Shown one piece after another: positions 1-64,000 of a stretch of DNA of 64,000 bases (positions are counted from its first letter, which is position 1; every line of letters begins with the position of its first letter). Below the pieces are notes generated by a model. That model ran no database searches. It was not told where the DNA came from and was given only the letters and a program-made list of their open reading frames with translations. Position numbers and translations under genes: made by a program. The DNA comes from Pectobacterium versatile (lineage in GTDB: Bacteria; Pseudomonadota; Gammaproteobacteria; Enterobacterales; Enterobacteriaceae), in contig NZ_JAINZP010000005.1 in the NCBI RefSeq assembly GCF_020166435.1, forward strand, positions 1 to 64,000, written 5' to 3'.

Positions 1-502
1 GAGCGAAACGGGCAACCTGCTGCCAGTCTGTGTATTCAATCTCTTTAGTGCTATCCGTTTCGCCCCCAGTTATACGCATAATGAGTTGAATCATTATCCG
101 ATCAAACCAGTGGTAGCGTGGGTAACGTAGGGCACCAGCGAACACACAGCACAGATCTGGCTGCCAGGGGGAATTCAGCAGGAACTTACGCGTATAGGCA
201 TTGGTTTGTATTGTGCGCTTTTCTGGTTTACGTGCGGTAAGATTCACGGAGAAGAATGCGCTGGGTAGCTGCTGTAAAGAAGTCAGATGCTTATGGATAA
301 ATTGATTTACTGCTGGATGAAAGCGCCCGTACCGAATCGACGCCCCAATCAGGACCCGATCGTATTGGCTCAGATCGATATCATTCGCATTGAGTACGTT
401 AGCAACATCGCACTCCAGGGTTCCTTTCAGCGTATTCGCAATATAGGAGGCAATCGCTCTTGTTTGCCCATCCCGACTCGAAAACACGATCAAAGCTTTC
501 AT
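1..502 (-). CDS. hemG: Menaquinone-dependent protoporphyrinogen oxidase HemG (3' end outside the window)
   Basis: HemG oxidises protoporphyrinogen IX to protoporphyrin IX late in haem synthesis and passes electrons to the quinone pool at the inner membrane. The reading frame starts at the ATG complementary to 500-502 with [20 protein letters not shown], a flavodoxin-like N terminus with an FMN phosphate-binding loop, and stays open to the left edge. It has 167 codons here against 181 residues in E. coli, so roughly the last 14 residues are missing. Internal stretches such as [15 protein letters not shown] and AGALRYPRY match the E. coli protein. It lies 21 bases downstream of trkH on the same strand, the E. 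coli arrangement, so cotranscription is likely. Confidence 0.95.
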
Positions 503-523
503 TGTTCTTTATCCTTATGGGGA

Positions 524-1975
524 CTATTCCCGCCAGAAGGTTGGCGTAAACAGCACTAAAAGCGTGAAGACTTCCAAACGACCAAACAGCATTGTCAGTA
601 TCAGAATCCATTTCGCCGTATCATTCATCGACGTAAAATTCTCCGCGACAACACCCAAACCCGGCCCCAGATTATTCAATGTGGCGGCGACCGCCGCAAA
701 CGCAGAGAAATCATCAACGCCTGTCGCAATGACGGCTAGCATGCTGACAATAAAAACCAGCGCATACGCGGAAAAGAATCCCCATACGGCTTCCAGGATG
801 CGCTCCGGCAACGCGCGGTGCCCCAGCTTGATCGTGTAAACCGCATTCGGATGCACTAAACGCTTGAGCTCACGCGATCCTTGCAGGAAAAGCAGCAGGA
901 TACGAATCACTTTCAAGCCGCCCCCGGTTGAGCCCGCACAACCGCCAATAAATGCAGAGCACAGAAGCAAAACCGGCAGGAAAAGCGGCCACGATGCAAT
1001 GCTATCCGTGGTAAACCCTGCCGTTGTCGCCATAGAGACAACCTGGAAGAACGCCTGATTGATCGTCTGCATTCCGCTGTCATAAACGTGGTGGAACCAC
1101 AGGACAATCGTACACACAGCCACCAGCGACAGTTGAACAAAGATGAACATGCGGAATTCCGGGTCACGCCAGTATACCTTCAGGCTGCGGCCGCTCAGCA
1201 GGGCAAAGTGCAAACCAAAGTTACAGCCGGAAATCAGCAGGAATATCGCGATGATGGTGTTGATTGTTGGGCTGTTGAAGTAGCCGATACTGGCGTCGTG
1301 GGTAGAGAACCCTCCGACGGACACCGTAGAGAAGCTGTGACCAATCGCATCGAATACCGGCATACCAGCCAGCCAAAGCGCGACGGCACAGGCAATCGTC
1401 AGTAAGAGATAAATCAGCCACAGCGTTTTTGCCGTATCGGCAATACGCGGGCGCATTTTGTTTTCCTTCAGCGGCCCCGGCATCTCCGCGCGATAAAGCT
1501 GCATCCCACCGACACCAAGAATCGGCAGGATGGCAACGGCGAGTACGATGATCCCCATCCCACCAAACCATTGCAGCATTTGTCGATAAAACAAGATGGC
1601 TTTAGGCAGTGAATCCAGCCCGACCAACGTAGTCGCACCCGTCGTCGTTAACCCAGAGAACGATTCGAAAAAAGCATCCGTTACGCCCAGATTAGGATGT
1701 TCCGCAAATAGGAAAGGCAGCGCACCGACGCTTCCCAGCACCGTCCAGAAGAGGACAACGATCAGGAAACCTTCACGAGATTTCAGTTCATGCTTCTGTT
1801 TACGGTTTGGTAACCACAGCATGATGCCAATCGCCAGCGCGACAATAAATGTCTGCGTAAACGCCCGGCCTGCGCCATCGCGATAAATTAACGCCACCAG
1901 TCCAGGAATAACCATCGTCCCCGAAAACAGGATAACCAACTGGCCGACAATACGAGTTATGGCGCGCAAGTGCAT
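524..1975 (-). CDS. trkH: Trk potassium uptake system membrane subunit TrkH
   Basis: TrkH is the potassium-translocating inner-membrane subunit of the Trk system and works with the NAD-binding regulator TrkA. The product has 483 residues, the same as E. coli TrkH. It is hydrophobic throughout, and the four selectivity-filter loops are visible as GLTTTGATTL, VSVGGFSTH, MATTAGFTTD and AGSTGGGLK, each with its conserved glycine. The start is the ATG at 1973-1975, with AAGGA about 12 bases upstream. It lies between yigZ and hemG, the order found in E. coli. Nothing looks truncated or unusual. Confidence 0.97.
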   Translation of the reverse strand: MHLRAITRIVGQLVILFSGTMVIPGLVALIYRDGAGRAFTQTFIVALAIGIMLWLPNRKQKHELKSREGFLIVVLFWTVLGSVGALPFLFAEHPNLGVTDAFFESFSGLTTTGATTLVGLDSLPKAILFYRQMLQWFGGMGIIVLAVAILPILGVGGMQLYRAEMPGPLKENKMRPRIADTAKTLWLIYLLLTIACAVALWLAGMPVFDAIGHSFSTVSVGGFSTHDASIGYFNSPTINTIIAIFLLISGCNFGLHFALLSGRSLKVYWRDPEFRMFIFVQLSLVAVCTIVLWFHHVYDSGMQTINQAFFQVVSMATTAGFTTDSIASWPLFLPVLLLCSAFIGGCAGSTGGGLKVIRILLLFLQGSRELKRLVHPNAVYTIKLGHRALPERILEAVWGFFSAYALVFIVSMLAVIATGVDDFSAFAAVAATLNNLGPGLGVVAENFTSMNDTAKWILILTMLFGRLEVFTLLVLFTPTFWRE

Positions 1976-2018
1976 CGCAGGGAATTTCCTTAATGATTCA
2001 TAAAAAGCGCTGGGATTA

Positions 2019-2630
2019 TTATGGAATCGGCAATAAATGCAACGCGCCGCGGCTTAAATCACGTAATTTCATTGCCGCCTCCTCGGTTCCCCTAACGGGG
2101 ATAGAGAACCGCAATACAACTTCCACGCCATATTCACTATGCAGCACTTTCCCGCCAAGCTGGAAGATCAGTGATTCAACCTGAGGCAACAGCGCATAGT
2201 CACAATGTAAGCCATACTCTTTTTGCAATACTTTCTCTTGTAGCGATATCAGTTTCAGCGCTTGCTGAACACCACCGCCATAAGCCTTCACTAATCCGCC
2301 AGTGCCCAGCGGGATTCCGCCATAGTAACGTACCACCACAGCCGTAATCTCACCGATACCACTTCCCATCAGCTGCGACAGCATCGGCTTACCCGCCGTG
2401 CCGGAAGGCTCGCCATCGTCAGAAAAGCCAAGCTGCTGGGAATCATCAGGCGCGCCCGCAACAAACGCCCAGCAGTGGTGACCCGCCGAAGCATGCTCCT
2501 CCCTGACGTGCTGGATAAACGCTTTTGCCGCATCGATTCCCGGCGTTGCCGCCAGGATCGTCGTAAAGCGGCTTTTCTTGATTTCCTCGCTGAAGCTCAC
2601 TGGCGCAGCAGGAATGGGATACGCTTGCAT
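2019..2630 (-). CDS. yigZ: IMPACT-family protein YigZ
   Basis: YigZ belongs to the UPF0029/IMPACT family, related to the eukaryotic translation regulator IMPACT; its cellular role in bacteria is not settled. The 203-residue product has the N-terminal IMPACT domain, with FSEEIKKSRF, GHHCWAFV, FSDDGEPSGTAGKPML and VVVRYYGG as recognisable family blocks, followed by a smaller C-terminal ferredoxin-like domain. Its ATG overlaps the pepQ stop codon by one base (TGATG at 2628-2632), so translation of the two is probably coupled. The gene order pepQ-yigZ-trkH-hemG is conserved with E. coli. Confidence 0.93.
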   Translation of the reverse strand: MQAYPIPAAPVSFSEEIKKSRFTTILAATPGIDAAKAFIQHVREEHASAGHHCWAFVAGAPDDSQQLGFSDDGEPSGTAGKPMLSQLMGSGIGEITAVVVRYYGGIPLGTGGLVKAYGGGVQQALKLISLQEKVLQKEYGLHCDYALLPQVESLIFQLGGKVLHSEYGVEVVLRFSIPVRGTEEAAMKLRDLSRGALHLLPIP

Positions 2631-3961
2631 CAGGCCAGATTCAGGTCGCGCGTCATGTTCTCCACGCGCCCTTCATGAATGACAATATTATCCTCGATAC
2701 GGATACCGCCAAACGGTTTCAACGCATCGATTTTTTGCCAGTCAAAGTGCTGACTCAATTCTCCCTCACGCCACGGAGCAAGCAAGGATTCGATGAAATA
2801 GATGCCCGGTTCGATCGTCATGACCATGCCGGGTTCAAGCACGCGAGTACAACGCAGATAAGGATGCTGCGACGGTGCCGCCAGATGTGTTCCGCGATCG
2901 TCTTGCATAAATCCGGCGACATCATGCACCTGCAAGCCCAGCGGGTGACCAAGACCGTGCGGCAGGAAAGGCGATGTAAGCCCCTGCTCCACCATGGCCT
3001 CTTCACTGATATCCCGCACCAGTTGATGTGATTTAAGCAGCTTCGCAATCCGCTGATGCATCTGAATATGGTAATCGGTATAACGCACTCCCGCCTGAAC
3101 GGTATCAATCAATGAAAGCATTTCCTGATTGAGATCTTTAATCAGCGAGGCAAACGCGCCATCGCTCTGTGCGGAATAGGTACGCGTCAGATCGGCGGCA
3201 TAGCCGTTATATTCGGCACCCGCATCAATCAGGAAGCTGCGGACATCGGAAGGCACCTGATGATCGAGCTGGGTATAGTGCAACACCGCGGCGTGCTCAT
3301 TTAGCGCAATGATATTCCCGTAAGGAACATCGATATCCCGATGACCGGTGGCCGTCAGATACGCCAGATTAATATCAAATTCGCTCATCCCAGACAGGAA
3401 CGCTTCATGCGCCGCCCGGTGACCGATAACGGCAGTCTTCTGCGCTTCACGCATGCAGGCCAGCTCGTAATCCGTCTTATAAGCCCGATGGTAGTGCAGA
3501 TAATCCAGCACGCCCTGAGGATTAATATTGTCTGCACGAATCCCCAAATCCTGCGCACGCTGCGGGGCGTAGCCGATATAGGCAACACGCTCGCGCTGCG
3601 AAGGAATCAGTTGTCCAATATCATCAGCATCCCGTAGCACGGTAATATCGATGTCTTCAGTCCAAAAACTCTCGGGAACCGATGCAACGTTATGCCAGTA
3701 ATCCACCGGTGAGTAGAACCACAGCTTCGGCGGATTAACGCCGTCAACCCATAGCCAGCAGTTCGGCACCTGCGTGACAGGCACCCAAGCTTTAAATTGC
3801 GGGTTAACTTTAAAAAGATAGTCGTGATCGTCCAGAAAAACGGTCAACAGCTCACCAGAGTGAATCAGTAATGCGTCAAGCTGATGGCGCGCTAAAACCG
3901 CCTGAGCACGCGTTTGCAGCGTAGCCAGATGGTGATGATATAAAGAAGCCAGCTTTTCCAT
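2630..3961 (-). CDS. pepQ: Xaa-Pro dipeptidase PepQ (prolidase)
   Basis: PepQ is a cytoplasmic dimetal peptidase of family M24B that splits dipeptides with proline in the second position. The 443-residue product is the usual length. The metal ligands are visible in order: the aspartates of [15 protein letters not shown], the histidine of [10 protein letters not shown], the glutamate of MTIEPGIYF and that of RIEDNIVI. It heads a minus-strand run with yigZ, trkH and hemG and is divergent from fadB. The 185-base gap to fadB carries the FadR operator. In E. coli pepQ and fadB are also divergent. Confidence 0.97.
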
Positions 3962-4103
3962 GAGTATCCTTGTACGTCACGACATGATCTCTCCATTTTA
4001 ACACAGGCATTCCTCAAGGGCAGCGTCCGGTGCTTTGTGATCGATTCGGCAAAAAATTAATCTCTCGTTTGCAAAACGTTAACATTAAAACCACAATTCG
4101 ATT

Positions 4104-4120
4104 ATCTGGTCATACCAGAT
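4104..4120 (+). promoter_or_regulatory. FadR operator upstream of fadBA
   Basis: The 17-base sequence ATCTGGTCATACCAGAT is a near-perfect inverted repeat. It matches the FadR consensus core TGGTC-N-GACC at almost every position and differs from the E. coli fadB operator only around the centre. It ends 26 bases before the fadB ATG. FadR represses fad genes until long-chain acyl-CoA releases it, so this site should make fadBA inducible by fatty acids. Confidence 0.85.
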
Positions 4121-4146
4121 CACTCACACAAACAGCGGAGATAAAC

Positions 4147-7511
<3,365 letters not shown>

Positions 7512-7547
7512 ACACAGGAAAGCTCTGTCAGAGAACAGCTAGAAACC

Positions 7548-7573
7548 AAAAATCCCACAGCCGTGGGATTTTT
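7548..7573. terminator. Bidirectional terminator between fadA and fre
   Basis: The inverted repeat AAATCCCAC-AGCC-GTGGGATTT is flanked by runs of A on the left and T on the right, so it can act as a rho-independent terminator for fadA on the plus strand and for fre on the minus strand. Confidence 0.8.
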
Positions 7574-7604
7574 ACTTGCTTATGTCTTACTGTTATCGAC
7601 TGCT

Positions 7605-8306
7605 TTAAATAAACGAAAATGCGTCGCTGAACATATGGGCGGCCAGCGCACCGCGCTCGTTACAAAAACGTTCACGGGCAATTTTCGCCATTTCAAAGCG
7701 ACCAGCAATATAGATATCCTGCTCTGCCAATGAGCCGTAATCCTGCAATACCGCGCTCAGAACGGTGCCCGTTCTGCCCTCCCATCCCTCTTCTGGCTGT
7801 TCGACGACTGGCACCACCCGCAGATTGGGGTGCTTAGCCGCAAAGCCTTCAAGCTCGGGTAAGTCATACAAATGCTGGGATTCACGTCCACCCCAGTAAA
7901 TAGCGATATCGCGCTCGGGTTGCTGCGATAGCGCGGTCAGCAGGATAGAACGCACATACGAAAATCCGGTTCCACCCGCAATCAACACCAGCGGACGCGT
8001 ACTCTCTTCTCGCAGCCAGGCTTCGCCATGCGGGATATCGACCGTCAGGGTTTTTTCCTTGTGAATGCGTTCCATCACAGCCATCGCGTAAAGATTCAGT
8101 TCGGACGCCCCAATGTGCAATTCAATAAAGTTTTTATCCATCGGGGTCGATGCCAGTGAAAAAGGTCGTTTATCTCGATCGCCCATCACTACCATCAAAT
8201 ACTGGCCAGCCCGAAAGGAAAACGGCGCTTCAGGTAACAAACGAACGCGATAAACCGTATCGGTTATAGCTTCGACCGAAGTCACTTTACAGCTCAATGT
8301 TGTCAT
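7605..8306 (-). CDS. fre: NAD(P)H-flavin reductase Fre
   Basis: Fre reduces free riboflavin, FMN or FAD with NAD(P)H. In E. coli the reduced flavin serves, for example, ferric iron reduction and activation of ribonucleotide reductase. The product has 233 residues, equal to E. coli Fre. It shows the ferredoxin-reductase fold: the flavin-binding motif RPFSLAS around residue 50 and the pyridine-nucleotide loop [10 protein letters not shown] around residue 110. It lies 52 bases downstream of ubiD on the same strand, as in E. coli. UbiD needs prenylated FMN, so the linkage of a flavin reductase to ubiD may be functional, but this is inference. Confidence 0.95.
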
Positions 8307-8358
8307 GCATTCCCTCTATAGGGTCATAAAAGCAAAACTGAGAACAGGGCAGCAGCCG

Positions 8359-9855
8359 TTAACGCCGGGGCTCTCTGTCACTAAAAATGGCCAATTCGTC
8401 CCATATTTCATCAATGCGGGCACAAACCTGTGGGTCTTTCTTGATGGGGTGACCCCACTCACGCTGCGTCTCGCCAGGCCATTTATTGGTGGCGTCCAGA
8501 CCCATTTTGGAGCCAAGGCCAGAAACCGGCGAGGCAAAATCAAGGTAATCTATCGGCGTATTTTCCACCAATACCGTATCGCGTGCCGGATCCATACGCG
8601 TCGTGATCGCCCATATCACGTCTTTCCAGTCACGTGCGTTAACGTCATCATCGCAGACAATGACAAATTTCGTATACATGAACTGACGTAAAAAAGACCA
8701 GACGCCCATCATGACGCGTTTGGCATGACCCGCGTACTGTTTCTTCATGGTAACGACCGCAAGACGGTAAGAGCAACCCTCCGGCGGCAAATAAAAATCG
8801 ACAATCTCAGGAAACTGCTTTTGCAGGATCGGCACGAAAACTTCATTCAACGCCACCCCCAGCACCGCAGGCTCATCCGGCGGCCGTCCCGTGTAAGTCG
8901 AATGATAAATGGCATTCTGGCGTTGAGTAATATGTGTGACGGTAAAGACGGGGAAACTATCGACTTCATTGTAATAGCCAGTGTGGTCGCCGTAAGGCCC
9001 TTCAGCTGCCATTTCTCCGGGTTCAATATAGCCTTCCAGAACAATTTCCGCACTGGCGGGCACTTCCAAATCGTTCGACAAACACTTCACCACTTCAGTC
9101 TTATGCCCACGCAGCAAACCCGCAAAGGCGTACTCCGACAGCGTGTCAGGCACCGGCGTCACCGCACCGAGGATCGTCGCAGGGTCAGCCCCCAGCGCAA
9201 CAGCCACAGGAAAACGCTGCCCCGGATTTTCCTGACACCACTCCTGAAAATCCAGTGCACCGCCGCGATGAGATAGCCAGCGCATAATCAGCTTGTTTTT
9301 ACCCAGCACCTGCTGGCGATAAATGCCCAGATTCTGTCGTTCTTTATGCGGCCCGCGCGTCACAGTAAGCCCCCAGGTGATCAGCGGCGCAGCATCTTCC
9401 GGCCAGCACTGCATTACCGGAATCCGACGTAGATCAACATCATCACCTTGCCAAATCTGTTCCTGACACGGTGCAGAAGACAGGCGCTTCGTCGGCATAT
9501 TCAATACCTGACGGAACTTCGGCATTTTATCCACCAGATCGCGGAACCCTTTGGGTGGCTCCGGCTCTTTCAGAAACGCCAGCAGCTTACCCACCTCGCG
9601 CAGTGCGCTGACCTCTTCCTGTCCCATGCCCAACGCAACACGTTTTGGCGTGCCAAATAAATTGCACAACACTGGCATGTCATAGCCTTTGGGGTTCTCA
9701 AACAGGAGGGCAGGGCCTTCCGCACGCAGCGTTCGGTCAGCAATTTCCGTCATTTCAAGGTAGGGATCGATGGGCTGGGTAATGCGTTTTAACTCCCCTC
9801 TCTCTTCCAGCAGTGAGAGGAACTCGCGTAAGTCACGGTATTTCATGCTATTCAT
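8359..9855 (-). CDS. ubiD: 3-octaprenyl-4-hydroxybenzoate decarboxylase UbiD
   Basis: UbiD is the prenyl-FMN-dependent decarboxylase of ubiquinone synthesis, acting on 3-octaprenyl-4-hydroxybenzoate; it needs the cofactor made by UbiX. The ATG at 9853-9855 ([12 protein letters not shown]) gives 498 residues and lines up with the E. coli start (497 residues); an in-frame start 45 bases further upstream is less likely. Family blocks such as [40 protein letters not shown] and [12 protein letters not shown] are intact. The gene lies between rfaH (divergent) and fre, the E. coli order. Confidence 0.96.
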
Positions 9856-10055
9856 CGGGGGCAGTCTATCGTTCTGGCTATTATAAAGTCTCTTCGCCAA
9901 CCTGTCGCTTCCCGCAACGCCTATTTATAGTAAGAATCTGCTCACTATCAAGAATCCGAACGCCAAAATGTGGTAACAAAAATATCTGCCGAAAATTTTT
10001 TATCCGTGCTCGCTTTTGTTATGCTTGCTCGTCGGAATCATAAGTCTGCGAAATT

Positions 10056-10544
10056 ATGGAAGCCTGGTACTTACTGTATTGTAAACGTGGTCAACTGCTG
10101 CGAGCGAAAGAGCATCTGGAACGTCAAGATGTCGCCTGCGTGAGCCCGATGATCACGCTGGATAAGATCGTTCGTGGTAAACGGACGGAAGTGTGTGAGC
10201 CGCTGTTCCCGAACTACCTGTTTGTGGAGTTCGATCCCGAACGCATCCACACCACCACCATCAGCGCAACGCGTGGGGTGAGTAACTTTGTGCGATTCGG
10301 TGCGCTGCCAGCGACCATTCCGCAGCAGGTTATCGATGAATTGTCACTTCGCCCGATTCAGGGAATCATTGACCCGCTGACGCCACAGCCTGGCGATAGC
10401 GTGGTTATTACCGACGGTATTTTCTCTGGTCTTCAGGCTATCTACACCGAACCTGATGGCGAAGCTCGCTCGATGCTACTGCTGAATATGCTGAACAAAC
10501 AGGTCAGGCAGAGCATTGATAACCGTGAGTTTCGTAAAGCCTAA
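10056..10544 (+). CDS. rfaH: Transcription antiterminator RfaH
   Basis: RfaH is a NusG paralogue that is recruited to RNA polymerase paused at ops elements. It suppresses termination in long operons for LPS core, capsule and similar surface structures, and couples them to translation. The product has 162 residues as in E. coli, with the NusG-like N-terminal domain ([11 protein letters not shown] at the start, FPNYLFVEF and [12 protein letters not shown]) and a short C-terminal KOW-type domain. A JUMPstart/ops site that should be its target lies in this same window at 60940-60978, ahead of waaQ. Confidence 0.96.
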
Positions 10545-10630
10545 TCCTTTGAAAACATAGCCCTTTGAAAAATAGCCCGACGCTCCTTGCCCTACCCAGC
10601 GCGTTTATCCCGCGCCGGATGAGAACAGAC

Positions 10631-12453
<1,823 letters not shown>

Positions 12454-12477
12454 GACTCTCACTCTGGCGAATAAAAA

Positions 12478-12506
12478 ATAAGACCTCTCAAAGAGAGGTC
12501 ATTTTA
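12478..12506 (-). terminator. Terminator after tatABC
   Basis: On the minus strand the stem GACCTCTC-TTT-GAGAGGTC is followed by TTATTTTTTATT, a good rho-independent terminator. It sits between tatC and tatD, about 26 bases after the tatC stop codon. Confidence 0.75.
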
Positions 12507-12531
12507 CCGTCCTGCCGCAGGGAACCGTTCG

Positions 12532-13284
12532 TTACTGCGATGGCTCTTCCGTTTCAGCCCGTCGGCCTTTGCCAACATAAAACCGTGCGAAGAATACACC
12601 GATTTCAAACAGCAGATACATCGGAATCGCCAGTAGCGTCTGTGAGAAAACGTCCGGCGGCGTTAGCAACATACCGACAACGAATGCGCCTACCAAAATA
12701 TAAGGGCGCTTTCTTTTGAGCTCTTCCGGCGTCACCACGCCACTCCAGCAGAGCAGCACAATGGCAACGGGCACTTCAAACGATATCCCGAACGCCATGA
12801 ACAGCGCCATAACAAAATCGAGGTAGTTATTGATGTCCGTCGCAATCAGCACGCCAACAGGCGCGGTTTTCGCAAAAAAGCCAAACGCCAGCGGGAACAC
12901 AACGAAGTACGCGAACGCCATGCCCATATAAAACAGCAAACTGCTGGATACCAGCAACGGCATCATTAAACGACGCTCGTGTTTATACAGGGCTGGAGCT
13001 ATAAATGCCCAGACCTGATACAGCACCAGTGGCGCAGCGACAAACACTGAGACAATCATCGTCAGCTTTATCGGCGCAAAAAAAGGCGAGGCGACATCGG
13101 TCGCGATCATGCTGGCACCCGCAGGTAATTGCTCAATGAGCGGGGCAGAAACCAGTTGATAAATGTCGTTGGCAAAATACACCAGCGCAATAAATACCGC
13201 CAGCACACAGATAATGCTGTTCAGTAGCCGCTTGCGTAGCTCAATCAGGTGGCTAATTAGCGGTTGAGTCTCTTCATCGGCCAT
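12532..13284 (-). CDS. tatC: Sec-independent protein translocase subunit TatC
   Basis: TatC is the six-helix inner-membrane receptor that binds twin-arginine signal peptides together with TatB. The product has 250 residues. It starts with the conserved cytoplasmic ELRKRLL segment ([12 protein letters not shown]), has a periplasmic first loop, and keeps the family block SFEVPV before the late helices. It begins three bases after the tatB stop codon, so the tatABC genes are tightly packed and probably translated from one message. It ends with a short charged cytoplasmic tail. Confidence 0.96.
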
Positions 13285-13287
13285 AAA

Positions 13288-13881
13288 CTAACGACTATCA
13301 CTCGGTTGGCGGGCAGAAACAGCAGAAGACTGGGACTGCTCAGGTTTGACATTATCGCTGCCGACAGCTTTATCACTCGTGGCGTTGCGATCATCATGGT
13401 GATGTTCAGCCACAGCAGCGCTTTCAGGTTTAGGCTGACTGACTGCCGGACGTGCTGCGGTTTCCGCTTCAATCACCCCATCGTAGGCTGCTTCAGGATC
13501 GTTCAGCGGGGTATTGTGCTGCGGTACCTCCGTTGAGCGATGTCCCTCTGACGTTTGGTAGTCATCTGCCTTTTGCAGCGACACTGTCTCGGTATAGCCG
13601 CGTTTCATCGCTTCCGCCGCTTCTTTGAGTTCATCCATTGAGGCTTTCAACTCAGGCGACAGATTCTGCAAACTGGCTTTTTCAACTTTCTTCAGGCTTT
13701 CCTGAAACTCCTGGAGTTTCAGCTCCTGCGACAGTTCATTCTGAACCGTAGACGCCAGTGAACGCAGCGTCCTGATCCAGCTTGCAACCGTTCTGACTGC
13801 CACAGGCAAACGCTCCGGCCCGAGGACAATCAGGCCGAGAACCATCACTAATAGCAGTTCACCAAAACCGATATCGAACAC
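13288..13881 (-). CDS. tatB: Sec-independent protein translocase subunit TatB
   Basis: TatB is a single-span membrane protein that pairs with TatC to recognise folded twin-arginine precursors. The product has 197 residues, longer than the 171 of E. coli. The N-terminal membrane helix ([20 protein letters not shown]) is followed by the GPERLP hinge and an amphipathic helix. The extra length lies in the poorly conserved hydrophilic tail after about residue 110, rich in Glu, Ala, Ser and His (for example EHHHDD). It lies between tatA and tatC with three-base gaps on each side. Confidence 0.95.
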
Positions 13882-13884
13882 AGA

Positions 13885-14142
13885 TTACACCTGCTCTTTA
13901 TGCTGGCTCTTCGTTTCGCCCGGCTTGACGTCTGATTGGTTGTCAGCGATAGACTTGGTAGAGAAATCGGCATCTGGCTGCGTTTTGTCTGCGCTAGTGG
14001 ATGGTTGATCGTCACCCATCGCTTTCTTAAAGCCTTTGATGGATGCCCCCAGATCCGAACCCAGCGTTCTGAGTTTTTTGGTGCCAAATAACAGTACAAC
14101 AATTACGGCGATAATCACCAAATTCATTGGACTAATACTCAT
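13885..14142 (-). CDS. tatA: Sec-independent protein translocase subunit TatA
   Basis: TatA oligomerises to form the protein-conducting element of the Tat system. The product has 85 residues (89 in E. coli): an N-terminal membrane helix ([15 protein letters not shown]), then [20 protein letters not shown] as the hinge and amphipathic helix, then a short variable acidic tail. It is the first tat gene, about 80 bases downstream of ubiB on the same strand. AGGTAAATGTT precedes the ATG. Confidence 0.95.
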
Positions 14143-14224
14143 AACATTTACCTCTTTTCAAAAAGGGGAACGACAGAATTCTCGTTATTATATCGGGTAA
14201 TTCTGACGTGCATCATGATCTGCT

Positions 14225-15865
14225 TCAACGAGTTCGACGCCAGCCGACAATCCAGACGACGATTCCTGCCGCCATCAACCCCGCGGGAACCATATCGGCT
14301 TCAACACGGCTGACCAGTAACAACGTACCACTGATTAGCAGCGTTGCGCCAATACCCAAAAGATATCGTGATTGCCCTTGGCGCGCCTGCTGCGTTCTCA
14401 GCTCATGAGTCAGCTTATCGACGCTTTGTTTTAACATCTTATTCTGACGCAATCCGTCATAAAACAGCTCAGGGATTTCCGGCAATTTCTCAGCCCAGAA
14501 CGGTGCCTTTTCTTTGAGTGCACGGAATACAGCAGGTAAACCGACCTGTTGCTTCAACCAGCTCTCCAGAAACGGCTTGGCGGTTTTCCACAGGTCGAGC
14601 TGCGGATAAAGCTGCCGACCCACGCCTTCAATATACAGCAGCGTTTTTTGCAGCAACACCAATTGAGGCTGTACTTCCATATTGAAGCGACGCGCCGTAT
14701 TAAACAAATTCAATAACACATGGCCGAACGAAATTTCCGCCAACGGCTTCTCGAAGATCGGCTCACAAACCGTACGAATAGCAAACTCAAAATCTGCAAC
14801 ATTGGTGTCTGGAGGCACCCAGCCCGAATCCACATGCAGTTCGGCAACTTTGCGATAATCACGGTTGAAGAAGGCGATGAAATTCTCAGCCAGATAGCGC
14901 TTATCTTCTTTATTCAACGAACCGACGATACCGCAATCAATACCGATGTATTGCGGGTCCTCCGGGTGCTCGTAGCTGATAAAGATATTGCCGGGATGCA
15001 TATCTGCATGGAAGAAGCTATCGCGGAACACCTGCGTGAAGAAAACCTGAACGCCGCGTTCTGCCAGTAACTTCATATCCGTGCCATTGGCTTTCAGCGT
15101 GTCGACATCAGAAACAGGAATACCGTAGATTCGCTCCATCACCAACATGCTTTCGCTGCAATAATCCGAATAAACTTCCGGCACATACAGCATCGGGCTG
15201 TTCTCAAAATTACGCCGCAGTTGAATAGCGTTTGCCGCTTCTCGCAGCAAGTTCAGCTCATCAAGCAGCGTTTTTTCATATTCCAGCACCACTTCGCGCG
15301 GACGCAGGCGGCGACCATCCGGCAACAGGTGAGGCAACCACCCCGCCAGACGTTTCATCAGGCGCATATCCGCCTTGATGACAGGCAAAATATCCGGGCG
15401 AATGACCTTGATAACGATCTCTTTTCCGTTACTTTTCAGGCAGGCGGTATGCACTTGCGCAATCGAGGCAGAGGCCAGCGGCTTAATATCAAAATCGTCA
15501 AACCACTCTTCAAGAGGGATTCCGCCCATCGACAGCTCAATCTGTTCGCGCGCCAGTTTGCCATCAAACGGCTCAACCTTATCCTGCAACATCGCCAGTT
15601 GATCGGCGATAGCCGGTGGGAACAGATCGCGGCGTGTAGACATCATTTGTCCGAACTTAATCCACACGGGCCCCAGTTCCTGAAGCGCCAAACGTAGACG
15701 TTCCCCTAGGGGCTTACTGCGGTGACAATGGGGTAACCAGAACAACAGACGACGACCCGCACGTAGCGGAAGCGTCAGTCGCATTTTAGGAATAAGCTCG
15801 TCCAGACCATAGCTCAACAGCACACGCACAATGCTGTAAAGGCGGCGTAATTCACTGGGCGTCAT
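14225..15865 (-). CDS. ubiB: Ubiquinone biosynthesis kinase-like protein UbiB
   Basis: UbiB is an atypical protein kinase-like ATPase (ADCK/COQ8 family) needed for ubiquinone synthesis, thought to help extract or present the hydrophobic intermediates. The product has 546 residues, as in E. coli. The family KxGQ motif is seen in [16 protein letters not shown], the alanine-rich nucleotide loop in ASIAQVH, and the catalytic segments around [11 protein letters not shown] and GIDCGIVG. Two hydrophobic helices end the protein and anchor it in the membrane. Its start overlaps the ubiJ stop codon by four bases, consistent with a ubiE-ubiJ-ubiB operon. Confidence 0.96.
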
Positions 15866-16485
15866 CGTAAAGCCTCCAGTTTCGCCAGCCGTTCGGACAA
15901 CGTATCGGCGGATTTATCCAGCGCAACAATTTCCTCATGGAACCAGGCGTTTTCCAGTTTTCCCGGGGCCAGTCGCCACTCTTCCGTTAATGTCTCGGAC
16001 AGGAAATGTTGCTGCTGATGTAATGACCGTCTCAGGAAACTCAAGGTTTTCTGTGCCGTTTGGGTAAGACCCTGCGCAACAATATCGCCCAGATAGGGGG
16101 ACAACCACTCCGCCGGATCGAACTCCGCCAGATCAAACAGCACGATGAACTGTTGAACAACTTGAATATCGCCTTCTATCACCAGCTCGCCGCTGCGCAT
16201 CAGCGACGACAGCTGTTGACGATCGCGTAATTTCATCAGAACCGGCACGCGTGTTTTCAGGCAGCAATCCGCAGGCTCGCCCCATTGGCTTATCACGTCC
16301 AGCCGCTGTTCGTTAAACACCAGCACCAAGGGCACATCCAGTTCAGCCAACTCGATCTGAAGTGTTTTCCCCTGCAAGCGCTGGCGTGCAGACTTCATGC
16401 TGCGATCGCAAGAAACTGTATCGTGAAAAAGCAGCTGATTCAGCGCGGTTTCCAGCGTAGCAGTCAGAAAAGACGTTATCAGCAT
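15862..16485 (-). CDS. ubiJ: Ubiquinone biosynthesis accessory factor UbiJ
   Basis: UbiJ (formerly YigP) has an N-terminal SCP2 lipid-binding domain. It acts with UbiK as an accessory factor of the soluble ubiquinone synthesis complex. The ATG at 16483-16485 gives 207 residues and has GGAA eight bases upstream. A TTG four codons earlier abuts the ubiE stop and is the alternative. The best-conserved part is [21 protein letters not shown] together with GDIQVVQ, the core of the SCP2 domain. The C-terminal third is predicted to be helical and charged. The three ubi genes are contiguous here as in E. coli. Confidence 0.92.
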
Positions 16486-16497
16486 TGGCGTTTCCAA

Positions 16498-17253
16498 TCA
16501 GAATTTAAACCCACGATGCAGCGCAACGATTCCACCGGTGAGGTTGAAATAGTTAACACTGTCAAAACCGGCATCGATCATCATCCCTTTCAGCGTTTCC
16601 TGATCGGGGTGCATGCGGATAGATTCCGCCAGATAGCGGTAGCTCCCAGCATCACTTGCTACGGCTTCGCCAATCTTCGGCAGGATATGAAATGAATAAG
16701 CGTCATAAACTTTGCTCAGCTGTTTAATCACCGGTTTGGAAAACTCCAACACCAGTAAGCGACCACCGGGCTTCAGAACACGGTACATCGAACGCAGCGC
16801 TTTGTTTTTGTCCGTAACGTTGCGTAGACCAAAGGAGATAGTAATGCAGTCGAAGAAGTCATCAGGGAACGGCAATGCTTCCGCATTAGCCTGCACGTAG
16901 TTGATGTTGTCGATAATGCCTTTGTTACGCAGTTTCTCGCGACCCACTTTCAGCATTGATGCGTTGATGTCCGCCAGAATGACCTCACCACCTTCGCCAA
17001 CCATACGGGAGAACTTGGCAGTGAGATCCCCTGTTCCTCCGGCAAGATCCAGAACACGCTGGTTACGTCTTACCCCACTGCATTCGATAGTGAAACGCTT
17101 CCAGACACGGTGGATACCAAAGGACATCAGGTCATTCATCAGGTCATACTTTGCTGCTACAGAATGAAAAACCTCAGCCACCATGACTTCTTTTTCATCT
17201 CTGGCGACAGTCCGAAAACCAAAGTCGGCCGTTTTCTCCTGCTCACTTGCCAT
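16498..17253 (-). CDS. ubiE: Ubiquinone/menaquinone C-methyltransferase UbiE
   Basis: UbiE is a class I SAM-dependent methyltransferase that carries out the C-methylation step in both ubiquinone and menaquinone synthesis. The 251-residue product equals the E. coli length. The SAM-binding motif I is [12 protein letters not shown], and the family signatures [10 protein letters not shown] and [11 protein letters not shown] are present. It heads the ubiE-ubiJ-ubiB run. rmuC lies upstream on the same strand, with a short ERIC derivative between them. Confidence 0.97.
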
Positions 17254-17385
17254 CTTATCCGCCTACTATTTCAGTCAAATTTCGGGTCTACCCATTAATG
17301 GTGAGAGTGTACCAGACCCGTATAAAAACCCCACTGCACTAATTTCGCATAGCCTGGTGCCAAGCCCGCGAAACCCATACCTATT

Positions 17386-17448
17386 TATATCCGTCATACT
17401 TCAAGCGGCTTGTGCGTTGGCTTCACGCAACTCGAATTATTTAGGATA
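17386..17448 (-). repeat. Short ERIC derivative (both ends, core deleted) at the rmuC 3' end
   Basis: This 63-base element joins a left ERIC end (TATATCCGTCATACTTCAAG) directly to a right end (AACTCGAATTATTTAGGATA) and lacks the central ERIC core. It matches the ends of the five longer elements of this window. The element contains the rmuC stop codon (TAA complementary to 17441-17443), so the last residues of RmuC are read from repeat sequence. Confidence 0.75.
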
Positions 17449-19000
17449 GGTTACGGGTAGATAAGGGGGGTTCCCCTTCTTCACCCTCCGTTTTCACAGT
17501 TGGTGAAACCGCGTCGGGTGCTACGGAATCCGGTAATTCATCGCGTTCAGCGTGCTCATGGGCCGTTGCTTTTTCTGCTAATGACGGGCTGATCGTGCGT
17601 TTAATTTCTACGCCCAGTGCACGGAACCCCTCAGCCTGGCCAATAAGGTTACCACGCCCAGAAGAAAGTTTATTCATCGCCTGACGATAAGTGCCCTGCG
17701 CTTTATCCAGACTTTGCCCCAGCGCTTCCATATCATCCACAAACAGCCGCAACTTATCATATAACCGTGAGGCTTTCTCGGCGATCTGCTGTGCGTTGCG
17801 GCTCTGTTGTTCATAGCGCCATAAATTGTTGATGGTGCGTAGTGCCACCAGCAGCGTGGTCGGGCTGACCAGCATAATATTGTGCTTTAACGCGTCGTTG
17901 ATCAATTCGGGCTGGCGATCGATAGCGACCAGAAAAGCAGGTTCGACGGGAATAAACATCAGCACATAATCTAGCGAACGCAGCCCTGGAAGCTGCTGGT
18001 AATCTTTGCTGCTCAACTGCCGAATATGACTGCGAACCGAGAGCAAATGTTCGTTCAGCGCCACACTCCGCTCTGCATCATCGTCACTATTGAAATAGCG
18101 TTCGTAGGCCACCAGCGACATCTTGGCATCGATCACGACATCTTTGCCCTGCGGTAAACGCACAATGACATCCGGTTGCAGGCGGCTATTTGTGCCTGTT
18201 TGCACGCTGACCTGAGTTTGATACTCGTAGCCTTCACGCAGGCCGGAGGCTTCCAGCACGCGGCTTAACACCACCTCTCCCCAGTTACCCTGCGTTTTAT
18301 TGTCGCCCTTCAGTGCTTTCGTCAGGTTGATGGCTTCATGTGCCATCTGCGCGTTCAGCTGTTGCAGATTGCGGATTTCATGCGCCAGCGTGTGACGTTC
18401 GCGCGCTTCCGCACCAAAGCTGTCCTGCACCTGACGGCGGAACCCATCAAGCTGCTCACGCAGCGGCATCAGCAGCTTATCCAGACTCTGTTTATTTTGT
18501 TCATCCACTTTGCGGCCGCTGTGTTCAAAAATCCGGTTCGCCAGATTCTCAAACTGCGTCGTCAACCGCTGTTCGCTGTTTGCCAGCAGTCGCTGCTTCT
18601 CTTCCGCCGCCATACGGGTTTCTTCCAGCCGAATGGTAACTTCCCGCAGCTCCGCTTCCTGCGCGCTATTGATTTCACGCAGCGTTCGCAGTTCCTGATT
18701 TAACTGCACGCACTCTTCACGGAGTTCAGTAAGCTGTTGCAGCTTTTCATGGCTGGCAGAGAGTTGAGCATGAACCGTGCGCAGCTCCAGCTCGTTTTGC
18801 CGCAGCCGCTGTTCGTCCTGCTGCTTTATCTGCTGCTGTTCGCTGAGTGACTGCTGAGTCTGCTGCAATGTCTGCGCCAGCAACTGCTGTTCGGTGTCAT
18901 GCCGCGACAACTTCTGCTGATGAATCAGGCTGGCAATTAACCACCCGACCAACAGACCCACTGCACTGCCGCTCAGACCATAAAATATGCTGATATCCAC
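17441..19000 (-). CDS. rmuC: DNA recombination protein RmuC
   Basis: RmuC limits inversions between short repeats and is predicted to be a nuclease-like protein. The 519-residue product has an N-terminal membrane helix (GLSGSAVGLLVGWLIASLI), a long glutamine-rich coiled coil over about residues 30-190, and the C-terminal RmuC domain with PDVIVRLPQGKDVVIDAKMS as the restriction-endonuclease-like core (D and DAK). The tail after about 470 is variable. The stop codon lies inside a short ERIC derivative. In E. coli rmuC is followed upstream by udp; here the argHBC/argE/ppc block intervenes. Confidence 0.94.
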   Translation of the reverse strand: MDISIFYGLSGSAVGLLVGWLIASLIHQQKLSRHDTEQQLLAQTLQQTQQSLSEQQQIKQQDEQRLRQNELELRTVHAQLSASHEKLQQLTELREECVQLNQELRTLREINSAQEAELREVTIRLEETRMAAEEKQRLLANSEQRLTTQFENLANRIFEHSGRKVDEQNKQSLDKLLMPLREQLDGFRRQVQDSFGAEARERHTLAHEIRNLQQLNAQMAHEAINLTKALKGDNKTQGNWGEVVLSRVLEASGLREGYEYQTQVSVQTGTNSRLQPDVIVRLPQGKDVVIDAKMSLVAYERYFNSDDDAERSVALNEHLLSVRSHIRQLSSKDYQQLPGLRSLDYVLMFIPVEPAFLVAIDRQPELINDALKHNIMLVSPTTLLVALRTINNLWRYEQQSRNAQQIAEKASRLYDKLRLFVDDMEALGQSLDKAQGTYRQAMNKLSSGRGNLIGQAEGFRALGVEIKRTISPSLAEKATAHEHAERDELPDSVAPDAVSPTVKTEGEEGEPPLSTRNLS

Positions 19001-19168
19001 TTTGCCTCCGCAGGCCTTTCACGCTGTCGGTCAAGGTAAAATGATACTGTATGGATGTCCAGAAACAATTCTGGTGGGGAAGACGCTGAGCAGAAAAAAT
19101 GCGAGCCGCATTCCATATGAGAATGGATAGATGATAATTTGCAGAAGAATCAGATCGGTAACGCAGAA

Positions 19169-19200
19169 ATCCCCCAACGCGAAACACCACGTTGGGGGAT
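19169..19200 (-). terminator. Hairpin downstream of argH
   Basis: The 11-base perfect stem ATCCCCCAACG / CGTTGGGGGAT with a 10-base loop lies 25 bases after the argH stop. On the minus strand it is followed by TTCTGCG, a weak U-tract, so it is a probable terminator of argCBH. Confidence 0.6.
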
Positions 19201-19224
19201 ACAACTTAAACCTATTCCAGTGGC

Positions 19225-20598
19225 TTAGCCTAGACGCTGCTTCGCATCACTAATCGCTTTAGCAACCTGCTGTGGTGATACGCCACCTTGTGCCGCACGC
19301 TTATCCAGGCAGGATTGCAGCGCCAGAATCGGGTACACATCCTCGCCAATCACGGCGCTGAATTTTTGCAGATCGGCCAGCGGCAACGCTTCCAATGCTT
19401 TGCCCTGACGAATGGCTTCAACTACCGCTTCGCCCACAATATGGTGCGCTTCACGGAACGGAACGCCTTTCGCGACCAGGTAATCCGCCAGCTCTGTCGA
19501 GTTCGCGTAGCCTTGCTCGGCCGCTTCTTTACAGCGCGGACGCTTAACCTGAATGCCTTCCAGTACCAGACCCGCCATCATCAGGCAATCGTGCCAGGTA
19601 TCCAGCGCGTCAAACAGCCCTTCTTTGTCTTCCTGCATGTCTTTGTTATACGCCAGCGGCAGGCCTTTAAGCGTCATCATCATGCCGGTCAACGCGCCCT
19701 GTACACGACCGCATTTACCACGAATCAGCTCCAGCGCATCCGGGTTTTTCTTCTGTGGCATCAGGGAAGAACCGGATGTCACACGGTCAGACAGCTCAAC
19801 GAACGCCGCTTCACCGCTGTTGAAGAAGATCAGATCTTCGGCAAAACGCGACAGGTGGATCATGCCGATCGAAGCATCAGACAGCAGTTCCAGTACATGA
19901 TCGCGATCGGAAACCGTATCCAGACTGTTACGCGTGGCCGAGGCAAATCCCAGCCAGCCCGCCAGTTGCTCACGATCGATTGGATAAGCCGTTCCTGCCA
20001 GAGCACCGCAGCCCAGTGGGCTGACATCCAGACGCTTCAGCGTATCTTCCAGACGGCTTTCATCACGCGCCAGCATTTCATGGTAGGCCAGACACCAGTG
20101 CGCAAACGTCACTGGTTGTGCACGCTGTAGGTGGGTGTAACCCGGCATCACTGCATCCTGATTGGCTTCCGCCGTCGTAACCAGCGCCTGACGCAACTGG
20201 CGTACCGACAGCAGCAGTTCAGCAATCTGCGCCTTGCACCACAGTTTCAGATCCGTCGCGACCTGATCGTTACGGCTACGACCGGTATGCAGCTTTTTAC
20301 CTAAATCGCCGACTTTCTCAATCAGACGCAGTTCAACCCAGCTGTGAATGTCCTCTGCATCGCTTTGCAGGATCATCTCAGGATCGGCTTGAACCTCAAC
20401 CAGCAGCGCATTCAGCGCCTGTTCCAACTGCTGCTGCTCCTGCTCGCTGAGCACATTGACCGTCACCAGTGCTTTCGACCAGCCGATCGAGCCAACGATG
20501 TCCTGTTCCGCCAGACGGTAATCAAACCGCAGTGAGTCATTAAATTGTTTAAAACGCTGATCTGCTGCCTGACTAAACCGACCGCCCCACAAAGCCAT
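19225..20598 (-). CDS. argH: Argininosuccinate lyase ArgH
   Basis: ArgH splits argininosuccinate into arginine and fumarate, the final step of arginine synthesis. From the ATG at 20596-20598 ([19 protein letters not shown]) the product has 457 residues, as in E. coli; an in-frame start 15 bases earlier is not needed. The fumarase/aspartase superfamily signature [12 protein letters not shown] is intact, as are HTGRSRNDQ and TPGYTHLQ-like ([11 protein letters not shown]) blocks. It is the last gene of the argCBH operon; argB ends 62 bases upstream. Confidence 0.97.
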
Positions 20599-20660
20599 AA
20601 CCCTTACTCCCAAAAATATAATTCACGTTGGTATCGCATCATGCCATACCCAGAAACGAC

Positions 20661-21434
20661 TTACGCCAGAATACGTGTGCCAATCGCTACGCCGTTGAAC
20701 AGCGCAGGTAGCTGCTCAGCATGACGCCAGCTGGCAATATCAACCGGACGACCCAGCGCACGCGCGGCATCCAGCGCAGCGTTGACTTTAACAATCATGC
20801 CGTCGGTGATGATGCCCTGAGCAATCAGCTGCTCGGCTTTCTCTGCCGTCATTTCGGCGATACGCTGGCCTTTACCGTCCAGAATGCCGCTAACGTCAGA
20901 CAGCAGGATTAAATCCGCGCCCAGCGTTTGCGCCAGTGCCGTCGCCGCTTGGTCAGCGTTGACGTTCATCAGGTCGCCCTGTGCCGTAATGCCGATGGAG
21001 CTAACAACAGGCAGATAGCCCGCAGACAGCAGCGTGTTCAGCAGCGCAGGCGATCCCGCTTCTGCCTTACCCACAAAGCCCAAAGACTCATCTAACTGCG
21101 TGACCGTCGTGCTGCCGCCATCGCCCAGACACAAGCCGACGGCATTGATGTCATGCTTCTTCGCCCATGACAGCAGCGTCTTGTTGGCGGAACCCGCCAG
21201 CGCACCGGTGATGATATCGATCTGATCGGCAGGCGTGACGCGCAGGCCGTTTTTCTTCACGACGGGCAGCGACAGTTTCTTCATCAGGTCATCTACCAGA
21301 CAGCCGCCACCGTGCACAATCACCAGAGGACGCTGATGTTCCTGACGGTAAGCCACCAGCGCAGTGAACAGACGTTCCAGCGCTTCTTCGCTATCCAGTA
21401 AAACGCCACCTAATTTGATAATTAACGGATTCAT
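20661..21434 (-). CDS. argB: Acetylglutamate kinase ArgB
   Basis: ArgB phosphorylates N-acetylglutamate with ATP, the second step of arginine synthesis. The product has 257 residues of the amino-acid kinase fold: [13 protein letters not shown] at the N terminus (glycine-rich phosphate loop and lysine), [11 protein letters not shown], and [12 protein letters not shown] in the substrate/nucleotide region. It lies between argC and argH with gaps of 37 and 62 bases and is controlled from the argC promoter. Confidence 0.97.
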
Positions 21435-21471
21435 TATGCTTCGCGCCTCGAAATGTCGGGACCAGTAGTGA

Positions 21472-22476
21472 TTAAATTAACGATTGGGTTTCAGGGAAAC
21501 CAAAACGAATGTTCATGCATTGCACAGCCTGTGCCGCCGCGCCTTTCAGCAGGTTATCTTCGGTTGCCACCACGATCAGGTGCTCACCATCAACAGAGAA
21601 ACCGATATCGCAGAACGGCAGGCCGACAACGGATTTCAGCGCCGGAACGCCCTTATCGTACAGGCGAACCAGCGGCTTATCGTGATAAGCGTTGTGATAA
21701 GCCTCAGCGATATCCTGCTGGGTGACGCCCGGTTGCAGGCGACAGGTGATAGTTTCCAGAATACCGCGAGCGAAGTTGCCCAAATGCGGTGTGAAGATCA
21801 CTGGCGTGCCGAGGTGCGTTGAAATTTCAGGTTCATGGCGGTGATTGAAAATACCGTACGGTTGCAGGCTGACTTCACAGAAGCTGCTGGTCAGCGACGC
21901 TTTACGCCCCGCCCCACTCACGCCGCTCACGGCATTAATCACCGGCCACTGTGCCGGGTTCAGCAGTTGCGCATCCAGAAGCGGCTTCAGCGCCAGCTGC
22001 GCAGCCGTTGGATAACAGCCTGGCACGGCAACCAGCTGCGCCTGTTTTACGCTTTCCGCACGCCATTCGGCCAGCCCGTAAACCGCTTTTGCCAGCCAGT
22101 CAGGGTGCTGATGCTCAAAGCCATAGTAACGACGATAAAATTCGGCATCCTGTACGCGGAACGCGCCGGACAAATCAAAAACGGTGCAGCCTGCCGCCAG
22201 AAAAACAGGGGCCAGATCGTGGCTGACTTTGTGGTCGGTCGCCAGAAAAACGACATCCACGCCTTTCGCCGCTTCTTCCGCATCGGTCAGCGGTTTTACC
22301 GGAACATCGATGATGCCTTTGAGCTGCGGATGTAAATCAGAAATCAATTTTCCTGCATCGACACTTTGCGCAGAAACCATCAAAGCGGTTATGTTCATCT
22401 GTGGGTGACGGTTCAGGTAGAGCGCAAGCTCAGCACCGGTATAACCACTTGCACCAACAATCAGCGTATTCAGCAT
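21472..22476 (-). CDS. argC: N-acetyl-gamma-glutamyl-phosphate reductase ArgC
   Basis: ArgC reduces N-acetylglutamyl phosphate to the semialdehyde using NADPH. The 334-residue product has the Rossmann start [18 protein letters not shown]. The catalytic cysteine lies in [15 protein letters not shown] and the histidine in [12 protein letters not shown]. It opens the argCBH operon and is divergent from argE; the 201-base gap carries two ArgR-type boxes. Confidence 0.97.
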
Positions 22477-22612
22477 GGGATCCGTATACCTTTTACTTAT
22501 CTATGGAACAGGTAACAGGGCTCACCAGCGTCGGTACGCTGTTCACCCGCGAAACTCAGTGAAAGTGACGAATCGTCATCGCCGTACCTTTGGGTTTCCT
22601 TTCGCCGAGCAT

Positions 22613-22656
22613 TATTGTATTTTTATTCAAAATAAATGCATGAATATTGATACTAT
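22613..22656. promoter_or_regulatory. Putative pair of ArgR boxes in the argC-argE intergenic region
   Basis: Two imperfect palindromes resemble the ARG box consensus (TGAAT, four A/T bases, ATTCA). The first, at 22613-22631, reads TGTATTTTTATTCA, one mismatch in the left half. The second, at 22638-22656, has a perfect left half TGAAT followed by ATTG and a degenerate right half. The position between divergent argE and argCBH matches the E. coli bipolar operator, where the arginine-bound repressor shuts off both sides. Confidence 0.65.
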
Positions 22657-22677
22657 TCTAACCAGAGGCTGTCAACA

Positions 22678-23829
22678 GTGAAGATGAATTTACCCCCTTT
22701 TATTGAGCTATATCGGGCATTGATAGCCACACCGTCCATCAGTGCCACCGACAGCGCGCTCGATCAAAGTAATCATACCTTAATCAACCTGCTGGCCGGC
22801 TGGTTCGGCGATCTCGGCTTCCATGTGGAAGTCCAACCAGTCCCCGGCACCCTCAATAAATTTAATATGCTGGCGCGGATTGGTGAAGGAAAAGGTGGCT
22901 TATTGTTGGCAGGCCACACCGACACCGTCCCGTTCGACGACGGTCGCTGGACGCGCGACCCGTTCACGCTGACCGAACACGACAACAAACTGTACGGCCT
23001 GGGTACGGCGGATATGAAAGGCTTCTTTGCCTTTATTCTGGATGCGTTGCGCGATATCGATCCGACTAAGCTGACGAAACCGCTCTACGTACTGGCAACG
23101 GCGGATGAAGAGACGACGATGGCCGGCGCCAAGTATTTCTCCGAATCCACACAGATTCGCCCGGACTGCGCCATTATCGGCGAACCGACCTCGCTGCAAC
23201 CGGTGCGTGCCCACAAGGGCCATATGTCCAACGCGATCCGCATTCAGGGGCAGTCTGGCCACTCCAGCGATCCGTCGCGCGGCGTGAACGCGATTGAGCT
23301 GATGCACGAAGCCATTTCTCATCTGCTGGTATTGCGTAACACGCTACAGGAACGCTATCACAATCCGATTTTCCACATTCCTCACCCGACTATGAACCTC
23401 GGACACATTCACGGCGGCGATGCCGCTAACCGTATCTGCGGCTGCTGTGAACTGCATATGGATATCCGTCCGCTGCCGGGCATTACGCTCAACGATCTGG
23501 ACGGACTGCTGTCAGAAGCGCTTGAGCCTGTCAGCCAGCGCTGGCCGGGCAGGTTGACCATCAGCGAGCTGCATCCTCCGATTCCTGGCTATGAGTGCCC
23601 ACCAGACCACCGTCTGGTGTCCGTCGTGGAGAAGCTGCTGGGGACGAAAACGGAAATCGTGAACTACTGTACCGAAGCACCGTTTATTCAGACACTGTGC
23701 CCGACGCTGGTTCTGGGACCGGGATCGATCGAACAGGCGCACCAACCGGATGAATATATCGATACCGCGTTTATCAAACCGACACGGGAACTGATTTCGC
23801 AGGTTATTCATCACTTCTGCCACCACTGA
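22678..23829 (+). CDS. argE: Acetylornithine deacetylase ArgE
   Basis: ArgE removes the acetyl group from N-acetylornithine to give ornithine, the linear route of arginine synthesis in enterobacteria. The product has 383 residues, exactly the E. coli length, when read from the GTG at 22678 (start [20 protein letters not shown]); an ATG two codons later is possible. The M20 dimetal site is visible in [21 protein letters not shown] and [10 protein letters not shown]. In E. coli ppc follows argE directly; here three extra genes intervene. Confidence 0.97.
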
Positions 23830-23842
23830 TCCGACGAAAGCG

Positions 23843-23875
23843 GCCTTGCCAGCCATGCTGGCAGGGTCATTTTGA
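23843..23875 (+). terminator. Possible terminator after argE
   Basis: A 10-base stem CCTTGCCAGC / GCTGGCAGGG with a CAT loop starts 14 bases after the argE stop and is followed by TCATTTT. The U-tract is short. It ends just before the ribosome-binding site of the GntR gene, so it could attenuate read-through into that gene. Confidence 0.5.
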
Positions 23876-23883
23876 GACAGAGA

Positions 23884-24597
23884 ATGAAAAAGAAAGATTT
23901 CATCGCACAGGATCTACTGAGCAAAATCTATCAGCACACCGATCCGCTGCCAGAAAAGCTGCCGCCGGAACGCCAGTTGGCGGAAGAATACGGCGTGTCG
24001 CGCTTCACCATTCGTCAGGCATTGGAAAAACTCGCCAGCATCGGCGCGATCCATATGGTGCAAGGCTCCGGTAACTTCATCAATCAGGGCGTACGCAGCA
24101 ACCCGCTGGTGTATAATTCGATTACCGAAAAGAAATTTAATCAGATTTCATTCCGCCTGCTTAGCCTGCATAAGCGATTGCCGAATCGTGAAGAACAGCA
24201 GGTTTTTGCGATCAGCGAAAATACGTTCATCTGGGAATTCAGCCGATTACGTTATGTCGATAACCGTAAGGTGCAGATTGAGATATCGAAGATGCCCGCT
24301 GCGGATTTCCCAGACATGAGCCAGAAGATTATTGAAAGCTCTATTCAGCAGTATGTGCTCAGCAAGGGCTACGCGATTTCACACTACCTGACACATTATC
24401 AGGCGGTTAACGTCACTAAAGCACAGGCTGAGCTACTGGGCTGCAAGAAAGGCACGGCGGCGATGCACATTCTTAATCGCGGTATTTTACAGGGTGGTCG
24501 CGTGTACGAATCGAGCGATATCATTGATATCAACTACGCCTGCACCTACGTCATCCCCTTCAACCGCGATAATCTGAATTTCCGCCAGTCGCCTTAA
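23884..24597 (+). CDS. GntR-family (HutC/UTRA subfamily) transcriptional regulator
   Basis: The product has 237 residues when read from the ATG at 23884, which follows GAGACAGAGA; a TTG four codons earlier is rejected. An N-terminal winged helix-turn-helix of GntR type is clear: LPPERQLAEEYGVSRFTIRQ, then ALEKLASIGAIHMVQGSGNF. The C-terminal UTRA effector domain spans about 90-235, with VYESSDIIDINYACTYV near its end. Members of this subfamily bind small sugar or amino-acid derived ligands and repress neighbouring catabolic genes. It converges on the mannonate dehydratase-like gene eight bases away and probably controls that gene and the PTS gene; the ligand is not known. Confidence 0.85.
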   Translation: MKKKDFIAQDLLSKIYQHTDPLPEKLPPERQLAEEYGVSRFTIRQALEKLASIGAIHMVQGSGNFINQGVRSNPLVYNSITEKKFNQISFRLLSLHKRLPNREEQQVFAISENTFIWEFSRLRYVDNRKVQIEISKMPAADFPDMSQKIIESSIQQYVLSKGYAISHYLTHYQAVNVTKAQAELLGCKKGTAAMHILNRGILQGGRVYESSDIIDINYACTYVIPFNRDNLNFRQSP

Positions 24598-24605
24598 TGC
24601 TTCAC

Positions 24606-25805
24606 TCAGGGCGTATGCATCGTGCCATCCGGCAGGCGGCTCTGCGTCCACTCGTGCGGACGATAGACAACGGGAAACTGCCGCGCCGCGTCCAGATCGA
24701 TACCCACGCCAATACCGGGACGTTCAATCGGATACAGATAGCCCTTCTCTGGTTCCACCGCCTGCGGGAAGACCTTGCGGGTATTTTCCGGGTAAGCGAC
24801 AAATTCCTGAATCGCGGCGTTATGCAGGTGGATATTGAGGTGAATGTTGACCGCCGCACCGATCGGCGTCATATCCGGCGGGCAATGCCACGCGAGACGA
24901 ACGCCAAAGTTCTGACAGAACGCACCCAGTTTCAGCGCTGGCGTAATCCCGCCAATCTGTGAGACATGGCAGCGGATGAAATCAACCTGACGATTAATCA
25001 CCAGATTCTGCCACTCGGCGGGGTTATTAAACAGCTCCCCGGTCGCCAGCGGCACCGCGCTCTGGCTGCGGATCTGCGCCAGCCACTCATTTTGCGCAGG
25101 CGGCAAAATGTCTTCGATGAAATAGGGACGATAAACTTCTACCGCTTTGGCAAACTGCACGGCCTGATTCGGGAACAGACGCTCATGGACATCATGCAGG
25201 ATGTGGAAACGATCGCCGTATTTCTCGCGCAGCGCACGGAACATGGCGAGCGTATTGGCCATGTACTGATCCTGATCGTAATAGGCTCCCTCCGTTGGCT
25301 GCCGCGTGCTGTGCAGCGCATCGGGATTACCTCCATAGAATCCTAGCTGGCAGCGGATATGACGATAGCCCTGCGCATACAGCCGATCCACTTCCTGATA
25401 CAGCCCGTCCAGCGTATCACTGGCAGCATGGCTGTAAGCGGCAATGGCATCGCGAGATTTCCCACCAAACAGGTGATAAAGCGGCATATCCGCCAGCTTA
25501 CCTTTGATATCCCACAACGCCATATCAACGCCCGCCACCGCATTGTTGATAACCGGACCGTTACGCCAATAAGCGTTGACCATCATCATGTGCCACAGAT
25601 CTTCAATGTGGTTAGCATCTCGTCCTAGCAGAAGCGGTTTGAGGTACTCGTCCACCATCGCTTTGACGGCCAGCGGGCGCTGCTGGAAGGTCGCACATCC
25701 ATAACCCGTCACGCCTTTATCCGTGTGAACCACCACCGTCACTAAATTATGGCGGTCGGGGCGGGTAACAAGACATTCAATGTCAGTAATGATTGTCGGC
25801 AACAC
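24606..25805 (-). CDS. Enolase-superfamily sugar acid dehydratase, D-mannonate dehydratase (RspA/ManD) subgroup
   Basis: This protein belongs to the mannonate dehydratase subgroup of the enolase superfamily, which includes E. coli RspA and removes water from sugar acids such as D-mannonate or D-gluconate, sometimes with very low activity. I place the start at the GTG at 25803-25805 because GGAGG lies eight bases upstream; this gives 399 residues, typical for the group. Metal ligands are the aspartate of LHDVHERLF and the glutamates of FIEDILPP and [13 protein letters not shown]. The histidine after the first aspartate (DVH) and the YGGN loop around residues 150-160 fit the subgroup. Whether it is an efficient dehydratase cannot be told from the sequence. 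Confidence 0.85.
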
Positions 25806-26110
25806 AAAAATATCCTCCAGAGCATTTACCGGAATAGCCTTACCCGGCAAAAACACAGTCTAAAATCAGTTTCTTTTTTTGTTTTCTACTTATTTTTTCT
25901 TTTATTGTAAACCTATTATTTAAAAGATTTATTTTGGTTTGAAAAAGCCATTAAATTGATTAAAAAACCAGACCAATTATCAAATAATGGCAACAAAAAG
26001 CCCCTTATAGACTAACCATGTGACGAGCTTCATGTTTTATTGGTTTGTTTTTTCTTCTTTAAGTTTTTACTATCGGTGGAAATAATTCGGCCAAAAATAA
26101 CATAAGTCGA
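25806..26110. other. A+T-rich divergent control region of the sugar-acid module
   Basis: The region between the divergent dehydratase and PTS genes is strongly A+T-rich and has no credible reading frame. It holds the ribosome-binding site of the dehydratase gene at its left end. Promoters and a GntR-type operator probably lie here, but I cannot point to a convincing operator. The remaining part up to the PTS gene is an ERIC element, listed separately. Confidence 0.5.
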
Positions 26111-26235
<125 letters not shown>

Positions 26236-26252
26236 TGCGGGGAGTTTATTTC

Positions 26253-27641
26253 ATGGGAAAAAATGACGTTATTCAGTCAATCATTAAACTGGTTGGCGGA
26301 AGCGAAAATATTAATAAAGCCTGGCACTGCATGACGCGGCTTCGGTTTGATTTAATTGATGAAAGTAAAGTGCAAACTGAAGCCATCAAAAGCCTGCCAG
26401 GCATATTAGGTGCCCAACACCAGAGTGAACAGTTTCAGATTATTATCGGGCCGCAGGTCAATGAGTATTACGAACTGCTGAACGCCCAGCTTTCCTCCAC
26501 AACGCTTTCGCCTACAGCGACATCGCAGCCAGACGTGCAGAAGCAGAAAAAGGGGCTGGTTTCGCTGTTCATGGATACGGTTTCCGGCGTATTTGGTCCG
26601 ATCGTGCCTGCCATCGCGGGTGCCGGTATGATCAAAGGGCTGCTGGCAGGGCTGATCGCCTTGAAAGTGGTCTCTGCCAAAACCGATACCGTGATCGTCC
26701 TCGACCTGATCGCCAGCGGTGTATTCTATTTCCTCCCGTTCTTCCTCGCCGTCTCGGCTGCCAAGATATTTAAAACGAACGAATATCTAGCGGCGGCCGT
26801 TGCAGCCTGCCTGATGTATCCGTCGTTGATGGAAGCCGCAAAGGCCTTAGCCAGCCACAGTCCTGATGCGGTCAGTGCATTTTACTTTATGGGCATGCTG
26901 CCCATTTCGGTATTCAACTACTCCGCCAGCGTCATCCCGGTGATTTTCTCCGTGCTGGCACTAAGCTATATCCACCGCTGGGTCGATCGCATTATGCCTT
27001 CGGTGCTGAAAACTGTGTTTACCCCAACGCTGACACTGTTTATCGCCGCGCTGGTGTCGCTCACGGTGATCGGGCCATTTGGTATCTACCTCGGTAAGCT
27101 GCTGGCTCTGTTTATCCAGAGCCTGTTCGATCTGTCCGCGGTCTTCGCGGGTTTTGTGGTCGGTGCGATCCGCCCTGTCGCCATCCTGACTGGCATGCAT
27201 CACGCCATGACGCCCATTGCGCTACAAAACTTCTCCGACCAAGGTTTTGATATGCTGATGCCGATGATGTGTATGGCCAATATGGCGATTGCAGGTTCCA
27301 CGTTTGCCATCTACTTCCATGCCAAAAACCGTCAGGATAAGTCCGTCGTACTGTCTGCCGGAGTGTCCGCGTTGCTCGGTATTACGGAACCGGCGCTGTT
27401 CGGCGTGCTGACGAAGTACAAAAAAGCGTTTATCGCCGCCACCGTCGCCAGTTCTATCGCTTCAGCCTTTATCGCGTTCTTCGGTGTCCGGCTGTATGGC
27501 TATATTTTGTCGAGTATTTTCAGCCTGCCAGCCTATATTGGCCCGTACTTTAGCTATGCCGTCTCTGGCATGGCTATCGCCATCGTGCTTTCTTTTACGC
27601 TGACTTATATTCTGGTCGTCAGAGCTTCTAAACAGTCGTAA
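26253..27641 (+). CDS. PTS sugar permease EIIBC, beta-glucoside/sucrose-type (glucose superfamily)
   Basis: This is a membrane permease that imports and phosphorylates a sugar using the phosphotransferase system. The ATG at 26253 follows GGGGAG and gives 462 residues. The B domain (about 1-85) has the phosphorylated cysteine at residue 26 in AWHCMTRLRF. The C domain (about 105-460) has roughly ten membrane helices, with GIHH-like TGMHHAMTP and the sugar-binding signature LGITEPALFG. No EIIA domain is attached, so it probably depends on a separate EIIA such as Crr. No phospho-glycosidase lies beside it. Its neighbours are a sugar-acid dehydratase and a GntR regulator; the substrate cannot be named. 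Confidence 0.88.
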   Translation: MGKNDVIQSIIKLVGGSENINKAWHCMTRLRFDLIDESKVQTEAIKSLPGILGAQHQSEQFQIIIGPQVNEYYELLNAQLSSTTLSPTATSQPDVQKQKKGLVSLFMDTVSGVFGPIVPAIAGAGMIKGLLAGLIALKVVSAKTDTVIVLDLIASGVFYFLPFFLAVSAAKIFKTNEYLAAAVAACLMYPSLMEAAKALASHSPDAVSAFYFMGMLPISVFNYSASVIPVIFSVLALSYIHRWVDRIMPSVLKTVFTPTLTLFIAALVSLTVIGPFGIYLGKLLALFIQSLFDLSAVFAGFVVGAIRPVAILTGMHHAMTPIALQNFSDQGFDMLMPMMCMANMAIAGSTFAIYFHAKNRQDKSVVLSAGVSALLGITEPALFGVLTKYKKAFIAATVASSIASAFIAFFGVRLYGYILSSIFSLPAYIGPYFSYAVSGMAIAIVLSFTLTYILVVRASKQS

Positions 27642-27649
27642 CCGCGCTC

Positions 27650-27671
27650 GCGGGGCCGCTGAGCCCCGCGA
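27650..27671 (+). terminator. GC-rich hairpin after the PTS gene
   Basis: The stem CGCGGGGC-CGCTGA-GCCCCGCG starts nine bases after the stop codon. There is no U-tract, so it is either a rho-assisted terminator or an mRNA end-protecting hairpin. Confidence 0.45.
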
Positions 27672-27884
27672 CGTTCCCCTGCTAATAAGTCCCTCTAATA
27701 TCCGCGCCTCTGTAATTAAATTTCACAAATTGCCAAGCCCGCCTCAATGCAAGTACAAAGAATAAGGAGAAGAAAGAATCGTCAATTGACGAACCCGCCT
27801 TATCGTGGCTAGATGGAGGCAGTGCGTCAAAATATGTCAAGTGAAATAAACTTACAAAAATGGTAGGGATGGGTCAGGGTAACT

Positions 27885-30524
27885 ATGAACGAACAATATT
27901 CCGCAATGCGCAGTAACGTCAGTATGCTCGGCAAGCTTCTCGGCGATACCATCAAAGAAGCACTGGGTGAAAACATCCTTGATAAAGTCGAAACAATCCG
28001 CAAGTTGTCAAAGTCTTCCCGCGCAGGTAATGAAAAACATCGTCAGGAGTTGCTGACTACGCTGCAAAACCTGTCTAACGATGAACTGTTGCCCGTTGCC
28101 CGCGCATTCAGCCAGTTCCTTAACCTGACCAATACCGCTGAGCAATATCATACGATTTCACCGCACGGTGAAGCCGCGAGTAACCCGGCACAGCTTTCCC
28201 ACGCGTTTGAGCGCCTGAAAGAAAGCAAAGATCTGACCGAACGCGATATCCGTGACGCCGTAGAATCCTTGTCGATCGAGCTGGTGCTGACCGCACACCC
28301 GACCGAAATTACCCGCCGGACGCTGATCCACAAGCTGGTAGAAGTGAATACCTGCCTCAAGCAGCTTGACCACAACGATCTGGCTGATTATGAGCGCAAT
28401 CAGATCATGCGCCGCCTGCGCCAGCTGATTGCGCAGTCCTGGCATACCGATGAAATCCGTAAAATTCGTCCTACCCCAGTAGATGAAGCCAAATGGGGCT
28501 TCGCCGTGGTGGAAAACAGCCTGTGGGAAGGCGTACCTGCATTTTTACGCGAGCTGGATGAACAGCTGGAACAGGCTTTCGGCTATCGTCTGCCCGTTGA
28601 TGCGGTTCCGGTGCGCTTCACCTCCTGGATGGGTGGCGACCGCGACGGTAACCCGAACGTCACGGCGGAAGTCACTCGCCACGTGCTGTTACTCAGCCGC
28701 TGGAAAGCCGCCGATCTGTTCCTGCGTGATATTCAGGTGCTGGTTTCCGAGCTGTCGATGTCCGAGTGTACACCGGAACTGCTGGAGCTGGCTGGTGGCA
28801 GCGAGGTACAAGAACCGTACCGCGCCATCATGAAGTCACTGCGTTCGCAGTTGAGCAGTACACTGAGCTATCTGGAAGCGCGTCTGACAGGTGAAGAGCG
28901 TCTGCCGCCTAAAGATCTGCTGATTACCAACGAACAGCTGTGGGAACCACTCCACGCCTGCTACCAATCGCTGAAAACCTGCGGCATGGGCATCATCGCC
29001 GATGGTCGCCTGCTGGATACGCTGCGTCGCGTACGTTGCTTCGGTGTGCCTTTGGTACGCATCGATGTCCGTCAGGAAAGCACCCGCCACACCGAAGCGC
29101 TGGCCGAGATTACCCGTTATCTGGGCCTAGGCGACTACGAAAGCTGGTCAGAGTCCGATAAGCAGGCCTTCCTGATCCGTGAACTCAGCTCTAAGCGCCC
29201 GCTCCTGCCGCGTTATTGGGAGCCGAGCGCGGATACCAAAGAAGTGCTGGATACCTGTCGTGTCGTCGCCAAAGCGCCAATCGGTTCAGTCGCAGCCTAT
29301 GTCATTTCAATGGCACGCACGCCTTCCGACGTGCTGGCCGTCCACCTGCTGCTCAAAGAAGCCGGTTGCCCGTTTGCATTGCCGGTCGCGCCGCTGTTTG
29401 AAACGCTGGACGACCTGAACAACGCTGATGATGTCATGACGCAATTGCTGAGCATCGACTGGTATCGCGGCTTTATTCAGGGCAAGCAGATGGTCATGAT
29501 CGGCTATTCCGACTCTGCGAAAGATGCGGGCGTGATGGCTGCTTCTTGGGCGCAGTACCGTGCACAGGACGCGCTGATCAAAACCTGTGAGAAAGCGGGT
29601 ATCGCACTGACGCTGTTCCACGGACGCGGTGGTTCTATCGGTCGCGGTGGTGCACCGGCTCACGCAGCGCTGTTGTCACAACCGCCGGGTAGCCTGAAAG
29701 GTGGCCTGCGCGTGACGGAACAGGGCGAGATGATCCGCTTTAAATACGGTCTGCCGGAAGTCACCATCAGCAGCCTGGCGTTGTATACCGGTGCGATTCT
29801 GGAAGCAAACCTACTGCCGCCGCCGGAACCAAAACAGGAATGGCACGAGGTGATGGACGATCTTTCTCGCGTGTCCTGCGAGATGTACCGTGGCTACGTG
29901 CGTGAGAACCCGGATTTCGTCCCTTACTTCCGTGCCGCGACGCCGGAGTTGGAGTTGGGTAAATTGCCGCTGGGTTCACGTCCGGCCAAACGCCGTCCGA
30001 ACGGCGGTGTAGAAAGCCTGCGCGCTATCCCGTGGATTTTCGCCTGGACGCAGAACCGCCTAATGCTGCCAGCATGGCTAGGTGCAGGTGCTGCATTGCA
30101 GAAAGTGGTGGATGACGGTAAGCAGGAACAGTTAGAAGCCATGTGCCGCGACTGGCCGTTCTTCTCGACGCGTATTGGCATGCTGGAGATGGTGTTCGCC
30201 AAAGCCGACCTCTGGCTGGCGGAGTATTACGATCAGCGTCTGGTAGAAGAGAAACTGTGGCCGTTAGGGAAACAGCTGCGCGGTCAGTTGGCCGCCGACA
30301 TCAAGGTGGTGCTGACTATCTCCAACGACGATCACCTGATGGCTGACCTGCCGTGGATCGCCGAGTCTATCGCCCTGCGTAACGTCTACACCGATCCTCT
30401 GAACGTGTTGCAGGCCGAGCTGTTGCACCGCTCACGTCAGCAGGAACAACCGGATGCCGATCTGGAACTGGCGCTGATGGTTACCATTGCTGGCGTCGCC
30501 GCGGGTATGCGTAATACGGGCTAA
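27885..30524 (+). CDS. ppc: Phosphoenolpyruvate carboxylase Ppc
   Basis: Ppc carboxylates phosphoenolpyruvate to oxaloacetate, replenishing the citric acid cycle. The product has 879 residues (883 in E. coli) and runs to the conserved C-terminal AAGMRNTG. Catalytic residues fall at the E. coli positions: H138 in [13 protein letters not shown]546 in [11 protein letters not shown]581 and R587 in [12 protein letters not shown]. The 243-base upstream gap contains no gene. In E. coli ppc lies next to argE; here a sugar-acid module separates them. Confidence 0.98.
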
Positions 30525-30870
30525 TCACGCAGACAGCAAAAGCCGATCATACAAGGCTTATATTGCGACCACGAAGCGAGAGCGCCTACAGAATCTCGCT
30601 TCGTGTCTCTCTGACCCATCACATTTTTACAACCAATCAATCTGGAATAAGTGGCTAATACGTGGGCAAAGTATCACGAAAAATGCCCCCGATTATATTA
30701 TTATTCATTGTTATCCAATAATTAATCTTTATCACCTCGTTTTGCTGAAAGAAAAGAATTACAAAAATCGCTTTTCCAACCGATAGCAACTCGTTTATTT
30801 AATATATTCTCCTATACTCTAAATTAACATTTATTGGATATAAGAATAAATAATACTTCCGAAGAAAAAA
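30525..30870. other. Intergenic region after ppc with an 11-base inverted repeat
   Basis: The left part holds a perfect 11-base inverted repeat (ACGAAGCGAGA at 30571-30581 and its complement at 30594-30604). It may terminate ppc transcription, although it lacks a U-tract. The right part becomes sharply A+T-rich as it approaches the HemS-like gene. No convincing gene is present. Confidence 0.5.
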
Positions 30871-31818
30871 ATGAACGGTAACCAAAAAATGAAAATTAAT
30901 GATGCCAATTATTCTATTAAAGAAACAAGTACTGCATGGGGTGTTGATTTTAATAATTCAAACTCATTAAATGAAATATTAAAAAAAATAAAAAAAATAT
31001 CAACTGAAGCAGTGGAAACAACAACACCAGGATCTAATTACAACTCTCTTCTTCGTGTTACAGGAAAAATAACCCAGCCAGCGGCTAATGGGCATTTACT
31101 TCTAAACCCAAAAGGGGTTGACTTAAGAATCATCCCTGGGAAAATAAAAGAAATTTCTATAGAAAAAAAATCGGCAGATAACTACGATATAAATTTCCTG
31201 AATGAAAATAAAGATAACGTACTTAAAATTAATTTAACATCAAAAGAGAATATTAGGGAAGAGTCCCTTGAAGTAACATCAAAGCAAGGTAAGCTAAAAG
31301 AGATAGATAAAGGTAAAAGCATTGAATCCTTATGGCGTAACTTGGCTGATATTCATCATTTTTACCCAATGCTAGAGCAATTCGGAATGAGTAAACTTGA
31401 AGCATTCAAGGCGGTACCTGACGACTTGGCCTGTCAGGTAGATCCAAGTAGCCTGTGGTCTGTTTTAGCCTCATTACAGAGAGAAAAAGAGCGATCCATG
31501 ATTTTTGTCGATAACGACTCCGTCGTTCAGATCTATACTGGCACCATTAATAAAATCGTCGAGCTTAAAAACAAAGGTAAACTCGTCGTGCATGGAGAAA
31601 CAGAGGAGGGCCAACGTGCAATATTTAAAATAACGACCAGTAATCTTGGGGAGGCATGGGTCGTTAATAAAATGTCAGAGCAAGGTTATATCACTAGCTT
31701 AGAAATTTTCGATAAAAATGAGAGCCATATCGCTCAGTTTTATGGCATGAGAACTGAAGGTTCAAAGCAGAGCGAAAAATGGGTTGAGTTAATAAAAAGG
31801 TTACCTAAAATCATCTAG
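30871..31818 (+). CDS. HemS/ChuS/HmuS-like haem-handling protein, divergent and orphan
   Basis: HemS-type proteins bind haem in the cytoplasm after uptake, and some degrade it to release iron. Residues 150-315 clearly follow the C-terminal HemS domain: ESLWRNLADIHHFYPMLEQF, DDLACQVDPSSLW, VQIYTGTI, EAWVVNKMSEQGYITSLEIF, IAQFYGMRTEG. H162 or H163 lies where HemS and ChuS have their proximal haem ligand (VHQFF). The N-terminal half keeps only the block NGHLLLNPKGVDLRI (about 74-87) and is otherwise diverged; at 315 residues the protein is about 30 shorter than HemS. It is very A+T-rich and lysine-rich, unlike neighbouring genes, and no haem receptor or ABC transporter lies beside it. Haem activity is therefore inference. 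Confidence 0.75.
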   Translation: MNGNQKMKINDANYSIKETSTAWGVDFNNSNSLNEILKKIKKISTEAVETTTPGSNYNSLLRVTGKITQPAANGHLLLNPKGVDLRIIPGKIKEISIEKKSADNYDINFLNENKDNVLKINLTSKENIREESLEVTSKQGKLKEIDKGKSIESLWRNLADIHHFYPMLEQFGMSKLEAFKAVPDDLACQVDPSSLWSVLASLQREKERSMIFVDNDSVVQIYTGTINKIVELKNKGKLVVHGETEEGQRAIFKITTSNLGEAWVVNKMSEQGYITSLEIFDKNESHIAQFYGMRTEGSKQSEKWVELIKRLPKII

Positions 31819-31913
31819 CAACTTATGAGAAAAAATATGCAGAAGCACTTATAATAATAGTCCTGTTGCTCGTTCTCACTAAGCGATAATCAGAGAGAAA
31901 CCTGCGGTAAAAG

Positions 31914-31950
31914 ACCACCTCCCTGAACTGCCCCCAAGGAGGTGGTTTAT
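31914..31950. terminator. Convergent terminator-like hairpin
   Basis: The 9-base stem ACCACCTCC / GGAGGTGGT lies between the HemS-like gene (plus) and the phosphatase gene (minus). On the minus strand it is followed by CTTTTA and on the plus strand by TTTAT, so it may serve both. Confidence 0.5.
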
Positions 31951-31990
31951 AAGGCTGGCAATTAAACTATCCCTATACGAGGTAGCAGCC

Positions 31991-32773
31991 TTACGCCAGA
32001 TATTTATCCTGCAAATAATGCCGTGCACGATTATCCAGACCGTATTCCACTTCAAGCCAGCTATCAATCGAACCATGTCGTTCGTAGATGGCCTGCAACG
32101 CCGTCACGATGAACTCTTCCTGCACCGACAGCACATAAGAGAACTGTCCCAGCGCTTTCTCATTCAACGTTGCCGACAGATGTGTCAGTAGCTGCTGGCG
32201 GAAGGGCGTCAGCGTCGTCTCGGTGAGCAGGTAATCTTCCATCACCGTCTGTTCATCCGCACCCAGCGCAAACATCACCAGCGCCGAACCGATACCCGTG
32301 CGGTCTTTACCCACAGCGCAGTGCTGTACCAGCCCGCCCTCATCCGGCCGTAATAGCAGCGATACCAGTTGTTTATAGGCCGAATTATTGAAAGGCAGAC
32401 GGCGGTAGAGTTCTAACATAAACGCACGGGAATCAAACGCTGCCAGCACATCGGATCCCAATGAATCCAGATTAGCCGTCACTTCGTGGCGTAATGGATT
32501 GGCCGGATAGGCGTGATAATGGGCTCCAGTCCACAATATGTCAGGCTTCTGCGTAATTTCATCAGCATCCCGATAGTCCACCACATGGGAAATAGGTACG
32601 CCAGCAAGATGCTCACAGTCAGCCTGACTCAGCAGATCCAGCGAGCCGGAGCGAAAAAGTTTACCGTGTCGAATAAGCCGCCCGTCAGCAGCACGGTTAC
32701 CGCCTAAATCGCGGAAGTTGATTCCGCCGTCCAGCGGTAATAAAGAGGGATGAAGCAACGTTGGTTCGGTCAT
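31991..32773 (-). CDS. Tyrosine-protein phosphatase (Y_phosphatase3 / PtpB family)
   Basis: The product is a protein or phospholipid phosphatase of the atypical dual-specificity family found in many bacteria. From the ATG at 32771-32773, which has AAGGAG at good distance, it is 260 residues; a longer frame adds 12 unlikely residues. The CX5R active-site loop is HCAVGKDRTG at about 155-164, with the lysine typical of this family. The N-terminal motif GGINFRDLGG and RHGKLFRSGSLD also match the family. It lies downstream of udp on the same strand with a 150-base gap. Its substrate cannot be inferred. Confidence 0.85.
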   Translation of the reverse strand: MTEPTLLHPSLLPLDGGINFRDLGGNRAADGRLIRHGKLFRSGSLDLLSQADCEHLAGVPISHVVDYRDADEITQKPDILWTGAHYHAYPANPLRHEVTANLDSLGSDVLAAFDSRAFMLELYRRLPFNNSAYKQLVSLLLRPDEGGLVQHCAVGKDRTGIGSALVMFALGADEQTVMEDYLLTETTLTPFRQQLLTHLSATLNEKALGQFSYVLSVQEEFIVTALQAIYERHGSIDSWLEVEYGLDNRARHYLQDKYLA

Positions 32774-32923
32774 ACATCTCCTTGCGAGGTTGAAAGGCGA
32801 GCAAGGCAACCGTATTACACGCGCTAAGCACGGTACAGGTTAACCCAATGAACCTGAAGAGGCTATCAGGATACGGGCTGGCATCGATAATGACCAGCCC
32901 AAAATACCATCAATTTTTTGTGC

Positions 32924-33694
32924 TTACTCAGCGGCTAACAAACGGCGAGTCGCGTCCAGCAACACCTTGATGACGGTGGTTTCGGCCAGTTTCATGGTCG
33001 CTGCATCCGGGATTTCCTGCTGGGTACGGTTCACGATCACACCCGCGATCATACCCGCTTTCAGCCCCTGACTGGCGCACATGGTCAGCAACGTAGCGGA
33101 TTCCATTTCATAGTTCAGCACGCCCATGCTCTGCCATTCTTCCATCGAGCCGCGGAAGCGACGGACAACGCGTCCAGAGAAGGTGTCATAGCGTTCCTGA
33201 CCAGGGTAGAACGTATCGGAAGACGCCGTAATGCCCACGTGCAGCGCCGCACCCGAGGCCTTCGCTGCTTCCACCAATGCGGTGGTACAGCCGAAATCAG
33301 CAACGGCTGGGAATTCCATTGGCGCGAAGTGCAGGCTCGCCCCGTCAAGACGGACGGCGGCGGTGGTCACTAGCACATCACCGACGTTGATGCCGGACTG
33401 TATCGCCCCCGTGGTACCGACGCGCAGGAAAGTCCGGATGCCGAGTTGTGCCAATTCTTCTACCGCGATTGACGTTGACGGGCCGCCAATGCCGGTCGAG
33501 CAAACAATCACTGCCTTGCCGTCCAACTCTGCACGCCAGGACGTAAATTCACGGTGTGATGCCAGATGTACCGGGTTATCCATCAGGCGAGCAATTTTTT
33601 CAACACGCTCAGGATCGCCGGGGACGATAGCCAGCGTCGCGCCCTGTAAATCGTTCTTGACCAGACCAAGATGGAACACATCAGATGTAGACAT
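32924..33694 (-). CDS. udp: Uridine phosphorylase Udp
   Basis: Udp cleaves uridine with phosphate to uracil and ribose 1-phosphate in nucleoside salvage. The start at 33692-33694 ([20 protein letters not shown]) has GGAGG upstream and gives 256 residues (253 in E. coli). The phosphate and nucleoside sites are seen in [15 protein letters not shown] and [12 protein letters not shown]. Two well-spaced CRP sites lie upstream. In E. coli udp borders rmuC; here the arg-ppc block lies between. Confidence 0.97.
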
Positions 33695-33794
33695 AACTGC
33701 CTCCCAGGCAATCAATTGGGTATCCAGAGAAATCGCGCCGGACGCCTCATCTATGCTGCCTTTCGCAGCCAGTCAGCGTCCGTTCAATAAAAAG

Positions 33795-33837
33795 ACTCTA
33801 GCGCATCATTACGTTTTTTTAAGTGACGGCAGTCACC
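33795..33837 (-). promoter_or_regulatory. udp promoter with proximal CRP site
   Basis: AGTGA-N6-TCACC at 33822-33837 is a CRP-type site. Its centre lies 41.5 bases upstream of a predicted start near 33788, set by the -10 box TAGAGT read on the minus strand (complement of 33795-33800). This is the class II layout known for E. coli udp. Confidence 0.75.
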
Positions 33838-33873
33838 GATGAAAAAGAAACAAACATCAACATACATAAAAAA

Positions 33874-33889
33874 TGTGACTAAAATCACT
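33874..33889. promoter_or_regulatory. Second CRP site between udp and dlhH
   Basis: TGTGA-N6-TCACT is a near-consensus CRP site. Its centre is 52 bases from the proximal udp site, the spacing that in E. coli lets CytR bind between two CRP dimers. On the other side it could assist a dlhH promoter with TTGCCG at 33914-33919 and TAGATT at 33938-33943. Confidence 0.75.
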
Positions 33890-34025
33890 AATTGTCAGAT
33901 AAAGACGTCATTTTTGCCGATTAATTGTCTTCTAGTGTAGATTCTTTAATCATTGATAGTATTTATCATGGATATTCTGAAATCCCTCTTTCCATGAAAA
34001 TCGGCCGATAATAGGAGAGCGCGTA

Positions 34026-34853
34026 ATGAAGACTGATGAACAGACGACCTTCACACATCTTCCCCAAGGGCTATCCCCAGCCGTGGAACCGCAGACCTCT
34101 TCCATCATTACGACAGATTCTGCCGGTATCGTTGCCAGTGAAACCACTATTCCTTCTCAGGGTGAGCAGCTACCCGCGTATATCGCCAGACCGGCAAACC
34201 ACGACGGGCTGCTCCCTATCGTTCTGGTGGTGCAGGAGATTTTCGGCGTTCATCAACACATTCAGGACGTTTGCCGCAGGCTGGCCAAGCAGGGCTACAT
34301 GGCCATTGCGCCAGAGCTGTATTTTCGTCAGGGCGACCCCAGCCACTATAACGACATTCAGCAAATCCTGACCGCGTTGGTTTACAAGGTGCCTGATACG
34401 CAGGTGCTGTCCGACCTCGATCGTACCGCCAACTGGGCGATTAAACAGGGTGGCGATGCCAGTAAGCTGGCGATAACGGGTTTCTGTTGGGGCGGACGCA
34501 TCACCTGGCTCTACGCCGCGCACAACCCACAGCTCAAGGCGGCCGTTGCCTGGTACGGCAAATGTACGGGTGAGAAAACGCTGAATAGCCCCAAGCATCC
34601 GGTCGATATCGCCACGGAATTAGCAGCACCCGTGTTGGGATTATATGGCGCGAAAGATGAGAGTATCCCTCTGGAGAGAGTGGATATCATGAGGCAAGCA
34701 CTGCGTGCGGCCAATGCGGCGGCAGATATTATCGTTTACCCCGACGCCGGGCATGCTTTCCACGCTGATTACCGCCCTAGTTACCATGAAGAATCCGCAC
34801 AAGACGGCTGGCAACGTATGCTGGCATGGTTTGAACGTTATGACATTAAATAA
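34026..34853 (+). CDS. dlhH: Dienelactone hydrolase family protein (YsgA/DlhH)
   Basis: The product is an alpha/beta hydrolase of the carboxymethylenebutenolidase family with an unproven physiological substrate in enterobacteria. It has 275 residues (E. coli YsgA 271). The nucleophile elbow is GFCWGGR with a cysteine, typical of dienelactone hydrolases, and the catalytic histidine lies in DAGHAFHADYRPSYH. AGGAGAG precedes the ATG. It is divergent from udp, as in E. coli, and could share the CRP-controlled intergenic region. Confidence 0.93.
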   Translation: MKTDEQTTFTHLPQGLSPAVEPQTSSIITTDSAGIVASETTIPSQGEQLPAYIARPANHDGLLPIVLVVQEIFGVHQHIQDVCRRLAKQGYMAIAPELYFRQGDPSHYNDIQQILTALVYKVPDTQVLSDLDRTANWAIKQGGDASKLAITGFCWGGRITWLYAAHNPQLKAAVAWYGKCTGEKTLNSPKHPVDIATELAAPVLGLYGAKDESIPLERVDIMRQALRAANAAADIIVYPDAGHAFHADYRPSYHEESAQDGWQRMLAWFERYDIK

Positions 34854-35033
34854 TAAGGAAGTGGCGATAGCCACACGGCTTAGCTAAATATCGGACCTGC
34901 ACATCATAATCAAATACTGCGATTCTCATTATTATTCGACTGGTAAGCGTTACTTTCAGGAAAGTATCGCGAACTGCCTACTGATAAGATCAGTGGAAGA
35001 TGCATTTGCCAAGAGCAGCATCAATTTTAAAGC

Positions 35034-35072
35034 AAAGGCGCAGCAAGAATGTCACAGCGCCTTTATTTTTAA
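35034..35072. terminator. Terminator downstream of dlhH
   Basis: The stem AAAGGCGC / GCGCCTTT is separated by 15 bases and followed by TATTTTTAAA on the plus strand. It also lies just past the 3' end of the unknown minus-strand gene, so it may be bidirectional. Confidence 0.7.
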
Positions 35073-35077
35073 AAAGA

Positions 35078-35869
35078 TTATTTCAAGCAAAGGGCTTTCA
35101 CCGAACTACCACTCTTCACAGGTGTTTGCATACTACTCAACCATTGTTCCATTGAGGTTTTCTCTTCAGATGAAAACGCCTCTTTTATATTTTCCCAATC
35201 AGACTTTGACAAACCATACTGCGCTTCCTGCAAAGTATATTCGGACTTAAATGTGACAATCCCTTTATCATTGGTAGCTGAGGTCTCAAACACACTTGCA
35301 TACAGCGAGAAAATTACCTGATCATCCCCAGTTTGCAGAACACCTTGGGTAAAATTAGATTCTACCTCTTCCTGATGTGCGTAACTTAATGCAGCTTTTA
35401 CCAAATCACCTACCGAATTTTCTATTTTTGCCACATCTTGTTGTGCTAAACCATCAAAAGCACTAACGAAGGAGTTAATGAGATCGTTTGCATTATGACT
35501 TTGTTGCTTGATATTCTTAGTTTGAGCATTTAATAACGTAAAGCAAGGAACACTCGCAATGTTCTGTGTAAATAAAGAAAAATGTGCCTTATCGCCCGTC
35601 CCTTCAGGATCTAAAGGGTTATATCCTGATTTAACACGACAAAGGTTTAAAATGGTTTGCATTCCATCATACATAGTCTGGGGAGTATTAGATGTAGTAG
35701 CCAATACGCTACGATACCCATCAATATATTTTTGAGTCGCAACAGACATTATAGGATTCATAATCCTTTCGCTTTGTGATGCAAATAAAAAATTATTTCT
35801 ATTTGGCGTGCTTCTTTTTAAATTCACTAACCACTCAGAAGTATTAGCTTTCATGTATTGATTACTCAT
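35078..35869 (-). CDS. Hypothetical protein, A+T-rich, no recognised family
   Basis: The reading frame has 263 codons and a good ribosome-binding site (GAGG eight bases before the ATG), so it is probably expressed. I do not recognise the family. There is no signal peptide and no membrane segment. The sequence is polar, mostly helical in appearance, with a hydrophilic start (MSNQYMKANTSEWLVNLKRS), a cluster rich in Asn and Gln around 105-130, and single cysteines at about 93, 117 and near the C terminus (KALCLK). Codon use is much more A+T-rich than in udp or metE, and long A+T-rich non-coding DNA follows its start, suggesting acquired DNA. A secreted or effector role is possible but unsupported. 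Confidence 0.6.
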   Translation of the reverse strand: MSNQYMKANTSEWLVNLKRSTPNRNNFLFASQSERIMNPIMSVATQKYIDGYRSVLATTSNTPQTMYDGMQTILNLCRVKSGYNPLDPEGTGDKAHFSLFTQNIASVPCFTLLNAQTKNIKQQSHNANDLINSFVSAFDGLAQQDVAKIENSVGDLVKAALSYAHQEEVESNFTQGVLQTGDDQVIFSLYASVFETSATNDKGIVTFKSEYTLQEAQYGLSKSDWENIKEAFSSEEKTSMEQWLSSMQTPVKSGSSVKALCLK

Positions 35870-36020
35870 TTTTATATCCTCAAAATATAATACATTGTGA
35901 AAAAATAATTTAACTCACTTTTAAATAAAAAATACACAATTTATAAAAAAACATAATAAACACTTAAAATTCAGGCTGTAATTAAAAAATCACAACATCG
36001 TGATTTTAAATATTCATTTG

Positions 36021-36199
36021 TATACCCGTCATACTTCAAGCTGCTTGTGCGTTCGCTGCCCTTATTCACCCCAGTCACTTATCTAAGTAAGCTCATAGGG
36101 ATTCACGCAGTTACCGCGTTACAAGGCCATAAAGGGTCAACGCATAGCGTTGTTTAAAACGCTAACGTTTTGTCACGCAACTCGAATTTTTTAGGGTAC
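36021..36199 (-). repeat. ERIC element with internal hairpin insertion, inverted
   Basis: Read on the minus strand it begins TACCCTAAAAAATTCGAGTT and has the classic core GTGAATCCC, GAGCTTACTTAGATAAGTGA and CTGGGGTGA. It ends GCTTGAAGTATGACGGGTAT. An insertion between the left end and the core contains the hairpins AAAACGTTAGCGTTTT and CAACGCTATGCGTTG, related in design to those of the element at 41365-41710. Confidence 0.85.
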
Positions 36200-36572
36200 A
36201 GATAATAAACCTTGATCACCGAACTGTTGTAAAAAAATATAAATTAAATCGCCGTTAACACAAACATTCTCACATAATAATTCACTCATGAATGAATTGA
36301 ACTATATTTTTCCATGGCCTATAGCTTGCATTTCAATAAATAACAAATGGTTAAATAATATATATTTATTCATGTGGTATATTTTTTATTTTCAACACCA
36401 TGATATCAGGCCACCATTTATAATTTAGTTTTTTTTTAGAAAAAAAACATCATCCAAATACCCTAGGTAATTTTACAAAAAGACCACAATGGTGTTAAAA
36501 ATCAATAAAATACCTTAGAATATAAAAATGAGAATCTATTTTTAGAGATGCTAAATAAATAGCCTGGCGAAT

Positions 36573-36609
36573 GAAAAATCTGGATAAGGCCTACCGCCAC
36601 ATCCAGATT
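36573..36609 (-). terminator. Terminator of the first chemoreceptor gene
   Basis: On the minus strand the 9-base stem AATCTGGAT / ATCCAGATT is followed by TTTTTCAT. It lies 59 bases after the stop codon. Confidence 0.8.
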
Positions 36610-36668
36610 GGGTAAATAACCTCACTTACTCGCGTGGTTATAACATGAAGATCATGGCAACCGATTTC

Positions 36669-38330
36669 TTAGAACGTCGTCCAGTCGCCGTCATTGCCCT
36701 TATTCTTCGCCGCCGCAGGCGCTAAAGACAGCGTTGGCGTGCGCGTTGGTGCCGCTGCATAAGAAGCAGTTTTGCCGCTGCCATATGACTGCAATTTAAA
36801 CGCGCTTACCGCTTCCGCCAGAACAGAGGCCTGTGATTGCAGAGACAACGCCGCAGAAGCCGATTCTTCAACCAGAGCCGCATTCTGCTGGGTCGTGGTA
36901 TCAATCTGCCCAACCGCCAGATTCATTTGGTTAATTCCGTCGCTCTGTTCGCGGCTGGCCTGAGAGATTTCACTGATAATCTCATTCACATCCCGCACAT
37001 AGCCCGTTAATCCACTCATCGTTTCTTCGGCGGTATCCACCAGCGACATCCCTTCCTGAATCTTGCTCACGGAGTCGTCAATCAAATCCTTGATCTCTCG
37101 TGCGGCGGTCGCACTGCGCTGTGCCAGGGAACGCACTTCCCCCGCCACCACCGCAAAGCCACGTCCTTGCTCGCCCGCACGCGCGGCTTCAACCGCTGCG
37201 TTCAACGCCAGAATGTTGGTCTGGAACGCAATGCCGTCAATCACGCCAATGATCTCCGCCATACGCTGAGACGAATCACGAATGCCGCGCATTTTCTGCG
37301 TCACGGAAACCATGACATCACCGCTTTGCTTCGCTGCACCAGAGGCTTTATTCGCAATGTCTGTCGCCTGCTGAGTGTTTTCCGCCGTGTTCTTAATGGT
37401 AGACGTCAGCTGTTCCATCGATGCCGCCGTTTCTTCCAGCGAGCTGGCCTGCTCTTCGGTGCGCGATGATAAATCCTGATTACCAGCGGCGATTTGCGAG
37501 GCCGCCGTCGAGATCGTTTCAGCCCCGTCACGTACCTGCCCGACAATCGTGCTCAGGCTGGTGTTCATGTGATCCAACGATTGCAGCAGCAATCCGGTTT
37601 CATCTTTGCTGGTAACAGTGATACGTGAGGTCAGGTCGCCCTGTGCCACTCTGTCTGCCACTTGCAAAGCCTGCTGTATCGGTCGGGTTACGCTGCGCGT
37701 AATTGACCAGGCAATCAGTGCTCCAAATACGGCGCCCAGCGCTAAAATAAGCAACAAAATCATGCGGGTGTTGCTGTATACCTCAGCCATCGCTTCAATG
37801 GAGGTATCCATTGCATCATCTTGATAATTCACCAATTGTCTTACCGCATCGCGGTACTGACGTTGGGTGACATTCAAGTTGTTGTTGAACTCCTCAATCG
37901 CCGCGTCCCGATTACCCGCCACCACTTCGCTGATAATCTTGTCACCGGATTTCAAAAATTCGTTACGGATTGCGCGGATAGCACGCAGCTGGGAAATCGA
38001 ACGCTCTTCAACCGTCTGGCTTTCCAGCTTGTCCAGCAAGCGGCCAATCTCCTGACGGAACCCATTCACACGGTCGACGTTTTCCTTGATTTTATCCTCG
38101 CCTGAAACCAACATCAGCCGCTGATACGCCACCAGAATGCTGTTTACATTATCGATAAGATTATTTGAATCAACCGTTTGTGGATAAACCTCTTTCACAA
38201 TGTCTCTGGCGCCATCCTGGAAACCGGATAACTTAGACAGGGAAAAGATACTCACGACAAATAACATCAAAATCAGGACGGCAAACCCAGCTCCCAGCCG
38301 ATAGCCGATACGCCAATTCGCTAAATTCAT
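36669..38330 (-). CDS. Methyl-accepting chemotaxis protein with C-terminal DWTTF tether
   Basis: This is a transmembrane chemoreceptor that controls the CheA kinase. Its 553 residues comprise a first membrane helix at about 11-33 ([18 protein letters not shown]), a periplasmic ligand domain to about 190 of four-helix type, a second helix at about 191-212 ([20 protein letters not shown]), a HAMP domain to about 265, and a long cytoplasmic coiled coil. The hairpin tip includes [20 protein letters not shown], where CheA and CheW bind. The C terminus DWTTF resembles the NWETF pentapeptide that recruits CheR and CheB. A sigma-28 promoter lies about 330 bases upstream. It is paralogous to the receptor at 39275-40897; the ligand is unknown. 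Confidence 0.95.
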
Positions 38331-38666
38331 GTCTCACTCCTTTTAGGTAATGCATAGCAATGTCAATTGCGCACATGTCGCAGCTTGATGGAACCACAGG
38401 GCGGAGAATGATTGGCGATTCGAAGGAGAACAAACCTTCTGACACGCCAGAGATACCTTGAGGCAGGCATTTTACGCACGCTCTCAGCATGAGAGGCGCT
38501 ATCAAAAATCAAATAGTTTCCCTCGGGTGTTGAGGTGCAAAAGTGGAAATAAATCTAACAATGCTACAAATACAACTGATAAGACCGCAGAGACGTTAAT
38601 GAGGTGATAATAATGGTCTTCCCTCTCTGAACTCATGCGGACATGGCCGCTCCTGTGTTATCCATT

Positions 38667-38693
38667 TTATCGGCACGCCATCCATGATCTTTA
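38667..38693 (-). promoter_or_regulatory. Sigma-28 (FliA) promoter of the first chemoreceptor gene
   Basis: Read on the minus strand the sequence is TAAAGATC, 11 bases, then GCCGATAA. The -10 box is a perfect match to the flagellar sigma-28 consensus and the -35 box matches the TAAAG core, with the expected 11-base spacing. The start would lie near 38660, leaving a leader of about 330 bases before the ATG at 38330. Confidence 0.85.
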
Positions 38694-38924
38694 TCATTTG
38701 ATCGTTTAAATCATTCAAAAGTAAATAATAAATAGTCAGTGACTATCAAAAAATCAATTTCGATCGGAAAAAACACACATTAATCTACGAACCATTAACA
38801 GAAATAACGCCTCAATTACATAAAAGGATAGTCAGACATATTCGATATTAAAAATAAAGAGATGATAATATTTCTTAGTAAAGGATAATGAACTAAACAG
38901 AAAGGGAAAAAAACGCATTTAATC

Positions 38925-39186
38925 TATACTCTAAATAATTCGAGTTTCAGGACAAAAATGGCAAGGCGTTTTTGAACAGCGCTTGCGCTGACCCCGAAGG
39001 GGTGAGGCCATAAGGCCGAATAACGCGGCAAGCGAAGGAATCCCAAGTAAGTGATTCGGGTGACTGACAAACTTGCCAGAGGCTGGTTTGAACGCTGCTT
39101 GCAGCGGCCCCAACGGGGCGAGACACACTCAAGTGTGTCGAGTAGCGTAGCCAACGCACATGCAACTTTAAGTATGACGAGTATAT
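38925..39186 (+). repeat. Expanded ERIC element with hairpin cassettes
   Basis: It starts TATACTCTAAATAATTCGAG and ends CTTTAAGTATGACGAGTATA. The left half of the ERIC core (GAGCTTACT) is missing; AAGTAAGTGATTCGGGTGA remains. Inserted hairpins include AGCGCTTGCGCT, CCCCGAAGGGG and GGCCATAAGGCC before the core. After the core come CGCTGCTTGCAGCG, GCCCCAACGGGGC and GACACACTCAAGTGTGTC. Confidence 0.85.
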
Positions 39187-39191
39187 ATGGC

Positions 39192-39224
39192 ACAAAAAGA
39201 ATCAGGGAGGCTAATGCCTCCCTG
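39192..39224 (-). terminator. Terminator of the second chemoreceptor gene
   Basis: On the minus strand the stem CAGGGAGGC / GCCTCCCTG is followed by ATTCTTTTTGTG. It lies about 50 bases after the stop codon and adjoins the ERIC element. Confidence 0.8.
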
Positions 39225-39274
39225 TGGGATAGCGTTGCGTTACACAACGCCGCTAAATGATGGCAGTCAGTTTA

Positions 39275-40897
39275 CTATTTCTTTGCCAACGCCAGAGACA
39301 GCGTGGGTGTGCTCATTGACATCGGCGCATAAGACCCAGCGTGACTACTGTACGACTGTATTTTAAACGCGCTCACCGCTTCCGCTAGAACGGAAGCCTG
39401 TGATTGCAGAGACAGCGCCGCAGAGGCCGATTCTTCAACCAGAGCCGCATTCTGCTGGGTCGTGGTATCAATTTGTCCAATCGCCAGATTCATCTGGTTA
39501 ATCCCGTCACTCTGTTCACGGCTGGCCTGCGAAATCTCGCTGATAATGTCGTGTACGTCCTTCACGTGGGCCGTTAATCCACCCATCGTTTCTTCAGCGG
39601 TATCAACCAGTTCCATTCCTTCACGGATTTTGCTCACGGAGTCGTCGATCAAATCCTTGATCTCCCGTGCGGCGGTCGCACTGCGCTGTGCCAGAGAACG
39701 CACTTCTCCCGCGACCACGGCAAAGCCACGCCCTTGTTCACCCGCACGCGCGGCTTCAACGGCTGCGTTCAGCGCCAGAATGTTGGTCTGGAAAGCGATA
39801 CCATCAATCACGCCGATGATCTCCGCCATACGCTGGGATGAATCACGAATGCCGCGCATTTTTTGCGTCACGGAAAGCATGACATCACCACTTTGTTTCG
39901 CCGCACCGGTTGCCTTATTGGCAATCTCCGTCGCCTGTTGGGTGTTTTCCGCGGTGTTTTTAATGGTGGATGCCAGTTGCTCCATTGAAGCTGCAGTTTC
40001 TTCCAGCGAGCTGGCCTGTTCTTCAGTACGCGATGACAGATCCTGGTTACCGGCCGTGATTTGTGACGCCGCCGTCGAGATCGTTTCCGCACCATCACGC
40101 ACCTGGCCGACAATCGAGCTCAGGCTGGTATTCATGCGATCCAACGATTGCAGCAGCAATCCGGTTTCATCCTTGCTGGTCACCGTGATGTGTGAAGTCA
40201 GATCGCCCTGCGCCACTCTGTCTGCTACTTGCAAAGCCTGCTCTATTGGGCGGGTTACGCTGCGCGTGATCGCCCAGGCAATCAGCGCCCCAAACACGGC
40301 TCCCAGCGCCAAAATAAGCAACAAAATCATGCGAGTATTGTTGTATACCGCAGCCATGGTTTCGACAGAGTTATCCATCGCATCATTTTGGTAATTCACC
40401 AACTGCTTCACCGAGTCACGGTAATTGCGCTGAATCACGTTCAGGGTGTTATTGAATTCCGCTACGGCGACGTCGTCATTACCCGCCAGCGCATCACTAA
40501 TAATTTTATCACCAGACTTGATGAACTCAGCACGAAACCCACGGACAATCCCCACCTGCTTGCGGGCAAGCTCACCTGAGGCATTGTTTTCCAGATTGTC
40601 GAGCAGACGGCTAATTTCCTTGCGATACGCCATAATCCTATCGACATATCCCTGACGCTGTTCCTGACCGGATACCAGCATCATCTGCAAATAAGCGACA
40701 AAATGCCCATTCACGTTATCAATGAGGTCATTAGCATCTACCGTTTGCGGATAAACCTCTTTGACGATATCTCTGGCACCATCCTGAAAGGATGACAATT
40801 TAGACAAAGAAAAAATACTCACGGTAAATAACATCAGAATCAAGATGGCAAACCCTCCTCCTAATCGATAGCCAATTCGCCAATTCGCTAAACTCAT
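39275..40897 (-). CDS. Methyl-accepting chemotaxis protein, paralogue without C-terminal tether
   Basis: This chemoreceptor has the same architecture as the one at 36669-38330: membrane helices near 11-33 and 191-212, a periplasmic four-helix ligand domain, HAMP and signalling coiled coil. The two proteins are almost identical from the HAMP domain through the hairpin tip and differ mostly in the ligand domain, as expected after duplication and ligand specialisation. It has 540 residues and ends LSLALAKK, so the CheR/CheB-binding pentapeptide of its neighbour is missing; it probably relies on other receptors in the array for adaptation. Its own sigma-28 promoter lies about 230 bases upstream. 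Confidence 0.95.
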
Positions 40898-41124
40898 GTC
40901 TCACTCCTTTTAGGTAATACATAATAATGACTACTGCTCGTCTAATAACGCCGCAGAGTGGGGGATTATCGTTTTTTTCGGGAAAATAAATATGCTTTAT
41001 GGGTGTATATAAATACCCATAAATGAGTAATTGCAGGTGCACTTTCAACATAAGTAAAACGTTAAAAAATACAAACAACCTCACTCTATTGGTACATCCA
41101 GAGCTGCCTCCATGCCGTCTACCT

Positions 41125-41151
41125 TATCGGCACAATACTCCCTAGCTTTAT
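41125..41151 (-). promoter_or_regulatory. Sigma-28 (FliA) promoter of the second chemoreceptor gene
   Basis: On the minus strand the sequence is TAAAGCTA, 11 bases, then GCCGATAA, the same arrangement as for the neighbouring receptor. The start would lie near 41118, about 220 bases before the ATG at 40897. Both receptor genes should be transcribed as class 3 flagellar genes. Confidence 0.85.
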
Positions 41152-41364
41152 GACGATATCGATTAACCTCGCCGAAGAATAAATATATTGATAGCGGATA
41201 AATAATCCTTTTCGAGAAATAACCTACCAGTCGATGCAGAAAACAAGGGGGATAGCGCGGCGATTTTATTAAAGAAAATACAATATAGTTAATTTTCAGG
41301 AAGGAAGAAAATTTGCAGGAGGAAATAATAAACAATCGGAAGGTTGGGGAAATAGTGCGTATTT

Positions 41365-41710
41365 TATACCCTAAATAATTCGAGTTTCAGGACAAAACGT
41401 TAACGTTTTGAACAACGCGAAGCGTTAGCCCTTTAGGGCGATGCTCAGAAATGAGCATCGTAACACGGCAAGAGAAGGACAAATTCGTCGGGAACGAATT
41501 TGACCAGCCAACGGCTGGCCTTCGGTGAGAGACAGGATGTCTCTCATTTCATCCCGATGAGCTTACTCAGGTAAGTGATTCGGGTGACTGACAAACCTGC
41601 CAGAGGCTGGTTTGAACGCTGCTTGCAGCGGCCCCAACGGGGCGAGACACACTCAAGTGTGTCGAGTAGCGCAGTCAACGCACATGCAACTTGAAGTATG
41701 ACGGGTATAT
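41365..41710 (+). repeat. Largest expanded ERIC element, about a dozen consecutive hairpins
   Basis: It starts TATACCCTAAATAATTCGAG, ends CTTGAAGTATGACGGGTATA and keeps the full core GATGAGCTTACTCAGGTAAG with TCGGGTGA. Successive palindromes are at 41394-41409, 41414-41426, 41428-41439, 41440-41459, 41481-41501, 41504-41518, 41527-41545, the core at about 41555-41585, 41617-41630, 41631-41643 and 41646-41663. Almost every base belongs to a short hairpin. It lies between the second chemoreceptor's promoter and the metE terminator. Confidence 0.85.
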
Positions 41711-41716
41711 AGGTGT

Positions 41717-41747
41717 AAAAAATCAGGGAGGCCATAACCTCCCTGAT
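41717..41747 (-). terminator. Terminator of metE
   Basis: The 11-base stem AATCAGGGAGG / CCTCCCTGATT is followed on the minus strand by TTTTTTAC. It lies about 20 bases after the metE stop codon. Confidence 0.85.
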
Positions 41748-41765
41748 TGCATCAGCCATTAACTA

Positions 41766-44030
41766 TTACTGGGTTTCACGCAGACGTTGTGCTGCCTGAA
41801 CCATATTCGCCAGAGCCTGACGCGTTTCCGGCCAGCCACGAGTTTTCAGACCGCAATCCGGGTTAACCCACAGGCGTTCCGCTGGGATACGCTGCGCCGC
41901 TTTCTTCAGCAGATCTTCCATCCATTCCACGCTCGGTACGTTCGGGGAGTGGATATCATAAACGCCTGGGCCGATTTCATTCGGGTACTCAAACTCTTCA
42001 AACGACTCCAGCAATTCCATATCGGAACGAGAGGTTTCAATCGTGATCACGTCTGCATCCAGCGCGGCGATAGAATCCATGATGTCGTTGAACTCGCAAT
42101 AACACATGTGGGTATGGATTTGCGTATCATCTTTCGCCACCGCGGCATTCAGACGGAAGGCATCCACCGCCCATGCCAGATAAGCATCCCAGTCAGAGCG
42201 GTGCAGCGGCAGACCTTCACGCAGTGCCGGTTCGTCAATCTGGATGATACCAATGCCTGCGGCTTCCAAATCTGCCACTTCATCACGCAGCGCCAGCGCA
42301 ATCTGCTTGGCGATGGTTTCACGCGTAACGTCTTCACGCGGGAAAGACCAGCACAGGATTGTCACCGGACCTGTCAGCATGCCTTTCATCGGCTTGTCGG
42401 TCAGAGACTGTGCGTATTTCGCCCACTCAACGGTGATCGCTTCTGGACGGCTCACATCACCAATGATAACAGGCGGCTTCACACAGCGAGAACCGTAGCT
42501 CTGCACCCAGCCGTTCTGGGTAAAGATAAACCCATCCAGATGCTCACCGAAGTATTCCACCATGTCATTACGCTCGGCTTCACCGTGCACCAGCACGTCA
42601 AGACCCAGGCGCTCTTGCTCAACCACGGCTTGCTTGATGTGCTCAGCAATACCAGTGCGGTAGTTATTGCTATCCAGACGACCCTGTTTGAAATCTAAGC
42701 GCAGGCCGCGAATTTCGGTGGTTTGCGGGAAAGAACCGATTGTGGTGGTCGGCCATGCTGGCAGATTAAAACGCTCACGCTGAGCATCTGCACGAACCGA
42801 ATACACGTTCTGACGCTGGCTGTCCTGTGCGGTGATGGCCGCCAGACGCTGTGTCACAGCGGCGTTATTCACACGCGTTGAGGTACGGCGAGCACGAATC
42901 GGTGCGCTATAGGCTTCCAGTGCCTGACCGTTGCCGCTGTTCAGCGCCTGGGACAGCAGTGACAGCTCCGCACATTTCTGAATGGCAAAGGCAAACCAGC
43001 TCTTCACTTCATCATCCAGACGTACCTCCACGCTCAGATCGATAGGACTATGCAGCAGTGAACATGAGCTTCCCAGCCACAGATCGCGCGTTCCCACCAG
43101 CGGTTGCAGACGCTCGAACCAGCTGCTCAGGTCAGCACGCCAGACGTTACGGCCGTTAATCACCCCCAGAGACAGGACCCAGTTAGCAGGCAGTTGGGCG
43201 CTCAGCGTAGCGGCATCATCCTTACCGTGAACCAGATCGATATGCAGCCCCTGAACCGGCAGCGCTTTGATTGTTTCCAGATTCTGGCTAACGCTATCGA
43301 AATAAGTCGTCAGCAGCAGTTTCACCTGACCTTGCAGTGCGTCATAAGCCGGTTTAAACGCGGCCAGCCACTCTTGCGACAGTTCCAGTGCCAGTGCAGG
43401 TTCATCAATCTGCACCCACTCAATGCCGCGCTTCGCCAACTCAGCCAGCACCTGCTGGTAAACTGGCAGAATGTCCTGCAACAGCGACAGACGGTCAAAC
43501 TGCTCGCCTTTCACTTTGCCCAGCCACAGGTAGGTAACCGGACCTAACAGAACAGGCTTCACATTATGGCCCAGCGCCAGCGCTTCATCGACTTCATCCA
43601 GCAGCTGTGTCCAGGTCAGCTTGAACTGCTGCCCTTTGGTGAATTCCGGTACCATGTAGTGATAGTTAGTGTTAAACCACTTGGTCATTTCTGCCGCAGC
43701 AGCAGGTTGACCGGTTGGTGCGCGTCCACGACCAATACGGAACAGCGTATCCAGATCGACCGAGCCGTCTTCATTCTGATGGCGCGCAGGCACGTTACCC
43801 AACAGCAGACTCGTGGTCAGCACATGGTCGTACCAAGCGAAATCACCCACTGGCAGCAGATCAACGCCAGCATCCTTCTGTTGTTGCCAATGACGCGCAC
43901 GCAGCTCACGTCCAACGGTCAGCAACTCTTCCTGTGTCGCGTTACCTGCCCAGTAGTTTTCCTGCGCTTTTTTCAGTTCACGGCGTAGTCCAACGCGCGG
44001 AAAACCCAGTGTATGATTCACAATCGCCAT
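41766..44030 (-). CDS. metE: Cobalamin-independent methionine synthase MetE
   Basis: MetE transfers a methyl group from 5-methyltetrahydropteroyl-triglutamate to homocysteine to make methionine without vitamin B12. The product has 754 residues (753 in E. coli), an N-terminal and a C-terminal barrel. Zinc ligands are visible in [11 protein letters not shown] (His and Cys) and [11 protein letters not shown] (Cys). It is divergent from its activator gene metR; the 104-base gap carries MetJ-like boxes and a palindrome. Confidence 0.98.
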
Positions 44031-44046
44031 CGTTAATTCCTCATTT

Positions 44047-44070
44047 AGCCGTCCAGATGTTTACACATCC
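44047..44070. promoter_or_regulatory. Putative MetJ operator (tandem met boxes) between metE and metR
   Basis: Three contiguous eight-base units, AGCCGTCC, AGATGTTT and ACACATCC, match the met box AGACGTCT at six, six and five positions. MetJ binds such arrays cooperatively with S-adenosylmethionine. A further palindrome TTCAC-N7-GTGAA at 44110-44126 abuts the metR ribosome-binding site and could be a MetR or autoregulatory site. Confidence 0.5.
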
Positions 44071-44134
44071 ATAATCCGCAGGTACTGTAGTAATCACAAG
44101 CGCAATTTATTCACTGTCACTGTGAAGGACTCTC

Positions 44135-45070
44135 ATGATCGAATTTAAACACCTGCGAACGCTGCAAGCACTGCGCAATACCGGATCGTTAGCCGCCGCT
44201 GCCGCTGCACTTCACCAAACTCAATCGGCGTTATCCCACCAGTTCAGCGATCTGGAACAGCGCCTTGGGTTCAGGTTATTCGTGCGTAAAAGCCAGCCGC
44301 TGCGCTTTACGCCTCAGGGAGAAATTCTGTTGCAGTTGGCAGAGCAGGTGTTACCGCAAATCCAGCAGGCGTTACAGTCGTGCCATGAGCCGCACCAAAC
44401 CACGCTGCGTTTGGCCATTGAGTGCCATAGCTGTATTCAGTGGCTGACGCCTGCGCTAGACGAGTTCCATCAGCACTGGCCGCAGGTGGTGATGGACTTT
44501 AAATCAGGCGTGACGTTCGACCCTCAGCCAGCACTTCAACAAGGCGAACTGGATCTGGTCATGACCTCCGACATCATGCCGCGCAGTGGCCTGCACTATT
44601 CGCCTCTGTTTGATTTTGAAGTCAGACTGGTGCTGGCTCCCGACCATCCGCTGGCAGGAAAAGAGAAAATCGAACCAGAGGATTTCACCGCCGAGACCCT
44701 GATGATTTATCCGGTACAGCGGCAACGGTTGGACGTCTGGCGTCACTTTTTACAACCCGCAGGCGTCAGTCCTACTCTGAAAAGCGTGGACAATACGCTG
44801 CTGCTGATTCAGATGGTCGCCGCCCGCATGGGCATCGCCGCGCTACCACACTGGGTGGTGGAAAGCTTCGAGCGTCAGGGGCTGATTGTGACCAAATCGC
44901 TGGGGGATGGGCTTTGGAGCCGGTTGTACGCTGCCGTCCGTGACGGAGAACAGCGCCAACCGGTGATTGATGCGTTTATTCGTTCGGCGCGTCAGCACGC
45001 TTGTGAGCACTTACCGTTTGTGAAGGACGCTTCACGACCCAACGCTGGTGTACCCACAGTGAGGACGTAA
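44135..45070 (+). CDS. metR: LysR-type regulator MetR
   Basis: MetR activates metE and other methionine genes in response to homocysteine. The product has 311 residues (317 in E. coli), with the LysR helix-turn-helix at about 15-40 ([20 protein letters not shown], then [15 protein letters not shown]) and a periplasmic-binding-like effector domain. It starts at the ATG preceded by AAGGA. Its last 95 bases overlap the 3' end of yigM on the opposite strand, so the two coding sequences share DNA tail to tail. Confidence 0.96.
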
Positions 45071-45875
45071 TAATTATCGTCCCCACGATAAAGCTCAGCC
45101 AGTCTGGCGTTTTATGCCAGATAGCGAAGTTGACCAGTAGACCAGCCGGCACGTGAAAGTTATTCATTATGCTAAGCGTTCCGGCATCCACCTGGGTTGC
45201 GCCGTAGTTCCACATAAAATAACCCAAGCCCGAAGCGCCAATCCCCAGCCATGCCAGCACGCCCCACTGCAAGGTTGTGGTAGGTAATTTATCCAGATTA
45301 CCAAAGAGCAGCCACGCGGCTATCGTCACGATCGCAGCCCCCAGATAAAACCAGGAAAACGCGCAGTGCTGTGGCACGGGATAGAGCTCCATCAGGCGCT
45401 TATAACCCACCTGACCTGCGGCAAAACACACGTTCGCCGACTGAACCAGCAGGAATCCCCACCAGAAATGTTCACTCACGCCGTGATAGTGGATCACCGC
45501 CGCCCCGAATACTGCCAGCAGAGCGCTCATCACGTAACCCCAGCGCAGGCGCTGTCGGGCAAGCAGATCGTAAATCAGCGTAACGTACAGTGGCGTCATC
45601 ACCGTAAAGAGTAAAAACTCAGGTACGGTCAGGTACAGGTAAGCCTGGAACACGAACAGGTACATGATACCAAGTTGGCAAGCACCCACTAACATATACA
45701 AGAAAATGACACGAGGCGTGTAACCCCGCAGGCGTAAGAACGGTAAAAACACCACGGCTGCGGCCGTCAGACGGAACATCGCAGAAAACCAGCTATCAAC
45801 CTGACCCGCCAGATATTCGCCAATCAGGCTGAATGAAAATGCCCACAAAATAGTGGTGATAGTGAGTAATGGCAC
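44976..45875 (-). CDS. yigM: EamA-family transporter YigM
   Basis: YigM is a ten-helix inner-membrane protein of the drug/metabolite transporter superfamily; the E. coli protein has been reported as a biotin transporter. The product has 299 residues, the E. coli length, with two EamA repeats. Matching blocks include [40 protein letters not shown] and [16 protein letters not shown]. It ends with a basic and polar tail ([14 protein letters not shown]) that is encoded across the overlap with metR. Confidence 0.92.
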
Positions 45876-46077
45876 GACAACATCCGCTTAGGAAAAAGTA
45901 TCGCCATTGTAACGGAGATGGCTGAATGAATTTCAGTCAATATGGTTTACATTAGATTAAATAGCAAACAAACAGAAAATAAGCTTAACAACAGAGAGAG
46001 GCGGTGTTAAATAACCTTTACCGAGGAGCATCCACGTCATTTGATATATTCTATCAGTGCTGCTCTTTTATAAAAAA

Positions 46078-46113
46078 TAGAGCCTCTTTTTGTAAAATAA
46101 AAGAGGCTCTATG
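46078..46113 (-). terminator. Terminator of pagP
   Basis: The 12-base stem AGAGCCTCTTTT / AAAAGAGGCTCT with an 8-base loop is followed on the minus strand by ATTTTTTATA. It starts about ten bases after the pagP stop codon. Confidence 0.85.
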
Positions 46114-46122
46114 ACCGAGGAA

Positions 46123-46776
46123 TTAAATCTGCCATCTAAACCAGGCAAAGAAAACATTACCGTTGTTGTATGTTCCGGGAATGTAAGTCGCCTGGAAAGA
46201 GAGCTTGCTGTAACTTATTGATGCCATAGGCAACAACACAGGAATCGGAATGTAGTTCCAGTTATCACGCATCGTTACGCCAGCCGTAAAACCCAGACCC
46301 AGTTGAAAATCCTGATCGCTGATTGGTCGCCAACGCTTTTCATAACCGTAGCCACCGATAGGCTCCCATTTGTTATAGGAGTCTTTGAATGCCATGATAT
46401 AAAGCCCGTGCCAGTCACCATCCTTATCCAGACGGGAAACACCGTAGCCCGCGCCCCACGGCCTTTCATTATATTTGTCGGTCTTTTCTTTATCGTACGT
46501 CCAGCGGTTATGCCAGGTGATCGTCGGGATATAAATATCGTGACTCTGTGGCGAATTCCAGGTCGTAGATAGATTATTTTTACTTCTCTGCCACCAGCTT
46601 TCATCCTGCTTACCCGACGCCGAATCATTGGAATCAGCCGTAGCGGGTGCGAGGTTTGCCGTGCTGCTCGTGTTATTTGTCCCCACATTATTTATGCTTT
46701 CTGCTGCGTAGCTCAAAAAAGGGACAACGGAGAGTGTAATCAAACTTAGCGTGATTAAAATTCGCTTCAAATACAT
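46123..46776 (-). CDS. pagP: Lipid A palmitoyltransferase PagP (Rcp-like)
   Basis: PagP is an outer-membrane beta-barrel enzyme that moves a palmitate chain from a phospholipid to lipid A, which raises resistance to cationic antimicrobial peptides. The 217-residue precursor has a signal peptide of about 24 residues ([20 protein letters not shown]). It then has a serine-, asparagine- and threonine-rich linker, longer than in E. coli, before the conserved barrel beginning [16 protein letters not shown]. The active-site region is intact: the histidine of PTITWHNRW and the Asp-Ser of [11 protein letters not shown]. The barrel ends [16 protein letters not shown] perfect palindrome upstream may be an operator. 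Confidence 0.93.
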
Positions 46777-46836
46777 ATAAGGTTCTCTGTAACAGCGTCA
46801 CGATTCCATTCAAACAAAGGTGATCCAAACAAAACT

Positions 46837-46856
46837 ATTTTGGTTGTTACCAAAAT
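46837..46856. promoter_or_regulatory. Perfect palindrome upstream of pagP
   Basis: ATTTTGGT-TGTT-ACCAAAAT is an 8+8 base perfect inverted repeat 61 bases before the pagP ATG. Its symmetry and position suggest an operator. I could not find a standard PhoP box (direct repeat with 11-base period) in this region. Confidence 0.45.
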
Positions 46857-46991
46857 ATATAGTTCAGTTTACGTAATCTGCCCATATAGGCGGGAAACCA
46901 AAACAGCCTATTATGAAGGGATAAACAGCAACTTTGCTTAAATAGATAGTGAATTCCGTGCCGCTTTCAGACGTTTCCTAGCTGAAATAAC

Positions 46992-47019
46992 AAAAAACCA
47001 CCTTATTTATCGGCGGTTT
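46992..47019 (-). terminator. Terminator of cysE
   Basis: On the minus strand the stem AACCGCC / GGTGGTT (one G-U pair) with a 9-base loop runs into TTTTTTG. It lies 64 bases after the cysE stop codon. Confidence 0.65.
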
Positions 47020-47082
47020 ATATTCTGGTTGGAACCTGTACCAGAGAGATAGCAAGAACGATGAATCGCCTATGCAGTGGGA

Positions 47083-47904
47083 TTAGATACCATCGCCATA
47101 TTCGAAGCCGCGATTGATCCCGTTGAAATACTGATCCATGTCCATAGCGGGTTTATCGCTTTCTGGGCGACCAACGATACGAGCAGGAACCCCTGCCGCC
47201 GTCGTGTGTGGAGGAACCGATTGCAACACGACAGACCCGGCACCAATTTTCGCGCCACAGCCCACCTCAATGTTCCCCAAAATTTTAGCGCCCGCGCCAA
47301 TCATCACGCCTTCACGAATTTTAGGGTGGCGATCGCCGCTCGTTTTACCCGTACCGCCCAGCGTCACGGATTGCAGAATAGAGACATCGTTTTCAACGAC
47401 GGCCGTTTCACCGATCACAATGCCTGTTGCGTGATCGAGCATGATCCCGCAGCCGATTCTCGCCGCAGGGTGAATATCGACACCGAAAGAAACCGAGATC
47501 TGGTTCTGGAAATAGACCGCCAGCGCTTTACGATCCTGCGACCAAAGCCAGTGACCAATACGATAGGCCTGTAATGCATGAAACCCTTTCAGATAGAGCA
47601 GTGGGGTAGAATATTTATCCACCGCCGGGTCACGTAGGCAAACGGCCTGAATATCGCGCGCGGCAGAAACGATCATCTGCGGATCGGCACGATAGGCTTC
47701 TTCCACCACCTCTCGAATGGCGATCGCAGGCATGATCGAGTTTGCCAGCTTGTTTGCCAGCATATAGCTCAGTGCGCTGCCCAAATTCTCGTGCTTTAGC
47801 AATGTGGCATGAAAAAAGCTGGCCAGCATCGGTTCACAGTCCGCGAGACTGCGCGCTTCTGCCTTGATATTGGTCCACACCAGTTCCAGTTCTTCTGTCG
47901 ACAT
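47083..47904 (-). CDS. cysE: Serine acetyltransferase CysE
   Basis: CysE makes O-acetylserine from serine and acetyl-CoA, the first committed step of cysteine synthesis, and is feedback-inhibited by cysteine. From the ATG at 47902-47904 the product has 273 residues, as in E. coli. The left-handed beta-helix of hexapeptide repeats is evident from about 140 onward, with the catalytic segment LDHATGIVIGET and the C-terminal MDQYFNGINRGFEYGDGI that binds the O-acetylserine sulfhydrylase. It follows gpsA by 142 bases. Confidence 0.97.
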   Translation of the reverse strand: MSTEELELVWTNIKAEARSLADCEPMLASFFHATLLKHENLGSALSYMLANKLANSIMPAIAIREVVEEAYRADPQMIVSAARDIQAVCLRDPAVDKYSTPLLYLKGFHALQAYRIGHWLWSQDRKALAVYFQNQISVSFGVDIHPAARIGCGIMLDHATGIVIGETAVVENDVSILQSVTLGGTGKTSGDRHPKIREGVMIGAGAKILGNIEVGCGAKIGAGSVVLQSVPPHTTAAGVPARIVGRPESDKPAMDMDQYFNGINRGFEYGDGI

Positions 47905-48046
47905 TGCCTTACTCTCCGAGATCCCACACACCACAACGTATATCTGTTCTCAAACGGCAGGCTTATTAGCACCACCGCTCGTATACAAGAAAATGAAGAT
48001 ACTATGAGCCTCCCAGATTAGGAAGCCCAGCATAGAACGACGTGTT

Positions 48047-49066
48047 TTATAACTTGGCGGTTTCGTCTTTACGCGTACGCCCCAACAGACTCAGCGCCGC
48101 CTCTCGGGCGTCTTTCCCACAATACAGCACCTGCCAGAGTTGCTCAGTAATCGGCATTTCAACGCCGTAGCGCTGCGCTAATGCCAGAACCTCTTTCGTA
48201 TTGCGGTACCCTTCAACAACCTGACCAATGCTATCCTGCGCGCTCTGTACATCCATTCCCTGCCCCAGCATCATGCCGAAGCGCCGGTTACGGGACTGAT
48301 TATCAGTACAGGTCAGCACCAGATCGCCAAGCCCCGCCATCCCCATAAAGGTGGTAGGATCCGCGCCCAGCGCTGCGCCAAGACGAGTCATTTCCGCCAG
48401 TCCGCGGGTGATCAACGCAGTACGCGCATTAGCGCCAAACCCAATGCCGTCAGACATCCCGGCACCGATAGCAATGACGTTTTTCACCGCGCCGCCCAGC
48501 TGCACGCCGATAAAATCGGGGTTGCTGTAAACGCGGAAGCTCTTCCCACAGTGCAGCAATCGTTGCAGGTCGTCAGCAAATTCACTGTCTGTTGATGCCA
48601 GAGCAATAGCCGTCGGCATGCCAGCGGCTAATTCTTTGGCAAATGTCGGGCCAGAAACCACCGCAAGCGGGATCGTTTCGCCCAGCGCTTCGCGTGCGAC
48701 ATCTTGCAACAAGCGTCCCGTTTCCGCTTCCAGCCCTTTGGTCGCCCACACGATACGCGCATCGGCACGCAAATGAGGTTTCAACTGGCGCAGAACATCA
48801 CCGAACACATGGCTCGGCACAACGACCAGCACGTTTCTGCTGGCAGCAAGCGCCTGCGCCAGGTTGGTTTCAAGCTGTAGCGAATCGGGGAAAGGCACAT
48901 CCGGCAGGAATGCCTGATTACAGCGAGCGGCCTGTAACGCCTGAATGTGCACAGGGTTGTGCCCCCACAGCACGACTCGATGGCCATTACGCGCCAGCGT
49001 AATGGCCAACGCGGTGCCGTACGAGCCGGCACCGATGACGGTCATTGAAGCGTCAGACGCGTTCAT
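48047..49066 (-). CDS. gpsA: Glycerol-3-phosphate dehydrogenase [NAD(P)+] GpsA
   Basis: GpsA reduces dihydroxyacetone phosphate to sn-glycerol 3-phosphate for phospholipid synthesis. The 339-residue product opens with the Rossmann motif [20 protein letters not shown]. It contains the substrate block [18 protein letters not shown] and the catalytic lysine region [14 protein letters not shown]. Its start codon overlaps the secB stop codon by one base (TGATG), indicating translational coupling, as in E. coli. Confidence 0.97.
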
Positions 49067-49536
49067 CAGGCATCCTGAGGCTGCGCAGCACCTTCACCTT
49101 CGGTCTGCTGCTGCAGGTAACTCATGAACAGTGCATCAAAGTTCACTGGCGCCAGGTTCAGTTGCGGGAAGGTACCGCGAGAAACCAGGCTGGTGATGCA
49201 CTCACGCGCGTAAGGGAACAGAATGTTCGGGCAATATGCACCCAGGCAATGCGCCAGCTGAGTTCCTTCGATACCGCCAACGGTAAAGATACCACCTTGT
49301 TGAACTTCACACAGAAATGCAGTTTCTTCACCCAGAGAAGCCGTTACGGTAACACGCAGTACGACTTCATAGATGTCATCAGCCAGTTGGCTAGAAGCCG
49401 TATCCAGATCCAGTTTTACTTCTGGCTGCCATTCCTGCTGGAACACCTGAGGCGCATTCGGCGCTTCAAAAGAGATATCTTTGGTGTAGATACGCTGGAT
49501 TTGGAAAGCCATTTCTGTGTTGTTTTGTTCAGACAT
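49066..49536 (-). CDS. secB: Protein-export chaperone SecB
   Basis: SecB holds presecretory proteins unfolded and hands them to SecA. The product has 156 residues, an acidic beta-sheet protein, with conserved segments [29 protein letters not shown] and [15 protein letters not shown]. In E. coli grxC lies immediately upstream; here the 221 bases between secB and yibN contain no gene. Confidence 0.97.
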
Positions 49537-49620
49537 GTTAAGTAATACCCTTTTGTTAGATTTTCTTGACGTCTTCCGTCGTCATGATTAGGCGGACGTC
49601 AGCACATTTCTGTCATCGTC

Positions 49621-49671
49621 GTACTGCAATCACTGTAGTACTGCAATCAATTTAGTACTGCAATCAGCCTG
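49621..49671 (+). repeat. Three tandem copies of a 17-base repeat upstream of secB
   Basis: Three head-to-tail 17-base units each begin GTACTGCAATCA and end in a variable five-base part (CTGTA, ATTTA, GCCTG). They lie about 85 bases upstream of secB, in the gap where E. coli carries grxC. Confidence 0.85.
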
Positions 49672-49757
49672 TCGATTATCCTGCAAAATCGCCGCCATTT
49701 TCGCTGTGTATGATCTACACACATGGCACGATGCGGATAGTTTTACCACAAACCGTT

Positions 49758-50189
49758 TTATTTGCCGCGGACTAAAGGCAGATTCTCACCGCTCCAGCCA
49801 GCCAGGCCGTCTTTCAGTACCTGCACACGCTCAAAACCAGCTTTGTGCAAATTCTCGGCCACTTCACGTGAAGAGAGACCGTTGGCGCATACCACGATAA
49901 TCGGCTGCGACTTATGTTTTTCAAGTTCACCTACGCTGCCGTTTTTAATGTCGTTCGGCAACAGGTTAAATGCGTTGGCAATATGGCCACGGCGATAGTC
50001 GTCACGGTTACGGATATCAACGATGACAGCATCTTCTTTATTAATCAGTCGGATCGCTTCACCGCGAACCACTTCTTTTACGTTCGACAGTTTACTCTTC
50101 ACAGTAAGTACAATTACCGCAACCAACAGCGCAACCCAGGCGATGCTCAAAATAGGGTTCTTGCTAACGAATGGCATAATCTCTTGCAT
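49758..50189 (-). CDS. yibN: Membrane-anchored rhodanese-like protein YibN
   Basis: The product is a 143-residue protein with an N-terminal membrane helix ([20 protein letters not shown]) and a cytoplasmic rhodanese domain from about 40. The rhodanese active-site loop is [13 protein letters not shown], with the cysteine that carries sulfane sulfur in active family members. The gene is divergent from envC and lies upstream of secB as in E. coli, but without grxC between. Confidence 0.9.
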
Positions 50190-50434
50190 GGGGTGTAACG
50201 ACTCCCGGATCAGTTAAGCAACAAAAATATAAGGTTCCTGAGTATACCTGCGCGATACGGCAATTACAGCCAGTAAGCCAATATAGCGTATCGAATCTGC
50301 GGCGAGCTTTCCATTTATCTATATATTGATGCGCCCAGACGTCCACCTTTGTGCCATGCTTGTCACGTCTGGAAATAGAAATCAGACAAGAGACAACTGG
50401 TAAGCCGCTGTTCATCGTGGAATAATTCACCGCT

Positions 50435-51736
50435 ATGAGTAAAAACGCGTTATTTGTACAGAGTCGAGTGGCATGTAGCGCCGATCGCCATTTATCCGCA
50501 TTACAAAGGCTGCTCACCCGCTGCGTCAGCGCACTCTGCGTTGGCGTTTTGCTGTTGCCCGCGCTCGGCCAAGCGGAAGATAATCAGGCACAGCTTAAGA
50601 TCCTGCAACAAGATATCGCCGCGAAAGAAAAAAGCGTTCAAGAACAGCAAAAGCAGCGTGGTACCTTAGTTCAGCAGTTGAAAAAGCAGGAGCAGTCTAT
50701 CTCTCAGGCCAGTCGTCAGCTGCATGAAACGCGCAATACGCTGTCCACGCTCAATAAAGAATTAACCAGCCTCAGCGCCTCTATCGCAAAACTGCAATCT
50801 CAGCAGGATAAGCAACAAACGCTACTTTCCCGTCAGCTTGACGCCGCCTTCCGGCAAGGTCAGCACAGCGCACTGCAATTAATGCTGAGCGGAGAAGAAA
50901 GCCAGCGTAACGAGCGCATTCTCGCCTACTTCGGCTACCTGAATGAAGCACGCCAGAAATCCATCAATGAATTGCAGCAAACGCGTGTGGAGCTGGCTGA
51001 CCAAAAACGCCAGTTGGAACAAAAGCAGACGCAGCAAAAAACGCTGCTGAGCGACCAACAGCAGCAACAACAGACACTGGAGCAGGCACAGTCCGATCGG
51101 AAGAAAACGCTGTCGACGCTGGAAAGCTCGCTGGAAAAAGATCAGCAGCAGTTGACGGAACTGCGCCAGAATGAAACTCGGTTGCGCGATCAAATCGCCC
51201 GTGCTGAGCGAGAAGCGAAAGCCCGTGCTGAACGGGAAGCGCGCGAGGCCGCCAAGGTTCGCGCTAAAGAAGAACAGGCCAAACGCAGCGGCAGCAGCTA
51301 CAAACCCACAGAGGGTGAACGCTCACTCATGGCCCGAACCGGTGGTTTAGGGCGGCCTTCTGGCCAAGCCATCTGGCCGGTTAACGGCCGCATCGAGCAT
51401 CGCTTCGGTGAACCGTTACAGGGCGAGTTACGCTGGAAGGGCATGGTGATTACCGCACCGGAAGGCACGGAAGTGAAAGCTATCGCCGACGGAACCGTAC
51501 TGATGGCCGACTGGCTACAGGGCTACGGGTTGGTCGTTGTTGTGCAGCATGGTAAAGGCGATATGAGCCTGTACGGCTATAACCAGAGCGCATTGGTTTC
51601 CGTTGGTGCTCAGGTCAAGGCCGGACAATCTATTGCGTTGGTCGGCACCAGCGGCGGGCAGAGCCAGCCTGGACTGTATTTTGAAATCCGTCGTCAGGGT
51701 CAGGCGGTCAATCCACAACCTTGGCTAGGAAGATAG
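50435..51736 (+). CDS. envC: Murein hydrolase activator EnvC
   Basis: EnvC is a periplasmic protein that activates the amidases AmiA and AmiB at the division septum under FtsEX control. The 433-residue product has a signal sequence (about 30-45, CVSALCVGVLLLPALGQA), a long glutamine-rich coiled coil over about 47-285, and a C-terminal LytM (M23-like) domain ending QAVNPQPWLGR. The LytM domain lacks the full zinc-ligand set, as in other EnvC proteins. E. coli has gpmM just upstream; here the upstream gene is the divergent yibN. Confidence 0.95.
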   Translation: MSKNALFVQSRVACSADRHLSALQRLLTRCVSALCVGVLLLPALGQAEDNQAQLKILQQDIAAKEKSVQEQQKQRGTLVQQLKKQEQSISQASRQLHETRNTLSTLNKELTSLSASIAKLQSQQDKQQTLLSRQLDAAFRQGQHSALQLMLSGEESQRNERILAYFGYLNEARQKSINELQQTRVELADQKRQLEQKQTQQKTLLSDQQQQQQTLEQAQSDRKKTLSTLESSLEKDQQQLTELRQNETRLRDQIARAEREAKARAEREAREAAKVRAKEEQAKRSGSSYKPTEGERSLMARTGGLGRPSGQAIWPVNGRIEHRFGEPLQGELRWKGMVITAPEGTEVKAIADGTVLMADWLQGYGLVVVVQHGKGDMSLYGYNQSALVSVGAQVKAGQSIALVGTSGGQSQPGLYFEIRRQGQAVNPQPWLGR

Positions 51737-51738
51737 TC

Positions 51739-52686
51739 TTGTCTTATTTAACCAAAACACCGTTATTGGCGTTGAGTCTGCTCGCCCTGTCGCCTTTGGC
51801 GCTGGCCGGAAAACTCTCCATCGTCATCGATGATTTCGGCTATCGTCCACATAATGAGAACCAGATTCTGGCGATGCCAACAGCGATTTCCGTCGCGGTA
51901 TTACCCAACGCGCCGTACGCCCGTGAAATGGCAACCAAAGCCCACCAGCAAGGGCGAGAAGTGCTGATCCACCTGCCGATGGCACCGATGAGCAAGCAGC
52001 CGCTGGAACGCGATACGTTACGCCCGGACATGAGCAACGACGAAATTCAGCGCATTATCCGCCAGTCGGTTAATAACGTGCCTTACGCCGTGGGGTTGAA
52101 CAACCATATGGGCAGCGCGATGACCGCCAGCCTGCCCGGCATGCAAAAAGTCATGCAGGCGCTGAGCGCCTACCAGCTCTATTTCCTCGATAGCATGACC
52201 ATTGGCAGCAGCCAATCGAGCCAGGCCGCGGCAGGAACGAACGTCAAAGTTATCAAACGCAAAGTCTTTCTGGATGATTCGCAAAACGAAGCCGAGATTC
52301 GCAAACAGTTTACCCGCGCGGTGCAAATCGCCCGCCGCAGCGGTTCCGCCATCGCTATCGGGCATCCGCATCCTTCAACCATCCGCGTCTTACAGCAGAT
52401 GTTGCCCACGCTGGATGCCGATATTGTCTTAGTCCGCCCAAGCCAGTTGCTTAATGAGCCGACGCGGCAGTATGAGCCTCAGCCGCAGCAGCCAGTCAAA
52501 CCGCGTAATCCGTTCCGCGGTATACAGCAATGTCAGGTCAAAAAACCGCCGGAACCAGTGAAGAACGATGTGTTCTTCAAGCTGGTGAGTAGCAGCATTC
52601 GGGAAAGCGCGCCGGTAATGTTTATCAAGCACCGCTGGCAGACCTGGATTGAGCCAGCCGAGACCGAAACACATAAACAGCCGTAA
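51739..52686 (+). CDS. yibQ: Divergent polysaccharide deacetylase family protein YibQ
   Basis: This exported protein belongs to the divergent polysaccharide deacetylase family (DUF610); its substrate is unknown. I choose the TTG at 51739, three bases after the envC stop, because AGGA lies at a suitable distance; an alternative TTG at 51721 overlaps envC. The product has 315 residues with a signal peptide (LLALSLLALSPLALA). It then starts GKLSIVIDDFGYRPHNENQ, where the paired aspartates are characteristic, with NNHMGS and IAIGHPHP further on. It forms an operon with envC. The C-terminal 60 residues are poorly conserved. Confidence 0.9.
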   Translation: MSYLTKTPLLALSLLALSPLALAGKLSIVIDDFGYRPHNENQILAMPTAISVAVLPNAPYAREMATKAHQQGREVLIHLPMAPMSKQPLERDTLRPDMSNDEIQRIIRQSVNNVPYAVGLNNHMGSAMTASLPGMQKVMQALSAYQLYFLDSMTIGSSQSSQAAAGTNVKVIKRKVFLDDSQNEAEIRKQFTRAVQIARRSGSAIAIGHPHPSTIRVLQQMLPTLDADIVLVRPSQLLNEPTRQYEPQPQQPVKPRNPFRGIQQCQVKKPPEPVKNDVFFKLVSSSIRESAPVMFIKHRWQTWIEPAETETHKQP

Positions 52687-52730
52687 TATCAGAGGCGCGT
52701 TCCCCTTTGCCATCGCGCGCCACGGCAAGG

Positions 52731-53762
52731 TTATGACTCATCCCAATTGAGAATAACCTTGCCCGACTGACCCGAACGCATGGCATCGAACCCTTTCTGA
52801 AACTCATCAATGTGGAAGCGGTGGGTGATAATCGGTGACAAATCCAATCCAGACTGAATCAGCGCCGACATTTTGTACCAGGTTTCGAACATTTCTCGTC
52901 CATAGATACCTTTGATAAACAGTCCTTTAAAAATCACCTCTCCCCAGTCAATCGACATCGGTTCATGCGGAATGCCCAGCATGGCGATACGCCCACCATG
53001 ATTCATCGCTTTCAGCATGGCGCGAAAGGCTGATGGCGCGCCCGACATCTCCAGCCCAATATCAAACCCCTCGGTCATGCCCAAATCTATCATCACGTCA
53101 GCCAGATTTTCCTGCGCCACATTGACGGCGCGCGTTGCCCCCATTTTACTGGCGAGATCCAGACGGTACGCATTCACATCGGTAATCACGACATTCCTTG
53201 CCCCCACGTGACGGCACACCGCCGCTGCCATCATGCCTATCGGCCCCGCTCCGGCAATCAAGACATCCTCTCCCACTAAATCGAAGGACAGTGCGGTGTG
53301 CACCGCGTTACCGAAGGGATCGAAAATAGCGGCCAGTTCGTCAGAAATATTGTCGGGAATGCGGAACGCGTTGTAGGCAGGAATCACCAGATACTCCGCG
53401 AACGAACCGGGACGGTTTACCCCAACGCCAATGGCATTGCGGCATAAATGACGCCGTCCGGCACGGCAGTTACGACAGTAACCGCAGGTAATATGTCCTT
53501 CGCCAGAAACCCGATCGCCAATATGAAAGCCATTAACTTCCTGACCGATAGCGACAATTTCACCCACGTATTCATGCCCGACAACCATCGGAACGGGAAT
53601 GGTCTTCTGCGACCATTCGTCCCAGTTGTAGATATGCACATCCGTTCCGCAGATCGCACTTTTGCGGATTTTAATCATGATGTCGTTATGCCCGAGCTCC
53701 GGCGTGGGCGAGTCCACCATCCAGATGCCCTCTTCCGCCCGCAGTTTTGCCAATGCTTTCAT
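52731..53762 (-). CDS. tdh: L-threonine 3-dehydrogenase Tdh
   Basis: Tdh oxidises threonine to 2-amino-3-ketobutyrate with NAD, and Kbl then splits the product to glycine and acetyl-CoA. The 343-residue product is a zinc alcohol dehydrogenase-type enzyme: catalytic zinc residues in [12 protein letters not shown] and GHEYVGE, the structural zinc cysteines in [15 protein letters not shown], and the NAD loop [12 protein letters not shown]. It follows kbl by ten bases in the kbl-tdh operon. Confidence 0.97.
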
Positions 53763-53772
53763 GATGGTTTCC

Positions 53773-54969
53773 TTAGATGATTACACCCAGACGTTTGCCC
53801 ACGCGGATAAAAGCCTCAACGGCGAATTCGATTTGCTGCGGCGTATGGGCGGCTGACATTTGAGTACGAATACGCGCCTGACCGAGAGGGACAACGGGAT
53901 AAAAAAAGCCGGCGACATAAACACCTTCACGCTGTAGCGCCTGCGCAAAGTCCTGTGCCAGTTGCGCTTCACCCAGCATAACGGGAATAATGGCGTGATC
54001 GGCTCCCGCCAGCGTGAACCCTGCGGCCGTCATCTTTTCACGGAACAAACGAGCGTTTGTCCACAGACGCTCACGTCGTTCTCCGCCCTGTTCCAGCAGA
54101 TCCAGTACCCTGAGCGACGCAGTGACAATGGCTGGTGCGAGCGAGTTGGAAAAAAGATAGGGTCGAGAGCGCTGACGCAGCCAGTCGATCACCTCATGCT
54201 TACCTGCCGTATAACCGCCCGACGCGCCCCCCAACGCCTTGCCTAACGTCCCAGTGATGATGTCGACGCGATTCATCACCCCGCAGCGTTCGTGCGTTCC
54301 ACGCCCTTGTTCACCGACAAATCCTACCGCATGCGAATCATCAACCATCACTAACGCATCATAACGATCCGCCAGATCGCAAATTCCCTGCAAATCGGCA
54401 ATCACACCATCCATCGAGAAAACGCCGTCGGTGGCGATCATGACGTGTCTTGCCCCTTCCGCTCTGGCCAGTTGCAACTGTGCTTCCAACTGGCTCATAT
54501 CGTTATTGGCATAGCGGTAGCGTCGCGCCTTCGATAGCCGAATACCGTCGATGATCGAAGCATGATTGAGCGCATCGGAAATAATGGCATCCTCCGGTCC
54601 CATCAGCGTTTCAAACAGCCCACCGTTGGCATCAAAACAGGAGGAATAGAGAATCGCGTCGTCCATTCCCAGAAAATCCGCCAGCTTACGCTCCAGCTGT
54701 TTGTGGATATCCTGCGTTCCACAGATGAAGCGCACCGATGCCATGCCAAAACCGTGGCTGTCCAATCCGGCTTTTGCAGCGGCAATCAGCTCTGGGCTGT
54801 CCGCCAGACCAAGATAATTATTGGCACAGAAATTGAGCAGGCGGTCGCTGTCCATCACCTCGATTTCAGCCTGCTGCGCAGAGGTGATGATGCGTTCCTC
54901 CTTGAACACGCCCTCGGTACGTGCGGCCATGATTTGTGTAGTAAGTTGTTGATAAAACGCGGCAGGCAT
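53773..54969 (-). CDS. kbl: 2-amino-3-ketobutyrate coenzyme A ligase Kbl (glycine C-acetyltransferase)
   Basis: Kbl is a pyridoxal phosphate enzyme of the alpha-oxoamine synthase family. The 398-residue product, the E. coli length, has the cofactor lysine in [14 protein letters not shown] and the cofactor aspartate region [12 protein letters not shown]. It opens the kbl-tdh operon and is divergent from hldD, the standard arrangement at this locus. Confidence 0.97.
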
Positions 54970-55211
54970 AGCGTGACTCTCCCATAAAAAGATCGCTTTA
55001 TGGTTTTTAAGCTAGCGGATGTGGGCAGAAATGCGGGGTAAACAGTCTGAAAATGCTGGCTTCGTCACGGCCTGAATCATCTTAAAAATACCGGAGCAAC
55101 ACGGGATAAATTAAGCTCTGGCTGCTTGCGGTAAAATGAAATGCTATTATAGCGGTCATAAACAGTGTGGGGCGCGGTGCCTCACCAGCAAGATTAATAA
55201 AGGTCGCGCCC

Positions 55212-56144
55212 ATGATTATCGTTACTGGCGGTGCCGGTTTTATCGGCAGCAATATCGTAAAATCTCTGAATGACATCGGCTATCGGGACATTCTGGTTGT
55301 CGATAACCTGAAAGACGGCACCAAGTTCGCCAATCTGGTCGATCTGGACATCGCAGATTACGTGGATAAAGAAGATTTCGTCGCCAGCATCGTTGCAGGC
55401 GACGATCTGGGCGATATCGATGCCGTATTCCATGAAGGTGCCTGCTCTTCCACCACCGAGTGGGATGGCAAATACATGATGGATAACAACTATCAGTATT
55501 CTAAAGACGTGCTGCACTATTGCCTCGATCGCAACATTCCGTTCCTGTATGCCTCGTCTGCCGCGACCTACGGCGGTCGTAACGATAACTTTATCGAAGC
55601 GCGTCAATACGAGCAGCCGCTGAACGTCTATGGCTACTCCAAATTCCTGTTCGACCAGTACGTGCGTGAAATTCTTCCAGAAGCTGAATCACAGATCTGC
55701 GGCTTCCGCTATTTCAACGTCTACGGACCACGCGAAGGCCACAAAGGCAGCATGGCGAGTGTCGCGTTCCATCTGAACAACCAGATTAATCAGGGTGAAA
55801 ATCCGAAGCTGTTCTCCGGTAGCGAGAACTTCCAACGTGACTTCATCTACGTCGGTGATGTCGCCGCCGTCAACCTGTGGTTCTGGCAAAACGGTGTTTC
55901 TGGCATCTTCAACTGCGGTACCGGTCGCGCCGAATCCTTCCAGGCTGTCGCCGATGCCACCCTCGCCTTCCATCAGAAAGGCAGCGTGGAATACATCGAG
56001 TTCCCTGAGAAGCTGAAAGGCCGCTATCAGGCTTATACACAAGCCGATCTCACCAATTTGCGTGCCGCAGGCTATGACAAGCCGTTCAAAACCGTCGCCG
56101 AAGGCGTGGCGGAATATATGGCCTGGCTGAACCGTACCGTTTAA
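55212..56144 (+). CDS. hldD: ADP-L-glycero-D-manno-heptose 6-epimerase HldD (RfaD)
   Basis: HldD converts ADP-D-glycero-D-manno-heptose to the L-glycero form used to build the LPS inner core. The ATG at 55212 gives 310 residues, equal to E. coli; a longer frame from 55167 has no family support. The short-chain dehydrogenase fold shows [13 protein letters not shown] at the start and the YxxxK pair in [11 protein letters not shown]. It is the first gene of the hldD-waaF-waaC-waaL run. Confidence 0.97.
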
Positions 56145-56167
56145 TCGGATAAGGATTCATAAACGGT

Positions 56168-57271
56168 ATGAAAATTTTGGTCATCGGCCCTTCCTGGGTC
56201 GGCGATATGATGATGTCGCACAGCCTTTATCGCACGTTGAAGGCTGAACACCCGGAAGCGGTCATTGACGTGATGGCGCCAGCCTGGTGCCGCCCGCTGC
56301 TGGCACGGATGCCGGAAGTCAATCAGGCGTTAGCCATGCCGCTGGGTCACGGCGCACTTGAGCTGGGCGAACGTCGCCGTCTTGGCGTATCGCTGCGCGA
56401 TGCGAACTATGACCGCGCTTACGTGCTGCCCAACTCCTTGAAATCCGCGCTAGTCCCTTTCTTTGCTAACGTTCCGCAGCGTACAGGCTGGCGTGGCGAA
56501 ATGCGTTACGGATTGCTGAACGACGTACGCGTGCTGGATAAAACCGCATTTCCGCTGATGGTGCAGCGCTATACCGCGTTAGCCTACGATCGTAGCCGTA
56601 TCCGCCGTGCTGAGGATCTGCCGCAGCCGTTACTGTGGCCACAGTTGCAGGTCAATCAGACCGAAATTACGGACATGACGCAAGCGTTTAACCTCAGCGA
56701 TGCGCGCCCCATCATCGGTTTTTGCCCCGGTGCCGAATTCGGCCCTGCCAAACGCTGGCCGCATTATCACTATGCTGTGCTGGCACAATCACTGATTGAA
56801 CGCGGCTACCAGATAACACTGTTCGGTTCGGCCAATGACCGTTCGGCCTGTGACGATATCCTTCAAGGATTGACGGAAGACGCACGGCAGCATTGCGCCA
56901 ATCTGGCGGGGAAAACCTCTCTGGAACAGGCGGTGGTGCTCATTGCCGCCTGCCACGCCGTCGTCAGCAATGACTCTGGACTCATGCACGTTGCTGCGGC
57001 ACTTCATCGTCCGCTGGTGGCACTTTACGGTCCAAGCAGCCCTGATTTTACCCCGCCGCTGTCTCATCAGGCCGAGGTGATTCGACTGATTACCGGCTAT
57101 CACCGGGTGCGCAAAGGGGATGCTGAACAGGGTTACCATCAAAGTTTGATCGACATTCAGCCCGAGCGCGTGCTCAGCGCACTGGATAACTATATTGTTC
57201 CAAGAGAAAGCCTCGTTCCAAAAGAAAGTCTCACTCTAGGAGAAAATCTGGAACCGGGAGCAGATGCATGA
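56168..57271 (+). CDS. waaF: ADP-heptose:LPS heptosyltransferase II WaaF
   Basis: WaaF adds the second heptose to the LPS inner core at the cytoplasmic face of the inner membrane. The product is a family 9 glycosyltransferase beginning KILVIGPSWVGDMMMSHSL, with the donor-site block FCPGAEFGPAKRWP and the C-terminal SNDSGLMHVAAAL. At 367 residues it is about 19 longer than E. coli WaaF. The excess is a C-terminal tail made of three six-residue units (VPRESL, VPKESL, TLGENL) encoded by an 18-base tandem repeat. Its stop overlaps the waaC start by four bases. Confidence 0.97.
   Translation: MKILVIGPSWVGDMMMSHSLYRTLKAEHPEAVIDVMAPAWCRPLLARMPEVNQALAMPLGHGALELGERRRLGVSLRDANYDRAYVLPNSLKSALVPFFANVPQRTGWRGEMRYGLLNDVRVLDKTAFPLMVQRYTALAYDRSRIRRAEDLPQPLLWPQLQVNQTEITDMTQAFNLSDARPIIGFCPGAEFGPAKRWPHYHYAVLAQSLIERGYQITLFGSANDRSACDDILQGLTEDARQHCANLAGKTSLEQAVVLIAACHAVVSNDSGLMHVAAALHRPLVALYGPSSPDFTPPLSHQAEVIRLITGYHRVRKGDAEQGYHQSLIDIQPERVLSALDNYIVPRESLVPKESLTLGENLEPGADA
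57197..57250 (+). repeat. Three 18-base tandem repeats inside the 3' end of waaF
   Basis: Copies at 57197-57214, 57215-57232 and 57233-57250 share a GTTCCAAGAGAAAGCCTC pattern; the third is more diverged. They keep the reading frame and add a six-residue repeat to the WaaF C terminus. Confidence 0.8.
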
Positions 57272-58239
57272 GAGTGCTGATCGTGAAAACGTCGTCAATG
57301 GGCGATGTGCTGCACACCTTGCCAGCCTTAACCGACGCGATGCAGGCGATTCCTGGTATCCAATTCGATTGGGTGGTTGAAGAAGGTTTCGCGCAAGTTC
57401 CCAGCTGGCATCCGGCGGTTTCTCGCGTGATTCCAGTCGCGATACGCCGCTGGCGCAAAAGTTGGTTCAGTGCCCCGATACGTCAGGAACGTGCAGAATT
57501 TATGCGCCAGCTACGACAGCACCGCTACGATGCAGTTATTGATGCACAAGGGCTGATTAAAAGCGCGTTGCTGGTTACGCGACTCGCCAACGGAAAGAAA
57601 CACGGCTTGGATTGCAAAAGCGCGCGCGAGCCGCTGGCAAGCTGGTTTTATAACTATCGCCACCCGATAAGCCGCCGACAACATGCTGTCGAGCGCGTGC
57701 GGGAGCTGTTTGCCGCCAGCCTGAGCTATCGGAAACCCACCGAGCGTGGCGATTATGCCATTGCCTCACGCTTCCTCACCCAGTCGCCCGCAGACGCCAA
57801 CCGCTATCTGGTGTTTCTCCATGCCACAACGCGTGATGAAAAACACTGGCCGGAAGCGCACTGGCGTGAGCTGATTGCTCTATTAGCACCGAGTGGATTA
57901 CACATCAAACTCCCTTGGGGAGCGGAGCATGAGCACCAGCGTGCATTGCGGCTGGCGGAAGGCTTTCCACACGTTGACGTCTTACCACGCCTTACGCTGC
58001 AACAGGTTGCCGAGGTACTCGCAGGCGCCAGCGCGGTTGTCTCCGTCGATACTGGGCTTAGCCACCTGACAGCAGCGCTGGATCGTCCGAATATCACCCT
58101 ATACGGGCCAACCGATCCAGGGCTGATTGGCGGTTATGGGATGAATCAGGTGGTGGAAATGTCTGAAAGCCAGAAAATGGAGACCATTCCCGCTAGCCTC
58201 ATCCATCAGAAAGTAGAGAAGCTGATATACACTAAATAA
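57268..58239 (+). CDS. waaC: ADP-heptose:LPS heptosyltransferase I WaaC
   Basis: WaaC adds the first heptose to Kdo2-lipid A. The 323-residue family 9 glycosyltransferase begins RVLIVKTSSMGDVLHTLPAL and contains the late donor-site motif SVDTGLSHLTAAL and the block LYGPTDPGLIGGYG. ATGA overlaps join it to waaF. The stop codon and the final residues (YTK) are read from the left terminus of an ERIC element, so the C terminus was set by that insertion. Confidence 0.97.
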   Translation: MRVLIVKTSSMGDVLHTLPALTDAMQAIPGIQFDWVVEEGFAQVPSWHPAVSRVIPVAIRRWRKSWFSAPIRQERAEFMRQLRQHRYDAVIDAQGLIKSALLVTRLANGKKHGLDCKSAREPLASWFYNYRHPISRRQHAVERVRELFAASLSYRKPTERGDYAIASRFLTQSPADANRYLVFLHATTRDEKHWPEAHWRELIALLAPSGLHIKLPWGAEHEHQRALRLAEGFPHVDVLPRLTLQQVAEVLAGASAVVSVDTGLSHLTAALDRPNITLYGPTDPGLIGGYGMNQVVEMSESQKMETIPASLIHQKVEKLIYTK

Positions 58240-58569
58240 TTCGAGTTTCAGGACAAAAACGGCAAGGCGTTTTTGAACAGCGCTTGCGCTGACCCCGAAG
58301 GGGTGAGGCCATAAGGCCGAATAACGCGGCAAGAGAAGGACAAATTCGTCGGGAACGAATTTGCTCAGCCAGCGGCTGGCCTTCGGTGAGAGACAGGATG
58401 TCTCTCCCTCATCCCGGTGAGCTTACCCAAGTAAGTGATTCGGGTGACTGACAAATCTGCCAGAGGCAGGTTTGAACGCGGCTTGCAGCGGCCCCAGCGG
58501 GGCGAGGTCCACGAAAGTGGGCCGAGTAGCGCGGCCAACGCACATGCAACTTGAAGTATGACGGGTATA
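58226..58569 (+). repeat. Expanded ERIC element between waaC and waaL
   Basis: It starts TATACACTAAATAATTCGAG inside the waaC 3' end and ends CTTGAAGTATGACGGGTATA. Its left cassettes match the element at 38925-39186 (AGCGCTTGCGCT, CCCCGAAGGGG, GGCCATAAGGCC). Its middle cassettes match 41365-41710 (hairpins at 58342-58362, 58366-58378 and 58388-58406). The last hairpin at 58506-58523 (GGTCCACGAAAGTGGGCC) differs in sequence from that of the other two but keeps the fold. Confidence 0.85.
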
Positions 58570-58619
58570 GAATTACCTGCATCAGACGAGTGATATCGCT
58601 CCCGACTGTGAACAAATAC

Positions 58620-59879
58620 ATGCTCAATGAATTAAGGTACGAACTGGGAAAAACGCCCAGCATAAGTTCGGTTGTCGCGCTTAAAGCGGTTTTCCCCGGC
58701 TGTTTACTCACATTAGCCATTATGCCATTTAGTAGCATTATTGCCGGATGGCTTTTTTATCTCACGGGTTCGCTGTCTGTTTTCTATGTGGTGACACACT
58801 TAAGAACAGTAATAGCCGCTAGGCGGTTATTATTGATTCCACTTTGCCTGCTTGCCATCGGCTTAACCAATCTCGTTTGGTATCACCACTATTATCAACC
58901 CGATAGCCTTTTCCCTTATGTGTACAACGCCTATAAAACATCTGCACATGCGGGTATTTTGGGCGCATTTATCCTGCTAACAGCCCTACATATCACGCCA
59001 AAAAAGCAAAAGATATCGCTCTTCTACATCATCGCAATCTGTGTATTCGCGCTGGGCTATGCGTTCTACCAGTCACTGTTCAGCGGGATGCACCGTATTG
59101 GATTAGTATTTGGTACCGCAACGAGCGCAGCCTATTTTCTTACCTTCATTGGTGCGTTAAGCGCACAAGCGCTGCTCAAGCTCGACTCAGCTTATAAGTA
59201 TTATCTCTATCTGGGGCATTTTCTGTTAGTCACCATCGCTATTTTCCTGACAGAAACTCGAGCGGCTATACTCGTCTATCCTATTGTTGGTGCGACCATT
59301 TTATTGTCAGAGGTCAGGCACAATAAGCGTTTGTTCATCAAGGCATTTATCGGTTCATCGGCCACTATTTTCCTGTGTTTATTCCTTTTCCAGGATACGC
59401 TTCATCAACGAGTCAACGACCTGATCAACGATATACACAGCTATAGTATGGACAACAGCATGACATCGGTGGGTGCACGAATCGCGATGTATCAATCAGG
59501 AATCGAAGCCGGGGAAGAAGCGCTATTGGGGCAATCCGCCGAACAGCGTGCAGAGCATATCATTGCACAAGCAAAGCAAGAGTCTGAATTATCCGGCGCG
59601 CTGAGATATTTGAATGTCCATCTGCATAACGAAGTGATTGATGCTTTCTCCCTTAAGGGATTGCTGGGCGCAATATTGCTTGTGTTGCTCTATGCCGCTT
59701 TATTTTATTTTTCATTTTTTGTTCTACGCAGCCACCTCTCGGCCGCATTGCTTTTTGCCCTGCTGATGTATGGACTTAGCGATGTCATTCTCTATTCACG
59801 AGACATGCTTATCGCGTGGCTTATGGCATTTTGCCTCGGCACAACGCTGACCGGAAAATGGCTAAAGCCACCACGATGA
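58620..59879 (+). CDS. waaL: O-antigen ligase WaaL
   Basis: WaaL transfers O-antigen from its lipid carrier to the LPS core on the periplasmic side. The ATG at 58620 gives 419 residues, the E. coli K-12 length; the open frame extends upstream into the ERIC, but that part is not credible protein. About ten to twelve membrane helices are visible. The family blocks match E. coli Waa[46 protein letters not shown], and the periplasmic [19 protein letters not shown] with its essential histidine. No clear ribosome-binding site precedes the ATG, so expression may be weak or the start may differ (GTG at 58608). Confidence 0.88.
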
Positions 59880-59910
59880 TCGTAAAAATTCGCGGGGCTA
59901 CCTGCGGATT

Positions 59911-60285
59911 CTAATCAGCGAGTTTTTTCAATGCTTCCGCTACGGCATACACATCGTGAAGCCCTTGTGCAGCCATTACCGCGAAGTCAGCAAAGTCTTC
60001 TGACGGTGTGATTGGCGAGCCATTCATATCAAGAAACACCATAGCCGACGCGACTGACGTCCTTTTGTTGGCATCATTAAAGCCATGCCCGCGTGCTATC
60101 GAAAGCAACAGCGATGCGGCAAGCACGTACAGGTCATTCTCACCTTGGTATGAGTGCAGATTCTCAACGCGGGCAACCATACCTTCCACCAAACCAATAT
60201 CCCGATACCCTGCCAAACCACCGTACGTTTCTAACTGACAGTCGTGAATGGCGATGACCTGCTCAACCGTTAAGAAGAAGATCAT
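59911..60285 (-). CDS. doc: Doc-family toxin (death on curing, Fic fold)
   Basis: Doc toxins phosphorylate and inactivate elongation factor EF-Tu. The 124-residue product carries the Fic/Doc core motif HGFNDANKR at about 67-75, matching the HxFx(D/N)xNKR active site of phage P1 Doc, and LTVEQVIAIHDCQLETYGG at the start. Its start overlaps the antitoxin gene by four bases, the normal layout of these pairs. It converges on waaL and lies in the middle of the LPS core region. Confidence 0.92.
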   Translation of the reverse strand: MIFFLTVEQVIAIHDCQLETYGGLAGYRDIGLVEGMVARVENLHSYQGENDLYVLAASLLLSIARGHGFNDANKRTSVASAMVFLDMNGSPITPSEDFADFAVMAAQGLHDVYAVAEALKKLAD

Positions 60286-60506
60286 TTATCAGCAAGTTCC
60301 TTGAACAGCGCCTGATTCTTTGGCTTACTCATGACCTTGGCAAGAGAAACCTCAAATTTAGCCTGCTGCAACTCCGCAAATTGTTGCGCGGTAATAACCA
60401 CCATATCCGGTGCAGAACGACGGGTAATTGTCACTGGCTGCGTAATAGCAGTGTCCAATACTTTGGCAAATTTCTGACGAACATCAGAGAAAGTCATGGT
60501 CAACAT
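60282..60506 (-). CDS. phd: Phd-family antitoxin
   Basis: The 74-residue product resembles Phd/YefM antitoxins: an N-terminal DNA-binding part (FSDVRQKFAKVLDTAITQPV, then TITRRSAPDMVVITAQQFAEL) and a flexible acidic/basic C terminus that should wrap the Doc toxin. The ATG at 60504-60506 has AAGGA seven bases upstream; an ATG three codons in is possible. Together with Doc it should repress its own promoter through the palindrome just upstream. Confidence 0.9.
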   Translation of the reverse strand: MLTMTFSDVRQKFAKVLDTAITQPVTITRRSAPDMVVITAQQFAELQQAKFEVSLAKVMSKPKNQALFKELADK

Positions 60507-60538
60507 AAGAGGTTCCTTTAAGTTGTTTCGGGTTCATA

Positions 60539-60564
60539 TCAACTAAGTTGTACAATTAAGTTGA
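60539..60564. promoter_or_regulatory. Palindromic operator of the phd-doc pair
   Basis: The near-perfect 26-base palindrome is centred on TTGTACAA with TCAACT and AGTTGA arms. It starts 33 bases upstream of the antitoxin ATG. Phage P1 Phd binds a palindrome centred on GTAC, so this is the likely autoregulatory site. Confidence 0.7.
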
Positions 60565-60939
60565 TGACAACGTCAGTCTAGTGCGCCAAATCTATTTCGA
60601 CAAACGATATCAATCATGACAACGCAAAACGATGTCAGGTTCTTAGTCCCTATTCACGATCTCTTTTAATGAATGCGAAAGAAAATTTATCCAGTGAAAT
60701 GAGCCGTAGCACTCTTACAACACATTGAGAACGTAGAGAGGTTGTAGAAACGTTGTGGCCGGAAAGCGACAGGTACAGAGCACATCTGCGCAGCTTTCGA
60801 GATGACGGGTATAATCTTAATTACTACTGTGAGAGGGATGTGGGTTCTAGTACCATACGGGGTTTAGCACAATATGTGCTGTAGCACTTCGCGCGATACA
60901 TTTGCACACCGCACATCGCCGTGAAATTTCGGATTATTT
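60565..60939. other. Region between phd-doc and the waaQ leader, with an ERIC right-end remnant
   Basis: No gene is visible. At about 60788-60813 the sequence GCAGCTTTCGAGATGACGGG followed by TATA is a typical right ERIC end without the rest of the element. Its terminal TATA continues into TATAAT (60810-60815), a consensus -10 box that may start transcription of the waaQ operon; the matching -35 (TGCGCA) is poor. Confidence 0.5.
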
Positions 60940-60978
60940 CAGTTAACTGGTAGCTGTAGAGCCAGAGGCGGTAGCGTG
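60940..60978 (+). promoter_or_regulatory. JUMPstart element with ops site (RfaH target)
   Basis: The 39-base block contains CAGTTAACTGGTAGCTGTAG, then AGCCAG, then the ops element GGCGGTAGCGTG at 60967-60978. This is the JUMPstart consensus found upstream of enterobacterial LPS and polysaccharide operons. RNA polymerase pauses at ops and recruits RfaH. It lies in the untranslated leader 45 bases before the waaQ start. Confidence 0.93.
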
Positions 60979-61022
60979 CCTGTAAATAAATCATAATTTA
61001 TTGATTGCATGAAGGAAAACGA

Positions 61023-62093
61023 GTGAGTCCACGCATCATCTCTTATCACCGAATTCTTGTGGTGAAGCTCAGATATCACGGCGATATGCTGCTGACCACT
61101 CCGCTCATCAGCACGCTGAAAGCCAATTATCCTGACGCCAAAATCGACGTATTGCTGTACCAGGATACGATGCCGATTCTCTCTGCAAACCCAGAGATAC
61201 ATCAGCTTTATGGGCTCAAAAGAAAGACGAGTACGCTTTTGGAAAAGATCTGTAATTTCAAAGGCGTCAGACAAGAACTTAAGCAAAACAATTACGATCT
61301 GATCGTCAATTTAGCTGACCAGTGGCCCATTGCCCTATTAGTAAAATCATTGGGGTGTCGCAGTATTGCTCTCGATCGGGGCGATAATCTGAAAGGAAAG
61401 ATGTGGCGTTCATTTTTCAGCACCTGCGTTCCGCCAATGGGCGCGCATATTGTTGAGCAAAATCTTCATCTCCTCACCCCGCTCAACCTGCCGGCGTCAA
61501 ATACATGCTCGACATTATCACTGCATTATCGTCAGGAAGACGCCCAAAGTATCGCTGATCAACGCCCTACGCTGTTAACACAACGCTACGTCGTCATCCA
61601 ACCCACGACTCGCCAATACTACAAATACTGGGACAACGACAAATTCGCTCAGGTCATTGACTATCTTAAAACCAAAAATCTGGAAGTCGTTTTGACCTGT
61701 GGTCCTTCAGAAGACGATTTAAACGTGGTGCGGGATATTCACTCACAGTGCACGCATAAACCCGATATGACCTTTGCGGGTAAAACGAGTTTTCTGGAAC
61801 TGGCTGCGTTAATTGACAACGCCGTGTTGTATATCGGTGTAGATTCCGCCCCAATGCATATGGCTGCTGCATTGAATACGCCACTCGTCAGCTTATTTGG
61901 CCCAACAGACTACAAGGTATGGCGTCCGTGGTGCGACCGCTATAAGCAAATTTGGGCAGGTGAATATCAACAGATGCCAGCCCAACAGAATTACGATCAG
62001 ACGGTCAAATATTTGTCCTGCATTCCAGCACAAGCGGTTATTCAGGCATCAGAAGACATGCTACAAGAGGCGCAGGAAGAGAACACCCAATGA
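61023..62093 (+). CDS. waaQ: LPS core heptosyltransferase III WaaQ
   Basis: WaaQ adds the branching third heptose to the second heptose of the inner core. I choose the GTG at 61023, which has AAGGA six bases upstream, giving 356 residues; a TTG at 61005 is less likely. The family 9 glycosyltransferase signatures are ILVVKLRYHGDMLLTTPLI, NLADQWP, QPTTRQYYKYWDNDKF and IGVDSAPMHMAAALNTP. It is the first gene of an RfaH-controlled operon and overlaps waaG by four bases. Unlike in E. coli, this operon runs in the same direction as hldD-waaFCL. Confidence 0.94.
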   Translation: MSPRIISYHRILVVKLRYHGDMLLTTPLISTLKANYPDAKIDVLLYQDTMPILSANPEIHQLYGLKRKTSTLLEKICNFKGVRQELKQNNYDLIVNLADQWPIALLVKSLGCRSIALDRGDNLKGKMWRSFFSTCVPPMGAHIVEQNLHLLTPLNLPASNTCSTLSLHYRQEDAQSIADQRPTLLTQRYVVIQPTTRQYYKYWDNDKFAQVIDYLKTKNLEVVLTCGPSEDDLNVVRDIHSQCTHKPDMTFAGKTSFLELAALIDNAVLYIGVDSAPMHMAAALNTPLVSLFGPTDYKVWRPWCDRYKQIWAGEYQQMPAQQNYDQTVKYLSCIPAQAVIQASEDMLQEAQEENTQ

Positions 62094-63205
62094 AAATCGC
62101 ATTCTGCGTCTATAAATTCTTTCCTTTCGGCGGGCTACAGCGGGATTTTCTGAGCATTGCACTAACGTGCCAAAAACAAGGCCACGACATTCGTGTTTAC
62201 ACTAGCGAATGGCAAGGTGACAACCCGGAAGGGTTCGACATCGTTCTCGTCCCCCTCTCAGGGCTGGGTAATCATACTCGACATCGCCGTTTTTCCGACT
62301 GGATACATCACCATTTACAACAGCACCCTGTCGACCGCGTTGTCGGGTTTAGCAAAATGCCAGGACTGGACTTCTACTATGCCGCAGAAGGATGTACGGC
62401 AGAAAAGGCGGTTCAGGAAAAAGGTTTCTTTTATCGACTCACACCTCGCTACCGCGGATATGCGGCACTTGAACGAGACGTGTTCGATAAAAATAGCCAC
62501 ACACGCATGCTGATGCTGACGCCGCGGCAAATCGCCCATTTTCAGAAGCATTACGGCACACAAGATGAACGCTTTTTTATGCTACCACCGGGTATTTCGC
62601 TGGATAGAAAGTACAGCACACGCTCTCCAGATACGCGTTCACAGTTCCGTCAGCAGCATCATCTGGATGAAAACGGATTTGTTCTATTACAGGTCGGTTC
62701 CGACTTCAAACGTAAAGGTGTTGGCCGTAGTCTGACCGCTATCGCCAGCCTGCCACAGGAACTGCGTCAACACGTAACGCTGTTGGTTGTCGGCCAGGAC
62801 GATCCAAAACCGTTTCAACAACAGGCAGAGCAGCTCGGCATCGGCAAACAAATACACTTCTTCTCTGGCCGAGACGACATTCCTGATTTCATGGCAGCCG
62901 CAGACTTGTTACTTCATCCGGCACATCAGGAAGCCGCTGGCATCGTTTTACTTGAGGCTATCGCGGCTGGACTGCCCATACTCGTTACCGATGCGTGCGG
63001 TTATGCTTTTTACATTGAGCGCTCGCAGGCCGGGCAGGTCATCCCAGAGCCTTTTAGTCAGACAGCACTGAACCACGCGTTGTCACACGCACTTAGTCAG
63101 CCAGAAACGCTGAAACAGTGGGCAGAAAATGCCCGCCATTTTGCCGATACAGAAGATATTTATAGTTTGCCAGAAAAAGCGGCACAGTTGATTATCGAAT
63201 CATAA
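62090..63205 (+). CDS. waaG: LPS core glucosyltransferase I WaaG
   Basis: WaaG adds the first outer-core glucose to heptose II. The 371-residue product is a GT-B family 4 glycosyltransferase beginning KIAFCVYKFFPFGGLQRDFL. It has the family blocks GFSKMPGLDFYYAAE, LLQVGSDFKRKGVGRSL, and the donor-site EX7E motif in HQEAAGIVLLEAIAAGLP. Its start overlaps the waaQ stop (ATGA). Confidence 0.96.
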   Translation: MKIAFCVYKFFPFGGLQRDFLSIALTCQKQGHDIRVYTSEWQGDNPEGFDIVLVPLSGLGNHTRHRRFSDWIHHHLQQHPVDRVVGFSKMPGLDFYYAAEGCTAEKAVQEKGFFYRLTPRYRGYAALERDVFDKNSHTRMLMLTPRQIAHFQKHYGTQDERFFMLPPGISLDRKYSTRSPDTRSQFRQQHHLDENGFVLLQVGSDFKRKGVGRSLTAIASLPQELRQHVTLLVVGQDDPKPFQQQAEQLGIGKQIHFFSGRDDIPDFMAAADLLLHPAHQEAAGIVLLEAIAAGLPILVTDACGYAFYIERSQAGQVIPEPFSQTALNHALSHALSQPETLKQWAENARHFADTEDIYSLPEKAAQLIIES

Positions 63206-63282
63206 TGATAAATAAAGACATATTCTGACCTGTTTCTTACAACACGTTATTCTTTCCGCTATTTATCCAACACGGTAAGCAC

Positions 63283-64000
63283 ATGTACTTTGACAAAGAA
63301 AAAGTCATAAAAACTGTACACTCATTCTCCTATTCTAAAAAAAATGCCGAGTTAGACATAGCCTTTGGCACGGATGAAAAGTTCATTTATGGCTGCGCCA
63401 TCGCTATAGCCTCTATTCTATTAAAAAATCAGGACTATGGTTTATCCTTTCACGTGTTTACCGATAAACTCAGTGATGGCGACAAAACTAGATTCCAGGA
63501 AATGGCAAAGGAATATAATACAACCATTAACATCTATATCGTTGATTGTTCTTGGTTAAAAACGTTACCAGAAACCAAACTCTGGAGCTATGCCATTTAT
63601 TTCCGCTTTATTATTGCCGACTATTTCTATCAGATACTCGATAGAGTTCTCTACCTTGATGCGGACATTATATGTAATGGCTCGTTGCAAGAATTAATAA
63701 AATTAGATATTAGTAACCATATTGCCTCTGCTGTTTTAGATGGTGATAGCAGTTGGTGGGAAAACCGCGCACAAAAACTTCAACATCCTGAACTCAGCAA
63801 TGGCTACTTTAATTCCGGCGTGTTGTTAATTGAAATCAATAACTGGCATCAAGCATCTGTAACAGAAAACAGCATGCGTTTTTTGGTCGATCCAGAGATG
63901 AAGAAAGTCATTACCCATCCTGATCAGGATATTTTAAATATACTTTTGGCAGGGAATTTTCATCAACTGGATAATAAATACAACATCCAATTTAGTATAA
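63283..64000 (+). CDS. LPS core glycosyltransferase, family 8 (WaaI/WaaO/WaaJ-like), 3' end outside the window
   Basis: The frame opens at the ATG at 63283 (MYFDKEKVIKTVHSFS), preceded by GGTAAG, and is still open at the right edge after 239 codons. It is a retaining sugar transferase of family 8: the substrate start LDIAFGTDEKFIYGCAIA, the metal-binding DxD in YLDADIICNGSLQELI, NSGVLLIEINNW, and HPDQDILN. In E. coli such enzymes add outer-core galactose or glucose. Codon use is more A+T-rich than in waaG, common for outer-core genes. Which sugar it adds cannot be told. Confidence 0.88.
   Translation, partial: MYFDKEKVIKTVHSFSYSKKNAELDIAFGTDEKFIYGCAIAIASILLKNQDYGLSFHVFTDKLSDGDKTRFQEMAKEYNTTINIYIVDCSWLKTLPETKLWSYAIYFRFIIADYFYQILDRVLYLDADIICNGSLQELIKLDISNHIASAVLDGDSSWWENRAQKLQHPELSNGYFNSGVLLIEINNWHQASVTENSMRFLVDPEMKKVITHPDQDILNILLAGNFHQLDNKYNIQFSI

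Follow-up and report, generated by a model that had tools for sequence, protein, structure and literature searches.

What gives some ERIC elements two to three times their normal length? This question arises from a stretch of Pectobacterium versatile DNA of 64,000 nucleotides (hereafter, the window), in which long elements with ERIC ends lie at 38925, 41365, and 58226. ERIC is widely used in strain typing, and the literature that we searched yielded no explanation of what its long forms are made of. Wilson and Sharp reportedly described, in 2006, ~70-bp insertions at specific internal ERIC sites. The three long elements had been picked out in an earlier note on the window, whose starts and end at 58569 we reproduced, whereas its two other ends lay one base too far (the true ends are 39185 and 41709; Table 1). 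The terminal sequences TATACCCTAAATAATTCGAGTT ... AACTTGAAGTATGACGGGTATA and the palindromic core are present in the window elements, with an incomplete core in the 38925 copy, according to a comparison by eye with the 127-bp sequence given in PMC2759123. At 261, 345, and 344 bp, the long elements are indeed two to three times the length of ~127 bp that characterizes ERIC. Genome-wide, ERIC ends with at most 3 mismatches occur 195 times (right) and 197 times (left), and reversed control patterns occur 0 times. What is new in our analysis is that one shared module of the rtT type accounts for the ERIC inserts, with each slot occupied or empty independently.

Table 1. ERIC elements of the window and the modules that they carry (bit scores are those of the covariance model R1)
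Feature	Positions	Strand	Length	Remarks
ERIC with modules in slots 1, 2, and 3	41365..41709	+	345 bp	
Slot-1 module of the 41365 element	41390..41469	+		75.7 bits; R1 seed copy; flanking linkers within match
Slot-2 module of the 41365 element	41477..41555	+		49.0 bits; R1 seed copy
Slot-3 module of the 41365 element	41589..41675	+		81.6 bits; R1 seed copy
ERIC with modules in slots 1 and 3	38925..39185	+	261 bp	Slot 2 empty, core partly absent
Slot-1 module of the 38925 element	38950..39029	+		76.0 bits
Slot-3 module of the 38925 element	39065..39151	+		79.6 bits
ERIC with three modules	58226..58569	+	344 bp	
Slot-1 module of the 58226 element	58251..58330	+		78.2 bits; R1 seed copy
Slot-2 module of the 58226 element, divergent type	58338..58406	+		34.8 bits; unparsed
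Slot-3 module of the 58226 element	58449..58535	+		76.0 bits
Further ERIC	36021..36200	-	180 bp	One degenerate slot-1 module (36113-36175, 36.4 bits)
Plain ERIC	26109..26235	+	127 bp	No modules; empty-slot reference within the window
Shortened ERIC	17386..17450	-	65 bp	

Each insert is a module of ~70-80 bp that runs through hairpin A, AA, hairpin B, hairpin C, GA, hairpin D, and GAGTA, its text approximating GACAAA-hairpin A-TTTGAAC-hairpin B-hairpin C-GA-hairpin D-GAGTA. The linkers are conserved, and the stems differ between copies yet stay paired. The largest element contains the ERIC core and three such inserts, each with four hairpins; the earlier note had counted about a dozen hairpins there. 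The last hairpins of two elements, quoted by the earlier note as perfect, were located at 41646-41663 and 58506-58523 as it had placed them, and the second contains one G.U pair. That the hairpins come in sets of four, that the sets are alike, and that the set also exists outside ERIC are observations beyond that note; the modular design that it proposed stands insofar as strings of hairpins sit in slots, but the unit is the four-hairpin module and not the single hairpin. The fold of the 41365 element is better than expected by chance on each strand: z is -10.6 on one and -9.5 on the other, and none of the 100 shuffles equalled it in either case.

A covariance model (R1), built from 16 inserts chosen by eye (four of them from the window) and giving rough E-values, matches at least 150 copies in this genome. 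A strict four-hairpin parse allowing Watson-Crick pairs only, which is independent of R1's pairs but was run on R1's matches, succeeded for 254 of 293 matches from this and other genomes. The other 39, which were left out of the junction counts, the parse-based G.U/A.C counts, and the parse-score and arm-pairing counts, include 15 slot-2 copies (by eye), the remainder being wrong-strand, truncated, or weak matches. Parse scores of at least 20 were obtained for 139 of 166 parsed representatives, compared with 0 of 1660 shuffles. The slot-2 type is exceptional, with a weak hairpin C and R1 scores of 28.9-51.9 bits; the slot-2 module of the 41365 element belongs to this most divergent type and, its hairpin C being weak, is unparsed under the strict rule. 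The putative kinship of slot-2 modules with those of the other slots rests on common linkers and on R1, whose seed has one slot-2 copy.

Modules occupy three fixed sites in ERIC, each directly after GA, and every slot is filled or empty independently. Among 81 element strings, which were taken from the first loci and include some single copies read on both strands, the length classes of 127, ~195-204, 261-273, and 342-345 bp correspond to 0, 1, 2, and 3 inserts, respectively. The GA that precedes hairpin A at the 5' junction is conserved at 72-100% (G) and 88-100% (A) depending on the context, with contexts labeled, here as in the neighbor and closing-stem counts below, by regular expressions that have known errors (some slot-2 copies are labeled slot 1). 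The element and its flanks were matched in 25 of 25 genomes of the genus, and six of these 25 provide a series at the orthologous site: no ERIC in G381, a plain ERIC in G376, module 2 in G385, module 1 in G386, modules 1 and 2 in G378, and modules 1, 2, and 3 in the genome studied here. This comparison bears out the earlier proposal that the hairpins hold fixed slots. The module boundaries are sharp and follow GA, slot 2 reading AAGA^ATCCC when empty and AAGGA[module]ATCCC when filled. As regards the TA target and TA duplication characteristic of ERIC, G381 has an empty site, the flanks of which have diverged. By eye, the same slots are found in Serratia, Klebsiella oxytoca, K. michiganensis, Citrobacter, Leminorella, Atlantibacter, and one E. 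coli record. Among complete E. coli genomes, 5375 of 5426 match a slot-1-filled ERIC somewhere, and only 7 do so with a coverage of at least 80%. If ERIC does offer slots to a module that rtT and an Aggregatibacter sRNA also possess, the length variation of ERIC would be a matter of module gain and loss.

With respect to gene surroundings, the 38925 and 41365 elements are flanked by minus-strand genes, namely those for two methyl-accepting chemotaxis proteins (36669-38330 and 39275-40897) and methionine synthase (41766-44030), and the 58226 element sits between plus-strand heptosyltransferase and O-antigen ligase-like genes. The two chemotaxis-receptor genes are arranged in tandem in a duplication-like manner, with a long ERIC on the upper side of each; these two ERICs have the slot-3 module type in common and differ in slot 1, and one of them is without slot 2 and part of the core. 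The heptosyltransferase ORF (57268-58239) has its stop codon within the 58226 element, the right end of which also contains the mechanically assigned start of the following ORF (58551). The sole Rfam match of the window at the gathering score is JUMPstart RNA (60940-60978). We also counted orientation relative to genes for 58 elements of this genome, 7 of them with one neighbor missing, and found no significant bias for either module-bearing ERICs (15 codirectional + versus 8 -) or plain ones (7 versus 3).

The design had been taken to be specific to ERIC, and this does not hold, since the module was found in several hosts. At ten loci it lies between RU-2/YPAL-like flanks (by eye), and three loci (L316, L318, and L331) have other recurring flanks in common. 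About six lone modules in this genome lie between ATAAAAAA-like and CATAAAAAA-like ends (L319-L323, L326, and L327), and locus L128 represents a further context seen once. In distant genomes, the module is often found next to an intact tRNA or tmRNA, where it interrupts a tRNA T-loop sequence (GGTTCGA[module]ATCC...CCA). Of 46 distant loci scanned, 26 (15/26 plus 11/20) have such a gene 45-97 nt away on the same strand; these loci are the best matches of high-scoring genomes and not a random draw. The scan covered 46 of 49 distant loci (L164, L166, and L172 were left out), and the entry for L174 refers to a second module of that locus. Tandem units comprising a copy of the tRNA 3' end and a module occur beside tRNA genes at L150-L153, L158, and L309 and recall the tyrT repeats of E. 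coli. In Serratia marcescens 106R, the spacer that separates the end of 23S from 5S rRNA holds a module (positions 834-918 of L203), and in Budvicia aquatica one lies just before 5S. In the record named Desulfosporosinus sp. PR, the module and its 23S-5S flanks look as they do in S. marcescens (loci compared, L203 and L243), and in view of this likeness its short contig may be a contamination. Klebsiella indica has copies at L195, L241, and L246, the first two with a common downstream flank, CGGTCCGCCAGATGAAGCCG, which is apparently another host repeat. Module matches with E of at most 0.001 were obtained in 159 of 369 genomes of the class (12 candidates scored per genome) and in 50 of 148 genomes of the order (30 candidates per genome), this genome being within both tallies. 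Pairing of the flanks into a closing stem, which would put the module at the apex of a host palindrome, was considered and rejected. Stems of at least 6 bp were counted at 1 of 31 sites in the other distant class, 3 of 27 in the other enterobacterial class, 2 of 62 in ERIC, and 2 of 35 in the tRNA-like class, all within the range covered by mismatched controls (means of 0.8, 1.3, 2.3, and 1.4, respectively).

We postulate, on evenly balanced odds, that the modules form a widespread plug-in four-hairpin family common to unrelated hosts across Gammaproteobacteria (ERIC, YPAL, other palindromic repeats, tRNA/tmRNA 3'-end copies, and an rRNA spacer), which would enter GA^A sites, diverge in a compensatory manner, and bring rtT, AaHKsRNA22, and the ERIC inserts together in a single modular and mobile class of structured elements not described before. 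The module might even be a tiny mobile element in its own right, inserting at GA^A sites and moving as hairpin DNA or via RNA with the help of a putative enzyme; the T-loop-like TTCGA^ATCC of tRNAs would then be one target, and ERIC, YPAL, and others would be further hosts. Such an element would fit the recurrence of the same junction across several hosts, the precision of filled and empty ERIC slots, the T-loop-like TTCGA junctions beside tRNA/tmRNA genes, the copy in the 23S-5S spacer, and the presence of several host repeats within one genome. We nevertheless regard it as unlikely: no target duplication, enzyme, or autonomous version was found, a collection of phages queried with one slot-1 module gave no match, and the nearest neighbor of an ERIC module is mostly of the same class (58 of 73 in slot 1, 14 of 20 in slot 2, and 65 of 74 in slot 3), which suggests that the insertions are old and have been passed on with ERIC instead of being recent. 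For modules in other contexts, the corresponding counts were 9 of 9 (YPAL) and 18 of 27 (tRNA-like). Given these same-class neighbors, the slots look anciently filled, with later exchange. Recombinants with one module and no core (135-147 bp; loci L064, L055, L010, and L034) and fused modules (L020, L112, and L117) were observed, and the exchange between copies suggested earlier is supported. Free exchange between slots is unsupported, as the modules group mostly by slot.

The earlier note had also claimed an excess of paired substitutions and ascribed it to selection on the fold or to cassette exchange. The excess is clear. In alignment A3 (139 distinct rows; alignments A2-A4 were fitted to R1), both sides have changed in 24 of 25 model pairs, and the double-changed cells number 674, versus a mean of 193 after shuffling and 60-131 with partners slid. 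All 13 pairs that RNAalifold itself proposes for A3 show changes on both sides. In addition, a hairpin arm is complementary to its own partner at 96-99% of positions and to the arms of other copies at 45-76%. Exchange between copies is supported, with lineages that are mostly slot specific. Selection on the RNA fold is likely, though not proven, because template switching at palindromes is another source of paired changes and the signal for an RNA strand is modest. That signal lies in the G.U and A.C combinations among mismatched cells, which number 132 versus 82 in A2, 85 versus 39 in A3, and 10 versus 7 in A4; without the closing pair of hairpin C they fall to 94 versus 70 (A2) and 49 versus 32 (A3). 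The independent parse gave 66 versus 24 for unique and 40 versus 18 for clustered copies, and in its distant subset the G.U excess is absent (4 versus 4). We therefore do not take G.U over A.C as proof of an RNA strand, the excess being too weak once the closing pair of hairpin C is dropped.

With so modest a strand asymmetry, template switching remains a rival account of the paired changes: quasi-palindrome correction would keep the hairpins perfect by mutation, with no selection on the fold. The nearly perfect stems, the concentration of the wobble evidence mostly at one pair, and the about equal folding of the two strands are all compatible with it. We consider this account improbable, since the order of the four hairpins, their lengths, and their linkers persist across families, and G.U exceeds A.C in A2 and A3, with or without the closing pair of hairpin C, as well as among clustered copies. 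An origin of the inserts from unrelated hairpins that arose by chance and accumulated through local duplication is scarcely credible: although some copies are recombinant (the short and fused forms above), orthologues change by whole modules at the same boundaries, the same module is present in other hosts, and the excess of paired changes contradicts it, as does the orthologous slot series.

We favor, with a probability of about 0.68, an rtT-type structured module that has been plugged into small repeats, has spread with them, and probably acts in RNA. The additional DNA of ERIC is a discrete structured unit of ~70-80 nt, with four short hairpins and conserved linkers, and we group it with the YPAL/RU-2-like inserts, the Rfam family AaHKsRNA22, and, more distantly, E. 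coli rtT RNA. The ERIC slots would have been filled long ago, and modules would now spread as part of ERIC copies and through recombination among these. Once transcribed, the string of hairpins may act in the RNA through processing, stability, or attenuation. Counting against this explanation are the minus-strand genes on either side of two of the three window elements, the nonsignificant orientation bias, a G.U excess over A.C that is carried largely by one pair and is absent in the distant subset, the failure of slot-2 copies in the strict parse, and the low score of the link to rtT.

Comparison with known systems places the window elements close to ERIC/IRU/RU-1, with which they share the ends, the core, and the 127-bp empty form and from which they differ by adding up to three modules. 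Transcripts of Yersinia ERIC were reported (PMC2229807) to lower the stability of upstream mRNA via an RNase E site in an orientation-dependent manner. In transcripts of this kind, hairpin strings could alter processing, stability, or attenuation. YPAL/RU-2 is a separate repeat, and the module is an insert in YPAL, as at the ten loci with RU-2-resembling flanks.

AaHKsRNA22 (RF02902) has the same four hairpins and linkers as the slot-3 module over its full length. On the slot-3 module of the 41365 element, it aligns over 1-101 of 101 positions with 38.7 bits, below the cut-off of 39.8. It matches this genome at 84 places with E of at most 10, 5 of them above the cut-off, and no slot-2 copy is among the placeable matches; in 14 control genomes, 7 had some match and 0 were above the cut-off. 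This family was named as an Aggregatibacter sRNA and belongs to no Rfam clan, and we found no text tying it to ERIC.

The likeness to rtT RNA (RF00391, E. coli tyrT operon) extends over hairpins B, C, and D with their linkers, placed in the consensus between GGUUCGA and AUCC, which are parts of the tRNA 3' end. Hairpin A is unlike that of the module, and rtT sits in tRNA operons, which is where the ERIC copies of the window differ from it: they lie in no tRNA operon with a copy of a tRNA 3' end. The RtT model gave no match in the window at its cut-off, none on loci L001-L003 with E of at most 5, and 30.8-35.8 bits (cut-off, 45) on some tRNA-linked copies. Conversely, the four best matches of R1 in the tyrT region of E. 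coli K-12 are the rtT repeats (15.6-18.3 bits; the next match has 4.4). Three of them are spaced at 178 bp, beginning with one inside the annotated rttR, and the fourth lies between tyrV and tyrT. The proposed link between module and rtT is thus weak in score. Dispersed rtT-like enterobacterial repeats upstream of gatY, rbfA, and cvpA have been assigned to BIMEs, with attenuation proposed (PMC2965389), and the section of that paper on these repeats mentions neither ERIC nor slots nor a module. Northern signals were reported for Actinobacillus pleuropneumoniae RNAs of the RtT family that lie close to tRNA genes (PMC4986893), so expression is on record for relatives of the module and not for the ERIC inserts. 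Our literature search found no paper that identifies the ERIC insert or links ERIC inserts to rtT. Since the module also occurs in other repeats and beside tRNA genes and is rtT-like, separately named repeats and small RNAs may share one plug-in part; if this is true, separately named families would be joined, and the role of the module could be tested directly in E. coli K-12.
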